Notes under the pieces: generated by a model
The model's database searches: none
Seen by the model: only the letters and a program-made list of their open reading frames with translations
What the model was told of the DNA's origin: nothing
Assembly: GCF_023898865.1 (NCBI RefSeq)
Contig: NZ_JAGSOV010000023.1
Coordinates: 62,001 to 126,000, forward strand
DNA: 64,000 bases
Direction of reading: 5' to 3'
Source: Pseudonocardia humida
GTDB lineage: Bacteria > Actinomycetota > Actinomycetes > Mycobacteriales > Pseudonocardiaceae
Made by a program: the position numbers and the translations under genes
In this document: one piece after another, positions 1 to 64,000 of the stretch
How the letters are laid out: each line of letters opens with the position of its first letter
How positions within the stretch are numbered: the stretch's first letter is position 1

Positions 1-1
1 G

Positions 2-133
2 ATCGGCCTGGTCGGCAACGCGTTCATCTCCTTCGCCGACACCGGGAGCCTGGTGCTGCACGGGGTGTTCGGCGGGCTCAGCCTGCTGGGAGTCGTCGGG
101 CTCGTGGTGCTGTGGCGGCGCACCCGGCGGTGA
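2..133 (+). CDS. C-terminal end of a membrane protein (partial)
   Basis: Only the last 43 residues of a gene that begins before the window are present. They hold one hydrophobic segment (about residues 17-38) followed by the basic tail WRRTRR, the usual pattern of a final membrane helix with a positive cytoplasmic end. The stop is TGA at 131-133. The family cannot be named from this much sequence. Confidence 0.5.
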   Translation: MGLVGNAFISFADTGSLVLHGVFGGLSLLGVVGLVVLWRRTRR

Positions 134-202
134 CGCCGGGCGTCGGAGGGCCCGCGCGAGGTCGACCGACCAGCTCGATCGACCGGCCCGACCGCGGCAC
201 CC

Positions 203-583
203 GTGGGCGGCGCGACCGCCGTGGCACGCTGGGCCCGTGACGACGACGTCCGGACCGCAGGCCGACCCGGCGCACCTCGCCTGGCCGGGCACCCGGTCCG
301 CGCCGGGCAGAAGGTGCTGCTGTTCTGCTGCTCGGCCAACCGCGACGAGGACGTGTTCGCCGACCCGGACCGCGTCGACGTCACCCGCTCCCCCAACCCG
401 CACCTGGGCTTCGGCGGCCCGGGCCCGCACTACTGCCTGGGCGCCGACCTGGCCCGCCTGGAAGCCACCACGATGCTGCGCGAGCTGTTCACCCGGCTGC
501 CCGGGATCCGCGCGGTGGGCGAGCCCGAGACGCTGCTGTCCAACTTCACCGACGGCGTCAAGCGGATGCGGCTCGCGATCTGA
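203..583 (+). pseudogene. Cytochrome P450, C-terminal stump
   Basis: The frame holds only the last ~100 residues of a bacterial cytochrome P450. The sequence from about residue 28 onward is clearly P450: AGHPVRAGQKV, then the SANRDEDVFADPDRVDV segment, then the haem-binding loop FGGPGPHYCLG with its cysteine ligand, then the last helix and tail. A P450 is normally about 400 residues, so the I-helix, the ExxR region and everything before them are missing. The 70 bases between the previous stop and this frame do not encode the missing part. It is most likely a dead remnant left by a deletion. A short haem-binding peptide with a new role cannot be excluded but is unlikely. Confidence 0.8.
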
Positions 584-636
584 GCCGGGAGCGGGCTCCT
601 CGCGCACGACACTGTCGATCTCGCCGTGCCGATCCC

Positions 637-1002
637 TCAGACCGCGAAGAGCAGCGCCGCGCTGACCAGGACGGCCACGGCGGTCGCGAAGTGGACGCCG
701 AACGCGACGGCCTTCGTGCCGCCGTTGCGCAGCACGACGACCGTGTCACCGAGGGGCACGAGCGCGACGACCAGCATGAACCAGGCCTCGGCCTGCGCGC
801 CGGCGAACGCCAGCAGGGCCAGGCCCACCAGGCCGTAGCTGCTGTCGCGCACTCCCTTGATCGTCAGGTAGGCGATGTCCTTCGTGGCGGGCACCCCGTA
901 CCCGGCGGCCGCGGCCCACGGCGCGAACAGGAACCGCAGGCCGATGAACAGGATCATGAGGTTCAGCAGGATGGCGAGCCCGTAGGCGATGGCGGTGAGC
1001 AT
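637..1002 (-). CDS. DUF4267-type small membrane protein
   Basis: 121 residues with about four hydrophobic helices and the loops GLRFLFAPWAAAAGYGVP and VRDSSYGLVGLALL, as in DUF4267 proteins of actinobacteria. The function of the family is not known. The ATG at 1000-1002 faces a TetR gene that starts at 1089. The 86 bases between them carry three copies of one operator half, so this gene is very probably repressed by that TetR protein. Lengths and context fit an intact gene. Confidence 0.8.
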   Translation of the reverse strand: MLTAIAYGLAILLNLMILFIGLRFLFAPWAAAAGYGVPATKDIAYLTIKGVRDSSYGLVGLALLAFAGAQAEAWFMLVVALVPLGDTVVVLRNGGTKAVAFGVHFATAVAVLVSAALLFAV

Positions 1003-1015
1003 CTCCGACTCCGTT

Positions 1016-1079
1016 CTAGCGTTGCTAGGTATGCGTACAACGCTAGCAGATCGGCGACAGCAGCCCTAGCGTTGCTAGG
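1016..1079. promoter_or_regulatory. TetR operators between divergent genes
   Basis: The 14-base sequence CTAGCGTTGCTAGG occurs twice, at 1016-1029 and 1066-1079, exactly 50 bases apart. The inverted half CAACGCTAG lies between them at 1038-1046 and pairs with CTAGCGTTG at 1016-1024. This places binding sites on both sides of the two divergent starts (1002 and 1089). Binding by the adjacent TetR protein, repressing both itself and the DUF4267 gene, is inferred from position. Confidence 0.7.
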
Positions 1080-1088
1080 ATCACAAGC

Positions 1089-1667
1089 ATGTCCATCCAA
1101 TCGCGCCGGGAGCGCGAACGCGCGGAGCGCGAGAAGCTGATCGTCACGGCGGCCCGGGAGCTGGCCGAGGCCGAGGGCTGGGACGCGGTGACCACGCGCC
1201 GCCTGGCCGAGCAGGTCGAGTACAGCCAGCCCGTGCTGTACAGCCACTTCGCCGGCAAGGACGCGATCATGGCGGCCGTCGCGGTGGAGGGCTTCGCCGA
1301 CCTGGGCGAGGCGCTGGCCGCCGCCCGTGCCCGCGTGGCGGCGCCGGAGGCGCTCGCGGCGGTGGCCGAGACCTACACGTCGTTCGCCGAGCGCCGCCCG
1401 GCCCTGTACGACGCGATGTTCAGCCAGGCGGTCGACCTGCCGTTCGCGACCGCCGATGCCCCGGAACCACTGCACACGGCGTTCAACGAGATCGTCGAAG
1501 CGGTCCGCCCGCACGCCGGCGCCGCCCACCCGGCCCTGGTGACCGAGACCTTCTGGGCCGCCCTGCACGGCCTGGCCACGCTGACCCGGGGCCGCCGACT
1601 CCCCCGCCACGCCCACGACGACAGGCTGGCGCTCCTGCTGGCCCGCTTCACCCGCGCACCCGACTGA
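1089..1667 (+). CDS. TetR-family transcriptional regulator
   Basis: 192 residues. The N-terminal helix-turn-helix covers about residues 15-62 (VTAARELAEAEGWDAVTTRR through QPVLYSHFAGKDAIMAAV), the usual TetR DNA-binding signature. The C-terminal half is the ligand-binding and dimer domain and contains an FWAALHGLATL segment of the WHG type. It starts 10 bases after the second operator copy, so the message leader must be very short. It is divergent from the DUF4267 gene and is probably its repressor; the ligand cannot be deduced. Confidence 0.88.
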   Translation: MSIQSRRERERAEREKLIVTAARELAEAEGWDAVTTRRLAEQVEYSQPVLYSHFAGKDAIMAAVAVEGFADLGEALAAARARVAAPEALAAVAETYTSFAERRPALYDAMFSQAVDLPFATADAPEPLHTAFNEIVEAVRPHAGAAHPALVTETFWAALHGLATLTRGRRLPRHAHDDRLALLLARFTRAPD

Positions 1668-1715
1668 GGACCCGGCGTCGGAGCGCCCTGCCCTGCCGTA
1701 GACGGCCCGAAGCCC

Positions 1716-2918
1716 TCAGACCTCCGGCTGCGGCACCAGCACGCACCGGCTCCCGCGGAAGATCGTCACCATGCACTTGTTGCTGTGGTTGCACAACGAG
1801 CGCGTGCCCGCGTCCGCGGCGATCCGGTTGACCAGGTCGGGCTGGCGCAGCAGGGCGCGGGCCATGGCCACGAACCCGAACCCCTCGCGCATCGCCGTGT
1901 CCATGCCCGCGCGGTCGGTGATGCCGCCGAGCAGGACCATCGGCAGGTCGACGGCGGCCCGGATCTGGCGGGCGTCGTCGAGGAGGTAGGCGTCGCGGTA
2001 GGGGTACTCGCGCAGGAAGCGCGCGCCGACCAGCCGCACGCCGGTGCGGATCGGGCGCGGCATCACCGCGGCGAACTCGCGCACCGGCGCGCCGCCCCGG
2101 AACAGGTACATCGGGTTGAGCAGGGAACTGCCCACCGTCATCTCCAGCGCGTCGACGGTGCCGTCGTGCTCGAGCCACCGGGCCAGCACGACCGCCTCGT
2201 CCAGCCAGAACCCGCCCGGCACGCCGTCGTCCATGTTGAGCTTGGCCAGCACGGCGATGCGGTCGCCCGCCGCGTCGCGCACCGCGTGCATGATCCGGCG
2301 GGCGAGGCGGGCCCGGTTCTGCAGGTCGCCGCCGAACTCGTCGGTGCGGCGGTTCAGCCGGGGCGAGAGGAACGCGCTGGCCAGGTAGTTGTGCCCGAGG
2401 TGCACCTTGACCGCGTCGAACCCGGTCTCGATCGCCATGCGCACGGCGGCGCCGTGCGCGGTGACGATCCGGTCCAGGTCCTCGCGGGTGGCGGCGCGCA
2501 CCGCGCGCATCGAGACCGGGTTGAGCCTGCGGCTGGGGCCGAGCGCGGGCAGCCCGGTCCGGGTGGCGTCGCCCACCGGTCCGGAGTGCCCGATCTGCGC
2601 GGACACCGCGGCGCCCTCGGCGTGCACGGCGTCGGTCAACCGGCGCAGGCCCGGCAGCGCCTCGGGGCGCCAGACGATCTGGTGGCCGTCGGTGCGGCCC
2701 TCCGGGGCGACGGCGCAGTAGGCGAGCGTGGTCATGCCGACGCCGCCCGCGGCGTGCGCCACGTGGAAGTCGATCAGGGCGTCGGTGACCAGGCCGCGGC
2801 GCGCCATGTTCTCGTAGGTGGCGGACTTGATCGTCCGGTTGCGCAGCGTCGTCGGCCCGATCCGGCCCGGGGAGAACACGTCGGGCGGTGGCGGCGGTGC
2901 TGGTGTCGCGGCGGTCAT
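1716..2918 (-). CDS. NADH:flavin oxidoreductase (old yellow enzyme family)
   Basis: About 400 residues forming a single FMN-binding TIM barrel. The active-site region reads VHLGHNYLASAFLSP, followed by NRRTDEFGG, both typical of this family; the residues use FMN to reduce activated C=C bonds with NAD(P)H. The C-terminus contains CNHSNKC, like the cysteine motif of two-domain 2,4-dienoyl-CoA reductases, but no second domain follows. I chose the ATG at 2916-2918 because a strong GGAGGAGG lies about 10 bases upstream; an in-frame start at 2984 would lack one. It lies downstream of the LLM oxidoreductase on the same strand, about 66 bases away, so the two are probably co-transcribed. The substrate is unknown. 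Confidence 0.85.
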   Translation of the reverse strand: MTAATPAPPPPPDVFSPGRIGPTTLRNRTIKSATYENMARRGLVTDALIDFHVAHAAGGVGMTTLAYCAVAPEGRTDGHQIVWRPEALPGLRRLTDAVHAEGAAVSAQIGHSGPVGDATRTGLPALGPSRRLNPVSMRAVRAATREDLDRIVTAHGAAVRMAIETGFDAVKVHLGHNYLASAFLSPRLNRRTDEFGGDLQNRARLARRIMHAVRDAAGDRIAVLAKLNMDDGVPGGFWLDEAVVLARWLEHDGTVDALEMTVGSSLLNPMYLFRGGAPVREFAAVMPRPIRTGVRLVGARFLREYPYRDAYLLDDARQIRAAVDLPMVLLGGITDRAGMDTAMREGFGFVAMARALLRQPDLVNRIAADAGTRSLCNHSNKCMVTIFRGSRCVLVPQPEV

Positions 2919-2984
2919 CGTCGGGGGCCTCCTCCCCCGCGACTCCACCACCCCGACCCCGACCCCGTGCAGGCCCGCTCCCAC

Positions 2985-3938
2985 TCACCAGGACGGCGGT
3001 CGCCCCGTCGGCACGGCGGGCACCACCTCCTCGGTGAACCACGCCAGGTAGTCCAGGTACTCCCCCTCCGACGCGAGCGAGCGGGGCGGTTCGACGACCG
3101 TGCGCGTGATGCCGATCGAGCGGTACTCGCCGCGGTAGGCCTCGACCAGCCGGTCCCGGTGCTCGGCCAGGACGGCGGGGCCCGCCCCGGCGAAGCCGCC
3201 GGGCAGGCGCGCCCCGGTCGGCGACTTCAACCAGTTCAGGTCGAAGGTCGCGGCCTTGCCCTCGAACTCGGGCTGGGAGCGCAGGTAGTCCAGCAGCGGG
3301 GGGATCTCCCCGACGGTGAAGCGCACCGGGTTGGGCTGCCAGCCGTCGTGGCGGGCGGCGCGACGCAGCGCGGGCTTGGAGTTGCCGCCGACGAAGATCG
3401 GCGGCCGGGGGCGCTGCAGCGGCGTCGGCTCGACGGCCAGACCGCTTATCGCGAAGCGCTCCCCGCGGTGTCGCGGCCGCTCCTGGCCCCACAGCGCGCG
3501 CAGCGCGTCGAGGATCTCGTCGGCGATCGCGCCGCGGCGGGCGAACGGGACGCCGAGCGCCTCGAACTCCGCCACGGCGTGCCCCACCCCGACCGAGATG
3601 TTCAGCCGGCCGCCGGAGAGCACGTCGATGGTGGCCAGCTGCTTGGCCAGCCGCAGCGGGTGGTGGTAGGGCAGCACGAGCACCGCCGCGTCGATGCGGA
3701 CGCGGCGGGTCGCCGCGGCGGCGAAGGCCATGACCGTGAGGGCGTCCTGCCAGTAGGGCCCCAGCCGGGGCACCTCGGCGTGCGGCATCGCGAGGTGCTC
3801 CGACACCGACACGCTCCGGTAGCCGAGCCGGTCGACCACGGCGAGGATCCGGCGGAACCCGTCGGCGTCGAGCGCGTGCGCCCACCCGTGGGCGCCGGGG
3901 ATGCGGTTGGTCCCGGGCAGGATGACGTCGAAGTCCAT
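2985..3938 (-). CDS. LLM-class, probably F420-dependent, oxidoreductase
   Basis: 317 residues of the luciferase-like monooxygenase fold. Visible family features are the strand/loop RLGYRSVSVSEHLAMP near residue 40, the RLAKQLATIDVLSGGRLNISVGVG segment (about 98-120) and RPPIFVGGNSKPALRRAARHDGW (about 180). The last motif is characteristic of the F420-using subgroup (TIGR03619-like). The likely chemistry is hydride transfer to or from F420H2; the substrate cannot be read from sequence. The upstream 98 bases contain a palindrome (4004-4019) that could be an operator. It heads a probable two-gene unit with the old yellow enzyme gene. Confidence 0.82.
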   Translation of the reverse strand: MDFDVILPGTNRIPGAHGWAHALDADGFRRILAVVDRLGYRSVSVSEHLAMPHAEVPRLGPYWQDALTVMAFAAAATRRVRIDAAVLVLPYHHPLRLAKQLATIDVLSGGRLNISVGVGHAVAEFEALGVPFARRGAIADEILDALRALWGQERPRHRGERFAISGLAVEPTPLQRPRPPIFVGGNSKPALRRAARHDGWQPNPVRFTVGEIPPLLDYLRSQPEFEGKAATFDLNWLKSPTGARLPGGFAGAGPAVLAEHRDRLVEAYRGEYRSIGITRTVVEPPRSLASEGEYLDYLAWFTEEVVPAVPTGRPPSW

Positions 3939-4003
3939 CGGTGGGCACCCGTTCCGGCCGAGCAGCGGGGCCCGGACGCTAATGATCGGACCGGGAGCTC
4001 ACA

Positions 4004-4019
4004 AGTGGTCGCTTCCACT
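4004..4019. promoter_or_regulatory. Short palindrome upstream of the LLM gene
   Basis: AGTGG and CCACT are separated by six bases, 66 to 81 bases before the LLM oxidoreductase start. The position fits an operator for the two-gene oxidoreductase unit. No regulator gene is adjacent, so its partner is unknown. Confidence 0.3.
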
Positions 4020-4036
4020 GACCGGGAGGCGGGCGG

Positions 4037-5629
4037 TCAGACCGGTGGTTCCAGCCGCAGCACCAGCAGCGCGATGTCGTCGGCGCGGTTGCGCCCGAAG
4101 TTCGCCAGCAGGTCGTCGCACACGTCCTCGGGGTCCGCGCGCAGGGTCGGCCAGGTGCGCAGGCGCTCCATCGCGGCGTCGATGTCGGTCGGCCGGTCCT
4201 CCAGCATCCCGTCGGTGACCAGGACGACGGTGCGCACGTCGGCCAGCGCCAGGACCGTCTCGGCCGGGTGCTCCAGGCCGACCCCCAGCATCGGCCCGGT
4301 CACCGGCGCGTACCGCGCCTCACCGGCGCCGACCAGCAGCGGGGGCGGGTGCCCGGCCACGGCGACGGACAGCGCGCCCGCCGCCGCGTCGATCAGCAGC
4401 AGGCACAGCGTGGCGTACTCGCGGCGGTGGTAGTGGCGCAGCACCCGCTCCAGCCGCCGCAGGATCTGCGCGGGGCCGTGGCCGTCGATCGCGTAGGCGC
4501 GCAGGGCGTGCCGCAGCTCCAACATGATCGTGGCGGCGTGGATCGAGTGCCCCGCGACGTCGCCGATCGCCACCAGCACGCGGCCGTCGGGGAGCTGGAC
4601 GATCTCGTAGAAGTCGCCGCCGATCTCGGCGTGCTGGACGGCGGGCAGGTAGCGCACGGCCGCCCGCAGGCCGGGCAGCGTGCCGAACCGCTCGGGCAGG
4701 AAGCTGCGCTGCAGGGTCAGCGCGAGGTCGTGCTCCTCGATGTGGACGCGCTGCGCGTCGGCGGCCATCGCCGCCGCCCCGGCCAGCTGCTGCAGGCCGT
4801 CGACGAGCCGCGTGGGCGGGGCCAACCGGCCGTGCACGACCACGCACACCGGCGACTGCCCGGGGCGCGACCGGGACAGCAGCGCCCAGCTGGTCTCGGC
4901 CGCGGCGTCCAGCACCTCGGCGACCGCGGCGGGCACCGGGCGCAGCGGCCCGTCCTGGGGAGCGGCGTCGAAGTGGGCCAGCAGCAGCGCCAGCACGGCG
5001 GGATCGAGCGAGGTGATCACCGGCGCGGCTCCCGGCGCCGCGACGGTGGCCTGGCGCAGGCGCTGGTCCGGGGCGGCGATGAGGGCGGTGGCGAACCCGG
5101 CGGCCATGTCGGCCGCGCCCACGGCCACCGCGGCCACCAGCATGTCGGCGTCCTCGGCGCGGTTCATCGTGATGGTCGCGGTGGTCAGGGCCGTCTGCTG
5201 GCGGGCGAGCTCCTCGGCGTGGGTGCGCGCCCGGTAGTAGCGCAGCACCGAGTTGACCGTGGCGACGAGCTCGGCGGGCTCGACCGGGTCGGTGAGGTAG
5301 GCGTCGGCACCGCGGTCGAGGCCGTGGGCGCGGTCGCGGCCCTCCACCGACGTGGCCGACAGGTGCACCACCGGCATCCCCAGCGCCGGATCGGTCTTGA
5401 TCTGCTCGCACACCTCGAACCCGGTCATGTCGGGCAGGCCCACGTCGAGCACGACGAGGTCGATCGGCAGGCTGCGCACCAGCGCCAACGCCTCGCCGCC
5501 GGTGGCCGCCTCGACCACCTGGAACCCGTCGCGGCGCAGCCAGCTGCCCACGATGTAGCGCGTCGCCGGGGCGTCGTCGACGACCAGGACCGTCACGGCG
5601 CCCTCCCCCGTCGGGTGCGGATCAGCCAT
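4037..5629 (-). CDS. Response regulator fused to PP2C (SpoIIE-type) phosphatase, RsbU-like
   Basis: 530 residues. A receiver domain fills about 12-130, with acidic pocket D18/D19 and phospho-acceptor D62 (VVLDVGLPDM). A variable middle region of about 150 residues follows. The C-terminal half is a PP2C phosphatase with the metal-binding motifs GGDFYE, GDVAGHS, TDGMLE and RADDIALLVLR. Proteins of this build dephosphorylate an anti-anti-sigma factor when the receiver is phosphorylated. The receiver has Asp at 114 (LTDPVEP) where most have the conserved Lys, so the phospho-switch may work differently. It is the last gene of the stressosome operon and overlaps the kinase gene by 8 bases, so that kinase is the obvious phosphate donor. 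No RsbT-binding N-terminal domain of classical RsbU is present. Confidence 0.88.
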   Translation of the reverse strand: MADPHPTGEGAVTVLVVDDAPATRYIVGSWLRRDGFQVVEAATGGEALALVRSLPIDLVVLDVGLPDMTGFEVCEQIKTDPALGMPVVHLSATSVEGRDRAHGLDRGADAYLTDPVEPAELVATVNSVLRYYRARTHAEELARQQTALTTATITMNRAEDADMLVAAVAVGAADMAAGFATALIAAPDQRLRQATVAAPGAAPVITSLDPAVLALLLAHFDAAPQDGPLRPVPAAVAEVLDAAAETSWALLSRSRPGQSPVCVVVHGRLAPPTRLVDGLQQLAGAAAMAADAQRVHIEEHDLALTLQRSFLPERFGTLPGLRAAVRYLPAVQHAEIGGDFYEIVQLPDGRVLVAIGDVAGHSIHAATIMLELRHALRAYAIDGHGPAQILRRLERVLRHYHRREYATLCLLLIDAAAGALSVAVAGHPPPLLVGAGEARYAPVTGPMLGVGLEHPAETVLALADVRTVVLVTDGMLEDRPTDIDAAMERLRTWPTLRADPEDVCDDLLANFGRNRADDIALLVLRLEPPV

Positions 5630-7382
5630 CGGTCCCTCCCACCAGCCGCGCGGCGTCGGCGGCCGCGGTGAGCAGCACCGCCGCGGTCAGGTTCGCCTTC
5701 GACAGCACGACCGCGCTGGCGGCCATCTCGGCGGTCCAGGCGGGGTCCAGGTCGGCCGAGGTGACCACGACCACCGGCAGCGCGGCCAGGACGGGGTCGG
5801 CGCGCATCCCGGCGAGCACGGCGCGGCCGTCCGGGGGTGGGATGTGCAGGTCGAGCACGAGCAGGTCGGGCGGCTCGGCGTGCAGCAGCCGCACGGTGGT
5901 GGCGCCGTCGCCCGCCTCGTCGACGCGCTCGGCCACGCCGTGCAGCGCCCGGCGCACCAGCGCCCGGAACGCCGGGTCGTCGTCGACGACCAGGACCCGC
6001 CCGAGCCGGGCGACCGCGGTGGCCGGGCCGGACACCGGCAACTGCAGCGTGGCGGTGGTCCCGACGCCGACCTCGCTGCTCAGCGCCAAGCTGCCGCCGA
6101 GGATCTCGGCGAGCCTGCGGGCCAACGGCAGCCCGAGCCCGGTACCCGCCGCCCCGACCTGGAGCGGCCCGGGCACCTGGTGGAACTCCTCGAACACCCG
6201 GCCGAGCTGGTCGGCGGGGATGCCGATCCCGGTGTCGGACACTGCGACCCGCAGCAGCCCGGCCCCCGGGTCGAAGGCGGCGGTGATGCGCACCTCGCCG
6301 CTGGTCGTGAACTTGAGCGCGTTGGTCGCCAGGTTGCGCACGATGGCGGTGAGCATGCCCGGGTCGGTGGACACCGGCGGGGTCCGCTCCGGCACGGCCA
6401 CCTCGAGCGCGACGCCGGGCGGCGTCAGCGGGAGCAGGGTCGCCCGCAGGTGCTGCAGCTGCCCGCCGACGTCGACCGGGGCCCACTGCGGCTCCATCCG
6501 ACCCGACTCCGCCTTCGCCACGTCGAGCAGCTCGTTGACCAGCGCGAGCAGCACCGCCCCCGAGTCGCGGATCATCTCGACCTGGGTCCGCTGCTCGCCG
6601 GTGAGCGGCTCGGAACGCGGGTCGAGCAGCAGCTTGGCCAGCCCGACCACCGAGTTGATCGGGGTCCGCAGCTCGTGGCTGACGTTCGCCCAGAACCGCG
6701 TCTTGCTCTCGCTGGCCTCGCGCAGCTGATCGGACTTCTCGTCCAGCTCGGCGTAGAGCGCCACCACCCCGCGGTTGGTCTCGTCCAGCTCGCCGGACAG
6801 CTCCGCGTGCAGGGCCAGCACCCCGCGGTTGGTCTCCTCCAGCTCGGCGTTGGCCTCCTCCAGCGCCTCCTGGCGGGCCTGCAGCACCTCCAGGGTGGAC
6901 AGCAGCTCCTGGTTCTGGACGCGCAGCTCCTCGAGCGCGGAGCTGGTCGTGGTGCCCCGGAACCGCTCGCGCAGGCCCTCGATCACCCCCGGGCGGCCCG
7001 GATCGGTGCCGGCGGGCAGCCGCTTGCCGAGCACGGCCGTGCCACCGCCCGCGGACTGGGTCACCTCGCAGCGGTCGGCGAGGCGCCCGGCCGAGCGGAC
7101 CCCCTCGGTGAGCTCCAGGCCCGGCAGCTCGCCCGCCCACCGGGCGGTGACCAGCAGCGCGGGCACGATCCCCCCGGCCAGCGACAGCACGATCTCGGTG
7201 CGCCTGCCCCGCAGCACCAGCTCGCGGCCCAGCTCCGACACCGCGGTCGCCACCCGGACCTGGTCCTGGTTCTCCAGGCCCACCGCCGCGGCCACCTCCC
7301 GGCCGCGCTGGCGGGCGACGAACACGTCGCGCTCCTCCACCAGCTGCAACCGCAGCACCTCGTGCTCGGCCGGCCCGGTCAC
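5622..7382 (-). CDS. Hybrid histidine kinase with degenerate RsbT-like N-terminus
   Basis: 586 residues. Residues 1-125 resemble an RsbT ATPase domain (RQRGREVAAAVGLENQDQ, then VATAVSELGRE), but the ATP-binding Asn is lost (E where RsbT has N) and the glycine loops are gone. Residues 150-225 form a coiled coil that includes a tandem copy of ETNRGV(L/V)AL. A HisKA domain carries H236 (NVSHELRTPINS). The ATPase has its N-box around 350-354 (NLATNALKF) and DTGIGIP at about 383. A receiver with D511 (VLDLHIPPPDG) ends the protein. It should autophosphorylate and pass phosphate to its own receiver or to the phosphatase encoded next. It lies 13 bases after the RsbX-like gene. No membrane segment is visible, so it is cytoplasmic. 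Confidence 0.88.
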   Translation of the reverse strand: MTGPAEHEVLRLQLVEERDVFVARQRGREVAAAVGLENQDQVRVATAVSELGRELVLRGRRTEIVLSLAGGIVPALLVTARWAGELPGLELTEGVRSAGRLADRCEVTQSAGGGTAVLGKRLPAGTDPGRPGVIEGLRERFRGTTTSSALEELRVQNQELLSTLEVLQARQEALEEANAELEETNRGVLALHAELSGELDETNRGVVALYAELDEKSDQLREASESKTRFWANVSHELRTPINSVVGLAKLLLDPRSEPLTGEQRTQVEMIRDSGAVLLALVNELLDVAKAESGRMEPQWAPVDVGGQLQHLRATLLPLTPPGVALEVAVPERTPPVSTDPGMLTAIVRNLATNALKFTTSGEVRITAAFDPGAGLLRVAVSDTGIGIPADQLGRVFEEFHQVPGPLQVGAAGTGLGLPLARRLAEILGGSLALSSEVGVGTTATLQLPVSGPATAVARLGRVLVVDDDPAFRALVRRALHGVAERVDEAGDGATTVRLLHAEPPDLLVLDLHIPPPDGRAVLAGMRADPVLAALPVVVVTSADLDPAWTAEMAASAVVLSKANLTAAVLLTAAADAARLVGGTDG

Positions 7383-7395
7383 GGCGGCGACCCGG

Positions 7396-8427
7396 TCACG
7401 GCAGCGGTCGGGCCACGACGATCCCGGCGTCGTCGTGCCGGATCCCGGCCTCGGCCAGCAGCGCAGCGGCCACCACGAGCGGCGGGCGGGTGAACAGGCC
7501 GTCGGTGCGCGCCGGGCCCCACCGACCGGTCAGGCCGTCGGAGTGCAGCACCACCAGCGCGTCGGCGGCGAGCGGGTACTCGAACGCGCGCACCGTGCGG
7601 GCCCGCACGCCGGCCACGCCCGGCATCGACACCGCGCTGCGCTTGGCGTCGCCGCTGACCACGACCCCGGCGATGTTGCCGACCCCGCAGAAGCGCACCA
7701 CCCCCGCGGCCGGGTCGAGCTCGGCCACGGCCACCGCGGCGCCGCGGGTGCCCGCGAGCGCGCTGTGGATCGAGGCCACCGCCTGCTCCGGCGAGACCGG
7801 CCACGGCCGGCCGCGCATCGCCGCGACCGCCCGCTGCGCGGCCGCCGCCGCGACCGGGCCGTGCCCGAGCCCGTCGCACATCAGCAGCATCGTGCGGTCG
7901 CCCTCGTGGCGGATCAGGTAGGCGTCGCCGCAGGCGGTCTCGCCGGTGATCGGCCGGGTCAGGCCGGCGGCGGTGGGGTCGTCGGGGACCGGGTCGCGCC
8001 GGTCGGCGTCGAACCGGGCCACCAGCACCGTGCCCAGCCCGGCCGGGGAGAAGACTGCCAGCCCGTCGGCCAGCCGGTCGATCGCGCCCAGGCCGATGCC
8101 CAGCGTCCCGGCCGTGGAGTGCCCGTCGCGACTGGCCGCCCGGACGTCGGCCATGCCGGGTCCGCGGTCGACGGCCACCAGCTCGACCGCGGTCGACGAC
8201 GCGCCGCGCAGGCTGCGCAGCAGGACCGCCCCGCCCCCGGCGTGGCGGACGACGTTCGTGGCGATCTCGGTGGCGGCCAGGCCCAGCTCGGCCACCCGCG
8301 GCGCCGGGAAGCCCAGCGTGGTGGCCAGCCGCTCGGCCGCGCGCCGCACGGAACCGGCCGCGCTCGGGTCGTCGACCCGCAGCCACTGCATGTCCTCGGC
8401 GACCGCGGGGGCCGCCGGGGCGGTCAC
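7396..8427 (-). CDS. ATPase-PP2C fusion (RsbX-like phosphatase)
   Basis: About 343 residues. The first ~130 form a HATPase_c domain of the RsbW/RsbT type (ELGLAATEIATNVVRHAGGG, DRGPGMAD, GIGLGAIDRLADG). The rest is a minimal PP2C phosphatase (GDAYLI, MCDGLGHGP, GNIAGVV, LHSDGLTGRW), the arrangement found in actinobacterial RsbX-like proteins. Bacillus RsbX dephosphorylates RsbS and RsbR to reset the stressosome; the same job is inferred here. I prefer the GTG at 8425-8427, which overlaps the rsbT stop as GTGA, over the GTG at 8434-8436 nine bases upstream. It follows rsbT directly. Confidence 0.85.
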   Translation of the reverse strand: MTAPAAPAVAEDMQWLRVDDPSAAGSVRRAAERLATTLGFPAPRVAELGLAATEIATNVVRHAGGGAVLLRSLRGASSTAVELVAVDRGPGMADVRAASRDGHSTAGTLGIGLGAIDRLADGLAVFSPAGLGTVLVARFDADRRDPVPDDPTAAGLTRPITGETACGDAYLIRHEGDRTMLLMCDGLGHGPVAAAAAQRAVAAMRGRPWPVSPEQAVASIHSALAGTRGAAVAVAELDPAAGVVRFCGVGNIAGVVVSGDAKRSAVSMPGVAGVRARTVRAFEYPLAADALVVLHSDGLTGRWGPARTDGLFTRPPLVVAAALLAEAGIRHDDAGIVVARPLP

Positions 8428-8837
8428 CGCGACCACTTGGTGATCGCGACGCTGGTGCCGCGCCCGACCTCGGTGTCGATGTCGAACTCGTCGACCAGGC
8501 GCTTCGCCCCGCTCAGCCCGAGCCCCAGCCCGCCACCGGACGTCCAGCCCGGGGTCAGCGCCAGGTCGAGGTCGGCGATGCCGGGGCCGGTGTCGCTGAA
8601 CACCGCGCGGATCCCGGAGCGGCCCCCGCGCTGCACGACCTCGATGCGCGCGGAGCCCGAACCGCCGTGCACCAGGGTGTTGCGGGCCAGCTCGCTGGCC
8701 GCGGTGACCAGCTTGGTCTGGTCGACCAGGGACAGCCGGATGGACTGCGCCTTGGACCGGACCAGCTGGCGCACCCGCACCACGTCGTCGCCGCTGGTCA
8801 CGGGCAGCTCGTCCACCCCGGTCGCCGACGTGCTCAA
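8424..8837 (-). CDS. rsbT: RsbT-like switch kinase
   Basis: 137 residues, the normal length of RsbT. It carries the N-box TAASELARNTLVHGG (N53), DTGPGIAD, and GLGLGLSGAKRLVDEFDI, then ends in KW near the C-terminus as RsbT does. RsbT phosphorylates RsbR and RsbS in the stressosome and, once released, activates a downstream phosphatase. The start is TTG at 8835-8837, overlapping the rsbS stop as TTGA. No ATG or GTG in this frame gives the right N-terminus without a large overlap. It is coupled at both ends (rsbS upstream, the RsbX-like gene downstream). Confidence 0.88.
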   Translation of the reverse strand: MSTSATGVDELPVTSGDDVVRVRQLVRSKAQSIRLSLVDQTKLVTAASELARNTLVHGGSGSARIEVVQRGGRSGIRAVFSDTGPGIADLDLALTPGWTSGGGLGLGLSGAKRLVDEFDIDTEVGRGTSVAITKWSR

Positions 8838-9298
8838 CGCCGGCTCGGATCCGGCCGGGCCCGCTCCCCCGCCGGGTCGTCGAGCGGGACGTAGTCGGCG
8901 TCGTCGTCGAGGTAGTCGAGGTCGTGGGCGGGGCGCCGCTCGGCGATCAGCCGGTCGAGGATCGCCCGGCCCTTCTCCAGGTCCAGCGCGGTGCGCACGC
9001 CTTCGAGGGACAACCCCAGCTCGACCAGCGTGATGGCCACCGCCGGGCGCATCCCGACCACGACCGTCTCGGCGTCGAGCACCCGCGACAGCGCCGCGAT
9101 CGAGCTGAACATCCGCCCGATGAACGAGTCGACGATGTCGACCGCGGAGATGTCGATGATGACGCCGCGGGCGCCGGTCGAGACGATCCGCTCGGCCAGC
9201 TCCTCCTGCAGCGCCAGCACGTCGTCGTCCTGCAGGTCGACCTGGATGGACACCAGCAGCGCGTCGCCCAGGCGCAGGACCGGAACCTGCTGGGTCAC
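8834..9298 (-). CDS. rsbS: RsbS-like stressosome scaffold (STAS domain)
   Basis: 154 residues. A single STAS domain spans about 5-115, with DISAVDIVDSFIGRM around S58, the serine that RsbT phosphorylates in the Bacillus protein (S59). A tail of ~35 acidic and proline-rich residues follows (YLDDDADYVPLDD), longer than in Bacillus. The GTG start at 9296-9298 overlaps the rsbR stop as GTGA, which fixes the start. The protein should co-assemble with RsbR into the stressosome core and hold RsbT. Confidence 0.88.
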   Translation of the reverse strand: MTQQVPVLRLGDALLVSIQVDLQDDDVLALQEELAERIVSTGARGVIIDISAVDIVDSFIGRMFSSIAALSRVLDAETVVVGMRPAVAITLVELGLSLEGVRTALDLEKGRAILDRLIAERRPAHDLDYLDDDADYVPLDDPAGERARPDPSRR

Positions 9299-10143
9299 CG
9301 ACGGCCCTCGCCGCGCCTGCGCACCACCTCGACACCGCTGCCGCGCAGCGCGTGCAGCAGGGCGTCGGCCAGGTTCGCCTTGGTGGGGATGTCGCCGAAC
9401 TCGATGCCCAGCGCCACGATGGTCTGGGCGATCTGCGGGCGGATCCCGGAGATGGTGCACTGCGCGCCCATCAGCCGGGCCGCGACCACGGTCTTGAGCA
9501 GGTGCTGGGCCACCTCGGTGTCGACCGCGGGCACCCCGGTGATGTCGATGATCGCGTGCTCGGAGCCGGTGTCGACCAGGGTCTGCAGCAGCTTCTCCAT
9601 CACGATCTGGGTGCGCGCGGAGTCCAGCGTGCCGATCAGCGGGACGGCCACGACCCCCTCCCAGAGCTTGACCACCGGCGTGGAGAGCTCCATGAGCTGC
9701 TCGGACTGCTCGGCGATCACCTCTTCGCGGGCCCGGACGTAGCTGTCGAAGGTCAGCAGGCCCAGCGCGTCCACCCAGCGGGAGGAGACGATCAGCACCT
9801 CGGCGGAGCGCCCGGTCCGGGTGGCCAGCTCGAACAGCGCGTCCTTGAGGCAGAAGACGCTCACCGCGGTCTCGCTCGGGGTGAACCCGCGCCGCGCGCG
9901 GTCGCGCGACAGCTCCGACAGCAGCGCCCGCACCTCGCCGTAGGCCTCGTGGTCGAGGTCGAGCCCGCCCGAGGTCACGGCCTTGGACAGCGCCGAGAGC
10001 AGGTCGCGGAAGGCGCGTTCGAGCTCGGCCGCCGCCGTGCGCCCCTGCAGGTGCGCCGAGGCGGCGCGCAACCACTGGTCGAGCAGCGCCTGCTCGTCCG
10101 CCAGCAGCAGCTCCAGCAGCTGCTGCCCGTCGTTCTCCGCCAT
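9295..10143 (-). CDS. rsbR: RsbR-like stressosome sensor (globin-like N-domain + STAS)
   Basis: 282 residues. Residues 1-150 are helical, matching the non-haem globin-like sensory half of RsbR. Residues 160-272 form a STAS domain with GTLDSARTQ (S175 at the T171 position of Bacillus RsbRA) and DITGVPAVDTEVAQ (T209 at the T205 position), then ISGIRPQIAQTIVALGI. Both phospho-acceptor positions are therefore kept, one as Ser. The ATG at 10141-10143 opens the operon. The 213-base gap to the divergent lacI contains TAGGGT on this strand as a possible -10, but no clear -35. The signal it senses cannot be read from sequence. Confidence 0.88.
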   Translation of the reverse strand: MAENDGQQLLELLLADEQALLDQWLRAASAHLQGRTAAAELERAFRDLLSALSKAVTSGGLDLDHEAYGEVRALLSELSRDRARRGFTPSETAVSVFCLKDALFELATRTGRSAEVLIVSSRWVDALGLLTFDSYVRAREEVIAEQSEQLMELSTPVVKLWEGVVAVPLIGTLDSARTQIVMEKLLQTLVDTGSEHAIIDITGVPAVDTEVAQHLLKTVVAARLMGAQCTISGIRPQIAQTIVALGIEFGDIPTKANLADALLHALRGSGVEVVRRRGEGRR

Positions 10144-10316
10144 GCTCGCCCTCTCGTCCCGTCCCGGGCGCGGAGTACCGCCCCACCCCCGGCTTGGCCC
10201 GATCACCCTATCCGCCCACCGCGGCGCGCCAGCCGACCACGTCGGGGCGGCGGGGTCCGCGGCCGATCGGTCCTTGTCATCACCCGGTCGGGTGGCTACC
10301 GTCACACCCGTCGTCG

Positions 10317-10332
10317 TCGATGCGTATCGATA
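10317..10332. promoter_or_regulatory. LacI-family operator before lacI
   Basis: TCGATGCGTATCGATA. Its first 14 bases are a palindrome with one mismatch and a central CpG, the form of LacI-family sites. The exact inverted copy lies at 11517-11532 before the sugar operon. It sits 25 bases before the lacI start, so the repressor probably controls itself. Confidence 0.7.
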
Positions 10333-10356
10333 ACCCTCCCTCGAGAGCGAGGTGCC

Positions 10357-11479
10357 GTGGTCACCAGCCGGGACGTGGCCCGCATCGCCGGGGTCTCGCA
10401 GAGCACGGTCTCCTACGTGATGAGCGGGCGCCGGTCGATCTCCCCGCAGACCCGCAAGCGCGTCTTGGACGCCATCGACCAGCTCACCTACCAGCCCAAC
10501 GCCGGCGCCCGCGCGCTGGCCAGCCAGCGCACCCAGGTGATCGGCCTGGTCGTGCCGTTCGGCCCCGGCGCCGACACCGCCGGCATCCTCCCGTTCCTGG
10601 AGACGATCGCCGGCTGCGCCCGCGCCGAGGACCACGACGTGCTGCTGGTCACGGCCGACGAGGGCGCCGCCGGGCTCACCCGACTGGCCGGGCGCGCGCT
10701 CTGCGACGCGATCGTGATGATGGGCATCGAGGCCGTCGACGCGCGCATCCCGGTGGCCGCGGCGCTCGGGGTGCCGGTGATCCTGATCGGCGTCCCGGAC
10801 GACAGCGCCGGGCTGCACTGCGTCGACCTGGACTTCTCCCGCGCCGGCGAGCTCGCCGTCGACGAGCTGGCCGCGCTCGGGCACGACCGGGTCGTGCTCA
10901 TCGAGCACCCGGCCGAGATCATCGACCGCGACCTCAACTACGTGCGCCGCTTCCAGCGGGGGGCCGCCGCGGCGGTCGGCAGGCACGGGCTCGACTACTC
11001 GGTCGTGGCCCCGGTCCCGCCGGGCCCGGCGGGGGCCCGCGCGGCCGGCCCGCGCGCGCGCGGGGGGGGGGGCCGCCGCGGCGGTCGGCAGGCAGGGGCT
11101 CGACTACTGGGTCGGGGCCCGGGCCCCGCCGGGCCCGGCGGGGGCCCGCGAGGCCGTCGAGCGCGCGCTCGAGGGCGGCGGCCGACCGGGGGTGGTCGTC
11201 CCGAGCGCCCAGGCCATCGGGCCGGTGCTGCAGGCCCTGGTCGAGCGCGGGGTGGTGCCGGGTCGGGACATCTCGCTGATCGGGCTGTGCACCGACGCCG
11301 CCGCCGAGGCGAGCATCCCCGCGGTGACGAACGTGTCGCAGGAGCCGCGGGACGTCTCGCGGCGCGCCATGGACATCCTCTTCCGGCTGCTCGATCGCGA
11401 CGGGGAGCACCCCGCCGAGCTGGTCGAGCTGATCGCGCCGCGGCTCACCCGCCGCGAGACCACCGTCCGCGCCCCCTGA
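10357..11479 (+). pseudogene. LacI-family regulator broken by a 109-base duplication
   Basis: From the GTG at 10357 the protein begins with a classical LacI helix-turn-helix (VARIAGVSQSTVSYVMSG, then the hinge PNAGARALASQRT) and the sugar-binding domain. The frame is lost at about 11040-11070, where a ~109-base stretch is imperfectly repeated, and resumes one frame over as VVPSAQAIGPVLQALVERG through the stop at 11479. Because 109 leaves remainder 1 on division by 3, removing one copy restores a single frame of 337 residues, the normal LacI length. Either the gene is truly inactivated or the duplication is an assembly artefact; the loss of A and T in the repeats favours an artefact. It should repress the ABC operon downstream. 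Confidence 0.82.
10962..11156 (+). repeat. Imperfect 109-base tandem duplication inside lacI
   Basis: The sequence from 10962 recurs from 11071 (offset 109) to about 11156. Differences between copies almost always replace A or T by G or C. An 11-base run of G (11062-11072) marks the junction, and the tail of the first copy is a degraded version of the sequence after the second. Such changes are unusual for real evolution and typical of poor reads in GC-rich DNA. Confidence 0.8.
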
Positions 11480-11516
11480 CCGCGGCACCCGCCGCCGGCG
11501 ATCGCCGCACGCCCGC

Positions 11517-11532
11517 TATCGATACGCATCGA
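11517..11532. promoter_or_regulatory. LacI-family operator before the sugar operon
   Basis: TATCGATACGCATCGA, the exact reverse complement of the site at 10317-10332. It lies 16 bases before the start of the binding-protein gene, where bound repressor would block transcription or early elongation. Confidence 0.7.
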
Positions 11533-11547
11533 CACGAGAGGACCGAC

Positions 11548-12777
11548 ATGGCTCGACGAGGAGCACCCCTACGGACCGCCGTTCCCGCGCTGGTCGCGGC
11601 CGCCGCACTCGGGCTCAGCGCCTGCGGCGGCGGGGGTGGGGGCGCCGGTGGCGGCGAGGTCACCTCGCTGCGCGTGCTCGACTACTACAACAACGAACCC
11701 GACAAGACCGTCTACGCGCAGAAGCTCGACGAGTGCGGGCGGCAGGCCGGCGTGGCGATCGAGCGCGAGGTGGTGCCCGGCGCCCAGCTCGTGGCCAAGG
11801 TGCTGCAGCAGGCGTCCTCGCGGACCCTGCCCGACGTCCTCATGCTCGACAACCCCGACCTGCAGCAGATCGCCTCCACCGGCGCGCTCGCCCCGGTCAC
11901 CGACTTCGGCCTGTCGGCCGACGGCTTCCAGGAGGGCGTAGCCAGCGCCTCGACCTTCGAGGGCCAGGTATACGGCCTGCAGCCGGTGACGAACTCGATC
12001 GGCCTGTTCTACAACGTCGACATCCTGGCCCAGGCCGGCATCACGCCCCCGACCACCTGGGACGAGCTCAAGACCGCCGCGGCCACGCTCACCCAGGGCG
12101 AGCGCTACGGCGTGGCCTTCTCCGCCGTGGCCGACTACGAGGGCGCCTGGCAGTTCCTGCCGTTCATGTGGACCAACGGCGGCGACGAGACCGACATCGC
12201 CACGCCGCAGACCGCGCAGGCGCTGCAGCTGTGGGTGGACCTGGTGAACTCCGGGTCGGCGTCGAAGTCGGTGCTGAACTGGGGCCAGGCCGACGTCAAG
12301 GACCAGTTCGCTGCCGGCAACGCGGCGATGATGGTCAACGGGCCGTGGCAGTTCCCGGCGCTGGACGAGGTGGCGGGCCTGGAGTACGAGGTCGTGCCGA
12401 TCCCGGTGCCGCGGGCCGGCCAGGACGTGGTGGCGCCGCTGGGCGGGGAGACCTGGACCATCCCGCGGACCGGCGACCCCGCCCGCCAGGCCAAGGCCGC
12501 CGAGATCGTCGCCTGCCTGAACACCGACGACAACCAGATCGCGCTGGCCACCGACCGCACCACCGTGCCCACCAAGACCGCGCTGCGCGACCGGTTCGTC
12601 GCCGAGGTGCCGCGGATGGCCGCCTTCACCGACATCGTGCAGACGGCCCGCTCGCGCACCGGCAAGCTCGGCGCCGAGTGGCCGGCCGCGGCCACCCGCA
12701 TCTACACCGCGGTCCAGACCGCGCTGACCGGCGGGGCCACCCCGGAGCAGGCCCTGCAACAGGCCCAGGATGGCTGA
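11548..12777 (+). CDS. ABC sugar transporter, substrate-binding lipoprotein
   Basis: 409 residues. An N-terminal signal ends in the lipobox LSAC (cysteine near residue 28), so the protein is tethered outside the membrane. The rest is a family 1 sugar-binding fold (SBP_bac_1), with the motifs LMLDNPDLQQIASTGAL, YNVDILAQAGITPPTTWDEL and FAAGNAAMMVNGPW. The start ATG at 11548 has GAGAGG eight bases upstream. It is first in an operon with two permeases, ThuA-like and Gfo/Idh genes, under the LacI operator. The sugar is not identifiable from sequence. Confidence 0.9.
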   Translation: MARRGAPLRTAVPALVAAAALGLSACGGGGGGAGGGEVTSLRVLDYYNNEPDKTVYAQKLDECGRQAGVAIEREVVPGAQLVAKVLQQASSRTLPDVLMLDNPDLQQIASTGALAPVTDFGLSADGFQEGVASASTFEGQVYGLQPVTNSIGLFYNVDILAQAGITPPTTWDELKTAAATLTQGERYGVAFSAVADYEGAWQFLPFMWTNGGDETDIATPQTAQALQLWVDLVNSGSASKSVLNWGQADVKDQFAAGNAAMMVNGPWQFPALDEVAGLEYEVVPIPVPRAGQDVVAPLGGETWTIPRTGDPARQAKAAEIVACLNTDDNQIALATDRTTVPTKTALRDRFVAEVPRMAAFTDIVQTARSRTGKLGAEWPAAATRIYTAVQTALTGGATPEQALQQAQDG

Positions 12778-13759
12778 CCGGGCGGGCGGGGTGGCGGCCC
12801 CCGACCGGCCGCTGGTGAGCGTCGCCGCGCCGGTGCCCCCGCGGGGCCCGGCCGGCGGGTGGCGCTCGCCGCGCGGGCGCGAGCGGCTGCTGCAGCTGGG
12901 CTTCCTCGTGCCGGCGGTGGCCTACCTGCTGCTGTTCTTCGGCTACCCCGTCGTGCAGAACGCCGTGATGGGGTTCCAGGAGTACACGACCCGCACCTTC
13001 TACACCGGCGAGGCGCCCTGGGTCGGCTTCGACAACTACGCGGCGGTGATCTCGTCGAACCTGTTCGGCACCGCCCTGCTCAACACGGCGCTGTTCACCG
13101 CGGGCTCGATCGCGGGCCAGTTCGTGATCGGGCTGGCGATCGCGGTGTTCTTCCAGCGGCGGTTCCCGCTCAGCGGCACGCTGCGCTCGCTGCTGCTGCT
13201 GCCGTGGCTGATCCCGCTGATCGTCTCCGGGGCGGTCTGGCGATGGATCCTCGACCAGGACAACGGCGCGCTCAACCAGTTCCTCGGCGTGCTCGGCGTC
13301 GCCGACCGCCCGGGCTGGCTGACCAGCACGTCGCTGGCCCTGGTCGCGGTGATCGCGGTGAACATCTGGATCGGCATCCCGTTCAACACCACGATCCTCT
13401 ACGGCGGGCTGCAGGACGTGCCCCGCGAGCTCTACGAGGCCGCGGCGCTGGACGGGGCCACCGGCTGGCGGGCGTTCCGGCACGTGACCTGGCCGCTGCT
13501 GCGCCCGGTGGTGAACGTGGTGCTGGTGCTCGGGGTGGTCTACACGATCAAGGTGCTGGACATCATCCTCGGGCTCACCGACGGCGGGCCGGCGAACGCG
13601 ACCCAGACCATCGCCACGCAGGCCTACCACCTGTCGTTCCAGGAGTTCCGGTTCGGGGAGGGCGCGGCGATGGGCAACGTGCTGATCGTCATCTCGCTGG
13701 TCTTCGCCCTGCTCTACCTGCGCGCCAACCGGCGCGCGCTGGCCGGTGAGGGTCGATGA
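12770..13759 (+). CDS. ABC sugar permease (MalF/UgpA type)
   Basis: 329 residues with six membrane helices after a ~40-residue cytoplasmic lead. The EAA loop that contacts the ATPase is present near residue 220 (YEAAALDGATGWRAFRHVTW). The gene overlaps the binding-protein gene by 8 bases and the next permease by 4 (ATGA). It forms half of the membrane channel. Confidence 0.9.
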   Translation: MADRAGGVAAPDRPLVSVAAPVPPRGPAGGWRSPRGRERLLQLGFLVPAVAYLLLFFGYPVVQNAVMGFQEYTTRTFYTGEAPWVGFDNYAAVISSNLFGTALLNTALFTAGSIAGQFVIGLAIAVFFQRRFPLSGTLRSLLLLPWLIPLIVSGAVWRWILDQDNGALNQFLGVLGVADRPGWLTSTSLALVAVIAVNIWIGIPFNTTILYGGLQDVPRELYEAAALDGATGWRAFRHVTWPLLRPVVNVVLVLGVVYTIKVLDIILGLTDGGPANATQTIATQAYHLSFQEFRFGEGAAMGNVLIVISLVFALLYLRANRRALAGEGR

Positions 13760-14580
13760 CCACCATCGCGCGCACGCGCCGGCGCGGCTGGGGCGACACC
13801 GTGGCCGGGGTGGCGATCCTGGCGGTGATGCTGTTCCCGCTGTACTGGATGCTCAACGTGTCCCTGCAGCCCAGCGGCGGAGCGGTGCGCACGCCGTGGA
13901 TCCCGCTGGACCTGTCCTTCGACGGCTACGCCACCGCGCTGCGCGAGCAGGGCCGCAACCTGGTCACCAGCCTGGTGGTCTCGCTCGGGTGCGTGGTGCT
14001 CAGCCTGGCCATCGCCACGCCGGCGGCCTACGCGCTGGCCCGGTTCCGGGTGCGCGGCGCCGGGGTGGTGCTGTTCGGGATCCTGCTCAGCCAGATGATC
14101 CCCGGCATCGTCGTGGCCAACGCGCTCTACAACGTCTACAGCGACCTCGGGCTGCTCAACTCGATCCCGGGACTGATCCTCGCCGACGCCTCGCACGGCA
14201 TCCCGTTCGCGATCATCATCATGCGCGCGTTCATGCTCGCCATCCCGGTGGAGGTCGTCGAGGCCGCGCGGGTGGACGGCGCGGGCCCGATCCGGGCGTT
14301 CGTCGCGATCGTGCTGCCGATGAGCCGCAACGCGCTGGTCACCGCCGGGCTGTTCACGTTCCTGTTCAGCTGGAGCGACTTCCTGTTCGCGCTCACGCTG
14401 ACCACGACCGAGCAGGTGCGCCCGGTGACGCTGGGGATCTACCAGTACATCGGCACGTACGTGAACGACTGGAGCTCGGTGATGGCCACCGCCGTGCTCG
14501 CCTCCGTCCCGGCGGTCGTGCTGCTGCTGGTGGCCCAGCGGTTCGTCGCCGCGGGCGTCGCCGGCGGCGCCCTGAAATGA
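13756..14580 (+). CDS. ABC sugar permease (MalG/UgpE type)
   Basis: 274 residues with six membrane helices and the EAA loop VEAARVDGAGPIRAFVAIVLP near residue 175. It is the second half of the channel. No ATPase gene follows; as in many actinomycetes, a shared MsiK-like ATPase encoded elsewhere would have to power the importer. The start ATG overlaps the previous stop as ATGA. Confidence 0.9.
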   Translation: MTTIARTRRRGWGDTVAGVAILAVMLFPLYWMLNVSLQPSGGAVRTPWIPLDLSFDGYATALREQGRNLVTSLVVSLGCVVLSLAIATPAAYALARFRVRGAGVVLFGILLSQMIPGIVVANALYNVYSDLGLLNSIPGLILADASHGIPFAIIIMRAFMLAIPVEVVEAARVDGAGPIRAFVAIVLPMSRNALVTAGLFTFLFSWSDFLFALTLTTTEQVRPVTLGIYQYIGTYVNDWSSVMATAVLASVPAVVLLLVAQRFVAAGVAGGALK

Positions 14581-14629
14581 CCGTGGCCCTGAACGACCGT
14601 GGCCCTGACATGACCGAGAGGACCGATCT

Positions 14630-15394
14630 GTGACTCCCGTCCGCGTGACCGTCTGGGGCGAGAACCGCCACGAGAAGATCGAGGAGCACGTCCGCGCCAT
14701 CTACCCCGACGGGATGCACGAGACGATCGCCGACGGCGTCCGGGAGAACCTGCGCGACGGCGCCGTCGTCACCACCGCGACCCTCGACGACCCCGAGCAC
14801 GGCCTCACCGAGGAGGCGCTGCGGGCCACCGACGTGCTGGTCTGGTGGGGCCACGCGGCCCACGACGAGGTCGCCGACGAGGTGGTCGAGCGCGTGCACC
14901 GGCACGTGCTGTCGGGCATGGGCCTGGTCGTGCTGCACTCCGGGCACTGGTCGAAGATCTTCATCAGGCTCATGGGCACCAGCTGCACGCTGCGCTGGCG
15001 CAGCGAGCACGACCGCGAGCTGATCTGGACCGTCGACCCCACCCACCCGATCGCCGAGGGGGTGCCGCACCCGCTGGTGATCGACTCCGACGAGATGTAC
15101 GGGGAGTTCTTCGACATCCCCGCCCCCGACGAGCTCGTCTTCATCAGCACGTTCTCCGGCGGGGAGGCCTTCCGCAGCGGCTGCACGTTCCGCCGCGGCT
15201 ACGGCCGGATCTTCTACTTCCGCCCCGGCGACCAGGACTACCCGACCTACCACCACCGGGACGTGCGCCGGGTCATCGCCAACGGCGTGCGGTGGGCGCG
15301 GACCGACCGGCCCGAGCGCGCCGCCCCCGTGCTGCTGCACCACGAGACCGGGGAGTTCTTCACCGGCACGGTCTACGCGGGGCCGCTGGGATGA
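14630..15394 (+). CDS. ThuA-like (trehalose utilisation) domain protein
   Basis: 254 residues of the ThuA family, a class I glutamine-amidotransferase-like fold. Visible features are [22 protein letters not shown] at the N-terminus, [15 protein letters not shown] (about 65-80) and [15 protein letters not shown] (about 97-112). In rhizobia, ThuA works with the Gfo/Idh/MocA enzyme ThuB on trehalose and related disaccharides through 3-keto sugars. The same pairing follows here, so a keto-glycoside pathway is likely. The start is GTG at 14630, preceded by the same GAGAGGACCGA leader as the binding-protein gene. It ends in an ATGA overlap with the next gene. Confidence 0.82.
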
Positions 15395-16518
15395 GCGGTG
15401 CCGATCCGCGGCCGGCCGGTCCGCTGCCGGTGGTGCTGGCCGGCGCGGGGAACATGGGGCGGGCCTGGTGCGCCGCGATCGAGGACGACCCGGGCGTCGA
15501 GCTGACCGGGATCGCCGACATCGACCGGACCAGCGCACGCGCCGCGGCCACCGCGACCGGCCGCGACGTCGCCGTGGGGACCGACGCGGTCGAGCTGGCC
15601 GCGGCGACCGGCGCGCGCGCCGTCGTCGACGCGACCGTCCCGGCGGCCCACCACCCCGTGACCACGGCCGCGCTGTTCGCCGGCCTGGACGTGCTGGGCG
15701 AGAAGCCGGTGGCCGAGACGGTGGCCCAGGCGCTCTCGCTGGCCGCCGCGGCCCAGGTCAGCGGGCGGCTGTTCATGGTGAGCCAGTCGCGGCGGTGGAA
15801 CCCCCAGCTGTTCGCGCTGCGCGCGATGGCCGCGGACCTCGGCGCCGCGGGCACCCTGACCACCGGCTTCTTCCGAGCCCCGCGCTTCGGCGGGTTCCGC
15901 GAGGAGATGGCCCACCCCCTGCTGGTCGACATGGCGATCCACGCCTTCGACGCCGCCCGGTTCCTGCTCGACGCCGAGCCGGTGTCGGCGTACTGCGAGA
16001 CCCACAACCCGCCGTGGAGCTGGTACGCCGGTGACGCCTCGGCCACCGCGGTCTTCGCGATGGACAGCGGGGCCCGCTACACCTACACCGGCAGCTGGTG
16101 CGCCCCCGGCGCGCAGACGTCCTGGAACGGCGAGTGGCGGCTGAGCGCGCAGCGGGGCGCGGTCCGCTGGGACGGCGACCACGAGCCGGTCCCGGACACC
16201 GGCCCCGCGCCGCCCGTCGCCGCGGCGCCGTCCGGGATCGCCGCGGCGCTGCGCGCCTTCACCGACGCCGTGCGCACCGGGGCGACGCCGATGGGCGAGG
16301 TGCACGAGAACGTGCCGAGCCTGGCGATGGTGGAGGCCGCGGTCCGGTCGGCGCGCACCGGGCGCCGCGTGCTGATCGACGACGTGCTCGACGGGGCCCA
16401 CGCCGAGGCGCTGCGCACCGAGCCGCACCCCGACGTCCGCGCCGCGCTGGCCGGCTGGCCGTCGGCGCGGGAGGCGCTGGCCCGGGTCAGGGACGCCCGG
16501 ACGGCAGCACCGCCGTGA
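15391..16518 (+). CDS. Gfo/Idh/MocA family oxidoreductase
   Basis: 375 residues. The N-terminal Rossmann domain has [11 protein letters not shown] at about residue 17 for NAD(P). The family signature GEKPVAET supplies the catalytic lysine, and [13 protein letters not shown] carries the usual histidine. The enzyme should oxidise or reduce a hydroxyl of a sugar or cyclitol. The ATG overlaps the ThuA-like stop. It is the last gene of the sugar operon and its 3' end overlaps the convergent peroxidase gene by 32 bases. Confidence 0.87.
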
Positions 16519-16978
16519 TCGCCGAGACGACCTCGTCCGACTCGGGCCCGGTGCGCGGGCGGAACCGGCCCACGACCGTCCCGTCCGGGGCCACCAGGAA
16601 CTTCTCGAAGTTCCACTGGACGTCGCCCGCCTCGCCCGCGGCGTCCTCGGTGGCGGTCAGCGCGGCGAACAGCGGGTGCCGCCCCGACCCGTTGACCTCG
16701 ACCTTCTCGGTCAGCGGGAAGCTCACGCCGTAGGTCGCCGAGCAGAACGCCGCGATCTCCTCCGCCGTCCCGGGCTCCTGGCCGGCGAACTGGTTGCACG
16801 GCACGCCGAGGACGGTGAACCCGCGGTCGGCGAAGCGCTCCTGCAGCCGCTCCAGCCCGGAGTACTGCGGGGTCAGCCCGCACTTCGACGCGACGTTGAC
16901 GACGAGGACGGCCCGACCGTCCAAGGCCGGGAGCGGGCCGCCGTCGAGGGCGGCGATCGGGGTGTCGAGCAGCGTCAT
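16487..16978 (-). CDS. Glutathione-peroxidase family protein (Cys type)
   Basis: 163 residues from the ATG at 16976-16978. The active-site set is visible: C33 in VASKCGLTPQY, Q in GVPCNQFAGQEPG, and W-N in VQWNFEKF. The Cys form lacks selenium, and in actinobacteria such enzymes usually draw electrons from thioredoxin or mycothiol systems rather than glutathione. It reduces peroxides in the cytoplasm. A longer frame starts at 17008 but the added residues are not family-like. Confidence 0.88.
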   Translation of the reverse strand: MTLLDTPIAALDGGPLPALDGRAVLVVNVASKCGLTPQYSGLERLQERFADRGFTVLGVPCNQFAGQEPGTAEEIAAFCSATYGVSFPLTEKVEVNGSGRHPLFAALTATEDAAGEAGDVQWNFEKFLVAPDGTVVGRFRPRTGPESDEVVSAITAVLPSGRP

Positions 16979-17030
16979 CCGCCCGACGCTACGCCGCTCG
17001 ACGATCACGCTCGCGCGCGGACGTCGGTGC

Positions 17031-17139
17031 CTCGCAGAGGTGGTGGCGTCCGCGCAGCGTCAGGTGTGTTCTCGCAGCCCGCCGGCGCGCTGCGACGACC
17101 CACCCAGAGCTGCGACACCGCCTCCACGCTGCGAGGACC
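17031..17139. repeat. Cluster of CTCGCAG / CTGCGAGGAC motifs
   Basis: Non-coding sequence with CTCGCAG at 17031 and 17071, two variants beginning CTGCGAC near 17090 and 17110, and CTGCGAGGACC at 17129. The same motif recurs in the gap at 35878-35949. This suggests a small dispersed repeat of unknown function. Confidence 0.4.
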
Positions 17140-17165
17140 CCCACCCGGGTGGCGCTCGTCGCTCG

Positions 17166-17246
17166 GATCAGGTGGTCGAACTCGCCCAGGCGAACGCCGT
17201 CGAGCCACGCGGCCAGTTCACCCGGGGTGAACCGGAGCACCGGCCC
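17166..17246 (-). pseudogene. DUF397 C-terminal remnant
   Basis: Read on this strand the segment gives GPVLRFTPGELAAWLDGVRLGEFD, which matches the conserved end of DUF397 proteins, small partners of XRE regulators in actinomycetes. The ~40 residues that normally precede it are absent, replaced from about 17250 by a fragment of an unrelated gene on the other strand. It is a remnant, not a gene. Confidence 0.5.
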
Positions 17247-17250
17247 CGCC

Positions 17251-17862
17251 GACGGGGAGCCCGGCGAGCCGGGCGGGCTGGCCCTGCTGGTCGTCGAGCC
17301 GGGGGCGGCGGGCGTGCGGATCACCCCGTTCCGCACGATCGACGGCCGCGCCGCCGCGCACATCGGCTTCGACTCCGTCGAGGTCCCCGCGGAGCACTGC
17401 CTGACGACCGACGCGCACGCGGCCGTCACGGGCGTGCTCGACGGCGCCGTCATCGCCCTGGCCACCGAGGCGGTCGGCGCGATGGGCACCCTGCTCCGCC
17501 GGACCGCCGAGCACGCCGCCACCCGCAGGCAGTTCGGCGTGCCCATCGCGAGCTTCCAGGCCGTGGCCCACCGGCCGGCCGACATGAAGATCGCCTGCTC
17601 CAAGGCCCGCGCCACCCTGCTGCGCACCGCCGCGCTGGCCGAGGCGGGCGCCGCGGCACCGCGCGACATCTCGGTGCTCAAGGCCCAGGTCGGCCGGCTC
17701 GGGCGGGCCGTCGGCGAGGCGGCCGTGCAGACCCACGGCGGCGTGGGCACCACCGACGAGCTGGCTATCGGCCACTACCTGAAGCGGTTGCTCGCCATCG
17801 ACGCCCTGTTCGGCGACAGCGACTACCACCTGCGCGTCATCGGGGCGGGCAGCGGACGCTGA
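17251..17862 (+). pseudogene. Acyl-CoA dehydrogenase, C-terminal fragment
   Basis: About 203 residues matching the second half of acyl-CoA dehydrogenases: the beta-domain end (GVRITPFRTIDGRAAAHIGFDSVEVP) and the C-terminal helical bundle (RTAEHAATRRQFGVPIASFQAVAHRPADM, then QTHGGVGTTDELAIGHYLKR). The N-terminal ~170 residues are missing, including the first helical domain. The homology starts abruptly next to the DUF397 remnant. A frame with upstream starts exists but its added residues are not family-like. It is probably non-functional. Confidence 0.75.
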
Positions 17863-17893
17863 CCCTCCGGGGAGGTCGCCCCCGGACGCGCGA

Positions 17894-17924
17894 GAAGCCC
17901 ACCCGGGTGCTCCGGATGGGCTTC
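17894..17924. terminator. Stem-loop between convergent genes
   Basis: GAAGCCCA (17894-17901) pairs perfectly with TGGGCTTC (17917-17924) around a 15-base loop. It lies 19 bases after the phasin stop and just after the acyl-CoA dehydrogenase fragment, so it could end transcription in both directions. There is no T-run, as is usual in such GC-rich genomes. Confidence 0.5.
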
Positions 17925-17942
17925 GAGCAGCGCAGCGGTCGG

Positions 17943-18344
17943 TCAGGCCTTGGCGGCGTTGCGGGTCGTGCGCGCGCCGTTGGCGAGCTTCTCACCGGCG
18001 TCCTTGGTCGCCTCGGCGGCCTTGTCGGTGACGGTCTCGGTGGCGTTCGCGGTGTGCGTGACGACCGACTGGGCGGCCCGGGCGGCCTGCTCGGTGACGG
18101 CCTCGGTGGCCTGGGTGCCTGCGGCGACGAAGGTCTCGGCGAAGCGGCGCTGGGTGTCGAGGACCTGCTGGGCCACGTCGAAGTAGCGCGAGACGATGCC
18201 CTGCGCGTCCGGCAGCGCGACGCGGCCCTCGGCGAGGTTGCCGGTCAGCGACTGGACGGTCTCGGCCCAGGTCCGCACGGCCGTGCCGACGGCCTCCTGG
18301 GTGCGGGTGGTCAGGTCGGTGAACTGGTCGGTGGCGGTGCTCAT
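17943..18344 (-). CDS. Phasin-like PHA granule protein
   Basis: 133 residues, almost wholly helical and rich in Ala, Thr, Gln and Glu. It has the phasin-type core TWAETVQSLTGNLAEGRVALP, then SRYFDVAQQVLDTQRRFAETFVAAG. The tail (about 105-133) repeats short KAAEATKDAGEK-like segments, similar to the PAKKA-like tails of other phasins. Phasins coat polyhydroxyalkanoate granules and limit their size. The neighbouring PhaC-like gene (18612) and phaC (20917) support the role. Confidence 0.75.
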   Translation of the reverse strand: MSTATDQFTDLTTRTQEAVGTAVRTWAETVQSLTGNLAEGRVALPDAQGIVSRYFDVAQQVLDTQRRFAETFVAAGTQATEAVTEQAARAAQSVVTHTANATETVTDKAAEATKDAGEKLANGARTTRNAAKA

Positions 18345-18611
18345 GCGATGTCCCTCTGCGGATCGTGGATGGTTCGTGCTACGTCTGCGGCGCGGAACGC
18401 CTGCTACCGATACTGCGCAGCCGCGTTAAGTATGTCAATCAAAACGGGTGCGGCGTCCGTCACTCCGGCGGCAGATGTGATGCACGCCGCGTAATCGGAG
18501 ATCCACCGCGCACCGCCGTGCTTGCTATCCCCAGCGCCGACGGGGAGTTGCGTGGTTGACCAAACCATGCCTACCGTTCGGTAATACTCAGCGGTAGGAC
18601 GGAGCCGGACG
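18345..18611. promoter_or_regulatory. Divergent regulatory region of the PHA genes
   Basis: This gap separates the phasin and the PhaC-like hydrolase. On the minus strand TTGACA (18438 down to 18433) could be the phasin -35, with AGTATC about 18 bases on as a weak -10. Near the plus-strand gene lie two inverted repeats: TGGTT/AACCA at 18553-18567 and CTACCG/CGGTAG at 18571-18597. They are good candidates for a PHA regulator site. No ORF is supported here. Confidence 0.4.
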
Positions 18612-19808
18612 ATGACGACCACCGGAACTGGCACCACCCTCCCCGGCGCGCTGCGCCACCTCGCCGACTACACCGCGGCGACCCTCAGCGCCACCACCCG
18701 GGAGATCGCCCGCGTCACCAGCCGGTCCATGACCGACGCGCTGGCGGAGACCGCGGCCGGGCGGCGCGGCCCGCTCGACGCGGCCACCCGCGCCCTGACC
18801 TGGTGGACCGTCCTGGCCGACCGCCGGACGCCCGACTGGCACACGCCCAACCAGATCGTCTTCAGCACGCCGTTCGCGCACCTGCGCGACATGACCCGGC
18901 CCGACCACCGCGACGACGACGTCGTGCCCACCCTCCTGCTGCCCCCGCAGGCCGGGCACTCCAGCCACATCGTCGACTACTCCGCCGACCAGAGCCAGGT
19001 CGGCGCGATCACCGAGGCCGGGCTCACCCGCCTGCACGTGCTGGAGTGGCGCTCGGCCACCGCCGCCACCCGGCACGTGAGCATCACCGACTACCTGGAC
19101 GTGATCGAGCGCTCGATCCGGCTGCTGGGCGGGCGGGTCAACCTGGTGGGCGACTGCCAGGGCGGCTGGCTGGCCGCCATCTACGCGGCCCTGCACCCGC
19201 ACCGCGTGCACACCCTCACCCTGGCCGGGGCGCCCATCGACTTCCACGCGGGCGACTCGGTGATCGCCTCCACCACCCGGGCGCTCACCAGCGCGTTCGG
19301 CCTGGCCCCCTACCGGGCGCTGGTCGCGGCCAACGGCGGGGTGATGCCCGGCCGGGCGGCGCTGGCCAACTTCATCGCGATCCGCCCGCAGGCCGAGCTC
19401 TCGCGGCAGTGGGAGCTGCTGGCCCACCTCACCGACGACGCCCACGTCCGGCGCTACCGCGCCTTCGACGACTGGTTCACCCACACCCAGGACCTGCCGG
19501 GGGCGTTCTACCTGTGGCTGGTCGAGCACCTGTTCCGGCGCAACGAGCTGATCAGCGGCGAGCTGGTGGTCGACGGCAGGCGCGCCGACCCCGCCGCGAT
19601 CACCTGCCCGCTGTTCCTGCTGGCCGGCGAGACCGACCACATCACCCCGGCGCCCCAGCTGTTCGCGCTGGCCGACGTGGTCGGCACGCCGGCGGAGCGG
19701 ATCACCCTGCGCACCGCCCGCGGCGGGCACCTCGGGCTCTTCATGGGCCACGACGCGCTGCGCACCGACTGGCCCGCCCTGCTCTCCGCGGTGCGCGCCC
19801 TCTCCTGA
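18612..19808 (+). CDS. PhaC-like alpha/beta hydrolase with cysteine nucleophile
   Basis: 398 residues. The nucleophile elbow reads LVGDCQGGWLAAI, with Cys in place of the Ser of ordinary lipases, as in PHA synthases. The acid and base follow as AGETDHITP and ARGGHLGLFMG. The N-terminal 60 residues are helical. It is shorter than PhaC (~580) and resembles the PHA synthase/depolymerase superfamily rather than a true class I synthase. It could be a small polymerase, a thioesterase or a granule hydrolase. The ATG at 18612 is divergent from the phasin gene, which links it to PHA metabolism. Confidence 0.75.
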   Translation: MTTTGTGTTLPGALRHLADYTAATLSATTREIARVTSRSMTDALAETAAGRRGPLDAATRALTWWTVLADRRTPDWHTPNQIVFSTPFAHLRDMTRPDHRDDDVVPTLLLPPQAGHSSHIVDYSADQSQVGAITEAGLTRLHVLEWRSATAATRHVSITDYLDVIERSIRLLGGRVNLVGDCQGGWLAAIYAALHPHRVHTLTLAGAPIDFHAGDSVIASTTRALTSAFGLAPYRALVAANGGVMPGRAALANFIAIRPQAELSRQWELLAHLTDDAHVRRYRAFDDWFTHTQDLPGAFYLWLVEHLFRRNELISGELVVDGRRADPAAITCPLFLLAGETDHITPAPQLFALADVVGTPAERITLRTARGGHLGLFMGHDALRTDWPALLSAVRALS

Positions 19809-19833
19809 GCAGGGCCCTGCGGGGTTCCCGGGG

Positions 19834-19920
19834 CACCGCGCGCACCGTGTGGTCACCGCGCACACGTCCTGACGTGCGCGCGGTGGCGGCTTGGTGCGCG
19901 CGGTGCCGCACGGTGTGCGC
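19834..19920. repeat. GTGCGCGCGGTG inverted-repeat cluster
   Basis: GTGCGCGCGGTG occurs at 19874-19885 and 19894-19905, and its exact complement at 19834-19845. Shorter variants lie at about 19854 and 19911. The inverted copies can form a long GC-rich hairpin just after the PhaC-like gene, so it may act as a terminator. Nothing else is seen in the 271 bases before the IclR gene. Confidence 0.5.
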
Positions 19921-20079
19921 GGCCCACCGGTCGTAACCCTGTGCTTAGTGTGAGTTGCGCATCGTTCCCCCGCCCGCCTCCGCTGGCCGGATCACGACCC
20001 CTCGTGCTTCGCTCGCTGTGACGCCGAACACTCGACCGTGTCCGGCGCCGCCACGACCGCGCAGACGGGGAGGAGAGCG

Positions 20080-20907
20080 ATGATGGCCGGCAACTCCGCC
20101 GAATCCGGGCGATCGGTCACGAGCAAGATCACCGCCATCCTGCTCACGTTCACCGAGGGCAGCGAGCACTCGCTGACCGAGATCGCCCGGCTGGCCGGGC
20201 TGCCGATCTCCACCGCGCACCGGTTGGCCTCGGAGCTGACCTCGTGGCGGCTGCTGGAGCGCACGCCGTGCGGCCACTACCGGGCAGGCCTGCCGCTGCG
20301 GATGATCGGCACCGGCGACGCCTGCCCGGCCAGCATCGCCGAGCGGGCCCCGTGCGTGCTGGAGGACCTCAGCGCCGCCACCCGCAGCCGGACCCGGCTC
20401 GGCCTGCTGCGGGAGCTGGAGGTCTCCTACATCGAGAAGCAGCCCGGACCGGGGCCGGTCACGGCGTTCAGCCCGGCCGCGACGCTGCCGGCGCACCCGA
20501 CCGCGCTGGGCCGCGCATTGCTGGCGTTCGCCCCGACCGGGGTGGTCGAGATGACGATCCTGCGCGGGCTGCGGCCCTACACCCCGCACACCGTGACCTC
20601 GCCGGACCGCTTCCGCCGGGCGCTGGCGGTCACCCGCCTGACCCGGGTGGCGGTCACCCGCTGGGAGCTCGAGCAGGGGGCCTGCGGGGTGGCCATGCCG
20701 GTGTTCGGGGCGGGCGGGGAGGTGCTGGCCGCGATCGAGCTGACCGTGCGCGACCTGGGCCGCGAGCTGCAACCGGTGATGGCGGCGCTGTCCATCGCCT
20801 CCCGCAGCCTGTCCCGAGAGCTGGCCGGGGGCGGCGGGGAGCCCGCCGCGACCGTCCCCGCCCCGCGCCGCCCGCAGCCGGACGAGCGGCTGCGCCCGGT
20901 CCGCTGA
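20080..20907 (+). CDS. IclR-family transcriptional regulator
   Basis: 275 residues. The winged helix covers about 10-70 (SLTEIARLAGLPISTAHRLASEL) and the effector-binding domain follows (PAHPTALGRALLAFAP, then GACGVAMPVFGAGGEVLAAIEL). I chose the ATG at 20080 because GGGGAGGAGAG lies just upstream; the frame runs back to 20038 but without such a site. It sits between the two PHA enzymes and convergent with phaC, so control of PHA genes is a fair guess, not shown by sequence. Confidence 0.85.
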   Translation: MMAGNSAESGRSVTSKITAILLTFTEGSEHSLTEIARLAGLPISTAHRLASELTSWRLLERTPCGHYRAGLPLRMIGTGDACPASIAERAPCVLEDLSAATRSRTRLGLLRELEVSYIEKQPGPGPVTAFSPAATLPAHPTALGRALLAFAPTGVVEMTILRGLRPYTPHTVTSPDRFRRALAVTRLTRVAVTRWELEQGACGVAMPVFGAGGEVLAAIELTVRDLGRELQPVMAALSIASRSLSRELAGGGGEPAATVPAPRRPQPDERLRPVR

Positions 20908-20916
20908 CCCCCGCGC

Positions 20917-22665
20917 TCAGCTGTGCACGTAGCGGCCGGGGCCATCGCCCAGGACCGGGTACTCGGCGCTGCCCGTGCGCGGCGGCTTGCGCTTCGGCCC
21001 GGCGTGGGCCTGCGACCAGCTCGTCCAGTCCTCCCACCACGAGCCCGACCGGCGCTCGGCCACCTCCCGCCAGGCCTTCGCGGTGGCCGGGCCGACGGCG
21101 CCGTCGCCTTCCCCGCTGCCGGCGACGACCATGTGCCAGGCCTTCGGGCCGGGCGGGCTGACGATCCCGGCGATGTGCCCGCCGTTGCCGAGCACGAACC
21201 GCGTCGGGCCGCTGACCAGGCCCACCGACCGGTAGGCCGACTCCCACGGCACGATGTGGTCGTTGATCGCGCTGACCACGTACACCGGCACCTTGATCGC
21301 GCTCAGGTCGATGGTGGCGCCCCCGATCTCCAGGGTGCCCGCGGCCAGCTTGTTGTCGATGTAGAAGTTGCGCAGGTAGAACGCGTGCATCGCGGCCGGC
21401 ATCCGGGTGCTGTCGGCGTTCCAGGCCAGGATGTCGAACGCCGGCGGGTCCTGGCCCATCAGCCAGTTGGACACCACGTAGTTGAAGATCAGGTCGTTGG
21501 CCCGCAGCACGTCGAACGTGCCGGCCATGGAGGCCCCGGCCAGCGTGCCCTCCTTGGCCATCTTGCGCTCGAGCCGCTCCACCGTCCGGGTGTCGGTGAA
21601 GGTGCCCAGCGCGCCGGGCTCGGCGTAGTCGAGCATGGTGTTGATCAGCGTCACGGCGCCCACCCGGTCGTCGCCGGCCTGCGTCAGGTAGGCGGCGGTG
21701 ATCGCGGTGAGCGCGCCGCCCAGGCACAGCCCGACGATGTCGACGGTCTCCGCGCCGGTGATGTCGGTGATCACGTCGAGGGCGGTCCGCGGGCCGTGCA
21801 CCAGGTAGTCGTCCATGGTGGTGCCGGCCATCTCCTTGGACGGGTTCAGGTAGCTGATCGCGAACACCGTCCGGCCCTGGCGCACCGCCCACTCGATGAA
21901 GCTGCGCCCCGGCGCGAGGTCCATGATGTAGTACTTGTTGATCCACGGCGGGCTGCACAGCACCGGCACCGCGTGCACCTGCTCGGTCTGCGGCTCGTAC
22001 TGCAGCAGCTCCATCAGCTCGTTGCGGTAGACCACCTTGGCCGGGGTGACGGCCAGGTTGCCCCCGACCTCGAAGCCGCTGGCGTCCACCTGGCGCGGCC
22101 GGCCCCCGTTGTTGACCAGGTCGTCGACGAAGTTGCGGGCGCCCTTGACCAGGCTCGCGCCGCCGGTGTCGAAGGCCCGCTTCAGCGCGGCCGGGTTGAG
22201 CGGCAGCAGGTTGGTCGGCGCCGCGGCGTCGATCAGGAGGTCGGTGGCCATCGCGGCCTTGCGCGCCACGTCGGGCTCCAGCTGCGCCGACCCGACGACG
22301 TCGCGGGCGAACCTCGACGCCGCCGCGTAGGTGAGCCGCGCGGCGTAGTACAGCGGGTTCGCCGTCCACGCGGGGTCGGCGAAGCGCCGGTCCTTCGGGT
22401 CGAGCGCGACCGGCGGCTCGACCTCGCGGCCCACCCACCGTGCCGCGGAGACGATCGGGATCCGGGTCAGGTCGGCGGCCAGCTGCACCGACGCCGACAG
22501 CGCGGCCGCGGGGTGGGTCAGGTTGGCCCGCAGCGCGAGCCGCAGCGCCTCGCCGAAGCCGGCCGCGTCCAGGTCCTCGAACAGGTCCGACTCGGGCCCG
22601 AGCACGCCCGCCGCCCGCTCGGCGACGGTGTCGCTCGTGTCCTGGGTGTCGAACGGGAGCCGCAT
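20917..22665 (-). CDS. phaC: Poly(3-hydroxyalkanoate) synthase (class I-like)
   Basis: About 582 residues, the length of class I PhaC. The N-terminal PhaC domain has DRRFADPAWTANPLYYAARL near residue 92. The catalytic triad is visible: C314 in VGLCLGGALT, Asp in SAINDHIVPW and His in GNGGHIAGIVSP. It polymerises 3-hydroxyacyl-CoA into polyester on the granule surface. Two ATGs compete. The one at 22665 has GGAGGG nine bases upstream; the one at 22674 directly abuts that site, so 22665 is preferred. It ends 9 bases after the convergent IclR stop. Confidence 0.92.
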   Translation of the reverse strand: MRLPFDTQDTSDTVAERAAGVLGPESDLFEDLDAAGFGEALRLALRANLTHPAAALSASVQLAADLTRIPIVSAARWVGREVEPPVALDPKDRRFADPAWTANPLYYAARLTYAAASRFARDVVGSAQLEPDVARKAAMATDLLIDAAAPTNLLPLNPAALKRAFDTGGASLVKGARNFVDDLVNNGGRPRQVDASGFEVGGNLAVTPAKVVYRNELMELLQYEPQTEQVHAVPVLCSPPWINKYYIMDLAPGRSFIEWAVRQGRTVFAISYLNPSKEMAGTTMDDYLVHGPRTALDVITDITGAETVDIVGLCLGGALTAITAAYLTQAGDDRVGAVTLINTMLDYAEPGALGTFTDTRTVERLERKMAKEGTLAGASMAGTFDVLRANDLIFNYVVSNWLMGQDPPAFDILAWNADSTRMPAAMHAFYLRNFYIDNKLAAGTLEIGGATIDLSAIKVPVYVVSAINDHIVPWESAYRSVGLVSGPTRFVLGNGGHIAGIVSPPGPKAWHMVVAGSGEGDGAVGPATAKAWREVAERRSGSWWEDWTSWSQAHAGPKRKPPRTGSAEYPVLGDGPGRYVHS

Positions 22666-22922
22666 GTCCGCCATCCCTCCATGGTCGGTGCCCGGCGGGC
22701 CCGGTCGAAACGCCTCCCGCTGGCCGGAAGGACGGGCCGGGGCCGCCGCGACCGTAGCCGCACCGGTCGACGACCGCGCGCCGTGGAACGGGCACCCGCT
22801 CCCGCTCAGCCGGGCGCGGACCGGCTTCCGACCAGTGAGAGCCGGTGGTGGCCGCCGCCCGGGCGCCACGAGAGTGGGCGCGCAGTCACCCGACAGCGAC
22901 CACCGGGACCGGAGGCGACGCG

Positions 22923-23975
22923 ATGGGCGTCAACGGCTCGCACGCCCCCACGGGCGCGGCCGCGGCGCCCGAGGGCAGCGCGCTCGACGTGCACGCGCAC
23001 GCCATGCCGCTGCCGCTGCTGCAGCGGCTGGCCGACCGCGGCCTGGCCGACCTGGGCGGAGCTGCGGAGGGGGTGGTGCGCCTGGACCCGCGGGTGAGCG
23101 GCGTCGGGCCGCGGGTCCCGCTGCCGCTGGCCCGCTCCCAGTACGACGTCGACGTGCGGCTGTGCGAGATGGACGACCTCGGCGTCGACCGGCACGCGGT
23201 GTCGCTGCCGCCGTCCCTGTTCTGCTCCACCGCCGACGACGGGGGGTTCGCCCGCGGGATCGTGGCCGCCGGCAACGACGAGCTGGCCACCTACGTCGCC
23301 GACGCCCCGGACCGGCTGCTCGGGCTGGGCTCGGTGGCGCTGGGCTGGCCGGGCGCCGCCGAGGAGGCCGACCGCGCCCTGGACGAGCTGGGCCTGGCCG
23401 GGATCGCGATCGGCAGCCGGGGCGGGGGCCGCGACCTGGACGACCCCGTCAACGACGAGCTGTGGGCGCTGCTCGCCGAGCGCGGGGCGTTCGTGTTCCT
23501 GCACCCCAGCGGGGTGCCCGACCCGCACCGCCAAGCCGACTTCTGGCTGCCCCAGCTGGTCGGCTACCCGATGGAGACCGCGCTGGCCGTGGCCCGGCTG
23601 GTGTTCGGGCGGGTGCTGGAACGCCACCCGCTGACGCTGTGCCTGGCCCACGGCGGCGGCTGCCTCCCGGCGCTGCGCGGGCGGCTGGACGCGGGCTGGG
23701 ACCGCGAGGACCTCGCCCGGACCACGGCGGTCCGGCCCAGCGAGCTCACCGATCGGCTCTACTACGACACCGCGGTGTTCTCCACGACCCTGCTGCGGCG
23801 GCTGGTGGAGGACGTGGGCGCGGAGCACGTGCTGCTGGGCACGGACCACCCGTTCGAGCTCGGCGACCGGGCGCCGTTGGAGACGGTGGCGGCACTGGGG
23901 CTGGACCGGGCGGCGACCCGGGCGATCCGGTGGGAGAACGCCGCGGGCCTGCTCGGGCTGGCGGTGCGCCGGTAG
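22923..23975 (+). CDS. Amidohydrolase-2 family protein (ACMSD-like)
   Basis: 350 residues of the metal-dependent amidohydrolase fold. The metal-binding motif is DVHAHAMP near residue 22, with further ligands in FLHPSG (about 198), LAHGGG and the late Asp in LLGTDHPFELGD. The family contains decarboxylases such as ACMSD and gamma-resorcylate decarboxylase as well as hydrolases, so a decarboxylase is as likely as a hydrolase. The ATG at 22923 has GGAGG seven bases upstream. It is divergent from phaC and followed by a strong hairpin, so it is probably transcribed alone. Confidence 0.82.
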   Translation: MGVNGSHAPTGAAAAPEGSALDVHAHAMPLPLLQRLADRGLADLGGAAEGVVRLDPRVSGVGPRVPLPLARSQYDVDVRLCEMDDLGVDRHAVSLPPSLFCSTADDGGFARGIVAAGNDELATYVADAPDRLLGLGSVALGWPGAAEEADRALDELGLAGIAIGSRGGGRDLDDPVNDELWALLAERGAFVFLHPSGVPDPHRQADFWLPQLVGYPMETALAVARLVFGRVLERHPLTLCLAHGGGCLPALRGRLDAGWDREDLARTTAVRPSELTDRLYYDTAVFSTTLLRRLVEDVGAEHVLLGTDHPFELGDRAPLETVAALGLDRAATRAIRWENAAGLLGLAVRR

Positions 23976-23979
23976 GCCC

Positions 23980-23997
23980 CTCCCCCGGTGGGGGGAG
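23980..23997 (+). terminator. GC hairpin after the amidohydrolase gene
   Basis: CTCCCCC (23980-23986) pairs with GGGGGAG (23991-23997) around a 4-base loop, starting 5 bases after the stop codon. Confidence 0.5.
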
Positions 23998-24053
23998 CAG
24001 CGCCCCTCCCGCGCGGGATCCGCGCGATGGCCGGGGCCGCGAGCATCGGCGCC

Positions 24054-25040
24054 GTGACATCCACCGACGAGGCGGCGCCGGGCCACCGCGGGAACCGCAG
24101 CGGGGACCGCGACCTGGTGACGTGGTCGGTGCTCGCCTGGGCGGCCGGGTACGGCGCCCTGCGGCTGTACTGGGCGGTGGCCGGGTCCCCGTGGTTCCCG
24201 CCGCTGGGCACCGACCTGCTGGTGTTCACCGGCTGGTGGTCGGTGGGCCTGTGCGCCGCCGCCGCGGCGACCGCCGTGGCACTGCGCCGGGCCCGGACGT
24301 GGCGGCCCGCTCTGGCCGCGACCGGGTGGGCGGTCGCGGGCGCCATCGTGCTGGCCTGCGCGGTGCTGCTGCCCCAGCTCGTGGCGACGCTGTTCCTGCA
24401 GTTCGGCCCCCGCTACGACGCCGGTGCGCTCGCCTCCCGGTCGGGCTGCCTGGCCGGCGCCGCGCTCCTGGCCGTGCTCACCGTGCGCTACCAGCGCCGG
24501 TACCGGGGCGACTGCCCGGCCTGCGCCCGCCGGGGCGGGCCCGCCACCGGGTGGACCGCGCCGCCGCGATGGGCCGTCGCGGCGGGCTGGGCAGCGGTCG
24601 CCGGGTGCCTGACCCGGCTGGGCGCCCAGGTGGTCGTGGGCCTCGACACCGTGTCGCCGCTGCCGGTGGCGGTGACGGTCGGCTTCGAGGTCGGGTTCCT
24701 GATGGCGGGGGTGCTGCTGCCGCTCGCACTGGTGCACGGCTGGGGACGGGTCTGGCCGCGCTGGGTGCCGGGACTGCGGGGGCGCACGGTTCCGCGCCGG
24801 CTGCTGCTCTGGCCGGCGTTCGCGCTGGCCGTCGGGCTCGTGTGCTACTTCGGCGTCGGGCTCGGGCAGCTGGCGGTGCAGACGCTCGGCGGCGGGGGCA
24901 CCGACGACGGGGGGACCGGCGGCGGCGCCTTCCTCTGGGTGGCGATGGCGGCCTACTGGGTCTGGGGCGCCGGGCTCGGCGCGGCGGCGTGGAGCTACCA
25001 CCTGCGGTCCAGGACGGCGTGCGCGCGCTGCGGGCGCTGA
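24054..25040 (+). CDS. Polytopic membrane protein, unknown function
   Basis: About 328 residues with some seven hydrophobic helices, so an integral membrane protein. A short cytoplasmic segment holds DCPACARRGG, and the C-terminus ends CARCGR, two CxxC pairs that could bind a metal. The start is uncertain: GTG at 24054 gives a sensible N-terminus, while ATG at 24027 and a frame open to 23988 are alternatives. I recognise no family. Confidence 0.6.
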   Translation: MTSTDEAAPGHRGNRSGDRDLVTWSVLAWAAGYGALRLYWAVAGSPWFPPLGTDLLVFTGWWSVGLCAAAAATAVALRRARTWRPALAATGWAVAGAIVLACAVLLPQLVATLFLQFGPRYDAGALASRSGCLAGAALLAVLTVRYQRRYRGDCPACARRGGPATGWTAPPRWAVAAGWAAVAGCLTRLGAQVVVGLDTVSPLPVAVTVGFEVGFLMAGVLLPLALVHGWGRVWPRWVPGLRGRTVPRRLLLWPAFALAVGLVCYFGVGLGQLAVQTLGGGGTDDGGTGGGAFLWVAMAAYWVWGAGLGAAAWSYHLRSRTACARCGR

Positions 25041-25060
25041 GGCTCTCGGGCCCGTCGTGG

Positions 25061-25894
25061 TCAGTTCGGGGCGAGGCAGAGGACGTAGCCCTCCAGCCCG
25101 CTGCGCCCGATCCCGGACTCCGCCCCGGCCACCGAGCGGCAGGCGACCTCGGCGGGCAGGAAGCCGCCGTCGACGCGCTCGACGACCCGGTAGCCGGCGT
25201 CCGGGGCGCCGCAGTCGACCTTCGCGTAGCCGACCTCGTCGCCGGTCTCGCGCAGGCAGTCGCCCGCCCGGGCGGCGTCCGGCGAGGTCTGCGGGTCGAC
25301 CCCGGCCGGGCCCACGCAGAGCAGGACGTCGGTGACGCCGATGTTCGAGGTGATCACGCCGCTGCTGCTGGTCTGGTCCAGCGCCCACGAGTAGCTCCCG
25401 GTGCTGCCCGGCACGTCGTCGCACTCGAACCCGACCGGGAACACGTCCTCCTCCCGAGTGATCACCTGCGCCTCCGCGCCCGGATCGGCGCAGTCGACCC
25501 GGCGCGCCTCGCCCGTGCCCGATCCCGGATCGACACCGCTCAGGCAGTCGCCCACGGCCGCGACGTTCACCGCCGTGGCCGGATCGGTGTCGGGCGGGCC
25601 GAGGCACAGGCTGAAGTCGCCGTCGTAGTCGGTGAAGCTCTCGGTCACCCCCGCGACGCGGGCGCAGTCGGCGTCGGCGCCGTCGATGCGTTCGAGCACC
25701 CGCAACGGGGCATCGGCGCAGTCCACGGGCGCGTACGAGGTCTCCCCCGTCGACTCCACGCAGTCGCCGGTCTGCGCCGACGCCGCACCGGAGCAGGCGA
25801 CCAGCCCGCCGCACAGCGCGACCGCGAGCAGCGCCGCCGCGACCGGCCACCACCGGCGGGCGGGGGACGGCCTGGCGGTGGCGGGTCGGGTCAC
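25061..25894 (-). CDS. Secreted lipoprotein with three Cys-rich repeats
   Basis: 277 residues. The signal peptide ends in a lipobox (GLVACSG), so the protein should be lipid-anchored outside the membrane. The mature part consists of three tandem units of about 80 residues. Each begins GDC, contains a VDC step about 15-20 residues later, then a third cysteine, and ends in (L/V)CLGP, LLCVGP or VLCLAP, four cysteines per unit. The GTG at 25892-25894 is preceded by GAGGGG. The repeats look like the LppU/SCO3897-type domain of actinomycete lipoproteins. Function unknown. Confidence 0.7.
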   Translation of the reverse strand: MTRPATARPSPARRWWPVAAALLAVALCGGLVACSGAASAQTGDCVESTGETSYAPVDCADAPLRVLERIDGADADCARVAGVTESFTDYDGDFSLCLGPPDTDPATAVNVAAVGDCLSGVDPGSGTGEARRVDCADPGAEAQVITREEDVFPVGFECDDVPGSTGSYSWALDQTSSSGVITSNIGVTDVLLCVGPAGVDPQTSPDAARAGDCLRETGDEVGYAKVDCGAPDAGYRVVERVDGGFLPAEVACRSVAGAESGIGRSGLEGYVLCLAPN

Positions 25895-25974
25895 GGCACA
25901 CCCCTCACGGTTCGATCGGCACCGTCGGTCACCCAACCAGACCGGGGCGTGGTCGGACGCCGTCCGACCGGCCC

Positions 25975-27435
25975 TCAGAGCGGGGGTGGCGTGAAGCCGC
26001 CGAACTCCCGCTCGACGAGCTCGGCGAACCGGATCGTGGTCCGGTCGCCGTAGGCCGGGCCGATCGCCTGCACCCCGATCGGCAGCCCGTCCGGCGAGGT
26101 GCCCAGCGGCAGGACCGTGGCCGGGAGACCGGGCAGCGTGGCCACCCCGGCCAGGGCGAGCTGGTCGAAGTAGCCGTGGCCGGTGCCGTCGATGTCGATC
26201 CGGCGGGCCGGGAACGGGCTGTGGTCGTGGGGGAACGCCGGTGTCGGCGTCACGGGCAGCAGCACCACGTCGAACTCGGCGAACAGCTCCCGCCACCGCC
26301 CGCGCAGCACCGCGCGCCCGTCGGCGGCGTGCATCCACTCGCGGTGGCTGAGCACGGTGCCCCGGGTCCGCTCGGCGTCCAGGCTCCGGTCGTCGGCGTC
26401 GAGGCGCTCGACCGCCGCCCGGGCGTTCGCGTAGGCCCGCGGCGGGAAGGTCGCGCCGAGCTCGGAGAACAGCATCCGCAGGTACACCCGGGCCGCCGCG
26501 TCGAGGTCCGGCAGCAGCGGGCTCCCGTGGGCCACGGCCACGCCGGCCCCGGCCAGGTCGCCGGCGAACCGGTCGATCGCGGCGCGCACGGCCGAGGACG
26601 TCGGCACGGACGGGTGCGTGTCGACGACCAGCACGCGGAACCGCTCCAGCGCGTCGTGCCGCGGCCCGGGCAGGGCGAGGCGGTAGGCGGCGCCGAGGGC
26701 GAGCTCGTCGGGCTCGGCGAGGAGGTCGAGCAGCAGCGCCAGGTCGGCGGCGCTGCGCGCCATCGGCCCGATCACGGCCAGCTCGTGCTCGACGGGCAGC
26801 GCGGGCAGCCCGGGCGGGGTGTGCCCGCGCGCCGGGAGCAGCCCGATCGTCGGCTTGTGCGCGTGCACGCCGCAGAAGTGGGCCGGGTTGCGCAGCGAAC
26901 CGCCGATGTCCGAGCCCAGCGACAGCGCCCCGTAGCCCGCCGCCAGCGCCGCGGCCGAGCCGCCGGAGGAGCCGCCGGGCGTGCGCCCGACGTCCCAGGG
27001 GTTGGCGGTGGTGCCGTGGATGTCGTTGTAGGTCTGCAGGTCGCCCAGGGCGAGCGGCACGTTGGTCACGCCAAGGACGACCGCACCGGCCGCCTTCACC
27101 CGGGCCACGGCCAGCGCGTCGGTGTCCGGGACGGCCCCGGCGAACTCCGGGAAGCCCCACGTCGAGGGCAGCCCGGCCACGTGGAACGACTCCTTGACCG
27201 TCATCGGGACCCCGGTGAGCGGGCCGACCTCCCCGCGGGCCCTGGCCGCGTCGGCGGCGCGCGCGGCGTCCAGCGCCCGGTCGAAGTCCCGCGCGCAGAC
27301 GGCGTTCAGCGCGCCGTCGTACCGCTCGATCCGGGCGATCGCCGCCTGCGCGAGCTCGACCGCCGACACCCGGCCCGCGGCCATGTCGCCGAGCAGCTCC
27401 GTCGCGCTGCGGTACCCCAGCTCCGCCTCACCCAC
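25975..27435 (-). CDS. Amidase (amidase-signature family)
   Basis: 486 residues. The Ser-Ser-Lys catalytic set is present: Lys in GVPMTVKESFHV, the cis-Ser region GRTPGGSSGGSAAALAAG and the nucleophile in LGSDIGGSLRNPA. It hydrolyses an amide to acid and ammonia; the substrate is open, since the family includes acetamidases, peptide amidases and GatA-like proteins. No gatB or gatC lies nearby, so it is not the tRNA amidotransferase. The start is GTG at 27433-27435. Confidence 0.88.
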   Translation of the reverse strand: MGEAELGYRSATELLGDMAAGRVSAVELAQAAIARIERYDGALNAVCARDFDRALDAARAADAARARGEVGPLTGVPMTVKESFHVAGLPSTWGFPEFAGAVPDTDALAVARVKAAGAVVLGVTNVPLALGDLQTYNDIHGTTANPWDVGRTPGGSSGGSAAALAAGYGALSLGSDIGGSLRNPAHFCGVHAHKPTIGLLPARGHTPPGLPALPVEHELAVIGPMARSAADLALLLDLLAEPDELALGAAYRLALPGPRHDALERFRVLVVDTHPSVPTSSAVRAAIDRFAGDLAGAGVAVAHGSPLLPDLDAAARVYLRMLFSELGATFPPRAYANARAAVERLDADDRSLDAERTRGTVLSHREWMHAADGRAVLRGRWRELFAEFDVVLLPVTPTPAFPHDHSPFPARRIDIDGTGHGYFDQLALAGVATLPGLPATVLPLGTSPDGLPIGVQAIGPAYGDRTTIRFAELVEREFGGFTPPPL

Positions 27436-27544
27436 ACCGCTCCCCCTCCGTCGGACCCACTCCTACCACGGGACGAGCCGGTCGGGCCCGACCGGTCCCG
27501 GCCCGCGAGAATGGCGCGCGGACGATCTCGTGGAGGAGGACTCG

Positions 27545-28417
27545 ATGGAGCGCGGCACTCCCCCGGTGCTCGGCGTGGTGCCCGGCGATCCGGGCGCGAC
27601 GCCGCTGCCGGACGGGCGGCAGCTGGCCTGGACCTCGTGGGGCCCGGCGGGCGGGCGGGCGGTCCTGTTCTGCCCCGGGGCGGGCACGGCCGGGTCGCTC
27701 GGCTTCGGCGCCGAGCACCTCCACGAGCTCGGGGTCCGGCTGATCGGCATCGACCGGCCGGGGCTGGGCCGGTCCTCGCCCCGGCCCGGGCGGACCCTCG
27801 CCGACTGGTGCGAGGACGTCGCGCGGCTCGTCGACGGGCACGACGACGTGCGCGCGGTCGGGTTCTCCCAGGGCGCGGTGTTCGCCGCCGCGCTGGCCGG
27901 GGCAGGCGTCGTGCGCGCCGCGGCCCTGGTGTCCGGGCAGGACGACCTGCGCGCGATGCGCGCACACCTCACCGTGGAGGTCGGCGCCATGGTCGACGCG
28001 GTCGCCGACGACCCGTCGGGGTTCGAGGAGTCGGTGCCGGGGTGGGCGGGACCGGACCTGCTGTGGGACCTGACCGTCACCTCCAGCAGCCCGCTCGACG
28101 CCGCCCGGTACACCGCCGCGGACTTCGCGCCGGTGTACCGGGCGGCCCTGGCCGAGGGCTTCGCCCAGGGACCCGCCGGGTACGCGCGGGACCTGGTCCT
28201 CGCGCTCGGGGAGTGGCCGACCCCGCCCGAGCGGATCGACGTGCCGGTCGACCTCTGGTACGGCGGCCGGGACGCCAGCGCGGTCCACTCACCCGACCAC
28301 GGCCGCACCCTCGCCGGGCGCTTCCCGCGCGGACGCCTGCACCTGCTGCCCGACGAGGGCGGGTCGCTGCTGTGGACCCGCTCCGGCGACATCCTCGCCG
28401 CGCTGGTGGCGGCCTGA
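27545..28417 (+). CDS. Alpha/beta hydrolase lacking the usual catalytic His
   Basis: 290 residues of the alpha/beta hydrolase fold: oxyanion region LFCPGAGTAG, IDRPGLGRSS, nucleophile elbow VGFSQGAVFAA (Ser) and the acid region WYGGRDASAV. The final motif, normally GEGH, reads PDEGGSLLW, so the catalytic histidine is replaced by Gly. The protein may be inactive or may use another base. GGAGGA lies 7 bases before the ATG at 27545. Its last 129 bases overlap the convergent transporter gene. Confidence 0.8.
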   Translation: MERGTPPVLGVVPGDPGATPLPDGRQLAWTSWGPAGGRAVLFCPGAGTAGSLGFGAEHLHELGVRLIGIDRPGLGRSSPRPGRTLADWCEDVARLVDGHDDVRAVGFSQGAVFAAALAGAGVVRAAALVSGQDDLRAMRAHLTVEVGAMVDAVADDPSGFEESVPGWAGPDLLWDLTVTSSSPLDAARYTAADFAPVYRAALAEGFAQGPAGYARDLVLALGEWPTPPERIDVPVDLWYGGRDASAVHSPDHGRTLAGRFPRGRLHLLPDEGGSLLWTRSGDILAALVAA

Positions 28418-29323
28418 CCCGGCCGGGTGCCGCCGCACGCCCTGCACGACGACGACGCAGGACAGCACGAGCAGGCCACCGGCGAGCTGCACCGGGGTCA
28501 GGAACTCCCCCAGCGCCAGCGCGGCCAGCGCCGTCGTCACGACCGGCTCGAAGGTCGACAGGATCGCCGCGGACGACGGGCCGATCCGGCGCAGGCCGGC
28601 GAAGAAGGTCAGCATCGCCACCACCGTGGACACGACGGCGATGCACACCAGCCAGAACCACCCCCGCAGCCCGAAGCCCAGCTCGACCCCGCCGGTGGCC
28701 AGGGCGCGGGCGGTGAGGGTGAGCGCGGCGCCCGACATCACCAGCGCGGCGAGCGGAACGGGCGCGAGCCGACCCACGACCGTGTCGGCCACCAGGATGT
28801 AGACGGTGTAGGCCAGGGCCGTGCCGAAGGCCATGAGCGCGCCGATCGGGTCGATCTGCTGGGCACCCGCGCCCGCGAGCACCAGCAGCGTGCCGCCGGA
28901 CGCGGCCACCAGCGCGGCGGCCCGCCGCGCCGTCAGCCGGTCGCGGCCGAGGGCCACCGCGCCCAGCGTGACCAGCAGCGGGTAGGTGTAGAAGATCAGC
29001 GCCAGCAGCGAGGCGTCCATCACCTCCAGCGCCGAGAAGTACAGGCTGGACTGGGTGGCGTAGCCGACGGCGCCCATGCCGAGCGCCGTGACCAGCAGTC
29101 CCGTGGTGGGCCGGGCCGAACGGGCGCCCGTCGCCGCGCCCGAGCGCAGTCCCGGTCGCAGGACCAGCAGCGCCACCAGCAGCACGGCCGCCAGAGCGAA
29201 CCGCACCAGCAGCAGCGTCCCGGTGGGCACGCCCGCCTCGTAGGCGAGCTTCCCGAAGATCGCCATGGCTCCGAAGCAGGCCGCGGAGACCAGGCACAGC
29301 ACAGCACCCATGAGGTCGAGCAT
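28289..29323 (-). CDS. EamA/DMT-family transporter
   Basis: 344 residues. Ten membrane helices form two EamA repeats (about 1-140 and 150-290), with typical features such as LYFSALEVMDASLLALIFYT and ILSTFEPVVTTALAALALGE. It exports or imports small metabolites. The last ~45 residues after VVVVQGVRRHP are polar and are read antisense to the 3' end of the convergent hydrolase gene, so the original stop was probably lost. The start ATG is divergent from a LysR gene and shares its operator region. Confidence 0.85.
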   Translation of the reverse strand: MLDLMGAVLCLVSAACFGAMAIFGKLAYEAGVPTGTLLLVRFALAAVLLVALLVLRPGLRSGAATGARSARPTTGLLVTALGMGAVGYATQSSLYFSALEVMDASLLALIFYTYPLLVTLGAVALGRDRLTARRAAALVAASGGTLLVLAGAGAQQIDPIGALMAFGTALAYTVYILVADTVVGRLAPVPLAALVMSGAALTLTARALATGGVELGFGLRGWFWLVCIAVVSTVVAMLTFFAGLRRIGPSSAAILSTFEPVVTTALAALALGEFLTPVQLAGGLLVLSCVVVVQGVRRHPAGSGRHQRGEDVAGAGPQQRPALVGQQVQASAREAPGEGAAVVG

Positions 29324-29364
29324 CGGTCGAGGGAAACTCCACGTCCAGTGACGATAAGTGGAGC

Positions 29365-29381
29365 TGAATCATTAGGATTCA
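29365..29381. promoter_or_regulatory. LysR-type palindrome and leaderless promoter
   Basis: TGAATC-ATTAG-GATTCA is a perfect 17-base palindrome in the 61-base divergent gap, ending 4 bases before the LysR start. TAGGAT (29373-29378) lies 7 bases before the ATG, as expected for a leaderless -10. A second inverted pair, ACTCCAC/GTGGAG, lies just upstream. Confidence 0.5.
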
Positions 29382-29384
29382 TGG

Positions 29385-30311
29385 ATGGTCAGCTTCGACC
29401 TCCGCCGCCTGCGCCTGCTGCGCGAACTGGAGGAACGCCGCACCCTGGGCGCGGTCGCCACCGCCCTGGGGTACAGCCCGTCCGCGGTCTCCCAGCAGCT
29501 GGCGGTGCTGGAGCGGGAGGTCGGCGCCCGGCTGCTGGAGAAGGCCGGCCGCGGCGTGCGGCTGACCGACGCCGGGCGCCTGCTCGCCCGGCACGCGCGG
29601 ATCCTGCTGTCCGCGGCCGAGGCCGCCGCCGCCGACCTGGCCACCTCGACGGGCGGGGTCCGGGGCGCGGTCCGGGCCAGCGGCATGCAGTCGGCGACCC
29701 GCCGCGTGCTGGTGCCCGCCGTGGCCCGGATGGTGCACGAACACCCCGGGGTGCGGGTGGAGGTGTCCGAGCTCGAGCTCGAACAGGCGCTGCCGGAGCT
29801 GCGCCTGGGCGCGCTCGACGTGGTCATCAGCGACGAGTACGACGGCCACCCCCGCCCGCGGCCCGCCGGCCTGGGCTACGCGCTCCTGCACGAGGAGCCG
29901 CTGGCGCTGGCGCTGCCCGCGGCCCACCCGTTGGCCGCCCCGGGTGGTCCGGTCGCGGTCGGCGCCCTGCGCGAGGAGGCCTGGGCCTGCTCCGACGAGG
30001 GCACCGGCCACCACCAGATGGTGATCGGGACCTGCCGGTCGCTGGGCGGCTACGAACCCGACGTGCGCCACCGCTCCAACGACGCCGACGTGCTGCTCGA
30101 GCTCGTCCGCAGCACGGGCGCCGTGGCCCTGCTGCCCGCGCTGACGCTGCCGGCCGCCGACCCCGCCCTGGCGATCCGGCGGGTGGCCGAGGCCGAGGTC
30201 CGGCGCCGCCTGGTCGTCGTCACCCGCGACGGACCCGCGACGCCCGCGCTGACCGCGTTCCTGGCCGCGGTGACCGACCAGGCCCGCACGCTCACCGCGG
30301 AGCCGAGGTAG
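29385..30311 (+). CDS. LysR-family transcriptional regulator
   Basis: 308 residues. The N-terminal winged helix (about 5-62) reads LRRLRLLRELEERRTLGAVATALGYSPSAVSQQLAVLE. The periplasmic-binding-like effector domain covers 90-300. It is divergent from the EamA transporter, the classic arrangement in which the regulator controls both. The effector is unknown; it is probably the transported compound. Confidence 0.88.
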   Translation: MVSFDLRRLRLLRELEERRTLGAVATALGYSPSAVSQQLAVLEREVGARLLEKAGRGVRLTDAGRLLARHARILLSAAEAAAADLATSTGGVRGAVRASGMQSATRRVLVPAVARMVHEHPGVRVEVSELELEQALPELRLGALDVVISDEYDGHPRPRPAGLGYALLHEEPLALALPAAHPLAAPGGPVAVGALREEAWACSDEGTGHHQMVIGTCRSLGGYEPDVRHRSNDADVLLELVRSTGAVALLPALTLPAADPALAIRRVAEAEVRRRLVVVTRDGPATPALTAFLAAVTDQARTLTAEPR

Positions 30312-30339
30312 GCGACGGCGGAGCCATCAACCCGGTCTA

Positions 30340-30909
30340 TACCGGTGGTCGTACGGCCGTCGCGGGGCCCGACGGCGAGATCCGCCGCGCGCCGCACCAG
30401 CCCCCGCAGGTAGGTGTGCTCGGGGTCGTCGTCGAAGACGGGGTGCCACCACATGGCCTCGATCAGCGGCCCGACCTCGAACGGCACCGGCAGCGCGCGC
30501 ACGCCGCTGTCGAGCGGCAGCAGGTCGACCAGCCTGCGCTGCAGCAGCGCGATCCGGTCGCTGCCGGCGACCAGGGCGGGCACGGTCAGGAAGCTCTCGG
30601 TGACGACCTGGACGGTCGGCTCGATGCCCAGCACGCGCAGCTGCCGCGCGGCCAGCGTCGAGGCGGTCTGGCCGTGGTAGGTCGCGACCCAGGGCAGGGT
30701 CCGCAGGTGCTCGGCGGTCAGGCCGGTGTCGGCGGCGGGGTTCTCCGCGGCCACCACGCACCCCCACTCGTCGCGGTAGAGGTCGGCGTGGGACAGGTCG
30801 GTGATGAAGCCGTGCGGCAGCAGCAGCAGCAGGTCGGTGGTGAGCAGGACCTGGTCGGCGCGCTCGACGGCGTCCGGGGTGTTGGTCGTCAGCCGCAGCC
30901 GCGTCGGGC
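30340..30909 (-). pseudogene. LysR-family effector domain, N-terminus missing
   Basis: This strand encodes about 180 residues of a LysR effector-binding domain: TTDLLLLLPHGFITDLSHADLYRDEW, then LPWVATYHGQTAS and VTESFLTVPALVAGSDRIALLQRRLVD. The DNA-binding domain (~90 residues) is absent. Homology stops at about 30909, exactly where a hydrolase fragment begins on the other strand. The original stop is also gone, since the frame runs on antisense into the intact LysR gene to 30050. It is a remnant. Confidence 0.7.
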
Positions 30910-31193
30910 TGGTCGGCTGGTCGCTGGGCGGCTACTACGCCCCCCGGGCAGCGGCGTTCGAGAAGCGGCTGGCCCTGGTCGTGGCCTGGGGCGCCAACCA
31001 CGACTGGGGCGCCGTGCAGCGCCGCCGCCTCGAACGCGAGGGCGAGCGCCCGGTCCCCCACTACTGGGAGCACGTGCTCTCGGTCTGGGGCCACGCCGAC
31101 CTCGCCGAGTTCATCGACTTCGCCGACGCGCTGAAACTCGACGGCGTCGTCGAGCGCATCGAGGTGCCGTTCCCTACTGCGCCTCCTCCATGA
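30903..31193 (+). pseudogene. Alpha/beta hydrolase, internal fragment
   Basis: About 96 residues from the middle of an alpha/beta hydrolase, beginning at the nucleophile elbow VGWSLGGYYAPRA and continuing through VAWGANHDWGAVQRRRLEREG to DGVVERIEVPF. Both the N-terminal strands and the C-terminal acid and histidine are absent. The fragment is bounded at both ends by pieces of other genes. The family is probably that of FrsA or dihydroxypseudooxynicotine hydrolase. Confidence 0.65.
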
Positions 31194-31509
31194 GGACCCA
31201 CCGGGAGCGCCAGTTGAAGAACGGCTCGACCGAGGTCACCACGGTCGAGAGCGCCACGAGGGCGAACCCGAGGCTCGCCCAGAAGTCCAGGTCCTGCAGC
31301 CCGAGGATCACCGTCGAGGCCGCGGACAGCACGAGCGTGACCATTCGCGTGACCGACGCGGCGGAGCGGAACCGACGCTTGCGCGGCTGGGCCCACCGGA
31401 TGCCGCGCAGTGCCTCGGCTCGCACCCACAGCGCCAGCTCGCGCGGCGTCAGCAGCTCGGGCGGTTCACCGCGGTCCTCGAGGTCCGGTTCCCCGGGTTC
31501 AGCCGCCAC
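31174..31509 (-). pseudogene. DUF4231/SLATT-type membrane protein, C-terminally cut
   Basis: About 111 residues. A polar lead is followed by LALWVRAEALRGIRWAQPRKRRFRSA, then two membrane helices and FFNWRSRWVLMEEA, like the first half of DUF4231/SLATT proteins, which often serve as membrane effectors in nucleotide-signalling defence systems. The usual C-terminal helix region is missing and the stop overlaps the end of the hydrolase fragment. The start (GTG 31507-31509) has no clear ribosome site. It may still make a short protein. Confidence 0.55.
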
Positions 31510-31682
31510 CCGGTGAGGATGGCCAGCCGCGGCCGTCCCGATCAAGCCGCGCGTACGACGTACTCCCGACCGGCTGTCCCCGCCGACCCGGCCGGCTCGC
31601 GGTGACGGGAACCCGCCCGTCCGGGTCACGTCACACGCCGGGGCCACCGGCGGTGTGCGAGATTGCCGGTGGAGGGGATGCC

Positions 31683-32561
31683 ATGAACGCCACGACCACG
31701 GGGCGCGCCCTGCGGGCGACCGCGGTGTGGGGGCTGACGCTCCTGCTCGCGGGCGCCTGCGCGACGGGACCCGCCGAGCGCGGTCCGGCCGCCCCCGCGG
31801 CGATGCCGACCCCCGCTCCGGTGACCGCCGCCCCGCCCCCGACCGGCGCCCCGGCGACCAGCACCGCACCGTCCAGCACCGCACCGTCCAGCACCGCGAT
31901 CGCGCCCACACCGGCGATCACGACCGGAGGGTCGGCCACCGCGGCGGCGCCGGCGCCGGCACCCGCGCCGCTGGAGCGCGGGGACGGCGGGCCCGAGGTC
32001 CTCGCCCTGCAGGAGCGGCTGAGCGCACTCGGGTACTGGCTCGGGACCCCCGACGGCTCGTTCGGCTCGCTCACCCAGCAGGCGGTCTACGCCCTGCAGG
32101 GCGCGGCCGGGCTGCAGCGCGACGGCGTCGTCGGCCCGGCCACCCGCGCGGCGCTGGATGCCGGGACCCGCCCGCGGGCCCGCAGCGACCGCGGCGCGGT
32201 CACCGAGATCGACCGCGACGCCGGGCTGATCAGCTTCGTCCGCGACGGGCAGGTGCAGCTCGTCCTGCACACCTCGACCGGGACGTTCGAGACCTACCGC
32301 CACGACGGCAGGCGCCTGCTCGCCGACACCCCGGAGGGCCGCTTCACCGTCACCTGGGCCCACGACGGCTGGCGGGAGGGCGCGCTCGGGCGCCTCTACC
32401 GGCCCCGCTACTTCCACCCCGACGGCATCGCCGTGCACGGCTACCCGAGCGTGCCCGCCTACCCCGCCTCACACGGTTGCGCCCGGGTGAGCGGCGAGGC
32501 CATGGACATGGTGTGGGCGCGCGACCTGATGCCGCTGCGCAGCGAGGTCCTGGTCTACTGA
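31683..32561 (+). CDS. L,D-transpeptidase with peptidoglycan-binding domain
   Basis: 292 residues. A lipobox-like signal (LLLAGACA) is followed by a low-complexity Pro/Ala/Thr linker (about 33-98) that would span the wall. A PG_binding_1 domain follows (about 100-158; VLALQERLSALGYWLGTPDG). The YkuD catalytic domain ends the protein, with HGYP and SHGCARVS holding the active His and Cys. The enzyme would form or remodel 3-3 cross-links in peptidoglycan. GGAGGGG lies 6 bases before the ATG at 31683. Confidence 0.88.
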   Translation: MNATTTGRALRATAVWGLTLLLAGACATGPAERGPAAPAAMPTPAPVTAAPPPTGAPATSTAPSSTAPSSTAIAPTPAITTGGSATAAAPAPAPAPLERGDGGPEVLALQERLSALGYWLGTPDGSFGSLTQQAVYALQGAAGLQRDGVVGPATRAALDAGTRPRARSDRGAVTEIDRDAGLISFVRDGQVQLVLHTSTGTFETYRHDGRRLLADTPEGRFTVTWAHDGWREGALGRLYRPRYFHPDGIAVHGYPSVPAYPASHGCARVSGEAMDMVWARDLMPLRSEVLVY

Positions 32562-32712
32562 GTCCTCGGGTCACCGCACCGACGTGACGGGCAGGACGGC
32601 GAGCGCGCCCGCGGTGGCGCAGCGCCTGGTCGACGCGGGGTAGGAGCCGAAGCCCAGCACGGCCGGCACGGCGTCGACCGCCATGCCGGCCATGGCGGGC
32701 AGCCCGCGGGGC

Positions 32713-33087
32713 TCAGATGCGGTGCGGAGTCCCCCGCATGCTCCGCCAGCCGGCCGCCGTCTCGCCCCCGGAACGGACGAGCCTGACCCGGGCGTTCGAC
32801 TCCGGCCCGAAGGCCCGCCGCAGCCGCTTGCGGGCGGCCTTCTCCGCGACGCCGGTGAGCTTGCGCTCCCCCCGCGGCCGCGCGGCGCGGAGCACCGCGA
32901 CGAAGCCGTGCTGGCGCAGCCCGCCCTCCCCGACCCGCGCCGCGGGCTCCAGCGAGGGCAGCAGCGCCAGCTCCGCGGTCACCGAGCGCTTCCAGAACGC
33001 CCTGGTCAGCTCCGCCTCCACGACACCGGGGTCGACGTCGGCGGGGACCCGCACCCGCAGCACCGCCATCACAGGATCAGCCGACAC
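32713..33087 (-). CDS. Small conserved-looking protein, unknown
   Basis: 124 residues with an N-terminal strand MAVLRVRVPADVDPGVVEAEL, then LGEGG-type loops and many Arg residues (RPRGERKLTGVAEKAARKRLRRAFG). I do not recognise the family. GTG at 33085-33087 is preferred because GGTGGAGG lies 7 bases upstream; an ATG at 33126 has no site. The 151 bases before the previous stop hold only short frames without support. Confidence 0.55.
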   Translation of the reverse strand: MSADPVMAVLRVRVPADVDPGVVEAELTRAFWKRSVTAELALLPSLEPAARVGEGGLRQHGFVAVLRAARPRGERKLTGVAEKAARKRLRRAFGPESNARVRLVRSGGETAAGWRSMRGTPHRI

Positions 33088-33275
33088 CGCGCGACCTCCA
33101 CCCTCCGGGCGTCCGAGGGCCGTCATGGTAGACCGGGACCGCCGTCGAGGCCGGTTCTGAGGCGCCGGGCCGGCGCGCGAAGATTCTTCCCGACCGACTG
33201 CAAAATCCAGGTCGGCCGATCGTGGAGTCGGTGAACGCCCCCGACGACGGGGGCCGGAACCGGGAGACCGACACC

Positions 33276-33980
33276 GTGAACACCCCCACCATCCCCACCC
33301 GCGCCGGCACCACCTCCTCGCCCGAGGAGCTCACCGCCGACCGCGTCACCAAGTCGCTGCTGGGCTACGGCGTCATCGCCGGCCCGATCTACGTGGTCGC
33401 CTCGCTGACCCAGGCCCTGCTGCGGGAGGGCTTCGACCTCTCCCGGCACGCCTGGAGCCAGCTCGCCCTCGGCGACGCCGGCTGGGTGCAGGTCACCAAC
33501 TTCGTGGTCACCGGCCTCATGCTGATCGCGGCCGCGGTGGGTCTGCGCCGCGCGCTGCGCACCGGGCCCGCCGCCACGTGGTCACCGCGGCTGCTCGCGG
33601 CCTTCGGGCTGAGCATGATCGCCGCGGGGGCCTTCCCGGTCGACCCGGCAGGCGGCTTCCCGGTGGGCGCGGAGCAGGCCACCACGATCAGCGCCACCGC
33701 CGCGGTGCACATGCTGGCCGGCGCGGTCGGCTTCTCCTGCCTCGCCGTCGCACTGGTCCTGCTGGCGCGCCGGTTGTCCGGCGAGGGGTTCGGCCGCCTG
33801 GCCGCCACCTGCCGCACCGTCGGCCCCCTGTTCCTCCTCGCGTTCGTCGCCATGGCCTCCGGTCTGCTCGGACCCGCGGGCATCCCGACGTTCGTCGTCG
33901 CCGTGCTCGCCGTGTTCGCCGTGCTGAGCGTGGCGTTCGTGCACCGCTACCGGCAGATGCCGAACACCGACGGCCGCTGA
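33276..33980 (+). CDS. DUF998-family membrane protein
   Basis: About 234 residues with six hydrophobic helices and the DUF998 pattern GYGVIAGPIYVVASLTQAL, then FDLSRHAWSQLALGDAGWVQ. The function of the family is unknown. The GTG at 33276 has GGGAG upstream; GTG at 33222 is an alternative. It is followed closely by the DGPF protein and ECF sigma gene, and DUF998 proteins often occur in such stress-response clusters. Confidence 0.78.
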   Translation: MNTPTIPTRAGTTSSPEELTADRVTKSLLGYGVIAGPIYVVASLTQALLREGFDLSRHAWSQLALGDAGWVQVTNFVVTGLMLIAAAVGLRRALRTGPAATWSPRLLAAFGLSMIAAGAFPVDPAGGFPVGAEQATTISATAAVHMLAGAVGFSCLAVALVLLARRLSGEGFGRLAATCRTVGPLFLLAFVAMASGLLGPAGIPTFVVAVLAVFAVLSVAFVHRYRQMPNTDGR

Positions 33981-34021
33981 CCCCCCACCCCACCGCACCA
34001 CCGTCCCGGAAGGATCACCCC

Positions 34022-34408
34022 ATGCGCTACCTCGTCGTCCTCGAAGCCACCCAGCCCCCCACTCCCCCGCCCGCCGAGCTGATGGCCGGGATCATGGCGC
34101 TCGGGGAGGAGGCCACCCGCGCCGGCGCCATGGTCGACAACGCCGGGCTGGCCCCGAGCGCCGCGGGCGCCCTCGTCGCCCTCACCGGCGACGGCGACCT
34201 GCGGGTCACCGACGGGCCGTTCGCCGAGTCCAAGGAGATGATCAGCTACGCGCTCTACGAGACCGCCACCAAGGCCGAGGCGGTCGAGTGGACCAGCCGG
34301 TTCATGCGGCTGCACCACCAGCTGTGGCCGGGCTGGGAGGGCGAGGCCCGGGTGCTGAAGGTGTTCGGTCCGGAGGACTTCGGCCCGGACGCCGCGCCCG
34401 GGGCCTGA
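34022..34408 (+). CDS. DGPF (YCII-related) domain protein
   Basis: 128 residues of the YCII-like fold: MRYLVVLEATQ at the N-terminus and the name-giving VTDGPFAESKEMI near residue 65. Proteins of this type are the constant neighbours of ECF42 sigma factors, and one follows here. They are thought to take part in the response that the sigma factor controls. GGAAGGA lies upstream of the ATG at 34022. The G/C homopolymer stretch after the stop may hide sequence errors. Confidence 0.85.
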   Translation: MRYLVVLEATQPPTPPPAELMAGIMALGEEATRAGAMVDNAGLAPSAAGALVALTGDGDLRVTDGPFAESKEMISYALYETATKAEAVEWTSRFMRLHHQLWPGWEGEARVLKVFGPEDFGPDAAPGA

Positions 34409-34423
34409 CCCGAGGCCGGCGGG

Positions 34424-34506
34424 GGGGGCGCGCGCCGACCCCGGGGGGGGCCGCGCCGGGGGGCCGCCCCCCCCCCCGGGGGCCCCCGCCCCGCCCCGCG
34501 GGCGCC
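34424..34506. other. A/T-poor homopolymer stretch, likely sequence artefact
   Basis: About 80 bases between the DGPF and sigma genes consist almost entirely of runs of G and C, with hardly an A or T. The stretch resembles the damaged patch in lacI. The true spacer, and the leader of the sigma gene, may differ from what is shown. Confidence 0.5.
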
Positions 34507-34535
34507 CGCCACCGGCGCGTCGGCATGATGGGTCG

Positions 34536-35831
34536 ATGACGGGATCGACACCGACGGGGACGGCACCGGGCGGGGTGGCGGCGGTCGAGGCGGTGTGGCG
34601 GATCGAGTCGGCCCGGCTGGTGGCCGGTCTGGCCCGCCTCACCGGCGACGTCGGCACCGCGGAGGAACTCGCCCAGGACGCGCTCGTCGCGGCGCTGGAG
34701 CAGTGGCCGAGCACCGGCGTCCCCCCGAACCCGGGCGCCTGGCTCATGACCACCGCCAAGAACCGGGCCGTCGACGGCTTCCGCCGCGACGCCGTGCACC
34801 GCCGCGCGGTGGAGCGGATCGGGCGCGACACCCCGCCCGTCGTCGACGAGTCGGAGGCGCTGGACGACGCGCTGGACGACCCGGTCGGCGACGACGTGCT
34901 GCGACTGCTGTTCACCGCGTGCCACCCCGCCCTGAAGCGCGAGTACCGCGTGGCGCTCACGCTGCGCTGCCTGACCGGGCTGCGCACAGACGAGATCGCC
35001 CGCGCCTTCCTCGTCCCCGAGTCGGTGGCCGGGCAGCGGATCTCGCGGGCGAAGAAGGCGCTGCGCGACCGGGGCGTCCGCTTCGAGATGCCGGGCCCCG
35101 CCGAGGTCCGCTCCCGGCTCGCCGGGGTCCTCGAGGTGATCTACCTGGTGTTCAACGAGGGCTACAGCGCCACCGCGGGCGACGACTGGATGCGCCCCGC
35201 GCTCAGCACCGAGGCCCTGCGGCTGGCCCGGCTCACCGCGGCGCTGGCCGCGCAGTCGCTGCCGACCGAGCCCGAGGCGCACGGGCTCGCCGCGCTGCTG
35301 GAGCTGACCCAGTCGCGCGCCGCGGCCCGCCACGACCCCGACGGCCGCCCGGTGCTGCTGCAGCACCAGGACCGGCGCCGCTGGGACCGGCTGCTGGTCC
35401 GGCGCGGCCTGACCGCGCTCGCCCGCGCCCACGACGCGGGCGGTCCGATCGGCCCGTACACGCTGCAGGCGGCCATCGCGGCCTGCCACGCCACCGCGCC
35501 GTCGGCCGAGGAGACCGACTGGGCGCGGATCGCCGGTCTCTACGACGTCCTGGCCACCGCCTGGCCGACCCCGGTCGTGGCGCTCAACCGCGCCATGGCG
35601 CACGGGCACGCGTTCGGTCCCGGCGCCGGGCTCGCCCTGCTCGACGCGGTCGACACCGCGGCGCTGGCCGACTACCCGCAGCTGCCGGGCGTGCGCGGCG
35701 AGCTGCTGGCGATGGCCGGGCGGCACCGGGAGGCCGCCGACCGGTTCGCCGAGGCCGCGGCGCTGACCCGCAACGAGGCGGAGCGGGCCCTGTTCACCGA
35801 GCGCGCCGAGACGGCCCGCGGCTCGGCATAG
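34536..35831 (+). CDS. ECF42-type RNA polymerase sigma factor
   Basis: 431 residues. Region 2 (about 20-95; EELAQDALVAALEQWP, then PGAWLMTTAKNRAVDGFRR) and region 4 (about 130-190; LRCLTGLRTDEIARAFLVPESVAGQRISRAKK) mark an ECF sigma factor. A ~200-residue C-terminal extension with TPR-like helices follows, as in group ECF42. ECF42 genes have no anti-sigma partner and sit beside DGPF proteins, as here. The extension is thought to control activity. The ATG at 34536 follows the damaged G/C stretch, so the start is less certain. Confidence 0.87.
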   Translation: MTGSTPTGTAPGGVAAVEAVWRIESARLVAGLARLTGDVGTAEELAQDALVAALEQWPSTGVPPNPGAWLMTTAKNRAVDGFRRDAVHRRAVERIGRDTPPVVDESEALDDALDDPVGDDVLRLLFTACHPALKREYRVALTLRCLTGLRTDEIARAFLVPESVAGQRISRAKKALRDRGVRFEMPGPAEVRSRLAGVLEVIYLVFNEGYSATAGDDWMRPALSTEALRLARLTAALAAQSLPTEPEAHGLAALLELTQSRAAARHDPDGRPVLLQHQDRRRWDRLLVRRGLTALARAHDAGGPIGPYTLQAAIAACHATAPSAEETDWARIAGLYDVLATAWPTPVVALNRAMAHGHAFGPGAGLALLDAVDTAALADYPQLPGVRGELLAMAGRHREAADRFAEAAALTRNEAERALFTERAETARGSA

Positions 35832-36172
35832 GCGTGCCCACCCCGGCGGCGTGATCACCCCGAAGCGGGTTCGGGTCGTCCTCGCAGCCTCTCCGTGCTC
35901 CCCGCAGGTGCTGCGGCCCCTGCGAGGACCACGCCGCCTCTGCGAGGACGCCGACCGGACCGCGGGCCGGCGGATCCCGACCGCGGTTCGCGCCGAATCC
36001 ACCTCGCAGGGCAGTGTCGCCGGTTCCCGGTATCCGACCAAATGCCTGGCGACTGGCCGCGCTCAGGCCGCCATCCACCAGAAGTGCGGATATAAGGCTG
36101 GGCTAATATGAGTCGGCCTGCTAATGTGCATTCGTTTACCAGGACAACGAGGACGACCTGGAGCACTCCGCC
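35832..36172. other. Non-coding gap with CTGCGAGGAC repeats
   Basis: The gap holds no supported gene. It contains GTCCTCGCAG at 35878-35887 and CTGCGAGGAC at 35920-35929 and 35940-35949, the motif also seen at 17031-17139. The last ~90 bases are richer in A and T than the neighbourhood (ATATAAGG, CTAATATGA), which suggests the promoter of the SRPBCC gene. Confidence 0.45.
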
Positions 36173-36664
36173 ATGAAGCTCACCGTCTCGATCGAGATCG
36201 CCCTGCCGCGGGAGAGGGTGGCCCAACTGCTCGCCGACCCCGCACACCTGCCGAACTGGCTGCGCGGCCTGGTGCTGCACGAGCCGCTGAACGGGATGCA
36301 CGGGCAGGTCGGTACCGAGTCGCGCGTCGTGCTCCAGATGGGGCAGCAGAGGATGGAGGGCACCGAGATCATCACGCGCCGGGAACCGGCGGACCTGCAC
36401 GGGATCCCGAGAGACAGCGTCGTGCACTTCGAACGCGAGCTCGTCGCCAAGGGCATGTGGAACGCCGCGCGCGAACGGCTGACCGAAGCCGGTCCGGAGA
36501 CGACGCTCTGGGAGAGCGAGAACGAATACCGGTTCAGCGCCTTGCCGATGCGACTGGTGGCGCCCCTCATGCGCGGCGCCTTCCGCAAGCAGTTGCACCA
36601 GCACATGCAGGACTTCAAGGCGTTCGCCGAGCAGGGAACGGACGTCCGCGAAGCGAAGGGCTGA
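36173..36664 (+). CDS. SRPBCC (START/Bet v1-like) family protein
   Basis: 163 residues of the SRPBCC fold: an N-terminal strand MKLTVSIEIALPRERVAQLLADPAHLPNWL and a long C-terminal helix (MRGAFRKQLHQHMQDFKAFAE). Such proteins bind lipids, polyketides or other hydrophobic molecules; no catalytic residues can be named. The ATG at 36173 has GGAG about 9 bases upstream. Codon use is slightly less GC-rich than in the neighbours, and a TIR stump follows, so this patch may be of foreign origin. Confidence 0.75.
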   Translation: MKLTVSIEIALPRERVAQLLADPAHLPNWLRGLVLHEPLNGMHGQVGTESRVVLQMGQQRMEGTEIITRREPADLHGIPRDSVVHFERELVAKGMWNAARERLTEAGPETTLWESENEYRFSALPMRLVAPLMRGAFRKQLHQHMQDFKAFAEQGTDVREAKG

Positions 36665-36729
36665 CCCACACCTGCCTTTCCCGGCGTTCCGCGCTTTCGC
36701 TCTGCACATCGATATCGAGCCCGTCAAGA

Positions 36730-36860
36730 GTGTCCGTCAGCCACGCGGGTCGCGACCAGGGCTGGGCGGAGTGGATCGCCTGGCAGCTGGTCCGCGCCGA
36801 CGTGGCCGTCGAACTCGCCTGCTGGGACTGGCAGGCCGGGGACGACGTCGGCGGGGTGGT
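36730..36860 (+). pseudogene. TIR-domain N-terminal stump
   Basis: From GTG 36730 the frame gives VSVSHAGRDQGWAEWIAWQL, then VELACWDWQAGDD. This is the start of bacterial TIR domains of the type that precede STAND ATPases and WD40 repeats. The domain breaks after ~40 residues, just before the 3' end of the acyl-CoA synthetase gene, and the catalytic Glu region is absent. It is a remnant. Confidence 0.6.
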
Positions 36861-36871
36861 CGACGTCGCGA

Positions 36872-38410
36872 TCAGGCCACGTGCTCGGCCCGCAGCACCC
36901 GCTTGAGCAGCTTCCCGGCCTCGGTGCGCGGCAGCTCGTCGCGGACCTGCCAGCTGCGCGGGCGCTTGAACCCGGCGAGGTGCTCGGCGACGTGCGCGTC
37001 GAGCGCGGCGAGGTCGAGCTCCCGGCCGGCGCGCGGGACGACCACCGCGTGCACGGTCTCGCCCCACTCCTCGGACGGCACCCCGAACACCGCGGCGTCC
37101 AGGACGTCCGGGTGCGCGTGCAGCACCGCCTCGACCTCGGCGGGGTAGATGTTCACGCCGGCGCTGATGATCAGGTCGCCGCCGCGGTCGCGGATGTAGA
37201 GGTAGCCGTCGGCGTCGAGGTGCGCCACGTCGCCCACGGACTTCCAGCCCTCGCCGACCGGTTCCCGGCCGTGGTAGCCGTCGAAGGTGCTGGTCGAGCG
37301 CACCTGCAGCTCGCCGGGCTCGCCGGTCGGCTGCGGGGTGCCGTCCGGGCCCACCACCCGCAGCTCGACGCCCGGGAGAGCGCGCCCGCACGACCCGGGC
37401 CGCTGCAGCTGCTCCTCGGGCGGCAGCACCGCGTCGACGCCCAGCTCGGTGGAGCCGTAGACCTCGAAGAGGAACCCCTCGCCCAGCTTCCGGGCGATCT
37501 CCTGCTTCAGCGCGTACGGCACCGGCGCGGCGTTGGCCACCAGCGAGCGCATCGACGACAGGTCGGCCCGGGCCAGCTCGTCGTCCGGCAGCGCGACGAC
37601 GCGCTTGAGCGGCGTGGGCGCGGTGAAGGTGTTGGTGACGCGGTACTCGCGCACCAGCCGCAGCCAGCGCGCGGCGTCGAACCTGCGCATGAGCACGACC
37701 GTCCCGCCGAGCGCGTGGGTCAGCGTGGCCCAGGCCAGCGGGCCGGAGTGGTAGAGCGGGCCCGTGGTCAGGTGCACCTCGGTGCCGACCTGCAGGCGCA
37801 GGGTCGCGACCAGGGTGGCCATCATGGTCGGGTCGGCCTTGGTGCGCAGCGCCCCCTTCGGCTTGCCCGTCGTACCCGAGGTGTAGATCATCGAGCCGCC
37901 GCCGTCGCCGGGCGGTGGCGGTGGCTGGTCGGAGCCGCCGGCCAGCACGTCGTCCCAGGCCAGCGCCCCGTCGAAGGGCTCGCCGCGGAACACGACGACC
38001 TCCCGGACGGCGGGCAGGTCGGCGCGCACGGCGGCGACGCGGTCGGCCTGCTCGGCGTCGACGAGCACCACCGCCGCGCCGCTGTCGGCGATGACGAAGC
38101 GCATCTCCTCGGCGGTGAAGCGGTAGGCGAGCGGCACCGCCACCAGCCCGGCCTTGCGGGCCGCGTGCACCAGCACCAGCACCTCGACGCCGTTGGGCCC
38201 GCACCAGACGACCCGGTCGCCGGTGCCGAGCCCGAGGCCGAGCAGCCCGTTGGCCAGCCGGTTGGCCCTGGCCTCCAGTTCGGCGAACGTGAGCGACGAC
38301 GCGGGGGTCCCGGGCGACTCCCCGGGGTCGATCACCGCGGGCTTGTCGGGCGTCGCGGTGGCGTAGAGGGTCAGGACGTCGGGATCGGGGGGCGGCACGT
38401 CGGTGGGCAC
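36872..38410 (-). CDS. Acyl-CoA synthetase (ANL superfamily)
   Basis: 512 residues of the adenylate-forming family. The P-loop MIYTSGTTGKPKGA lies near residue 160. FEVYGSTELG, then the hinge DLIISAGVNIYPAEVE and the late catalytic Lys in RTEAGKLLKRVL follow. It would activate a fatty or aromatic acid to its CoA ester through an acyl-AMP. The start GTG at 38408-38410 begins the recognisable domain; a longer frame to 38500 adds unlikely residues and overlaps the csbD gene's upstream region. Confidence 0.88.
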   Translation of the reverse strand: MPTDVPPPDPDVLTLYATATPDKPAVIDPGESPGTPASSLTFAELEARANRLANGLLGLGLGTGDRVVWCGPNGVEVLVLVHAARKAGLVAVPLAYRFTAEEMRFVIADSGAAVVLVDAEQADRVAAVRADLPAVREVVVFRGEPFDGALAWDDVLAGGSDQPPPPPGDGGGSMIYTSGTTGKPKGALRTKADPTMMATLVATLRLQVGTEVHLTTGPLYHSGPLAWATLTHALGGTVVLMRRFDAARWLRLVREYRVTNTFTAPTPLKRVVALPDDELARADLSSMRSLVANAAPVPYALKQEIARKLGEGFLFEVYGSTELGVDAVLPPEEQLQRPGSCGRALPGVELRVVGPDGTPQPTGEPGELQVRSTSTFDGYHGREPVGEGWKSVGDVAHLDADGYLYIRDRGGDLIISAGVNIYPAEVEAVLHAHPDVLDAAVFGVPSEEWGETVHAVVVPRAGRELDLAALDAHVAEHLAGFKRPRSWQVRDELPRTEAGKLLKRVLRAEHVA

Positions 38411-38493
38411 CGCCCCACCATTCCCCGCGCACCCGTCCGGGCGCGAGGGGTCGGTGGGGATTCGGCACGCGCGCCGCCGGGTAGCCCTCGTCC

Positions 38494-38667
38494 ATGGCAA
38501 CCGACGACAAGATCGAGAACAAGACCGACGAGCTCAAGGGCAAGGCCAAGCAGACCGTGGGCGAGGCCACCGACGACGACCAGCTCCAGGCCGAGGGCCA
38601 GGCCGACGAGACCAAGGGCAACCTGAAGCAGGCCGGCGAGAAGGTCAAGGACGCCTTCAAGGGCTGA
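38494..38667 (+). CDS. CsbD-family general stress protein
   Basis: 57 residues: MATDDKIENKTDELKGKAKQ, then VGEATDDDQLQAEGQADETKGNLKQAGEKVKDAF. The highly charged, Ala/Lys/Asp-rich sequence is typical of the CsbD family, which is sigma-B-controlled in Bacillus. The molecular role is unknown. It is divergent from the acyl-CoA synthetase gene. A link with the stressosome operon at 4037-10143 is possible but not shown. Confidence 0.85.
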   Translation: MATDDKIENKTDELKGKAKQTVGEATDDDQLQAEGQADETKGNLKQAGEKVKDAFKG

Positions 38668-38775
38668 GCACCGGCACGGGCCGAGCCGGACCGCAGGGTC
38701 CGCTCGACGTCGCGGTCGGCCACTCACGTGCGCCGGCCGCGACCCGTGCTCGGCCCCGCCTCCGACCTGGCTCTG

Positions 38776-39486
38776 CTAGACCGGCTCGTCGAACAGCCCG
38801 TCCAGCAGCTTCTCCTCCAGCTCCTCCCAGCGCCGGACCCGCTCGCGCACCCGCTCGATCTCCTCGGGGTCCAGGCCGCGGGCCCCGTCCGCGGTCATCC
38901 GGTACACGTCCACCGGGCCGCCGACGCTGGGCGAGGTGATCCGCAGCGCGTCCAGCACGCGCACCGCGGCCAGCACCCCGTGGTCGACGTCGCGCTCGGT
39001 CATCCGGAAGTGCGCGAGCAGCGCGCCGGCCTGCTGGGCCATCGCCGCGCCGCTGCCGATCGCGTGGAAGCCCGCCTCCTCGTAGCGGCCGACCAGGCCG
39101 TGCGGGTCGATGTCGGCCAGGAACGGCACGCCGTCCTCGTTGTACCCGGCGACCAGCACGTACGTGGCGGGGGTGCCGCCGGGCCCGGTCTCCCCCGGGA
39201 CCTCCTTCACGAAGTGCGCGTAGTGGTGGCGCAGCACCGGCACCACCTGCTGCTGCAGGGCGCGCCCCAGGTTGGGCGCGCCCAGGACCGCACCGGGGTT
39301 CGCCTCGAACAGCTCCTTCACGTCCACCAGCACCGACCGGGCCCCGCTGCCGCCCCACGCCGCGGTGCCCCCGAGCGGGTGCAGCTTCTGGGCGGGGTAG
39401 CTGAGCCCGCGCGCGGAGTCGGTGATCTGCGAGTCGGCGGCGAGGACGATCCCGTCCGCGCACTTCAGGGCCAGGACGACGGTCAT
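38776..39486 (-). CDS. Stand-alone proteasome-fold Ntn hydrolase
   Basis: 236 residues of the 20S proteasome A/B fold. It begins MTVVLALKCADGIVLAADSQIT, with K in YPAQKL. After Met removal the residues fall at T1, D17 and K33, exactly the catalytic set of proteasome beta subunits, so it should be an active threonine protease. There is no propeptide, unlike PrcB, and no prcA, pup or ATPase gene is nearby. The ATG at 39484-39486 has GGAGG five bases upstream. It may be an HslV/Anbu-like or unclassified member. Confidence 0.78.
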   Translation of the reverse strand: MTVVLALKCADGIVLAADSQITDSARGLSYPAQKLHPLGGTAAWGGSGARSVLVDVKELFEANPGAVLGAPNLGRALQQQVVPVLRHHYAHFVKEVPGETGPGGTPATYVLVAGYNEDGVPFLADIDPHGLVGRYEEAGFHAIGSGAAMAQQAGALLAHFRMTERDVDHGVLAAVRVLDALRITSPSVGGPVDVYRMTADGARGLDPEEIERVRERVRRWEELEEKLLDGLFDEPV

Positions 39487-39647
39487 GGGACCTCCGGGGT
39501 CGACGGGTTGCCGCACGGCCTACCCCGCGGTGGGTGGGCGCGAAACGGTGCGGGCCGCCCGGCGGCACCGGATGCCGCCACGCGCACCTCGTGCGGCCCC
39601 CACCGACGCTGTCAGGATGGCCCGCATCACAACCGGGGGGAACGACC

Positions 39648-40733
39648 ATGGCTGAACCGTCCGAGTGGGCCGCGCCCGACCCGGGGCGTCCGCCCACCGA
39701 CCGGCCACCGCCGCTGCCGCCGCCCCCGGGGATGCCGCCAGGTCCGCCGGTCCGGCCCAAGCCCGGGATCGTGCCGCTGCGCCCGCTGAACGTCACCGAG
39801 ATCCTGGACGGGGCGATCACCTACATCCGCGCCAACCCGGTGGCGACGCTGGGGCTGTCGGCCGTGGTCATCACGATCGTCCAGCTGGTCCAGCTGCCGA
39901 TCGGGACCTACCTGCTCGGGGAGCTCGGCCAGGCCGTCGCGAACCCGCGGTCGCCACAGGCCGTGTTCGCGGCACTGGGCGCCACCCTGCTGGGGGCCGC
40001 GGTGAGCGGGGTGATCACGTTCGTGGCCACCACGATCCTCGCCGGCCTGCTCATCGTGGTGCTCGGGCAGGCCGTGCTCGGGAGGAGGACGTCGCTGGGG
40101 GCGGCCTGGGCGGCCGCCCGCGGGCGGGTGCCGGGCCTGCTGGGGCTCTCGCTGCTGACCACGCTGGTGCTCGTCGCCGTGGTCGTCGTCGCGACCGCAC
40201 CCGGGGTGCTCATCGCGGTCTCCGGCGGCTCCGGCGCCGTCGCGGTGACCGTGGTCGGCGTGCTCGTCGGGATCTGCGCGGCGATCTTCCTCGGGGTGTC
40301 CTGGTCGATGGCCACCCCCGCGTACGTGCTCGAGGGCGTCCCCGTGATGAGCGCCTTCGGGCGCTCCTTCCGGCTGGTGCGCCCGGCGTGGTGGCGGATC
40401 TTCGGGATCCTGCTGCTCGGGGCGATCATCGCCGCGATCGTGGCGTTCGTGCTGTCGCTGCCGTTCAGCCTGGTGACCAACCTGCTCGGGGCCGGGATCG
40501 ACCCGGTGACCGGCGCGGTCACCTCGGCCGGGGTGCTCGGCTCGGTGGTGACCGCGGTGGGCACGATCGTCGCGGGCACGGTCACCGCGCCGCTGAGCGC
40601 GGGGATCAGCGGGCTGCTCTACATCGACCAGCGGATGCGCCGGGAGGCCTTCGACATGGAGCTGCTGCGGGCCGCGCAGTCGCCGCAGGCGCCGTTGCCC
40701 GGTACCCCCGGTGCCCCGAACCCCCCGGGATGA
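39648..40733 (+). CDS. Polytopic membrane protein of the DUF58/MoxR cluster
   Basis: 361 residues. A Pro-rich lead (about 1-45) precedes RPLNVTEILDGAITYIRANPVATLG and then about six membrane helices, ending in LLYIDQRMRREAFDMELLRAA. The motifs fit the glycerophosphoryldiester-phosphodiesterase-membrane-domain-like proteins that often open this envelope cluster; no enzyme activity is visible. The ATG at 39648 follows GGGGGGAA. The next gene begins about 50 bases on. Confidence 0.75.
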   Translation: MAEPSEWAAPDPGRPPTDRPPPLPPPPGMPPGPPVRPKPGIVPLRPLNVTEILDGAITYIRANPVATLGLSAVVITIVQLVQLPIGTYLLGELGQAVANPRSPQAVFAALGATLLGAAVSGVITFVATTILAGLLIVVLGQAVLGRRTSLGAAWAAARGRVPGLLGLSLLTTLVLVAVVVVATAPGVLIAVSGGSGAVAVTVVGVLVGICAAIFLGVSWSMATPAYVLEGVPVMSAFGRSFRLVRPAWWRIFGILLLGAIIAAIVAFVLSLPFSLVTNLLGAGIDPVTGAVTSAGVLGSVVTAVGTIVAGTVTAPLSAGISGLLYIDQRMRREAFDMELLRAAQSPQAPLPGTPGAPNPPG

Positions 40734-40777
40734 TGGCCGGGTGGTCGCGGGATGAGCACGGGATGAGCGCGGGATGA
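40727..40777 (+). repeat. Four GGGATGA repeats in a gene junction
   Basis: GGGATGA occurs at 40727, 40749, 40760 and 40771. The first includes the stop of the upstream membrane gene. Each copy carries an overlapping ATG and TGA, so the run could help translation coupling, or it may be a remnant of slippage. Confidence 0.5.
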
Positions 40778-40784
40778 TCCGGGC

Positions 40785-41414
40785 GTGAGCGCCGTCCCGC
40801 CACCGCTCGGCCGGGACGAGGCGCGCGAGGCCGCGGCCCGCGAGCTGTCCGACCCGGTCTACGCCGCCGACGACCCGGCATGGCCGGGGCGCGTGGCGCG
40901 GTGGCTGGTCGAGCGGCTGGACGACCTGCTGAGCGCGGCGGCGTCCGCCGCGCCCGGCGGGTACGGCGGGTTGCTGGTGCTGGGCGCGCTGGTGGTGCTG
41001 GCCGTGGTCGCGGTCCGGCTCGGGCTGGGCCGGATCGGTCGTTCCGGCCCGGCCCGGCCTGCCCTGCTGGAGCCCGGGGAGCGCTCCGCCGACGACCACC
41101 GCCGGGCCGCGGACGCGCACGCCGCCCGCGGCGAGTGGGTGGGGGCCGTGCGCGAGCGGGTGCGCGGCATCGTGCGCGGGCTCGAGGAGCGCGACCTGCT
41201 CGAACCGAGCCCGGGGCGGACCGCCGACGAGGCCGCCGCGCAGGCGGCGCGGGTCCTGCCCGACCGCGCCGCCGACCTGCGCGCGGCGGCCCGGTTGTTC
41301 GACGAGGTCTGCTACGGCGACCGGCCCGCCGGGCCCGACGCCGACGCCCGGCTGCGCGAGGTCGACGACGCCGTGCGGCGCAGCCGGCCCGCGGCGCCCG
41401 CGGTGGGCGCGTGA
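40785..41414 (+). CDS. DUF4129-domain membrane protein
   Basis: 209 residues. It has one membrane helix (about 62-82) and a C-terminal DUF4129 domain with DHRRAADAHAARGEWVGAVRERVRGIVRGLEERDLL, then RTADEAA. In actinobacteria such proteins occur with MoxR, DUF58 and DUF4350 genes and are thought to act in envelope assembly. The start is GTG at 40785. Its stop overlaps the next gene as GTGA. Confidence 0.85.
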   Translation: MSAVPPPLGRDEAREAAARELSDPVYAADDPAWPGRVARWLVERLDDLLSAAASAAPGGYGGLLVLGALVVLAVVAVRLGLGRIGRSGPARPALLEPGERSADDHRRAADAHAARGEWVGAVRERVRGIVRGLEERDLLEPSPGRTADEAAAQAARVLPDRAADLRAAARLFDEVCYGDRPAGPDADARLREVDDAVRRSRPAAPAVGA

Positions 41415-42558
41415 CCGCCCCCGGCACGGCCGGGGTCCGCGACCTCGGGGCGGCCTGGCGGGCCGCCCGCGCGCCGGTCGCCATCGGCGCGGTCGTGCTG
41501 GCCGTCGCGGTGCTGATCGCGCTGCTCACCGACCGCGCGCCGGCCTCCCACCTGGACCCGGCCGCGCCCGAGGAGGAGGGCAGCCGGGCGGTGGCCGTGC
41601 TGCTGGGCGAGCGGGGCGTCGCCGTGCACGAGGTCGGGCGGGCCGCCGAGGTGCCGGCCGGCGCCGGCGCGACCGTGCTGGTGCCGTTCCCGGAGCGGCT
41701 CTCCCCGACCCAGCTGGACGCGGTGCGGACCTCCGCGGCGGACGTCGTGCTGGTCGCCCCGGAGGCCGAGGTGCTGGCCGCGCTGGCCCCCGGGATCGAG
41801 CTCGTGGCCCGCGAGGAACCGGTGGAGGTGCGCGAACCGGTGTGCGCGCTGCCCGCGGCCGTCCGAGCCGGGGCGGTCTCGCTGGGTGGGTACCACTTCC
41901 GCGCCGGACCGGACGCCGGACGGGCGACGACCTGCTACGCGACCGACCACGGTTCGCCACTGGTGCAGGTCGAGCGGGACGGGCGGACGGTCACCGCGCT
42001 CGGCTCGGCGGACGTGCTGCTCAACCGGGCGCTGGCCGAGGAGGGCAACGCCGCTCTCGCGCTGTCGCTGCTCGGGGAGCACCCGCGGCTGGCCTGGTTC
42101 CGGCCGGTGCCCGAAGGCCCGCCGCCCGGGGCGGACCGGTCCGTCCTCGAGCTCGTCCCGGCGGGGTGGTGGTGGGGCGCCGCGCAGCTCGCGATCGCCG
42201 TGGCGCTGCTGGCCGCGTGGCGGGCGCGCCGGCTCGGCCCGGTGGTGACCGAGCCCCTGCCGGTGGTGGTCCGCTCCGCGGAGGCCGCCGAGGGCCGGGC
42301 CCGGCTCTACCGGCGGGCGGGCGACCGCGGGCACGCCGCCGAGGTGCTGCGCGGCGCCGCCCGCGCTCGGCTGGTGGCGCTGCTGGGGCTGCCCGACGAC
42401 GCCGAGCCCGCCGCGGTCGTGCGCGCCGTCGCCGGGCGCAGCGACCACTCGATCACCGAGGTCTCGCACCTGCTGTACGGTCCGGCGCCGGTGGACGACG
42501 CCGGACTGGTCGCGCTCGCCGAGACCCTGGACCGCTACGAGGCGGAGGTGCGCCGGTC

Positions 42559-42562
<4 letters not shown>
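41411..42562 (+). CDS. DUF4350-domain membrane protein
   Basis: 383 residues with a helix near the N-terminus (about 22-40) and another near 248-266. A ThuA/GATase-like DUF4350 domain lies between them (SRAVAVLLGERGVAVHEVGRAAEVP, then STRLVPFPE-like steps). The family works with the DUF4129 protein and the MoxR ATPase in this conserved cluster; its function is unknown. Stop/start overlaps (GTGA) join it to the genes on either side, so the three are translated together. Confidence 0.83.
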
Positions 42563-43536
<974 letters not shown>

Positions 43537-43539
43537 GGG

Positions 43540-44835
43540 ATGGCCCTCACCGGCCGCGCGGCGCTGGTCGCCGCGCTCGGGGTGCTCGTCGTCGGGTTCC
43601 TGCTGCCGGGCTGGTCGGGGCTGCTGGTCGTGCAGGGCGCGCTGCTCGCCGGGGTGCTGGTCGACCTGGCGCTGGCCGCCGGTGTCCGCGAGCTGCGGCT
43701 GACCCGCTCCGGGGACACCGCCGTGCGCCTCGGCGAGCGGGCCGAGGTGCACCTGGTGGTGCACAACCCGGGTCGCCGTCCCCTGCGCGGTGTGCTGCGC
43801 GACGCCTGGCCGCCCAGCGCGGGCGCCGACCCGCAGCGGCACGCCCTGTCGATCCCACCCGGGGAGCGGCGCCGGTGCACGGTCGTGCTGCGCCCGACCC
43901 GGCGCGGCGACCGGCGGCCCGCGCGGGTCACCGTGCGCTCGGTCGGCCCGCTCGGGCTGGCCGCCCGCCAGGGCGCGCACGAGGTGGCGTGGTCGGTGCG
44001 CGCGCTGCCGCCGTTCACCTCGCGCCGGCACCTGCCCGCCCGGCTCGCCCGGCTGCGCGAGCTGGACGGGCGGGCCGCGGTGATGGTGCGCGGGCAGGGG
44101 ACCGAGTTCGACTCGCTGCGCGAGTACGTCGCGGGCGACGACGTGCGCTCGATCGACTGGCGGGCCAGCGCCCGCGCCCCGGAGGTGGTCGTGCGCACGT
44201 GGCGCCCCGAACGCGATCGGCACCTGCTGCTGGTGCTCGACACCGGCCGCACGTCGGCCGGCCGGATCGGCGACGCCCCGCGGCTCGACGTGGCGATGGA
44301 CGCCGCGCTGCTGCTGGGCGCACTGGCCGCGCGCGCGGGCGACCGGGTCGACCTGCTCGCCTACGACCGGGCGGTGCGGGCCCGGGTCGTCGGCGCGGAC
44401 CGGGCCGAGCTGCTGCCCGCGCTGGTGCGGGCGATGGCACCGCTGGAGCCGGAGCTCACCGAGACCGACGTGCCGGGACTGGTGTCCACGCTGCTCGCCC
44501 GGTCCCGGCGGCGCTCGCTGGTCGTGCTGTTCACCGGGCTGGACGCGGCGGCGGTCGAGGAGGGCCTGTTGCCCGGGCTGGCCGCGCTGACCCGGCGCCA
44601 CCGGGTGCTGGTCGCCGCCGTGGCCGACCCGCGGGTGGCCGAGATGGCCGCCGGTCGGGGCGGCTCGGCCGAGGTCTACGAGGCCGCGGCCGCCGAGCGG
44701 GTCCGCGCCGAGCGCCGCGCCGCGGCGCGCCTGCTGGACCGCCGCGGCGTCGTCGTCGTCGACGCCGCCCCCGCCGACCTCGCCCCCCGGGTCGCCGACA
44801 CCTACCTGGACCTCAAGGCCGCCGGCCTGCTGTGA
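43540..44835 (+). CDS. DUF58-domain protein
   Basis: 431 residues with two N-terminal membrane helices (about 6-46). The DUF58 signature GTEFDSLREYVAGDDVRSIDWRASAR lies near residue 185. A vWA-like half follows, with LLVLDTGRTSAG carrying a MIDAS-type DxGxxS. DUF58 proteins are the usual MoxR partners. It probably acts at the membrane in envelope assembly. The gene sits 3 bases after moxR. Confidence 0.87.
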   Translation: MALTGRAALVAALGVLVVGFLLPGWSGLLVVQGALLAGVLVDLALAAGVRELRLTRSGDTAVRLGERAEVHLVVHNPGRRPLRGVLRDAWPPSAGADPQRHALSIPPGERRRCTVVLRPTRRGDRRPARVTVRSVGPLGLAARQGAHEVAWSVRALPPFTSRRHLPARLARLRELDGRAAVMVRGQGTEFDSLREYVAGDDVRSIDWRASARAPEVVVRTWRPERDRHLLLVLDTGRTSAGRIGDAPRLDVAMDAALLLGALAARAGDRVDLLAYDRAVRARVVGADRAELLPALVRAMAPLEPELTETDVPGLVSTLLARSRRRSLVVLFTGLDAAAVEEGLLPGLAALTRRHRVLVAAVADPRVAEMAAGRGGSAEVYEAAAAERVRAERRAAARLLDRRGVVVVDAAPADLAPRVADTYLDLKAAGLL

Positions 44836-44860
44836 CCGTCGTCGGGCACCACCGGAGGCC

Positions 44861-44875
44861 GCCTCGCGCGGAGGC
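44861..44875. terminator. Hairpin between convergent genes
   Basis: GCCTC (44861-44865) pairs with GAGGC (44871-44875) in the 62-base gap between the DUF58 and SpoIIM-like genes. It is short but GC-only and well placed. Confidence 0.35.
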
Positions 44876-44897
44876 CGGCGCGCGGTAGCGGCGCCGG

Positions 44898-45893
44898 TCA
44901 ACCGGAGCTGGGCAGGACGTCGCCGGCGTCGGCCGTGGTCACGTCGCCGGTCTCGCCCGCCCGCGCGGCGCGCCGGCCGAGCGTCCAGACGTAGGCCAGG
45001 AACAGGGCCTCGGCCAGGGCGCCGATCCCGATCCGGGCCCAGGTCGGCAGCCCCGACGGCGTCACGAACGCCTCGATGACGCCGGAGACGGCCAGCACCG
45101 CCGCGACACCGAGCGCCATCGCGACCGTCGTCCTGGCCTGCGCCGCGACGGCGGTCCGGCGGGGCAGCCCGCCCGGGTCGACGACCGTCCAGCCCAGCTT
45201 CAGCCCGGCCCCGGCGGCCACGAACACCGCGGTGAGCTCCAGCAGCCCGTGCGGGGTGATCAGCCCGAAGAAGAGGTCCAGGCGGCCGGCGGCGGCCATC
45301 AGCCCGGCCGTCACCCCGATGTTGACGACGTTCACCGCCAGCACCAGCACGACCGGCACCAGCAGCACCCCGGCGACCAGGCACAGCGCCGCGACGTAGG
45401 CGTTGTTGGTCCAGACCTGGGCGGCGAACGACCCGGCCGGGCTCGCGGAGTAGTACTCGGCGAAGTCGACCTCGACCAGCTGCCGGACCTCCGCCGGCGT
45501 GGCGATGCTCGCCTGCACCCGCGGGCTGCCCGCCACCCAGGCCCCGACCAGCCATGCCACGGCCAGCGAGAGGGCCGCGGTCGCGACCCACCAGCGCCGG
45601 CTCAGGTACAGCGCCGCGGGGAAGCCGGCCACCACGAACCGGGCCGCGTCGCGCCACGCCGGGGCGGGCGCCCCGGTCACCGCCGAGCGGGCCCGCGCCA
45701 CCAGCGAGGACAGCCTGCCGACCAGCGCGGGGTCCGGCGAGGCCGACCTGATCGTCGACAGGTGCACGGCCGTGCGCTGGTAGAGCGTCACCAGCTCGTC
45801 GGCCTCGGGGCCGGACAGCCGGCGGCGGCGCAGCAGCTCGGCCAGCCGCCGCCACTCCGCGTCGTGGGCGGCGGCGTAGGCGTCGACGTCCAC
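44898..45893 (-). CDS. SpoIIM-like (stage II sporulation M) membrane protein
   Basis: 331 residues with a helical N-terminal domain and some six membrane helices from about residue 95. The SpoIIM segment FGLITPHGLLELTAVFVAAGAGLKLGW is present. In Bacillus SpoIIM is needed for peptidoglycan removal during engulfment; in actinobacteria it accompanies RDD and DUF58 genes with unknown function. The GTG at 45891-45893 starts 39 bases from the divergent RDD gene. Confidence 0.85.
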   Translation of the reverse strand: MDVDAYAAAHDAEWRRLAELLRRRRLSGPEADELVTLYQRTAVHLSTIRSASPDPALVGRLSSLVARARSAVTGAPAPAWRDAARFVVAGFPAALYLSRRWWVATAALSLAVAWLVGAWVAGSPRVQASIATPAEVRQLVEVDFAEYYSASPAGSFAAQVWTNNAYVAALCLVAGVLLVPVVLVLAVNVVNIGVTAGLMAAAGRLDLFFGLITPHGLLELTAVFVAAGAGLKLGWTVVDPGGLPRRTAVAAQARTTVAMALGVAAVLAVSGVIEAFVTPSGLPTWARIGIGALAEALFLAYVWTLGRRAARAGETGDVTTADAGDVLPSSG

Positions 45894-45932
45894 CGCTGTG
45901 CGCCTCCCCCGGTCACCGGCACAATAGCCCCG

Positions 45933-46841
45933 GTGAGCGAGGTCATCACCGGGGACGCGGTCGTGGTGGAGCTGCGCGTCGCCCGGCTGGCCAGCCGCGC
46001 GCTCGCCTTCGCCGTCGACCTGGCGGTCATGCTCGCGGCGCTCGCGCTGCTCCTGCTGGCCTTCGCCACGTCCGGCGCGCTGGGCGAGTTCGACACCGCG
46101 CTGGCCGCCGCCATCGGCCTGGTCGTCACGGTCTCGGTCTTCATCGTCTACCCGGTGACCGTCGAGACCCTCACCCGCGGCCGGTCGCTCGGCAAGGCCG
46201 CACTCGGGCTGCGGGTGGTCCGCGAGGACGGCGGCCCCATCCGGTTCCGGCACGCGCTCGTGCGCGGCCTCGTCGGGTACGTCGTCGACTTCGGGGTGCT
46301 GAGCGCCTTCAGCGGGACGATCGGGCTGATCTCCTCGCTGGTCTCGGCCCGGGGCAGGCGGGTCGGCGACGCGCTGGCCGGCACGGTGGTCGTCCGGGAG
46401 CGGGTGCCCCGGTCGGTGGCCGCGGAGATCCGGATGCCGCCGGCGCTGGCGGGGTGGGCGCGGACGCTGTCGCTGTCGCAGCTGCCCGACCCGCTGGCCC
46501 TGCAGGTCCGCCAGTTCCTGCAGCGGGCCCCGGACCTCGACCCGCGGGTGCGCGGGACGCTGGGCGAGTCCCTGGCCGCGGAGGTCGCCGGCCGCACCGC
46601 CCCCGCCGCACCGCCCGGCACGGCGGCCGAGCCCTACCTGTCCGCCGTGCTCGCCGAGCGCCGCCGCCGCGAGGCCGACCGGTTGGCCACGCAGCGGACC
46701 GCGGCCGAGCTCCGGGCGCGGCCCGCCGAGCCGGTGGCCGCCGAGCCGGTGCCGGCCGAGCCGGGCCCCGACCGGTGGCGGGTGGCGGACGCCGGCGCGC
46801 CCCCCGACGTCCCGGACGACGGCTTCGCCCTCCCCCGCTGA
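45933..46841 (+). CDS. RDD-family membrane protein
   Basis: 302 residues. The RDD domain (about 15-150) has LASRALAFAVDLAVML, then TRGRSLGKAALGLRVV and RRVGDALAGTVVV. A long cytoplasmic tail rich in Arg, Ala and Pro follows. The function is unknown; some members transport ions or osmolytes. The start is GTG at 45933. It is divergent from the SpoIIM-like gene and completes the envelope cluster. Confidence 0.85.
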   Translation: MSEVITGDAVVVELRVARLASRALAFAVDLAVMLAALALLLLAFATSGALGEFDTALAAAIGLVVTVSVFIVYPVTVETLTRGRSLGKAALGLRVVREDGGPIRFRHALVRGLVGYVVDFGVLSAFSGTIGLISSLVSARGRRVGDALAGTVVVRERVPRSVAAEIRMPPALAGWARTLSLSQLPDPLALQVRQFLQRAPDLDPRVRGTLGESLAAEVAGRTAPAAPPGTAAEPYLSAVLAERRRREADRLATQRTAAELRARPAEPVAAEPVPAEPGPDRWRVADAGAPPDVPDDGFALPR

Positions 46842-46928
46842 CCGGACTCCCCGCGCACGCCTACCGGTCGGTGGCGACCGGGCGGGCCTTGGATCTCCCG
46901 CCGCCCGCGGGACCGCCGGCTCCCGGTT

Positions 46929-46950
46929 GACTTCAGGTCGACATGAAGTC
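46929..46950. promoter_or_regulatory. 22-base palindrome before a methyltransferase
   Basis: GACTTCA and TGAAGTC flank an 8-base centre containing TCGA. The left arm overlaps TTGACT, a possible -35. The palindrome ends 5 bases before the ATG at 46956. It resembles MerR-type spaced sites; no regulator gene is adjacent. Confidence 0.5.
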
Positions 46951-46955
46951 GCACG

Positions 46956-47651
46956 ATGACGACCATGTCCGACCTGCTCACCCTCCTCGATGCCCACGAT
47001 GACCTCCCCCAAGCTCGTGACCTGCGAGAACGCACCTACGAAGGGCTCGGCGACACCGTCGTCGACGTCGGCTGCGGGGGTGGGCGCGCCGTCGGCGAGC
47101 TGGCCGCCCGCGGCGTGCGGGCCATCGGCGTCGACGTGGACCCCGCCATGGTCGAGGTCGCCGCCGGGCGCTGGCCCGCAGGCGAGTTCCACGTCGCCGA
47201 CGCCACCGCGCTGCCCCTCGACGACGGCTCGGTCAGCGGCTACCGCGCCGACAAGGTCCTGCACGCCCTCGCCGAGCCCGAGCGGGCCGTCGCCGAGGCC
47301 CGCCGGGTCCTGGCCGGGAACGGTCGCGCGGTGCTCGTCGGCCAGGACTGGGACTCGTTCATGATCGACTCCGACGATCCGGGGCGCACCCGGGCGGTGG
47401 TCCACGCCCGGGCCGACCGGCTGCCCGACCCGCGGGTCGCCCGCCGGTACCGGAACCTGCTGCTGGACAACGGGTTCGTCGACGTCACCGTCGAGGTCCG
47501 CGCGATCGTCTGGACCGACGCCATGTGCCTGCCGGTGCTCGCCGGCATCGGCGAGGGCGACTGGCTCGAGGAGCAGGCCGCCAGGGCGCGCGACGACCGG
47601 CTGTTCGTCGCCCTCCCGATCGTCCTGGCCGCCGGGACCCGCGCCGGCTGA
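46956..47651 (+). CDS. Class I SAM-dependent methyltransferase
   Basis: 231 residues. Motif I VVDVGCGGGRAVGEL lies near residue 36, acidic motif AIGVDVDPAMVEVA near 56 and motif IV-like DATALPLDDGSVSGYRAD near 82. It transfers a methyl group from SAM; the acceptor is unknown. A clear palindrome covers the promoter, so expression is regulated by an unlinked factor. Confidence 0.83.
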   Translation: MTTMSDLLTLLDAHDDLPQARDLRERTYEGLGDTVVDVGCGGGRAVGELAARGVRAIGVDVDPAMVEVAAGRWPAGEFHVADATALPLDDGSVSGYRADKVLHALAEPERAVAEARRVLAGNGRAVLVGQDWDSFMIDSDDPGRTRAVVHARADRLPDPRVARRYRNLLLDNGFVDVTVEVRAIVWTDAMCLPVLAGIGEGDWLEEQAARARDDRLFVALPIVLAAGTRAG

Positions 47652-47817
47652 GCACGGGCCCCGCACCCGTACCGGTCGGATGAACCAGCGCCGCGCCGCC
47701 GTGCGGTCGTGCGACCGTGGGCGGAGAGGCCGAACCCGTACGCCCGGCGCGTCGCCCCGACCCGCCGGCCCCGATCGGGTAGACCTCGACGCGGTGCCGA
47801 CGGGTTCGGAGGAGCGG

Positions 47818-48573
47818 ATGCGCGGACTGACGCACTTCGAGATCCGGGCCTGCGCGCTGGCGCTGCTGGCCTACGGCCTGGTCGTGCCGCTGGTGCCGGC
47901 GGCCGCGCCGGAGCACCCGGTCGCCGAGGTGGCCGGCCCCGGTCCGGTGCTCGCGCTCCCCGACCTCGTCGCACCGGCGGTCGCGGTGCCGCAGGTCCTC
48001 GACGAGGTCGTCGGCGCCCCGCCCCTGGTCCGGACGGTCGCGCTCACCTTCGACGACGGCCCCGACCCGCGCTGGACGCCGCAGGTGCTCGACCTGCTCG
48101 CCCGGCACGGCGCCGTCGCCACGTTCTGCGTGCTCGGCGAGAACGCAGAACGGCACCCGGAGCTGCTCACCGAGATCGTCGAGGCCGGCATGCGGCTCTG
48201 CGACCACAGCCGCACCCACGACGTCGACCCGGCCGCGCCGCGGGACGGACTGGCCCACGACGAGCTCGTCGACCTGTCGGGCGCCGAGGTGGACTGGTTC
48301 CGGGCCCCCCGGGGCGAGTGGTCGGAGTCCCTGCAGGTGGCGGCGGGCGCCGAGGGGATGCGACCGCTGGGCTGGAGCGTCGACTCCCGCGACTGGACCC
48401 GGCCCGGCGCCGGGGCGATCGTGGCCGGCGTGCAGCGCCACCTCCACCCCGGAGCGGTGGTGCTGATGCACGACGGCGGCGGCGACCGCGGCCAGACCGT
48501 CGAGGCGCTGGAGCAGCTGCTGCCCTGGCTCGCGGCGCAGTGCTACACGACCGGGTTCCCCGACGGCGGTTGA
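47818..48573 (+). CDS. Polysaccharide deacetylase (NodB-type)
   Basis: 251 residues. An N-terminal hydrophobic stretch (about 10-35) is a signal or anchor. The NodB domain follows: motif 1 TFDDGPDPRW, motif 2 HSRTH, motif 3 RAPRGEWS, motif 4 VDSRDW and motif 5 VVLMHDGGG. These supply the metal site (D, H, H) and catalytic residues. It would remove acetyl groups from peptidoglycan or another surface glycan. ATG at 47818 is preceded by GGAGGAGCGG. Confidence 0.88.
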   Translation: MRGLTHFEIRACALALLAYGLVVPLVPAAAPEHPVAEVAGPGPVLALPDLVAPAVAVPQVLDEVVGAPPLVRTVALTFDDGPDPRWTPQVLDLLARHGAVATFCVLGENAERHPELLTEIVEAGMRLCDHSRTHDVDPAAPRDGLAHDELVDLSGAEVDWFRAPRGEWSESLQVAAGAEGMRPLGWSVDSRDWTRPGAGAIVAGVQRHLHPGAVVLMHDGGGDRGQTVEALEQLLPWLAAQCYTTGFPDGG

Positions 48574-48612
48574 GGACGCCGCCGACGCTCAGGCCGGACC
48601 GATCACCACTGC

Positions 48613-49002
48613 TCAGCCACCCAGGACGTCGCCGGTGAGGTAGCGCCAGCGGCCGTCCTCGCGGACGAACCGGCTGCGCTCGTGCAGCAGCCCCGCGCCG
48701 GTGGGCGTGCGGAACGCCGCCCGGAACTCGACCTCGCCCTCGGCGTCGTCGGCCCCACCGGCGACCGTGTCGACGATCTGCAGGCGCCGCCAGGTCACGG
48801 CGTCGTCCAGGTCGAGGTCCGCGGGCCGGGTCGACGGGTGCCAGCTCGCCAACAGGTACGACCCGAGACCGAGCGCGAACGCCGAGTAGCGCGAGCGCAT
48901 CAGCGCCTCCGCGGTCGGCGCCGGGGTCCCGGCGTGGGCGGGACCGCAGCACGCCCCGTACCGCTCGCCCGATCCGCACGGGCACACGACGGGCTCGCTC
49001 AT
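48613..49002 (-). CDS. YchJ-like SEC-C motif protein
   Basis: 129 residues. The N-terminal SEC-C zinc motif reads CPCGSGERYGACCGP, followed by APTAEALMRSRYSAFALG and the UPF0225/YchJ body. The function of the family is unknown. The ATG at 49000-49002 is preceded by GGGAGG. Confidence 0.88.
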   Translation of the reverse strand: MSEPVVCPCGSGERYGACCGPAHAGTPAPTAEALMRSRYSAFALGLGSYLLASWHPSTRPADLDLDDAVTWRRLQIVDTVAGGADDAEGEVEFRAAFRTPTGAGLLHERSRFVREDGRWRYLTGDVLGG

Positions 49003-49211
49003 GCGGTCATCCTCCCGGAGCCGGTCGGCGGGGCAGGCCACCCCCCGATCCGGTGAGCGTGGCGCGCCCCGACGGGCCCGTGTCACAAACGGGGCGGCGG
49101 CGGTGCTCGATGGATGTGGAAGATGTCGACCTCATGGGGCGCGTGCCGGGCGCGGTCGGGTCCCGCGCCCGCCGCGGCGGGACAGCCGGAAGAGCCGAGC
49201 GGGAGGGTGGG

Positions 49212-49736
49212 GTGGCCGTGTCGACTCCACCCGGTCCGGACGCGGTCCGCGACGACCTGGAGCAGGTCTTCCGGACCGCCTACCCCCGGGTGGTCGCGGT
49301 CGCGGCCCGGGTGCTGGGGTCCCGGGACGAGGCCGAGGACGTGGCCCAGGAGGTGTTCCTGGCCTTCGGGCGCTCCGCGGTGCCCGCGGGCGAGGCGGTG
49401 GGCTGGCTGTGCGTCGCCGCCGCGCACACCGCCCTGAACCACCTGCGGTCCGGCCGCCGTCGCGCCTCCCGCGAGGAGGCGGCGGGCGCGAGCCGCCCCG
49501 TCTCCCCCGACGTCGCCGACACCGTCGTGACCCTCGACGAGCGCCGCCGCGTGCGCGCGGCGCTGGCCCGGCTGCCGCGCCGGCAGGCCGTCGCCCTCGT
49601 CCTGCGCCACAGCGGCCTCAGCTACGCCGAGGTCGCCGCCGCTCTCGACCTGTCCCCCGGCAGCGTCGGCACCACCGTGCGACGCGCCGAATCCGCCCTG
49701 CGCGAGGAGCTGAACCGCCATGCGTCATCCGACTGA
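49212..49736 (+). CDS. ECF sigma factor
   Basis: About 174 residues. Region 2 (FRTAYPRVVAVAARVLGSRDEAEDVAQEVFLAF) and region 4 (LARLPRRQAVALVLRHSGLSYAEVAAALDLSPGSVG) are both present. GTG at 49212 has GGGAGGG five bases upstream; GTG at 49218 and upstream starts are possible. It overlaps the next gene, a membrane anti-sigma-like protein, by 17 bases, so the two are a regulated pair. Confidence 0.87.
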   Translation: MAVSTPPGPDAVRDDLEQVFRTAYPRVVAVAARVLGSRDEAEDVAQEVFLAFGRSAVPAGEAVGWLCVAAAHTALNHLRSGRRRASREEAAGASRPVSPDVADTVVTLDERRRVRAALARLPRRQAVALVLRHSGLSYAEVAAALDLSPGSVGTTVRRAESALREELNRHASSD

Positions 49737-50796
49737 CGGCACGCTGCGCCGGCTCGTTGACGAGCCCGCCGGCGTCGCCGACACCGACCGCGAGCACGTC
49801 GCCGACTGCCCGGTGTGCCTGTCCGAGCTGGTCACCGCCCAGCGGGAGGCCGCGGCGGCCGCCGCGGCGCTGGACGTCGAGGTGGCCGTGGACGTCGAGG
49901 CGGGGTGGCGACGCCTCTCGCGCTCCCTCGCCGCCGACGACGCGCCCGGGGTGGGCGCGCCCACCCGCCGCCGGTGGCGGTCGCTGCTGCGCAGTCCCGC
50001 GATCGCCGCCGTCGGGGTCGTCGCCCTGCTGACCGGGGCGGGCGCCGCGGCCGCCGCGGACTGGCTGCAGATCTTCCGGCCCGAGCGGGTCGCCCCGATC
50101 ACCGTCACCCGCGACGACCTGCTCGCGCTGCCCGAGCTGACCGCCTACGGCCGGGTCGACCGGGAGGGGAACACCGACGTCCGCGACGTCGCCGACGCCG
50201 CCGCGGCCGAGCGGGCCACCGGCATCGCCGTGCCGCGGGTGGGCGAGCTGCCCCGCGGCGTGACCGGGGAACCCACCTACCAGGTCCGCGACCGGGTGAC
50301 GACGTTCTTCACGTTCTCGGCCGCGGAGGCGGCCGCGGCCGCCGCGGAGGCCGGGGGGACGCTGCCCCCACCGCCACCGGGGCTCGACGGCAGCCGGTTC
50401 CGGCTGACCAACGGGCCGCGGGTGGCCGCGGTCTGGTCCTCGACCGGCGGTGTGCCCGCCCTGGTGGTGGCCCGCACGGCCGCGCCGACCGTCGACTCGT
50501 CCGGCACGCCGTTCGAGACCGCCCGCGACTACGTGCTGACCCTGCCCGGGCTGCCCGCCGACCTCGCCGAGCAGCTGCGCAGCGTGTCCGCCGACGGGAC
50601 GACGCTGCCGCTGCGGGTGCTCAGCGAGCGGATGACCAGTTCCAGCGCCGACGTCAACGGCACGCCGGCCACGGTGCTGACCTCGCGGGACGCGACGATG
50701 GCCGCGGTGGTCTGGCTGGACGGCGGCCTGGTCACCGCGGTGGCCGGGTCGCTGAGCGCCGACGAGGTGCTCGCGGTCGCCCGGGGGCTGCGCTAG
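49720..50796 (+). CDS. Anti-sigma-like membrane protein
   Basis: 358 residues. The N-terminal ~30 residues hold DREHVADCPVCLSELV, a zinc-finger-like HxxxCxxC of anti-sigma factors. One membrane helix follows at about 93-112, then a ~240-residue extracytoplasmic domain of unrecognised fold. It should hold the ECF sigma factor until an envelope signal is sensed. The gene overlaps both neighbours; its stop TAG shares a base with the ABC gene start. Confidence 0.78.
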   Translation: MRHPTDGTLRRLVDEPAGVADTDREHVADCPVCLSELVTAQREAAAAAAALDVEVAVDVEAGWRRLSRSLAADDAPGVGAPTRRRWRSLLRSPAIAAVGVVALLTGAGAAAAADWLQIFRPERVAPITVTRDDLLALPELTAYGRVDREGNTDVRDVADAAAAERATGIAVPRVGELPRGVTGEPTYQVRDRVTTFFTFSAAEAAAAAAEAGGTLPPPPPGLDGSRFRLTNGPRVAAVWSSTGGVPALVVARTAAPTVDSSGTPFETARDYVLTLPGLPADLAEQLRSVSADGTTLPLRVLSERMTSSSADVNGTPATVLTSRDATMAAVVWLDGGLVTAVAGSLSADEVLAVARGLR

Positions 50797-51797
50797 TGGC
50801 CACCGGCACCGGCACCGGCACCGGCACGGACGCGGCTCCGGCCGCGCGGTTGCTGGCCGAGCTGCCGCCCTCGCCCGCGGTGTGGTGCTCGGGCCTGCGC
50901 AAGCGGTACGGGCGGCGGACCGCCGTCGACGGGGTGTCCCTCAGCGTCGCCCGCGGCGAGGTCGTCGGGCTGCTCGGGCCGAACGGGGCGGGCAAGACCA
51001 GCGTCATCAAGATGCTGCTCGGGCTGGTCCGGCCCAGCGCCGGGGAGGTGCTGCTGCTCGGGCGGGCCGCGCGGGACCCGCGCGCCCGGGCCCGCGTCGG
51101 CTACCTGCCCGAGCTGTTCCGGTACCAGCCGTGGCTCACCGCGGCCGAGGTGCTGGACCTGCACGTCCGGCTCTCGGGGGTCGCGGTGACGGACGCCGAC
51201 CGGCGCGGGAGCCTCGCGCTGGTCGGCCTGGCCGACCGCGCGGGCGACCGGGTGGGCGGGTTCTCCAAGGGCATGCAGCAGCGCCTCGGGCTGGCCGTGG
51301 CCCTGGTGGCCCGCCCGGAGCTCGTCGTGCTCGACGAGCCGACGAGCGCGCTGGACCCGCTGGGCCGCGCCGACGTCCGCGACCTGCTGCTCTCGCTCAA
51401 GCAGCGGCGGGTCGCGGTGCTGCTCAACTCGCACCTCATCGGGGAGGTGGAGCGGGTCTGCGACCGGGTCGTCGTCCTGGACCGGGGCCGGGTGGCCGCC
51501 TCGGGCACCCTGGCCGAGCTGCTCGGGCGGCGCGAGCTGCGGCTGCGCCTGGGCGGGGTGGCCGCGGCGGCGGAGCGGCGGCTGGCCGCCGCCGGGCGGC
51601 TCACCCGCAGCGGCGACGCCTTCACCGTCGAGCTGTCCGACGACGCCGGCGACGCCGGGAGCACCGCCGTGCCGGACCTCGTCGCCGACCTGGTCGGTCT
51701 CGGGGTGCGCGTGCACGCGGTCGAACCGGGGCGGATCACCCTGGAGGAGCGGTTGCTGGACATCCTGCGCGCGGGGAACGGGGGTGAGCAGCGGTGA
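50796..51797 (+). CDS. ABC transporter ATP-binding protein
   Basis: 333 residues. Walker A is GPNGAGKT (about 65-72), the signature is GGFSKGMQQRLGLA, and Walker B is LVVLDEPTSALDPLG. An extra ~100-residue C-terminal domain follows, as in ABC-2 exporters. The first residues are a (Gly-Thr)n run from CACCGG repeats. GTG at 50796 overlaps the previous stop by one base. It pairs with the permease that follows. Confidence 0.9.
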   Translation: MATGTGTGTGTDAAPAARLLAELPPSPAVWCSGLRKRYGRRTAVDGVSLSVARGEVVGLLGPNGAGKTSVIKMLLGLVRPSAGEVLLLGRAARDPRARARVGYLPELFRYQPWLTAAEVLDLHVRLSGVAVTDADRRGSLALVGLADRAGDRVGGFSKGMQQRLGLAVALVARPELVVLDEPTSALDPLGRADVRDLLLSLKQRRVAVLLNSHLIGEVERVCDRVVVLDRGRVAASGTLAELLGRRELRLRLGGVAAAAERRLAAAGRLTRSGDAFTVELSDDAGDAGSTAVPDLVADLVGLGVRVHAVEPGRITLEERLLDILRAGNGGEQR

Positions 51798-52666
51798 CGG
51801 CGACCCCGACCGGTGCGGGGGCGGCCCGCACGGCGGGCACCATCGCCGCCCTCACCCTGCGCGAAGCCGCGCGCCGCCGGGTGCTGCTCTCGCTCGCCGC
51901 GCTCACCGTCGTGCTGCTCGCGCTCAGCGCCTGGGGGTTCTCCCGGATCGGCTCCGAGTTCGGCGGGCTCACCAGCGGCGAGGCCCGGCTGGCCGCGTCC
52001 ACGGTGCTCAACCTGGTGATGTTCGGGCTGAGCCTGATCGCCGCGCTCGGCACGGCCTTCCTGGCCGGGCCCACCCTGGCCGGCGAGACCGAGTCCGGGA
52101 TCGCGTTGGCGGTGCTGGCCCGGCCGATCCGCCGCTCGGCGGTGCTGCTGGGCAAGTGGCTGGGGTTGGTGGCGTTCGGCAGCGGCTTCGTGGCCGTGGC
52201 CGGACTCGCGCAGCTCCTCGTCGTGCTGGTCACCGTGGGCTACTGGCCGCCGGGCCCGGCGACCGGTCTCGCGCTGCTCGCCGCGCAGGCCACGGTGCTG
52301 CTCACGCTGGGCGTGCTGCTGTCCACCGTGGTCTCGCCGATGGCCTCGGGCGTGGTGGCCGTCGGCCTGTTCGGCGCCACCTGGGTCGCCGGCGTGGTCG
52401 GCTCGGTCGGCGCCGCCCTGGACAACGCGAGCCTGGCCCAGGTCGGCACCGTCTCCCGGATGCTGCTGCCGACCGACGGCCTGTGGCGGGGCGCGATGAA
52501 CGCGTTCCAGGACCCGACCCTGCTGGCCCAGCTCGGCCCGGAGGTGGGCCAGTCGCCGTTCGTGAGCGCGTCCCCGCTCACGCCGGTCTACCTGGGCTGG
52601 GCCGCGCTCTGGGTGGTCCTCGTGCTCGGGCTCGCGGGGGTGGTGTTCCAGCGCCGCGACCTGTGA
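51794..52666 (+). CDS. ABC-2 type permease
   Basis: 290 residues with six membrane helices and the ABC-2 features LALREAARRRVLL-like start, GPTLAGETESGIALAVLARPIRRSAVLLGKWLG and a C-terminal helix. It forms an exporter with the ATPase encoded before it (GTGA overlap). The substrate is unknown; the sigma, sortase and DUF4397 neighbours suggest an envelope role. Confidence 0.85.
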   Translation: MTATPTGAGAARTAGTIAALTLREAARRRVLLSLAALTVVLLALSAWGFSRIGSEFGGLTSGEARLAASTVLNLVMFGLSLIAALGTAFLAGPTLAGETESGIALAVLARPIRRSAVLLGKWLGLVAFGSGFVAVAGLAQLLVVLVTVGYWPPGPATGLALLAAQATVLLTLGVLLSTVVSPMASGVVAVGLFGATWVAGVVGSVGAALDNASLAQVGTVSRMLLPTDGLWRGAMNAFQDPTLLAQLGPEVGQSPFVSASPLTPVYLGWAALWVVLVLGLAGVVFQRRDL

Positions 52667-53151
52667 CGCGGCCGGTCCGGCGGGCGTGGCGGCCACCCGA
52701 TCACCTCAGCATCCCCGGCGCCGGCCAGGCCCGCGTCCGGCTCGTGCAGGGCGCCGAGCAGGCGGGCGAGGTGGCGGTCGGCTGGAACGGCGCGCCCGCC
52801 TTCGCCCGCGTCGCCTTCGGGACGGCGACCGACTACGTCACGGTCCCCGCGGGCGCGGGCACGTTCGCGATCAGGCCGACGATCGGCGCGGGGGCCACCG
52901 CGCCGGTGGAGCTCGACGAGGGCGGCGTCTACAGCATCGTCGTGGTGCAGCGCGACGGCGGGCTCGACGTCCAGGTCGCCACCGACGCGACCGGCACCGG
53001 CGCCGTACCGGTCGGGGGCATCGAGACCGGCCGGGGCGGCGCCGCCCCGGGCGGGCCGGCAGCGGCACTGGTCGTGGCACCGCTGCTGGCCCTGGCCGGG
53101 GTGCTGGGCCTGCTGACCGCCCGCCGGCGGGTGGCGCGGCGGGGTCGATGA
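52663..53151 (+). CDS. DUF4397 protein lacking its signal peptide
   Basis: About 162 residues. The DUF4397 core is recognisable: RVRLVQGA, then ARVAFGTATDYVTVPAGAGTFAIRP and ELDEGGVYSIVVVQ. A C-terminal membrane helix and basic tail follow (about 130-160). Members are secreted and normally begin with a signal peptide and an HxSPD-type motif; here neither is present. The GTG at 52663 overlaps the permease stop, so the 5' end of the original gene seems to have been deleted. It may be non-functional or mislocalised. Confidence 0.55.
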   Translation: MTRPVRRAWRPPDHLSIPGAGQARVRLVQGAEQAGEVAVGWNGAPAFARVAFGTATDYVTVPAGAGTFAIRPTIGAGATAPVELDEGGVYSIVVVQRDGGLDVQVATDATGTGAVPVGGIETGRGGAAPGGPAAALVVAPLLALAGVLGLLTARRRVARRGR

Positions 53152-53187
53152 GCAGGCTGCTGCCCCTGCTCCTGCCCGCTCACCCCG

Positions 53188-53640
53188 GTGCGGGTCCGCA
53201 TCCCCGCGATCGGCGTGGACAGCGCGGTCACCCCCATCGGCCTCGACGCGGGCGGCGCTCTCCAGCCGCCGGAGGACACCGAGAGCACGGGCTGGTTCGC
53301 CGGGGGCCCGGTACCGGGTGCGGTCGGGCCCGCCGTGCTCGCCTGCCACGTCGACTCCCGGTCGGGTCCGGCCGTGTTCTACCGGCTGCGCGAGCTGCCG
53401 GAGGGCGCCCGGATCGAGGTGGACCGGTCCGACGGCACGACGGCCGCGTTCGTGGTGCGCAGCACGGTGCAGACCGCCGAGGCCGCCTTCCCGACTGCCG
53501 CCGTCTACGCGCCCACCCCCGCCCCGGAGCTGCGGCTGGTGACCTGCGGCGGCACGTTCGACCGCTCGATCGGCCACTACCGCGACGACGTGGTGGTGGC
53601 GGCGGTGCTCGAGCCGCGGGGGTGGACCATCCCCGGCTGA
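53188..53640 (+). CDS. Class F sortase, N-terminus lost to a frameshift
   Basis: About 150 residues of a class F sortase core: VRVRIPAIGVDSAVTPIG, catalytic His in LACHVDS, Cys in LVTCGG and Arg in IGHYRDD. All three catalytic residues are present. The N-terminal membrane anchor is missing from this frame. It is instead present just upstream in another frame from ATG 53148 (MSRLLPLLLP), so a small deletion or a sequencing error joins them. Class F sortases attach or process surface proteins in actinobacteria; a DUF4397 partner precedes it. Confidence 0.65.
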   Translation: MRVRIPAIGVDSAVTPIGLDAGGALQPPEDTESTGWFAGGPVPGAVGPAVLACHVDSRSGPAVFYRLRELPEGARIEVDRSDGTTAAFVVRSTVQTAEAAFPTAAVYAPTPAPELRLVTCGGTFDRSIGHYRDDVVVAAVLEPRGWTIPG

Positions 53641-53698
53641 GGCCGGACCGGCGGGCTCATTCGCGGGTGATGGGCGATATGCCGGGTACCCCCACATC

Positions 53699-54097
53699 GT
53701 GTCCAGCACCCGGCGTCCGGCGCGATCGTTCACCCTGACCTTCGACAGTCCCGCCTGCCTGCCGGTGCTGCGCAAGATCCTGCGCACGATGCTGGCCGGG
53801 GCGGATCCCGACCACGTCGCCGACGCGGAGCTCGTCTGCACGGAGCTGGTCACCAACGCCATCGACCACGCGGCGGCGCCCCGCACGACGCAGATCCGCC
53901 TCGACCGGGCCGAGAACCTGCGCATCACCGTCGTGGACGGCAGCCCGGACTCCCCGGTCACCGTGGGATCGTCGCGGTTCGGCCCGCACCGCGGGCTCGG
54001 CATGCTGCTCGTCGACCGGCTCGCCACCCACTGGCACGTCACCCGCAACGCCACCACGAAGGCGGTCCGGGTCGCGCTGGTCGCCCCGGCGGCCTGA
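53699..54097 (+). CDS. RsbW-like ATP-binding regulator
   Basis: 132 residues of a HATPase_c_2 domain: the N-box VCTELVTNAIDHA, then VVDGSPDSP and HRGLGMLLVDRLATHW. This is the anti-sigma serine kinase fold. It has no adjacent anti-anti-sigma or sigma gene. Because the stressosome operon in this window also lacks an RsbW, the two may belong to one network; that is inference. The start is GTG at 53699. Confidence 0.82.
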   Translation: MSSTRRPARSFTLTFDSPACLPVLRKILRTMLAGADPDHVADAELVCTELVTNAIDHAAAPRTTQIRLDRAENLRITVVDGSPDSPVTVGSSRFGPHRGLGMLLVDRLATHWHVTRNATTKAVRVALVAPAA

Positions 54098-54838
54098 CTA
54101 CATGTCCATCCCGCCGTTGACCGAGACGACCGAGCCGGTGATGTAGCCGGCGTCGTCGTCGACCAGGAACTGCACGGCCCTGGCGATCTCACCGGCCTGC
54201 CCGAGGCGTCCCACCGGGATCCCGGCGACGATCTTCTCCAGCACCTGCTGCGGCACCGCGGCGACCATCTCGGTCTCGATGTAGCCCGGGGCCACGCAGT
54301 TGACCGTGATGCCCTTGCGGGCCACCTCGCGGGCCAGGCTCTGGGTCAGGCCGAACAGCCCGGACTTGGACGCGGCGTAGTTGACCTGCCCGATGTTGCC
54401 GGTCTGGCCGATGACCGAGCTGATGTTCACGATCCGCCCGGAGCCGCGCTCGAGCATGTGCTCCAGCACCGCCTTGGTCATGTAGAACGCGCCGGAGAGG
54501 TTGATCCGCAGCACCGCGTGCCAGTCGTCGACGCTCATCCGGCGCATGGTCTTGTCCACCGTGACGCCGGCGTTGTTGACCAGGTGGTCGATCCGGCCGC
54601 GCTGGGCGAGCACCTCGCCGACCACCCGCTCGCAGTCCTCGGGCACCCCGACGTTGCCCTGGTGCACCGACACCGAGCCGCCCTCCGCGGCCAGCTTGCC
54701 GGCCAGCTCCTCGGCGGCCCCGCGGTTGCTGCTGTAGCCCGCCGCGACGTGCACGCCCGACCGCGCCAGCGCGGTGGTGATGGCGGCGCCGATCCCGCGG
54801 GCACCGCCGGTCACGACGGCCACCTTCTGCTCGGTCAT
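54098..54838 (-). CDS. SDR reductase, PhaB/FabG-like
   Basis: 246 residues. The NADPH motif TGGARGIG lies at the N-terminus, NNAG at about 89, then catalytic Ser in NISSVIG and YAASK. The close match to acetoacetyl-CoA or 3-oxoacyl-ACP reductases (GLTQSLAREVARKGITVNCVAPGYIETEM) leaves two choices: PhaB, making 3-hydroxybutyryl-CoA for PHA, or FabG. The neighbouring ketoacyl synthase and the phaC gene in the same window favour the first. The gap from the synthase stop to its start is 28 bases. Confidence 0.88.
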   Translation of the reverse strand: MTEQKVAVVTGGARGIGAAITTALARSGVHVAAGYSSNRGAAEELAGKLAAEGGSVSVHQGNVGVPEDCERVVGEVLAQRGRIDHLVNNAGVTVDKTMRRMSVDDWHAVLRINLSGAFYMTKAVLEHMLERGSGRIVNISSVIGQTGNIGQVNYAASKSGLFGLTQSLAREVARKGITVNCVAPGYIETEMVAAVPQQVLEKIVAGIPVGRLGQAGEIARAVQFLVDDDAGYITGSVVSVNGGMDM

Positions 54839-54866
54839 CTGGCTCCTCTCCTGGAGTTGCTGCCGG

Positions 54867-56822
54867 TCACTCGCCGAAGGCCGTGCGGACGTCGTCGCTG
54901 GTCGTGGCCATGGGCACGCGCGAGGCCGTCGGTCCCTCGGCGCCGGCGGTGCGCTCGGGCGCGACGACCGCGGGGTCGATGGTGAGCACGGCGTAGCCGC
55001 CGACGGCGCCGGCGCCGAAGCCGGGCGCGAAGACCCGGGTCGGCCGGCCGATCACCCCGTCCCGGACGGCGTCGTACAGCGCGATCGGGATGCTCGCGGC
55101 CGAGACGTTGCCCATCTCGGCGATGTCGAAGTAGAGCTGCTCCTCGGCCAGCCCGGCCTGCCGGGCCAGGTCGACGATCATCGTCTTGTTGGCCTGGTGC
55201 GGGACGATCAGCTCGACGCCCTCCAGCAGCGACCGGCCGGGCTCGTCGGGATCGCGCTGCTCGGTCAGCTCGGCGATCATCTGGTCCAGGTAGCGGCGGA
55301 CCAGCGACTTCACCTCCGGCCCGTAGACGGTGATGTCGTTGTCGAACTCCGGGTTCGGCCAGACGATCGAGTTGACCTCGCTGCCGGGCCCGCTCGCGTA
55401 GGTCTGCAGCACGTGCACGTCGCCCGGCTCGCCCGCCTCGGCCGGTCCGACGACGAGCCCGGCGGCGCCGTCCCCGAAGATCATCCGGGAGGTGCGGACG
55501 CTGCCGATCTTGTCGGAGAACTTCTCCACGCAGACCAGCAGCACCGGTCGGCGCACCTCCTGCAGCAGCCGCACCGCCTCGGACAGCCCGTAGGGCAGCC
55601 CGGCGCACGCCGCCACCAGGTCGACCGACGCGTGCGTCTGCAGCATGCCCAGCTCCCCGGAGAGCCAGCACGCGATCGACGGGATCAGCCGGTCGCTCGT
55701 GCAGGTCGCGACGATCACCGCGCCGATCTCCTCGGCGGTCCGGCCGCTGTGCCCGAGCGCCGCCCGCGCCGCGTCGAGGGCGAGCTGCTCGATCGGGCGG
55801 GCGGTGTAGCGGCGCTGCTCGATGCCCGTCTTCGCGGCGATCTCCGCGGCGGTCATCGGCGACCAGGAGAAGCTGGAGTTGCGGATGACGTCGTCGTTGG
55901 TGCAGACCAGCTCGCCGCGCACCACCGAGAGCGCCTCCAGCCGCGCCGTCACGTCGAACACCTCGCGCACGCGCATCGGCGGGTAGGGCCGCACCGGCGG
56001 GCGGGCCTCGGCCACCGGCCGCGGCGCCGGCACCACCGGGTCGTCGGCGGCGTCGCGGACGCGGTCGATGAACGCGGCCACCTCCCGTCCGCGCGGGTGG
56101 TAGGCGATCACGAAGTCGTCGTCGCCGATCTCCCCGACCGGGCGCAGGGCCGCCTCCGCGCGCTCCCACGGGTGCTGGTTGTGCAGCACCATCGACCAGC
56201 GCTGCAGCGCCTCCAGCTCGGGCACGCCGTCGTCGGCGTCGAGGATCTCGGGGAGGGAGAAGACGCGGTAGTCCGGGTCGTGGCGGGGCAGCACGAGGGT
56301 CAGCGCATCGGGGCGGTCCAGCATCTCGCCCACCGTCGGCGGGATCGGCGGCAGCTCGGTGGCGTGGTGGCGCTTGTGCCCGAAGACGTCGAAGAGCAGC
56401 GCGAAGATGCGGTCCTCGCTCTCGGCGTCCCAGGTGGCGGGCAGGTCGGCGTAGCCGCGCTCGACCGCCGCGACCTTCCGGTCGCCGTCCTCCCACGGCG
56501 TGAGCAGCGGCAGGAAGACGTCGGAGCGGTGGCGCGGCACGTCCCGCCACCGGGTCGGCCGCTTGTCGAACATCGGCAGCGCGTACCGGTTGACCCAGTA
56601 CAGGTTCTGCCCCAGGTCGCGCAGCAGCGCGAAGCGGTGCGGGTACGCCCCCGACTCGACCCGGGACAGGATGTCGGCCCCGGTCGGCGCCTTCGACTCG
56701 AAGTCCCGCCCGATCACGGCGGCCAACTGGTCGAGGGTGTCCAGCACCGAGAAGTCCAGCGCACCCAGCACCGTGGCCGGGAACACCAGCCTGCCGTGCC
56801 GGTTGATGACGAACGGCTTCAT
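54867..56822 (-). CDS. Ketoacyl synthase III with ~280-residue N-terminal extension
   Basis: 651 residues. Residues 300-625 form a FabH-like thiolase fold with the complete triad: C406 in DLVAACAGLPYGL, H542 in VPHQANKTMI and N572 in MGNVSAASIPI. The first ~280 residues are a separate conserved-looking domain of unknown fold, containing the region KAPTGADILSRVESGAY and HKRHHATELPPI. An ordinary FabH is about 330 residues. KAS III enzymes of the NphT7 type make acetoacetyl-CoA from acetyl- and malonyl-CoA; with the PhaB-like reductase next door such an activity would feed PHA. Other roles (fatty acid initiation, polyketide) are possible. Confidence 0.82.
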   Translation of the reverse strand: MKPFVINRHGRLVFPATVLGALDFSVLDTLDQLAAVIGRDFESKAPTGADILSRVESGAYPHRFALLRDLGQNLYWVNRYALPMFDKRPTRWRDVPRHRSDVFLPLLTPWEDGDRKVAAVERGYADLPATWDAESEDRIFALLFDVFGHKRHHATELPPIPPTVGEMLDRPDALTLVLPRHDPDYRVFSLPEILDADDGVPELEALQRWSMVLHNQHPWERAEAALRPVGEIGDDDFVIAYHPRGREVAAFIDRVRDAADDPVVPAPRPVAEARPPVRPYPPMRVREVFDVTARLEALSVVRGELVCTNDDVIRNSSFSWSPMTAAEIAAKTGIEQRRYTARPIEQLALDAARAALGHSGRTAEEIGAVIVATCTSDRLIPSIACWLSGELGMLQTHASVDLVAACAGLPYGLSEAVRLLQEVRRPVLLVCVEKFSDKIGSVRTSRMIFGDGAAGLVVGPAEAGEPGDVHVLQTYASGPGSEVNSIVWPNPEFDNDITVYGPEVKSLVRRYLDQMIAELTEQRDPDEPGRSLLEGVELIVPHQANKTMIVDLARQAGLAEEQLYFDIAEMGNVSAASIPIALYDAVRDGVIGRPTRVFAPGFGAGAVGGYAVLTIDPAVVAPERTAGAEGPTASRVPMATTSDDVRTAFGE

Positions 56823-56925
56823 CCGGTCTCCCACGTCGGCTGCCGCCCACGTAACCGGGCGGGAACGCGCCGGCACAGGCGGCGACCGCTCTCTCCCGCT
56901 GAGCGGGAACGGGTCGGGCCGCGCG

Positions 56926-58107
56926 CTACACGACCCCGGCGGCCCGCAGGGCGGCGACCTCGTCCGCGGTGTAGCCCAGCTCCGCGAGGACCTCGTCGGT
57001 GTGCTCGCCCAGCTCAGGGGCCCGCGACCGGATCACCCCCGGCGACGCCGAGAGGACCGTGGGGAACCGGGCCAGCGGCACGGGCTTCGCCGCGGTCGGG
57101 TACTCGACGGGCTCGAACACCCCGATCTGCTCGACGTGGGGCAGGTCGAGGACCTCCTGCGCGGACAGGACCGGCCCGCCGGGCACCTTGTGCCGGTCCA
57201 TCTCGGCCAGGCACTGCTCGGTGGTGCGGTCGGCGCACCACGCCCCCATGTAGGCCGACAGCGCCGCGCCGTTCGCGCCGCGGGCGAGGTCGTCGGTGAA
57301 GCGCTCGTCGTCGACGAGGTCGGGCCGCCCGATCATCGCCGCCCAGCGGGCGAACTGGGCGCGGCCGACGACGAAGCACATCACCCACCCGTCGCGGCTG
57401 CGGTGCACGTCCACCGGGCCCGCCGTCTGGCCCCGGTTGTGCGAGGCGGTGCGGTCGATGCCGAGCATCGCCTGCTCGATGAGCGTGCTGCTGTTCCACG
57501 TCAGCGCCGTGCGCAGCAGCGCAGCCTCGATCAGCTGGCCCTGCCCCGTCCGCTCGCGGTGCATCAGCGCCGCCAGCGTCGACAGCGCGGCCAGCGCGGC
57601 GGTCGAGAAGTCGACGTAGGGCACCCACGAGCGCGACGGCTGCCCCTCGGGACCCGTGAGGTGCACGTTGCCCGACGCCGCCTGGGCGAGCCCGTCGAAG
57701 CCGACCCGGCGGCTCCAGTCCCCGCCGGACCCGAAGGCGTTCACGGTCGTCAGGATGATGTCGGGCTTGATCGCCGCGAGCGTGGCGTAGTCCAGGCCCA
57801 TCGTCGCCAGCGTCTCCGGCGGCAGGTTCGCCACCACCACGTCCGCCTGCGCCACCAACCGCTCGACGACCGCCCGCCCCCGCGGCGCGACCACGTCGAG
57901 GGTCAGGCACCGCTTGCCCCGGTTGCACTGCAGGTACGTCGCCCCCACACCGTCATCGGTGACCGGAGCCATCCACCGGTCCTCACCACCGCCGACCCGC
58001 TCGACCCGGATGACGTCGGCCCCCAGGTCGGCGAGCAGCGCGGCGCAGTAGGGACCCGCGATGAACCGCCCCAGATCGAGCACCCGGACCCCGGAGAGAA
58101 CTGCCAC
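56926..58107 (-). CDS. CaiB/BaiF-type CoA transferase (family III)
   Basis: 393 residues. The N-terminal motif GVRVLDLGRFIAGPYCAALLADLGADVIRVE and the Asp-containing region around 165 (SWVPYVDFSTA) identify family III CoA transferases. The enzyme moves CoA between carboxylic acids, often in degradation of aromatic or branched acids. The GTG at 58105-58107 follows a GAGG site. The gene stands alone. Confidence 0.87.
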   Translation of the reverse strand: MAVLSGVRVLDLGRFIAGPYCAALLADLGADVIRVERVGGGEDRWMAPVTDDGVGATYLQCNRGKRCLTLDVVAPRGRAVVERLVAQADVVVANLPPETLATMGLDYATLAAIKPDIILTTVNAFGSGGDWSRRVGFDGLAQAASGNVHLTGPEGQPSRSWVPYVDFSTAALAALSTLAALMHRERTGQGQLIEAALLRTALTWNSSTLIEQAMLGIDRTASHNRGQTAGPVDVHRSRDGWVMCFVVGRAQFARWAAMIGRPDLVDDERFTDDLARGANGAALSAYMGAWCADRTTEQCLAEMDRHKVPGGPVLSAQEVLDLPHVEQIGVFEPVEYPTAAKPVPLARFPTVLSASPGVIRSRAPELGEHTDEVLAELGYTADEVAALRAAGVV

Positions 58108-58216
58108 GCCTCGACCACCTCGTCGTCGTCGGCCACGCGGCCTCGTCCGACGTCTACCGCCTCGACCCGCCGCGATCAACACCGCGCCCTGATCGGACCA
58201 GCGCCTGATCGTTCTC

Positions 58217-58560
58217 AGAACGGCGGCTCGGTGCCGGTGGTCGGTGGTGCCGGCGCCTGCGGCTGCGGACTGGTCATCGGGATGTGGGTGGCCGGGCCGG
58301 GCCCGTCGTCGACGCGGTCTGCTGGCGCACCGACCACCCCGCCCCGGGCCGGTGCCGCCCGCGATTTCCCGGCGGTCCGCCCCGGCGCCTGCGCAGCACC
58401 CGATCCCGCACGGCGGTCGCGGTCTCGGCGGGCAGGTTGGCGGTGGCGTCGAGGACCGCACGAACCGTGGTCGCGTCGAGACGCCCGTCGCGCCACGCCT
58501 GCCGCGTCGCCGACGATTCCACGTCCGACCGCTGAACCTGGGCGAGTCGTATCGCCGTCG
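58217..58560 (-). pseudogene. DUF222/HNH (13E12-type) remnant
   Basis: One frame gives DGRLDATTVRAVLDATANLPAETATAVRDRVL, as in the DUF222 domain of 13E12-family HNH endonucleases. Another frame ends APAPPTTGTEPPF, like the tails of those proteins. The frames do not join and the HNH motif is absent. It is a degraded repeat-family remnant. The rest of 58108-58733 shows no supported gene. Confidence 0.5.
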
Positions 58561-58733
58561 TCCGGTGATCCGGGCTGCTCGGTGCTGATCGCCGAGGAAC
58601 GGAAGCGGCGCGGCAGCGAGAACCGACCCGACCACCGCGTGACCCCGCCGCCACCCACCGCGAACGAAGAGAGAGCGAACGCACGCCATCCGGTACTTGA
58701 CCAGACAACCTACCGGGAGCAGCGTTCCCGCCC

Positions 58734-58928
58734 ATGACCGTCCGGCGGCCCTTCCCCCAGCCCGCTGTCCACCACATCGATCGCGACGTCGCGGTGGCCG
58801 ACACCAGCACCGGCGTGCTGCTGACCACCACCTGGCCGAAGGCCCTGCTCACCCCCGAGCAGGCCCGGTCGCTGGGCTGGGCCCTCATCGAGGCGGCCGA
58901 GTTCGTCGACGCCCGGATCCCCGACTGA
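58734..58928 (+). CDS. 64-residue protein, unknown
   Basis: The protein starts MTVRRPFPQPAVHHIDRDVA and has a helix LTPEQARSLGWALIEAAEFVD. It is small, soluble and acidic at the C-terminus. I recognise no family. The ATG is set by the frame; a clear ribosome site is not evident. It may be real given its composition but support is modest. Confidence 0.45.
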   Translation: MTVRRPFPQPAVHHIDRDVAVADTSTGVLLTTTWPKALLTPEQARSLGWALIEAAEFVDARIPD

Positions 58929-59051
58929 GCGCCGGACCCGCGCTGGCGCAGGCCGGGGCTCGCCCGTGGGAACCACCACTGCTCCGATGAGCGAGGACCG
59001 GAAGGACGCCGGGCATCCTCGACCGGACGGTCCGCCGCCGCGGTGAACCGC

Positions 59052-59498
59052 TCAGCCGGGCCCGGCGCCGTCGTGCCAGATCGGCAGGGCGAGGACGTCG
59101 CCCATCCGGCGGAGCTCGTCGCGGTGCAGCGCGCTGAGCCGGCCCAGGATCCGCTCCCCGTCCGCGGTGAGCTGCACGCGAACCGCGCGCGCGTCGTCCG
59201 GGTGCGGGGCGCGCTCGACGAGCCCCTGGTCCTGGGCCCGGTTGACCAGTTCGACCACGCTGTGGTGGCGCAGCTGGAGCCGGTCGGCCAGCTCCCGCAC
59301 CGAGGCCCACTCCCGCCCGGGGAAGCCCTTGAGCGCCAGCAGCAGCTGGTAGTGCTGCGGTGTGACGCCGTGGCTGCGCACCGTCTCCTCGCTGAAGCGC
59401 AGGTAGCGGCGGATCCCGAAGCGGAACCGGGCCAGCGCCTCGAAGTCGGGCTTCGTCAGGGCCCCGGGCGCTCCGTCGACGTCGTCCGGCTCGGTCAC
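59052..59498 (-). CDS. MarR-family transcriptional regulator
   Basis: 148 residues. The winged helix covers about 55-110 (VRELADRLQLRHHSVVELVNRAQDQGLVERAPHPDDARAVRVQLT), typical of MarR. The GTG at 59496-59498 faces the universal stress protein gene, and tandem palindromes lie between. It probably represses itself and that gene. The inducing signal is unknown. Confidence 0.86.
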   Translation of the reverse strand: MTEPDDVDGAPGALTKPDFEALARFRFGIRRYLRFSEETVRSHGVTPQHYQLLLALKGFPGREWASVRELADRLQLRHHSVVELVNRAQDQGLVERAPHPDDARAVRVQLTADGERILGRLSALHRDELRRMGDVLALPIWHDGAGPG

Positions 59499-59506
59499 CC
59501 GGGAAC

Positions 59507-59539
59507 TGTATCGCTGGACGATGTATCGCTGTACGATAC
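59507..59539. promoter_or_regulatory. Tandem MarR operators
   Basis: GTATCG-CTGTA-CGATAC at 59523-59539 is a perfect palindrome. A near copy, GTATCG-CTGGA-CGAT, begins at 59508, 15 bases earlier. Both lie within 41 bases of the MarR start and before the universal stress protein start at 59593. Confidence 0.65.
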
Positions 59540-59592
59540 TAATCCTCCGGTCGTCCGCCCGGACGGCAGACCTCGTCACCCGGAGGTGCGTC

Positions 59593-60609
59593 GTGCTCAG
59601 CGACCACGAGCGGCTCGACGACGGCCCGTCGGACGGTCGCGCCCCGGTCGTCGTCGGCGTCGACGGCGCCGGCTCGGCCGCGACGGCCGTGGACTGGGCC
59701 GCCGCCGAGGCCGCCGCGCGCGGGTGCCCCCTCCGCCTCGTGCACGCCTTCCACCCGCCCCCGCCCGGCGACCTGTACGGCGTCGCGACCGCGTTCGACG
59801 GCCCCCTGGAGGCCCGCGACGCGGCCCGCGCCGTGCTGGCGGAGGCCGCGAGCCGCGCCCGGGCGGTCACCTCGGAGACCGTGGTGTCGATGGTGCCCCG
59901 CCACGGCACCCCGGCCGGGGTCCTGCTCGCCGAGTCCGCGGGTGCGCAGCTGCTCGTCCTGGGCACCCGCGGCCGGTCCGGCCTGCGCGGGCTGCTGGGC
60001 ATGTCGGTGTCCGCGCGCGTGAGCGCGGGGGCCTCCTGCCCGGTCGTCGTCGTCCACCCGGCGCGGCGCGACGACGACCCGAGCCCCGCGCCGGCGCGGG
60101 TCGTCGTCGGGATCGACGCGACGACCTCGTGCGCCCCCGCGGTCGGGGTGGCCTTCCGGGCCGCCCGGCAGCGCGGCGTCCCGCTCGTGGCCGTGCACGC
60201 CTGGGCCGCGGACCCGCCCGCCGACCTCGAAGCCGTCGCCGGCTGCTCGACCGTCGCCGCGGCGATGGCGCGCAAGGCCGTCGACCGCGCGCTGGAGCGC
60301 TGGACGGCCGAGTTCCCCGACGTCGCGGTGCACACCCTGCTCGTCCGCGGGGACCCCGCCCGCGCGCTGCTCGCCGCCTCCCGGGGCGCGGCCCTGGTCG
60401 TGGTCGGGTCGAGCGGCCGGGAACGCGTGCGGGCGACGCTCGGCCCGGTCAGCCGCGCCGTCCTGCAGCACAGTCGCGGCGCGGTCGCGGTCGTCCGCCC
60501 CGACGGCGCGCGGAGCACCCCGCGACCGGCCGGGCTCGGCGACGACCTCGGACGACGGGGCTCCTGGCGGCACCGCCGCTCGCCGGGCGCGGACGGCCCA
60601 CGGCGCTGA
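59593..60609 (+). CDS. Universal stress protein, two UspA domains
   Basis: 338 residues with two UspA domains (about 18-155 and 165-295). Each ends in the ATP-binding loop: GTRGRSGLRGLLGMSVS in the first and GSSGRERVRATLGPVS in the second. A short basic tail follows. Such proteins bind ATP and help survival under hypoxia or other stress. GTG at 59593 has GGAGG six bases upstream, preferred over the open frame to 59521 that runs through the operators. It is divergent from marR. Confidence 0.88.
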   Translation: MLSDHERLDDGPSDGRAPVVVGVDGAGSAATAVDWAAAEAAARGCPLRLVHAFHPPPPGDLYGVATAFDGPLEARDAARAVLAEAASRARAVTSETVVSMVPRHGTPAGVLLAESAGAQLLVLGTRGRSGLRGLLGMSVSARVSAGASCPVVVVHPARRDDDPSPAPARVVVGIDATTSCAPAVGVAFRAARQRGVPLVAVHAWAADPPADLEAVAGCSTVAAAMARKAVDRALERWTAEFPDVAVHTLLVRGDPARALLAASRGAALVVVGSSGRERVRATLGPVSRAVLQHSRGAVAVVRPDGARSTPRPAGLGDDLGRRGSWRHRRSPGADGPRR

Positions 60610-60727
60610 CGCCCGTCGTCGGCGACCGGTCCGGTCCCGAAGCCCGTGCGCCTTGCGTGGTGCGAACCGCCGATCCGGCAGATCATGGGCGCGGAACTCC
60701 GGTGCCCGCCGGACGACGAGGAGACCG

Positions 60728-62194
60728 ATGAGCAGCGAGCCGCACGGGATCGCCTTCCCCGCCGACGCCTCGGGCCGGCGCAGCAGCACGGCCGTCGGCC
60801 GGGGCGTGATCGCCGACGCCCTGCGCCCGGTCGATCCGGCCGGGGCACGGGCCGCCGAGCAGGAGACGGCCTGGCGGGGCCGCTACCTCGTGCACTTCCG
60901 CCGGCAGGTGGAGGCCGGGCTCGGGGAACCGCGGGACTGGCTGGCCATGGCCGCGGCGGGGCTGGACTCGATCGCCGACCGGATGGCGGTGGTCCGCGAC
61001 GGCACCGACGCCCCGGTGCGGACGCTGCTGACCGACAGCCCGGACCGGGAGCTGGGCACCGTCGAGCTGCGCGGTACCCGCCCGCCCGCCGAACGGTTGG
61101 CGATCCCCTACCGGGGCCGCGAGCTCGCGGGCGACGCCCTGCGCGCCCAGCTCGACGGGTGGGTGGCGGCCGGGGTCATGGAGCCCTCGGCCCGCGACGC
61201 GGTCGGGGTCGTCATCGACAACCCGGGCTGGCTGGCGCTGCCCGGCCGGACCGTCGCCGTGCTCGGGGCGGGCGCGGAGATGGGGCCGCTGCCCGCGCTG
61301 CTGCGCTGGGGGGCGACCGCCGCCGCCGTCGACCTGCCGCGGCCCGCGGTCTGGGAGCGGATCGCGCGGCTGGCCCGCGACGGCGCGGGCAGGCTGCTCG
61401 TGCCGGTCCGCGAGCCGGACACCGGGCGCGGGCTCCCGCACAGCGCGGGCGTCGACCTGCTCGCCGAGGTGCCCGCCGTGGCCGAGTGGCTGCTGACCCG
61501 GCCCGAGCGGCTGGTCCTGGGCAACTACCTCTACGCCGACGGCGGGGTGCACACGCGCATCTCGCTCGCCGCGGACGTGCTCGCCCAGCGGCTGCAGGCC
61601 GCCCGCCCCGACCTGGCCCTGGCGTTCCTGGCCACCCCGACGGACGTGTTCGCCGTCCCGGGCGAGGCGGTCGAGCACTCGGTGCGGGCGTACGCGCGGC
61701 GCTCCCGCACCGCGAAGCTCCTGGGCAGGCCGCTGCGCTGGGCGAGCCGGGGCCGGCTGCTGCACCGGGCGTACCAGCCCGGCGCCGACCCCGGGGTCTG
61801 CGACGCGCTCGTGCCGGCCCAGGGGCCGAACTACGCCCTGGCCAAGCGGATCCAGCGCTGGCGGGCCGCCGTGGCGCGCGACGCGGGCGCGACCGTCTCG
61901 TTCCACGTCGCGCCGTCCAGCCGCACCAGCTCGGTGGTCAAGAACAAGGCGCTCGCCGCGGCCTTCGCCGGCGCCCACCGGTTCGCCGTCGAGATCTTCG
62001 AGCCGACCACCGCGAACGCGCTCATGGCCGCGCTGCTCGTGCACGACCTGAGCACGACCCCCGTCACCCACCCGCACCCGTGGCGCGACGAGGCCGACGG
62101 CGCCGTGCATGGTGGACTGTGGCGCACCCCGTACGCCCCGCGCAGCTCGCTGGGCCTGGCGGCCGTCCTCGGCTACACGACAGCGCGCATGTGA
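60728..62194 (+). CDS. 488-residue protein of unrecognised family
   Basis: I do not recognise this protein. It has a helical N-terminal third and a Rossmann-like segment VAVLGAGAEMGPLPALLRWGATAAAVDLPR near residue 178, which suggests binding of a nucleotide such as NAD or SAM. Later it contains the polar motif FHVAPSSRTSSVVKNKALAAAFAGAHRF. The ATG at 60728 is preceded by GAGGAG. Its stop lies 34 bases before ald and the two may be co-transcribed. Confidence 0.6.
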   Translation: MSSEPHGIAFPADASGRRSSTAVGRGVIADALRPVDPAGARAAEQETAWRGRYLVHFRRQVEAGLGEPRDWLAMAAAGLDSIADRMAVVRDGTDAPVRTLLTDSPDRELGTVELRGTRPPAERLAIPYRGRELAGDALRAQLDGWVAAGVMEPSARDAVGVVIDNPGWLALPGRTVAVLGAGAEMGPLPALLRWGATAAAVDLPRPAVWERIARLARDGAGRLLVPVREPDTGRGLPHSAGVDLLAEVPAVAEWLLTRPERLVLGNYLYADGGVHTRISLAADVLAQRLQAARPDLALAFLATPTDVFAVPGEAVEHSVRAYARRSRTAKLLGRPLRWASRGRLLHRAYQPGADPGVCDALVPAQGPNYALAKRIQRWRAAVARDAGATVSFHVAPSSRTSSVVKNKALAAAFAGAHRFAVEIFEPTTANALMAALLVHDLSTTPVTHPHPWRDEADGAVHGGLWRTPYAPRSSLGLAAVLGYTTARM

Positions 62195-62228
62195 GGCCCC
62201 GGCTCCCCGAACCGGAAGGAGACACGCC

Positions 62229-63359
62229 GTGAGCGGACTCGTCGTCGGAGTTCCCAGCGAGATCAAGGACAACGAGAACCGGGTGGCGCTCACCCCCGAC
62301 GGCGTCGTCGAGCTGGTACACGCCGACCACCGGGTGGTCGTGCAGTCCGGTGCAGGCACCGGGTCGCGGTTCAGCGACGGGGAGTTCGCCGCCGCGGGCG
62401 CGGACGTGGTGGGGAGCGCGGACGAGGTGTTCGCCGCCGCGGACCTCATCGTCAAGGTCAAGGAGCCGGTGCCTGCGGAGTACCACCGCTTCCGCGAGGG
62501 CCAGCAGCTGTTCACCTACCTGCACCTGGCCGCGGACCGCGGGCTCACCGAGTTCCTGCTGGAACGGCGGATCGACGCCATCGCCTACGAGACCGTGCAG
62601 ACCGCCGACGGCAAGCTCCCGCTGCTGACCCCGATGAGCGAGGTCGCCGGCCGGATGGCCGTGCAGGCCGCCGCGCACCACCTGGAGAGCCCGGCCGGCG
62701 GCGCGGGCATCCTGCTCGGCGGGGTCCCCGGCACCCCCGCGGCGAAGGTCCTGATCATCGGCGGCGGGGTGTCCGGCACCGAAGCGGCCAAGATCGCGCT
62801 GGGGATGCGGGCCATCGTCCGGGTCCTGGACACCAACCCCAGCCGGCTGGCCTACCTGTCCGACATCTTCGGCGGGCGCCTGGACCTGGTCACCCCCAAC
62901 CGGGCCCGCACCGCGGCCTACGTCGCCGAGGCCGACGTCGTGATCGGCGCGGTCCTGGTGCCCGGGGCCAAGGCGCCCAAGCTGGTCAGCCGGGAGATGG
63001 TGGCGGCGATGCGGGCGGGCAGCGTGGTCGTCGACATCGCCATCGACCAGGGCGGGTGCTTCGAGACCAGCCGCCCGACCACCCACTCCGACCCCGTCTA
63101 CGTCGAGGAGGGGGTCATCCACTACTGCGTGGCCAACATCCCGGGGGCGGTCGCGCGCACCTCGACGCTGGCCCTCACCGCGGCCACGCTCCCCTACCTC
63201 GTCCGCGTCGCGCGCCACGGCGTCCGCGGCGCCGCCGAGGCCGAGACCGCCCTGCGCCTGGGCCTGAGCACGTTCGGCGGGAAGCTGGTCACGCAGCCGG
63301 TCGCCGAGGCCCACGACCTGCCCTTCACCGACCCCGCCGACCTGCTCGCCACGCGGTGA
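62229..63359 (+). CDS. ald: Alanine dehydrogenase
   Basis: 376 residues, the normal length. VGVPSEIKDNENRVALTP opens the protein, with active-site Lys in IVKVKEPVPAEY and His in FTYLHLAADRG. The NAD motif VLIIGGGVSGTEAAKIALGM is at about 175, and VVDIAIDQGGCFETSRPTTHSDP is the family's late signature. It converts alanine to pyruvate and ammonia with NAD, or the reverse. GTG at 62229 has AAGGAG upstream. Confidence 0.93.
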   Translation: MSGLVVGVPSEIKDNENRVALTPDGVVELVHADHRVVVQSGAGTGSRFSDGEFAAAGADVVGSADEVFAAADLIVKVKEPVPAEYHRFREGQQLFTYLHLAADRGLTEFLLERRIDAIAYETVQTADGKLPLLTPMSEVAGRMAVQAAAHHLESPAGGAGILLGGVPGTPAAKVLIIGGGVSGTEAAKIALGMRAIVRVLDTNPSRLAYLSDIFGGRLDLVTPNRARTAAYVAEADVVIGAVLVPGAKAPKLVSREMVAAMRAGSVVVDIAIDQGGCFETSRPTTHSDPVYVEEGVIHYCVANIPGAVARTSTLALTAATLPYLVRVARHGVRGAAEAETALRLGLSTFGGKLVTQPVAEAHDLPFTDPADLLATR

Positions 63360-63364
63360 GGCGG

Positions 63365-63380
63365 GAGCCGCCGCCGGCTC
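63365..63380. terminator. Hairpin between ald and the WD40 gene
   Basis: GAGCCG (63365-63370) pairs with CGGCTC (63375-63380), 6 bases after the ald stop and at the stop of the convergent WD40 gene, so it could end both transcripts. Confidence 0.45.
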
Positions 63381-64000
63381 AGCGCGGGCAGACCGGCTGC
63401 TGCGGGCGGTCGGGCAGGTACCGCGCCCACTCGGCGGGGTCGAGGTCGCGGCCGACGATCCCGCACAGGCGCTCGCGCAGCGCGGCCGCGTCCAGGTCCC
63501 ACCGCAGGACCTCGCCGCCGTAGGTGGTCGCGACGAGACCGGTCCCGTTCGCGCGGAACCCGACCCCGGTGATGAGGGCACCGCTGAGGACGGCCCGCTG
63601 GGCCAGCGTCCCGGTGTCGGACAGCACGACGAGCCCGGCCGTGTCACCGGAGGCCAGGGTGCGCCCGTCGGGGCTGAACGCCACCGCGGTGACCCGCTCG
63701 CGGTGCCCGGGCAGGACCGCGAGCCCGTCCTCGCCGTCGTCGCGCAGCGTCCACAGCACGACCCGCCCGTCCATGCCCGCCTGGGCGAGCCGGGTGCCGT
63801 CCGGGCTGAACGCGAGGCCGGTCGTGCCCAGCCGGCTGGAGCCGTCCAGGGTCCGGATGCGGGTCCGGGCGGCGACGTCCCACAGCCCCACCCCGTCGAC
63901 CGACGCCGCGGCGAGGGTGCGCCCGTCGGGGCTGAACGCGATGGCCATGCCCCCGGGCAGCGCCTGGTCCTGCAGGGTGCCGACGCGGGTCGCGGAGGCG
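63379..64000 (-). CDS. WD40-repeat protein, C-terminal part (partial)
   Basis: At least 206 residues, continuing beyond the window. WD40 blades are clear from repeats such as AIAFSPDGRTLAAAS and AVAFSPDGRTLASGD. The tail ERLCGIVGRDLDPAEWARYLPD, then PVC, is the typical end of large bacterial WD40 proteins whose N-terminal half is a protease, kinase, TIR or STAND ATPase. The function depends on the missing part. Confidence 0.85.
   Translation of the reverse strand, partial: ASATRVGTLQDQALPGGMAIAFSPDGRTLAAASVDGVGLWDVAARTRIRTLDGSSRLGTTGLAFSPDGTRLAQAGMDGRVVLWTLRDDGEDGLAVLPGHRERVTAVAFSPDGRTLASGDTAGLVVLSDTGTLAQRAVLSGALITGVGFRANGTGLVATTYGGEVLRWDLDAAALRERLCGIVGRDLDPAEWARYLPDRPQQPVCPR

Follow-up and report, generated by a model that had tools for sequence, protein, structure and literature searches.

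How stressosomes that lack RsbU pass on their signal is a question posed by PMC9237108, and an operon found in a 64,000-nucleotide stretch of the Pseudonocardia humida genome (the window) would help to explain it. Stressosome modules followed by two-component proteins were already described in that work as a type; in the part of the source available, most downstream proteins were without RsbU_N and no contact of RsbT with VvD1 was detected (PMC9237108). We consider it rather probable that the window encodes a stressosome, formed by RsbR, RsbS and RsbT and reset by RsbX, that has a histidine kinase (HK) and not RsbU as its immediate client, and that RsbT would be received there by a dead RsbT-like domain together with a helix bearing a TNxGV motif. 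A short motif that picks out RsbT clients, in fixed register to the catalytic His, would make the question accessible to straightforward binding and substitution experiments across many organisms, and if a likely RsbT target does carry a fused dead RsbT, bacterial stress signalling would here employ a pseudo-enzyme in an unusual way.

The operon covers positions 4037-10143 of the window, with six genes on the minus strand in the order rsbR, rsbS, rsbT, rsbX-like, HK and REC-PP2C. According to Pfam, RsbR (9295..10143) is composed of an N-terminal RsbRD_N sensor domain and a STAS domain, and RsbS (8834..9298) of a STAS domain; the Thr of the RsbR motif ITGVxxVDT and the Ser of the RsbS motif VDSFxGR, which we take to be the phosphorylation sites, were kept in 77/77 and 76/77 relatives, respectively. 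RsbT (8424..8837; Pfam HATPase_c) has intact ATP motifs, its N-box, G1 and G2 patterns being present in 77/77 relatives, and the following gene (7396..8436) encodes an RsbX-type phosphatase, in which HATPase_c_2 is fused to a SpoIIE phosphatase domain (Pfam). The HK (5622..7382) consists of a pseudo-RsbT domain, a linker helix, HisKA, HATPase_c and REC, the last three of which are covered by Pfam, and the output protein (4037..5629) of REC and SpoIIE domains. Four of the five gene junctions overlap when the start of rsbT is taken as TTG (an alternative in-frame GTG 36 nt downstream is possible), and the gap between rsbX and HK is 13 nt. Reading frames and Pfam thus confirmed what the sequence-only reading had described, namely six tightly coupled genes in this order with a receiver domain on the phosphatase. 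An RsbRSTX module of this kind would be expected to assemble into a large complex that captures and releases RsbT.

A survey of neighbourhoods in related genomes, as had been proposed with the sequence-only reading, recovered the same order repeatedly. The HK N-terminal domain gave strong matches in 49/297 family genomes (E <= 1.7e-11); 38 of these 49 loci were fetched, together with 16 of the 19 weaker matches, and the R-S-T-X-HK-PP2C order was found in 37/38, the remaining one (L068) being cut by a contig end. Among named genomes of Pseudonocardiales, Micromonosporales and Streptosporangiales, the order was present in 77/80 loci, which were the best 80 of 196 stretches encoding a relative of the HK N-terminus, with near relatives kept in. 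The exceptions were L121 and L143, cut by contig ends, and L155, an HK with no R, S or T upstream, which counts against the HK being an RsbT client. The nearest named relative of the HK N-terminus among the matches listed was from Pseudonocardia lacus (84%). In a sample of 396 genomes from the phylum, the HK N-terminus profile matched 40, and of the 20 loci checked 16 encoded an RsbT whose N-box and G1 are intact, two besides the window were kinases with the full operon (G500 and G403), and one (L198) was a divergent kinase without R-S-T nearby. Two loci whose reference sequences were out of register (L069 and L089) were left out of alignment A3.

The N-terminus of the HK is predicted to have the RsbW/RsbT fold. 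Residues 1-136 of the window protein had no match in a Pfam search, a search of PDB sequences with the pseudo-RsbT domain yielded no meaningful match, and HATPase_c_2 matched weakly in 4/66 of the relatives' HK N-termini (Pfam). Profile-profile comparison matched the region to RsbT (E 1.7e-7), and the AlphaFold2 model of residues 1-125 (7008..7382; pLDDT 94.4) superposed on RsbW with Z 15.3 and an rmsd of 1.6 Å over 103 residues; SpoIIAB and UsfX also matched in the fold search (Z about 13-14). The catalytic N-box Asn, whose loss in N49A kills RsbT (PMC4166321), was missing at the aligned position in 80/80 HK N-termini, and loose G1 and G2 patterns matched only 7/80 and 9/80, in contrast to the RsbT of the operon, which matched all three ATP patterns in 77/77. 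Since the ATP motifs are lost and the RsbW-like fold is kept, the domain is related to RsbT in fold and is not an active RsbT, in agreement with the degenerate RsbT-like N-terminus of the sequence-only reading. The residues corresponding to RsbW R23, S48 and E49, which contact RsbV (PMC7340262), were conserved as an invariant Arg and Ser (66/66) and as S[ED] in 80/80, and the domain has the appearance of one that binds without catalysing. It therefore has in common with the RsbW/SpoIIAB/RsbT family of anti-sigma kinases, as far as the available text of PMC7340262 and PMC4166321 describes it, the fold and the partner-contact residues, and differs from it in the loss of the ATP-binding motifs and in its fusion to a histidine kinase.

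Between this domain and the kinase core lies a motif, E-L-x-x-T-N-x-G-V-x-A-L, within a single predicted helix (HK aa 149-253; 6624..6938) that runs on into HisKA; the helix was taken from structure model 2, a monomer with pTM 0.56, of which the secondary structure alone was used. Two copies are present in the window protein, TNRGVLALHAEL (aa 184-195; 6798..6833) and TNRGVVALYAEL (aa 202-213; 6744..6779). In 81 HKs chosen by their N-terminal domain, and not by the linker, the Thr of the second copy preceded the phospho-His by 34 residues in every case (81/81), and the two copies were 18 residues apart in 80/81; the distance from Thr to His was also 34 in 8/8 measured HKs from other records. 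The linker block aa 201-210 (ETNRGVVALY) was the best conserved of the 46 ten-residue blocks in HK aa 1-460, scoring 0.93 where the block with the phospho-His scored 0.81, and the pseudo-RsbT domain was much less conserved than the linker. Among the input elements, conservation thus peaks in the linker helix rather than in the pseudo-RsbT domain, and this helix, overlooked in the sequence-only reading, may be the main part of the system.

In Bacillus under stress, RsbT phosphorylates RsbS and RsbR and then leaves the complex. In the RsbT of the window, a Pro is found at what we take, from our alignment, to be the position of Bacillus RsbT D92, and this counts against the RsbT-client reading. 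In Bacillus, free RsbT orders the linker of RsbU, thereby activating RsbU, and changes at T89, R91, G92 and Q94 alter the effect (PMC12143880). The HK resembles Bacillus RsbU, as described in the available part of that source, in its layout, with an N-terminal domain joined to a catalytic domain by what in the HK is a putative coiled-coil linker, and in having RsbT as the proposed activator, and its linker motif has T89 and G92, and often R91, in common with the RsbU linker. Because the HK motif lies in a like position and contains the same Thr and Gly, and often the Arg, we propose the HK linker as the site of RsbT action, and by this analogy the conserved helix probably receives RsbT. Unlike RsbU (PMC12143880), the HK bears a dead RsbT in place of RsbU_N, its effector is a histidine kinase, and the Arg is not invariant, the position being Arg in 59/81 and Gln in 17/81 HKs, while most PP2C types have Ser or Ala there. 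With the variable Arg and a Lysinibacillus RsbU (our positive control for RsbU_N) devoid of TxRG, the HK linker is like that of RsbU only in part, and equating TNRG residue by residue with RsbU T89-x-R91-G92 was retained as no more than suggestive. In several actinobacterial RsbU_N proteins the domain ends with x-R-G-[FY], as judged by eye.

The distribution of the motif was followed in genomes and plasmids. The window genome contained one linker match at E 0.01 or better, located in the HK of the operon. A linker search of the 297 family genomes gave 78 matches, of which 49 were strong, lay in these HKs and came from exactly the 49 genomes with a strong pseudo-RsbT match, and 29 were weaker. 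Twenty of the weaker matches were fetched, loci themselves found by linker similarity; all 20 were in frames matching the REC-PP2C profile and 18 lay beside rsbT (14 in the order R-S-T-X-PP2C and 4 as bare rsbT-PP2C pairs, with 2 alone). The bare pairs (L300-L303) bear the form TNSGV. Two phosphatases without rsbT, L314 and L315, were counted against the RsbT-client reading. In operons of the R-S-T-X-PP2C type selected by RsbT, 13/13 carried TN[AV]GLLALH (L248 and L249, with no R/S/T/X seen, were left out of this count), although the search pattern had fixed the motif columns in both the 13- and the 20-locus PP2C sets, so that the invariance of the motif there is partly circular. Among plasmids, 75 records matched the linker, 13 were fetched and 7 had the motif; of these seven kinases six had R-S-T-X upstream, and the seventh starts at the origin of a circular record that has RsbT near its other end. 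The six fetched plasmid kinases that resembled the linker without having the motif had no R, S or T gene nearby. In L214, a 15-bit T signal was located inside its own kinase.

A plasmid sample selected by RsbT first comprised 104 records, from which 16 loci were fetched and 15 counted, L269 resembling L266. The motif was present in 8/15 outputs, which were the HKs of Embleya, Sphingomonas and Halobaculum and five Streptomyces outputs, four of them phosphatases by Pfam or annotation and one (L258) unannotated; one haloarchaeal protein of this sample bore a weaker form of it. Over the linker- and RsbT-selected records together, Deinococcus, Proteobacteria and a haloarchaeon also have the motif next to rsbT. 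One output was RsbU, and four RsbT-linked HKs (two from Paraburkholderia, one each from Alloyangia and Phaeobacter) were without the motif and had an RsbT-like domain with ATP motifs kept. A Vibrio HK had neither the motif nor an RsbT-like domain by HMM; its N-terminus (L267) could by eye be a very degenerate RsbT-like domain, which, with no HMM match, we do not claim.

These five kinases count against the linker motif as the place where RsbT acts. The four with an RsbT-like domain, together with the RsbW fold and the conserved RsbV-contact residues of the HK N-terminus, speak for an alternative that is compatible with a role of the linker, and that we regard as unlikely: the pseudo-RsbT domain would anchor the HK to the RsbR/RsbS core, where, as the sequence-only reading had suggested, it could compete with RsbT or sense its state, and the HK would be held and released as RsbT is. 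The motif nevertheless occurs without a detectable RsbT-like domain, both in PP2Cs and in Variovorax and Xanthomonas HKs of R-S-T-X operons, which begin about 35 residues ahead of the motif and have no other input domain. The 13 PP2C outputs in such operons also bear the motif, with no significant score for an RsbT-like domain in the two tested (L242 and L247), and the far weaker conservation of the domain relative to the linker argues in the same direction.

It is more doubtful still that the linker is an ordinary signalling helix, in which the motif would keep the register of a coiled coil with no contact to RsbT, and the HK would answer to something else bound at its N-terminus. A single predicted helix running into HisKA in fixed register is what such a linker would show, and RsbK is one example of a kinase with a signalling helix ahead of its H-box (PMC4574943). 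The window genome, however, contained a single linker match among its many kinases, 18 of the 20 fetched weaker matches were phosphatases beside rsbT, and the plasmid kinases without the motif were also without R, S or T genes nearby.

The HMM search for RsbU_N found none in the window genome (8.29 Mb, 129 contigs), with B. subtilis as a positive control, and Pfam found none in the HK or the REC-PP2C. The genome contained one rsbT, in addition to a weak match in rsbX, and one RsbRD_N protein, as well as 20 SpoIIE-domain and 30 STAS matches. RsbU_N was detected in 1/297 family genomes, beside a different rsbT-R-S cluster, and in 24/396 phylum genomes, none of them among the three with the R-S-T-X-HK-PP2C operon. 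An RsbU elsewhere as the true target of RsbT was therefore ruled against, and neither of the two findings that would speak against the sequence-only reading, an ordinary RsbU in the genome or an HK N-terminus failing to fold like RsbT, was observed. That RsbT acts on another target, with HK and PP2C an independent pair merely sharing the operon, we consider highly improbable: the many SpoIIE and STAS matches and the weak conservation of RsbU_N mean that a very divergent RsbU may exist among the other phosphatases, but no RsbU_N was found by HMM, the genes co-occur with tight junctions over three orders, and the sole linker match in the genome is the HK of the operon.

If the HK is the client, stress would lead RsbT to phosphorylate RsbS and RsbR and depart from the stressosome, and free RsbT would act on the HK linker, perhaps paired with the pseudo-RsbT domain, shifting the kinase between states. 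The receiving module would comprise the dead RsbT-like domain and a continuous helix with one or, as here, two TNxGV motifs in fixed register to the phospho-His, and the dead domain might act as a cis partner, as a decoy, or by docking the HK to the core. The HK would then signal to Asp62 of the REC-PP2C, whose phosphatase would act on an RsbV-like STAS protein encoded elsewhere, and RsbX would reset the stressosome. Of these steps, we infer that RsbT binds, which way it switches the kinase, that phosphate is transferred and what the phosphatase acts on.

The phospho-acceptor of the HK, His236 (6675..6677), lies in SHELRTP in 81/81 HKs, and the phospho-His, N-box Asn, G1 and G2 residues were all present in 81/81. 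The kinase adjoins a REC-PP2C, as in systems of the RsbKY/RsfSR type, the GGD, GDVxGH, TDG and DD motifs of its SpoIIE/PP2C domain (4052..4591) being kept in 79/79 relatives; in its receiver (5255..5590), Asp62 was invariant (36/36) and the canonical Lys was replaced in 79/79 (Glu in 65 and Asp in 14), the latter counting against the proposed pathway. The C-terminal receiver of the HK itself (aa 463-555; 5718..5996; Pfam) was absent in 22/81, seen as a gap in the alignment column, had another residue at the phospho-Asp column in 19 more, and was for that reason rejected in general as an essential relay step. The two-component output envisaged in the sequence-only reading accordingly remains the natural reading of the operon as regards the kinase and its REC-PP2C, with the HK receiver dispensable. 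The label of a phospho-activated phosphatase found no support, as RsbY and RsfR are contrasted in the sign of their control (PMC10950880) and the Lys is replaced throughout. Taken as a whole, that interpretation was supported in part, in its degenerate RsbT-like domain and its kinase/REC-PP2C output, and it passed over the linker.

Like B. cereus RsbK/RsbY and M. smegmatis RsfS/RsfR, the operon combines a kinase with a REC-PP2C that would feed a partner switch (PMC10950880). RsfS has a CHASE3 sensor and RsbK CHASE3 and GAF sensors, neither of the two kinases being linked to a stressosome in the available part of that source (PMC10950880), whereas the window HK belongs to a stressosome operon, has the pseudo-RsbT domain and the linker as its sole N-terminal parts, and gave no Pfam match to CHASE3 or GAF. 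With the RSTX modules of the Vibrio vulnificus type it shares the placing of a kinase and a receiver protein immediately after rsbR-S-T-X, with no RsbU; it differs in the RsbT-like domain and linker motif of the kinase, neither of which is named in the available text, and in having a REC-PP2C as the last gene (PMC9237108). In the literature searched, with most subscription papers outside its scope, no text naming a fused RsbT domain or the TNxGV motif was found. In the other lineages tested, the receiver protein after the kinase bears another kinase in D. radiodurans, Deinococcus KNUC1210, Variovorax and Xanthomonas, and GGDEF in D. psychrotolerans.

RsbU_N has been proposed to move between phosphatases, cyclases and kinases (PMC12143880). 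A broader proposal, for which we see the chances as even, is that the TNxGV helix serves generally as the RsbT-receiving module where a stressosome has no RsbU, frequently with a fused RsbT domain, live or dead, as its cap, and that it has been swapped between HKs and PP2C phosphatases across Actinobacteria, Deinococcota, Proteobacteria and haloarchaea. The fused domain would have a single origin, with a loss of activity in one lineage and a transfer from kinases to phosphatases of Streptomyces. In a midpoint-rooted tree of RsbT-like domains (65 rows), the fused domains of all sampled lineages fell on one side of a branch (98/94), with free RsbT and the rsbX domains on the other. The dead domains of Caballeronia and Actinobacteria grouped together (99/95), and two Streptomyces phosphatase domains nested inside the actinobacterial set (100/96). 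The fused domains of Deinococcus and Sphingomonas keep their ATP motifs.

The RsbX-like protein of the stressosome operon (window positions 7396-8436, minus strand) was found to carry a HATPase_c_2 domain of its own, and among its relatives the glycine-rich ATP motifs of RsbT/RsbW-type kinase domains were matched in 76 of 80 sequences for the G1 pattern and in all 80 for the G2 pattern; judged from these sequence features, the protein may therefore be a kinase-phosphatase fusion. In the midpoint-rooted tree of RsbT-like domains this HATPase_c_2 domain formed a separate long branch. The receiver of the REC-PP2C phosphatase encoded by the last gene (5255-5590, minus strand) has its conserved lysine replaced, and the same position was occupied by glutamate or aspartate in every one of the 79 REC-PP2C relatives.

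Bare pairs of rsbT and a PP2C phosphatase gene were detected at four loci (L300-L303, from genomes G277, G083, G245 and G253), with no match to rsbR, rsbS or rsbX within the 12.5 kb fetched around them. The linker-helix motif took the form TNSGVVAM in the phosphatases of these pairs, and the same four genomes also encode a motif-bearing histidine kinase. In Streptomyces microflavus, a SigF-annotated sigma factor gene (L255, 9742-10381) lies close to an rsbR-rsbS-rsbT-rsbX-phosphatase operon, a hint as to the final target of this output type.

A fragment of this actinobacterial operon (L121) was located on a contig labelled Candidatus Melainabacteria, a label that is probably wrong because the matching genome, G011, was placed in the same family as the window. 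Two plasmids labelled Lysinibacillus (L266) and Stenotrophomonas (L269) presented an identical printed reading frame at identical coordinates, with an ungapped positional identity of 64%, and one of the two labels may be wrong.

A 409-residue frame in genome G579 (L198, 7171-8397) combines a degenerate RsbT-like N-terminus with a kinase-like remainder and adjoins a REC-PAS protein; no rsbR-rsbS-rsbT genes were found near it in the 16 kb fetched. Two haloarchaeal plasmids (L263 and L268) carry genes for STAS, RsbT-like anti-sigma regulatory factor, phosphatase/ATP-binding and kinase or PAS proteins, arranged in the stressosome order, the motif reading TNEGMVAL in L268 and, in a weaker form, TTKGTLQL in L263.
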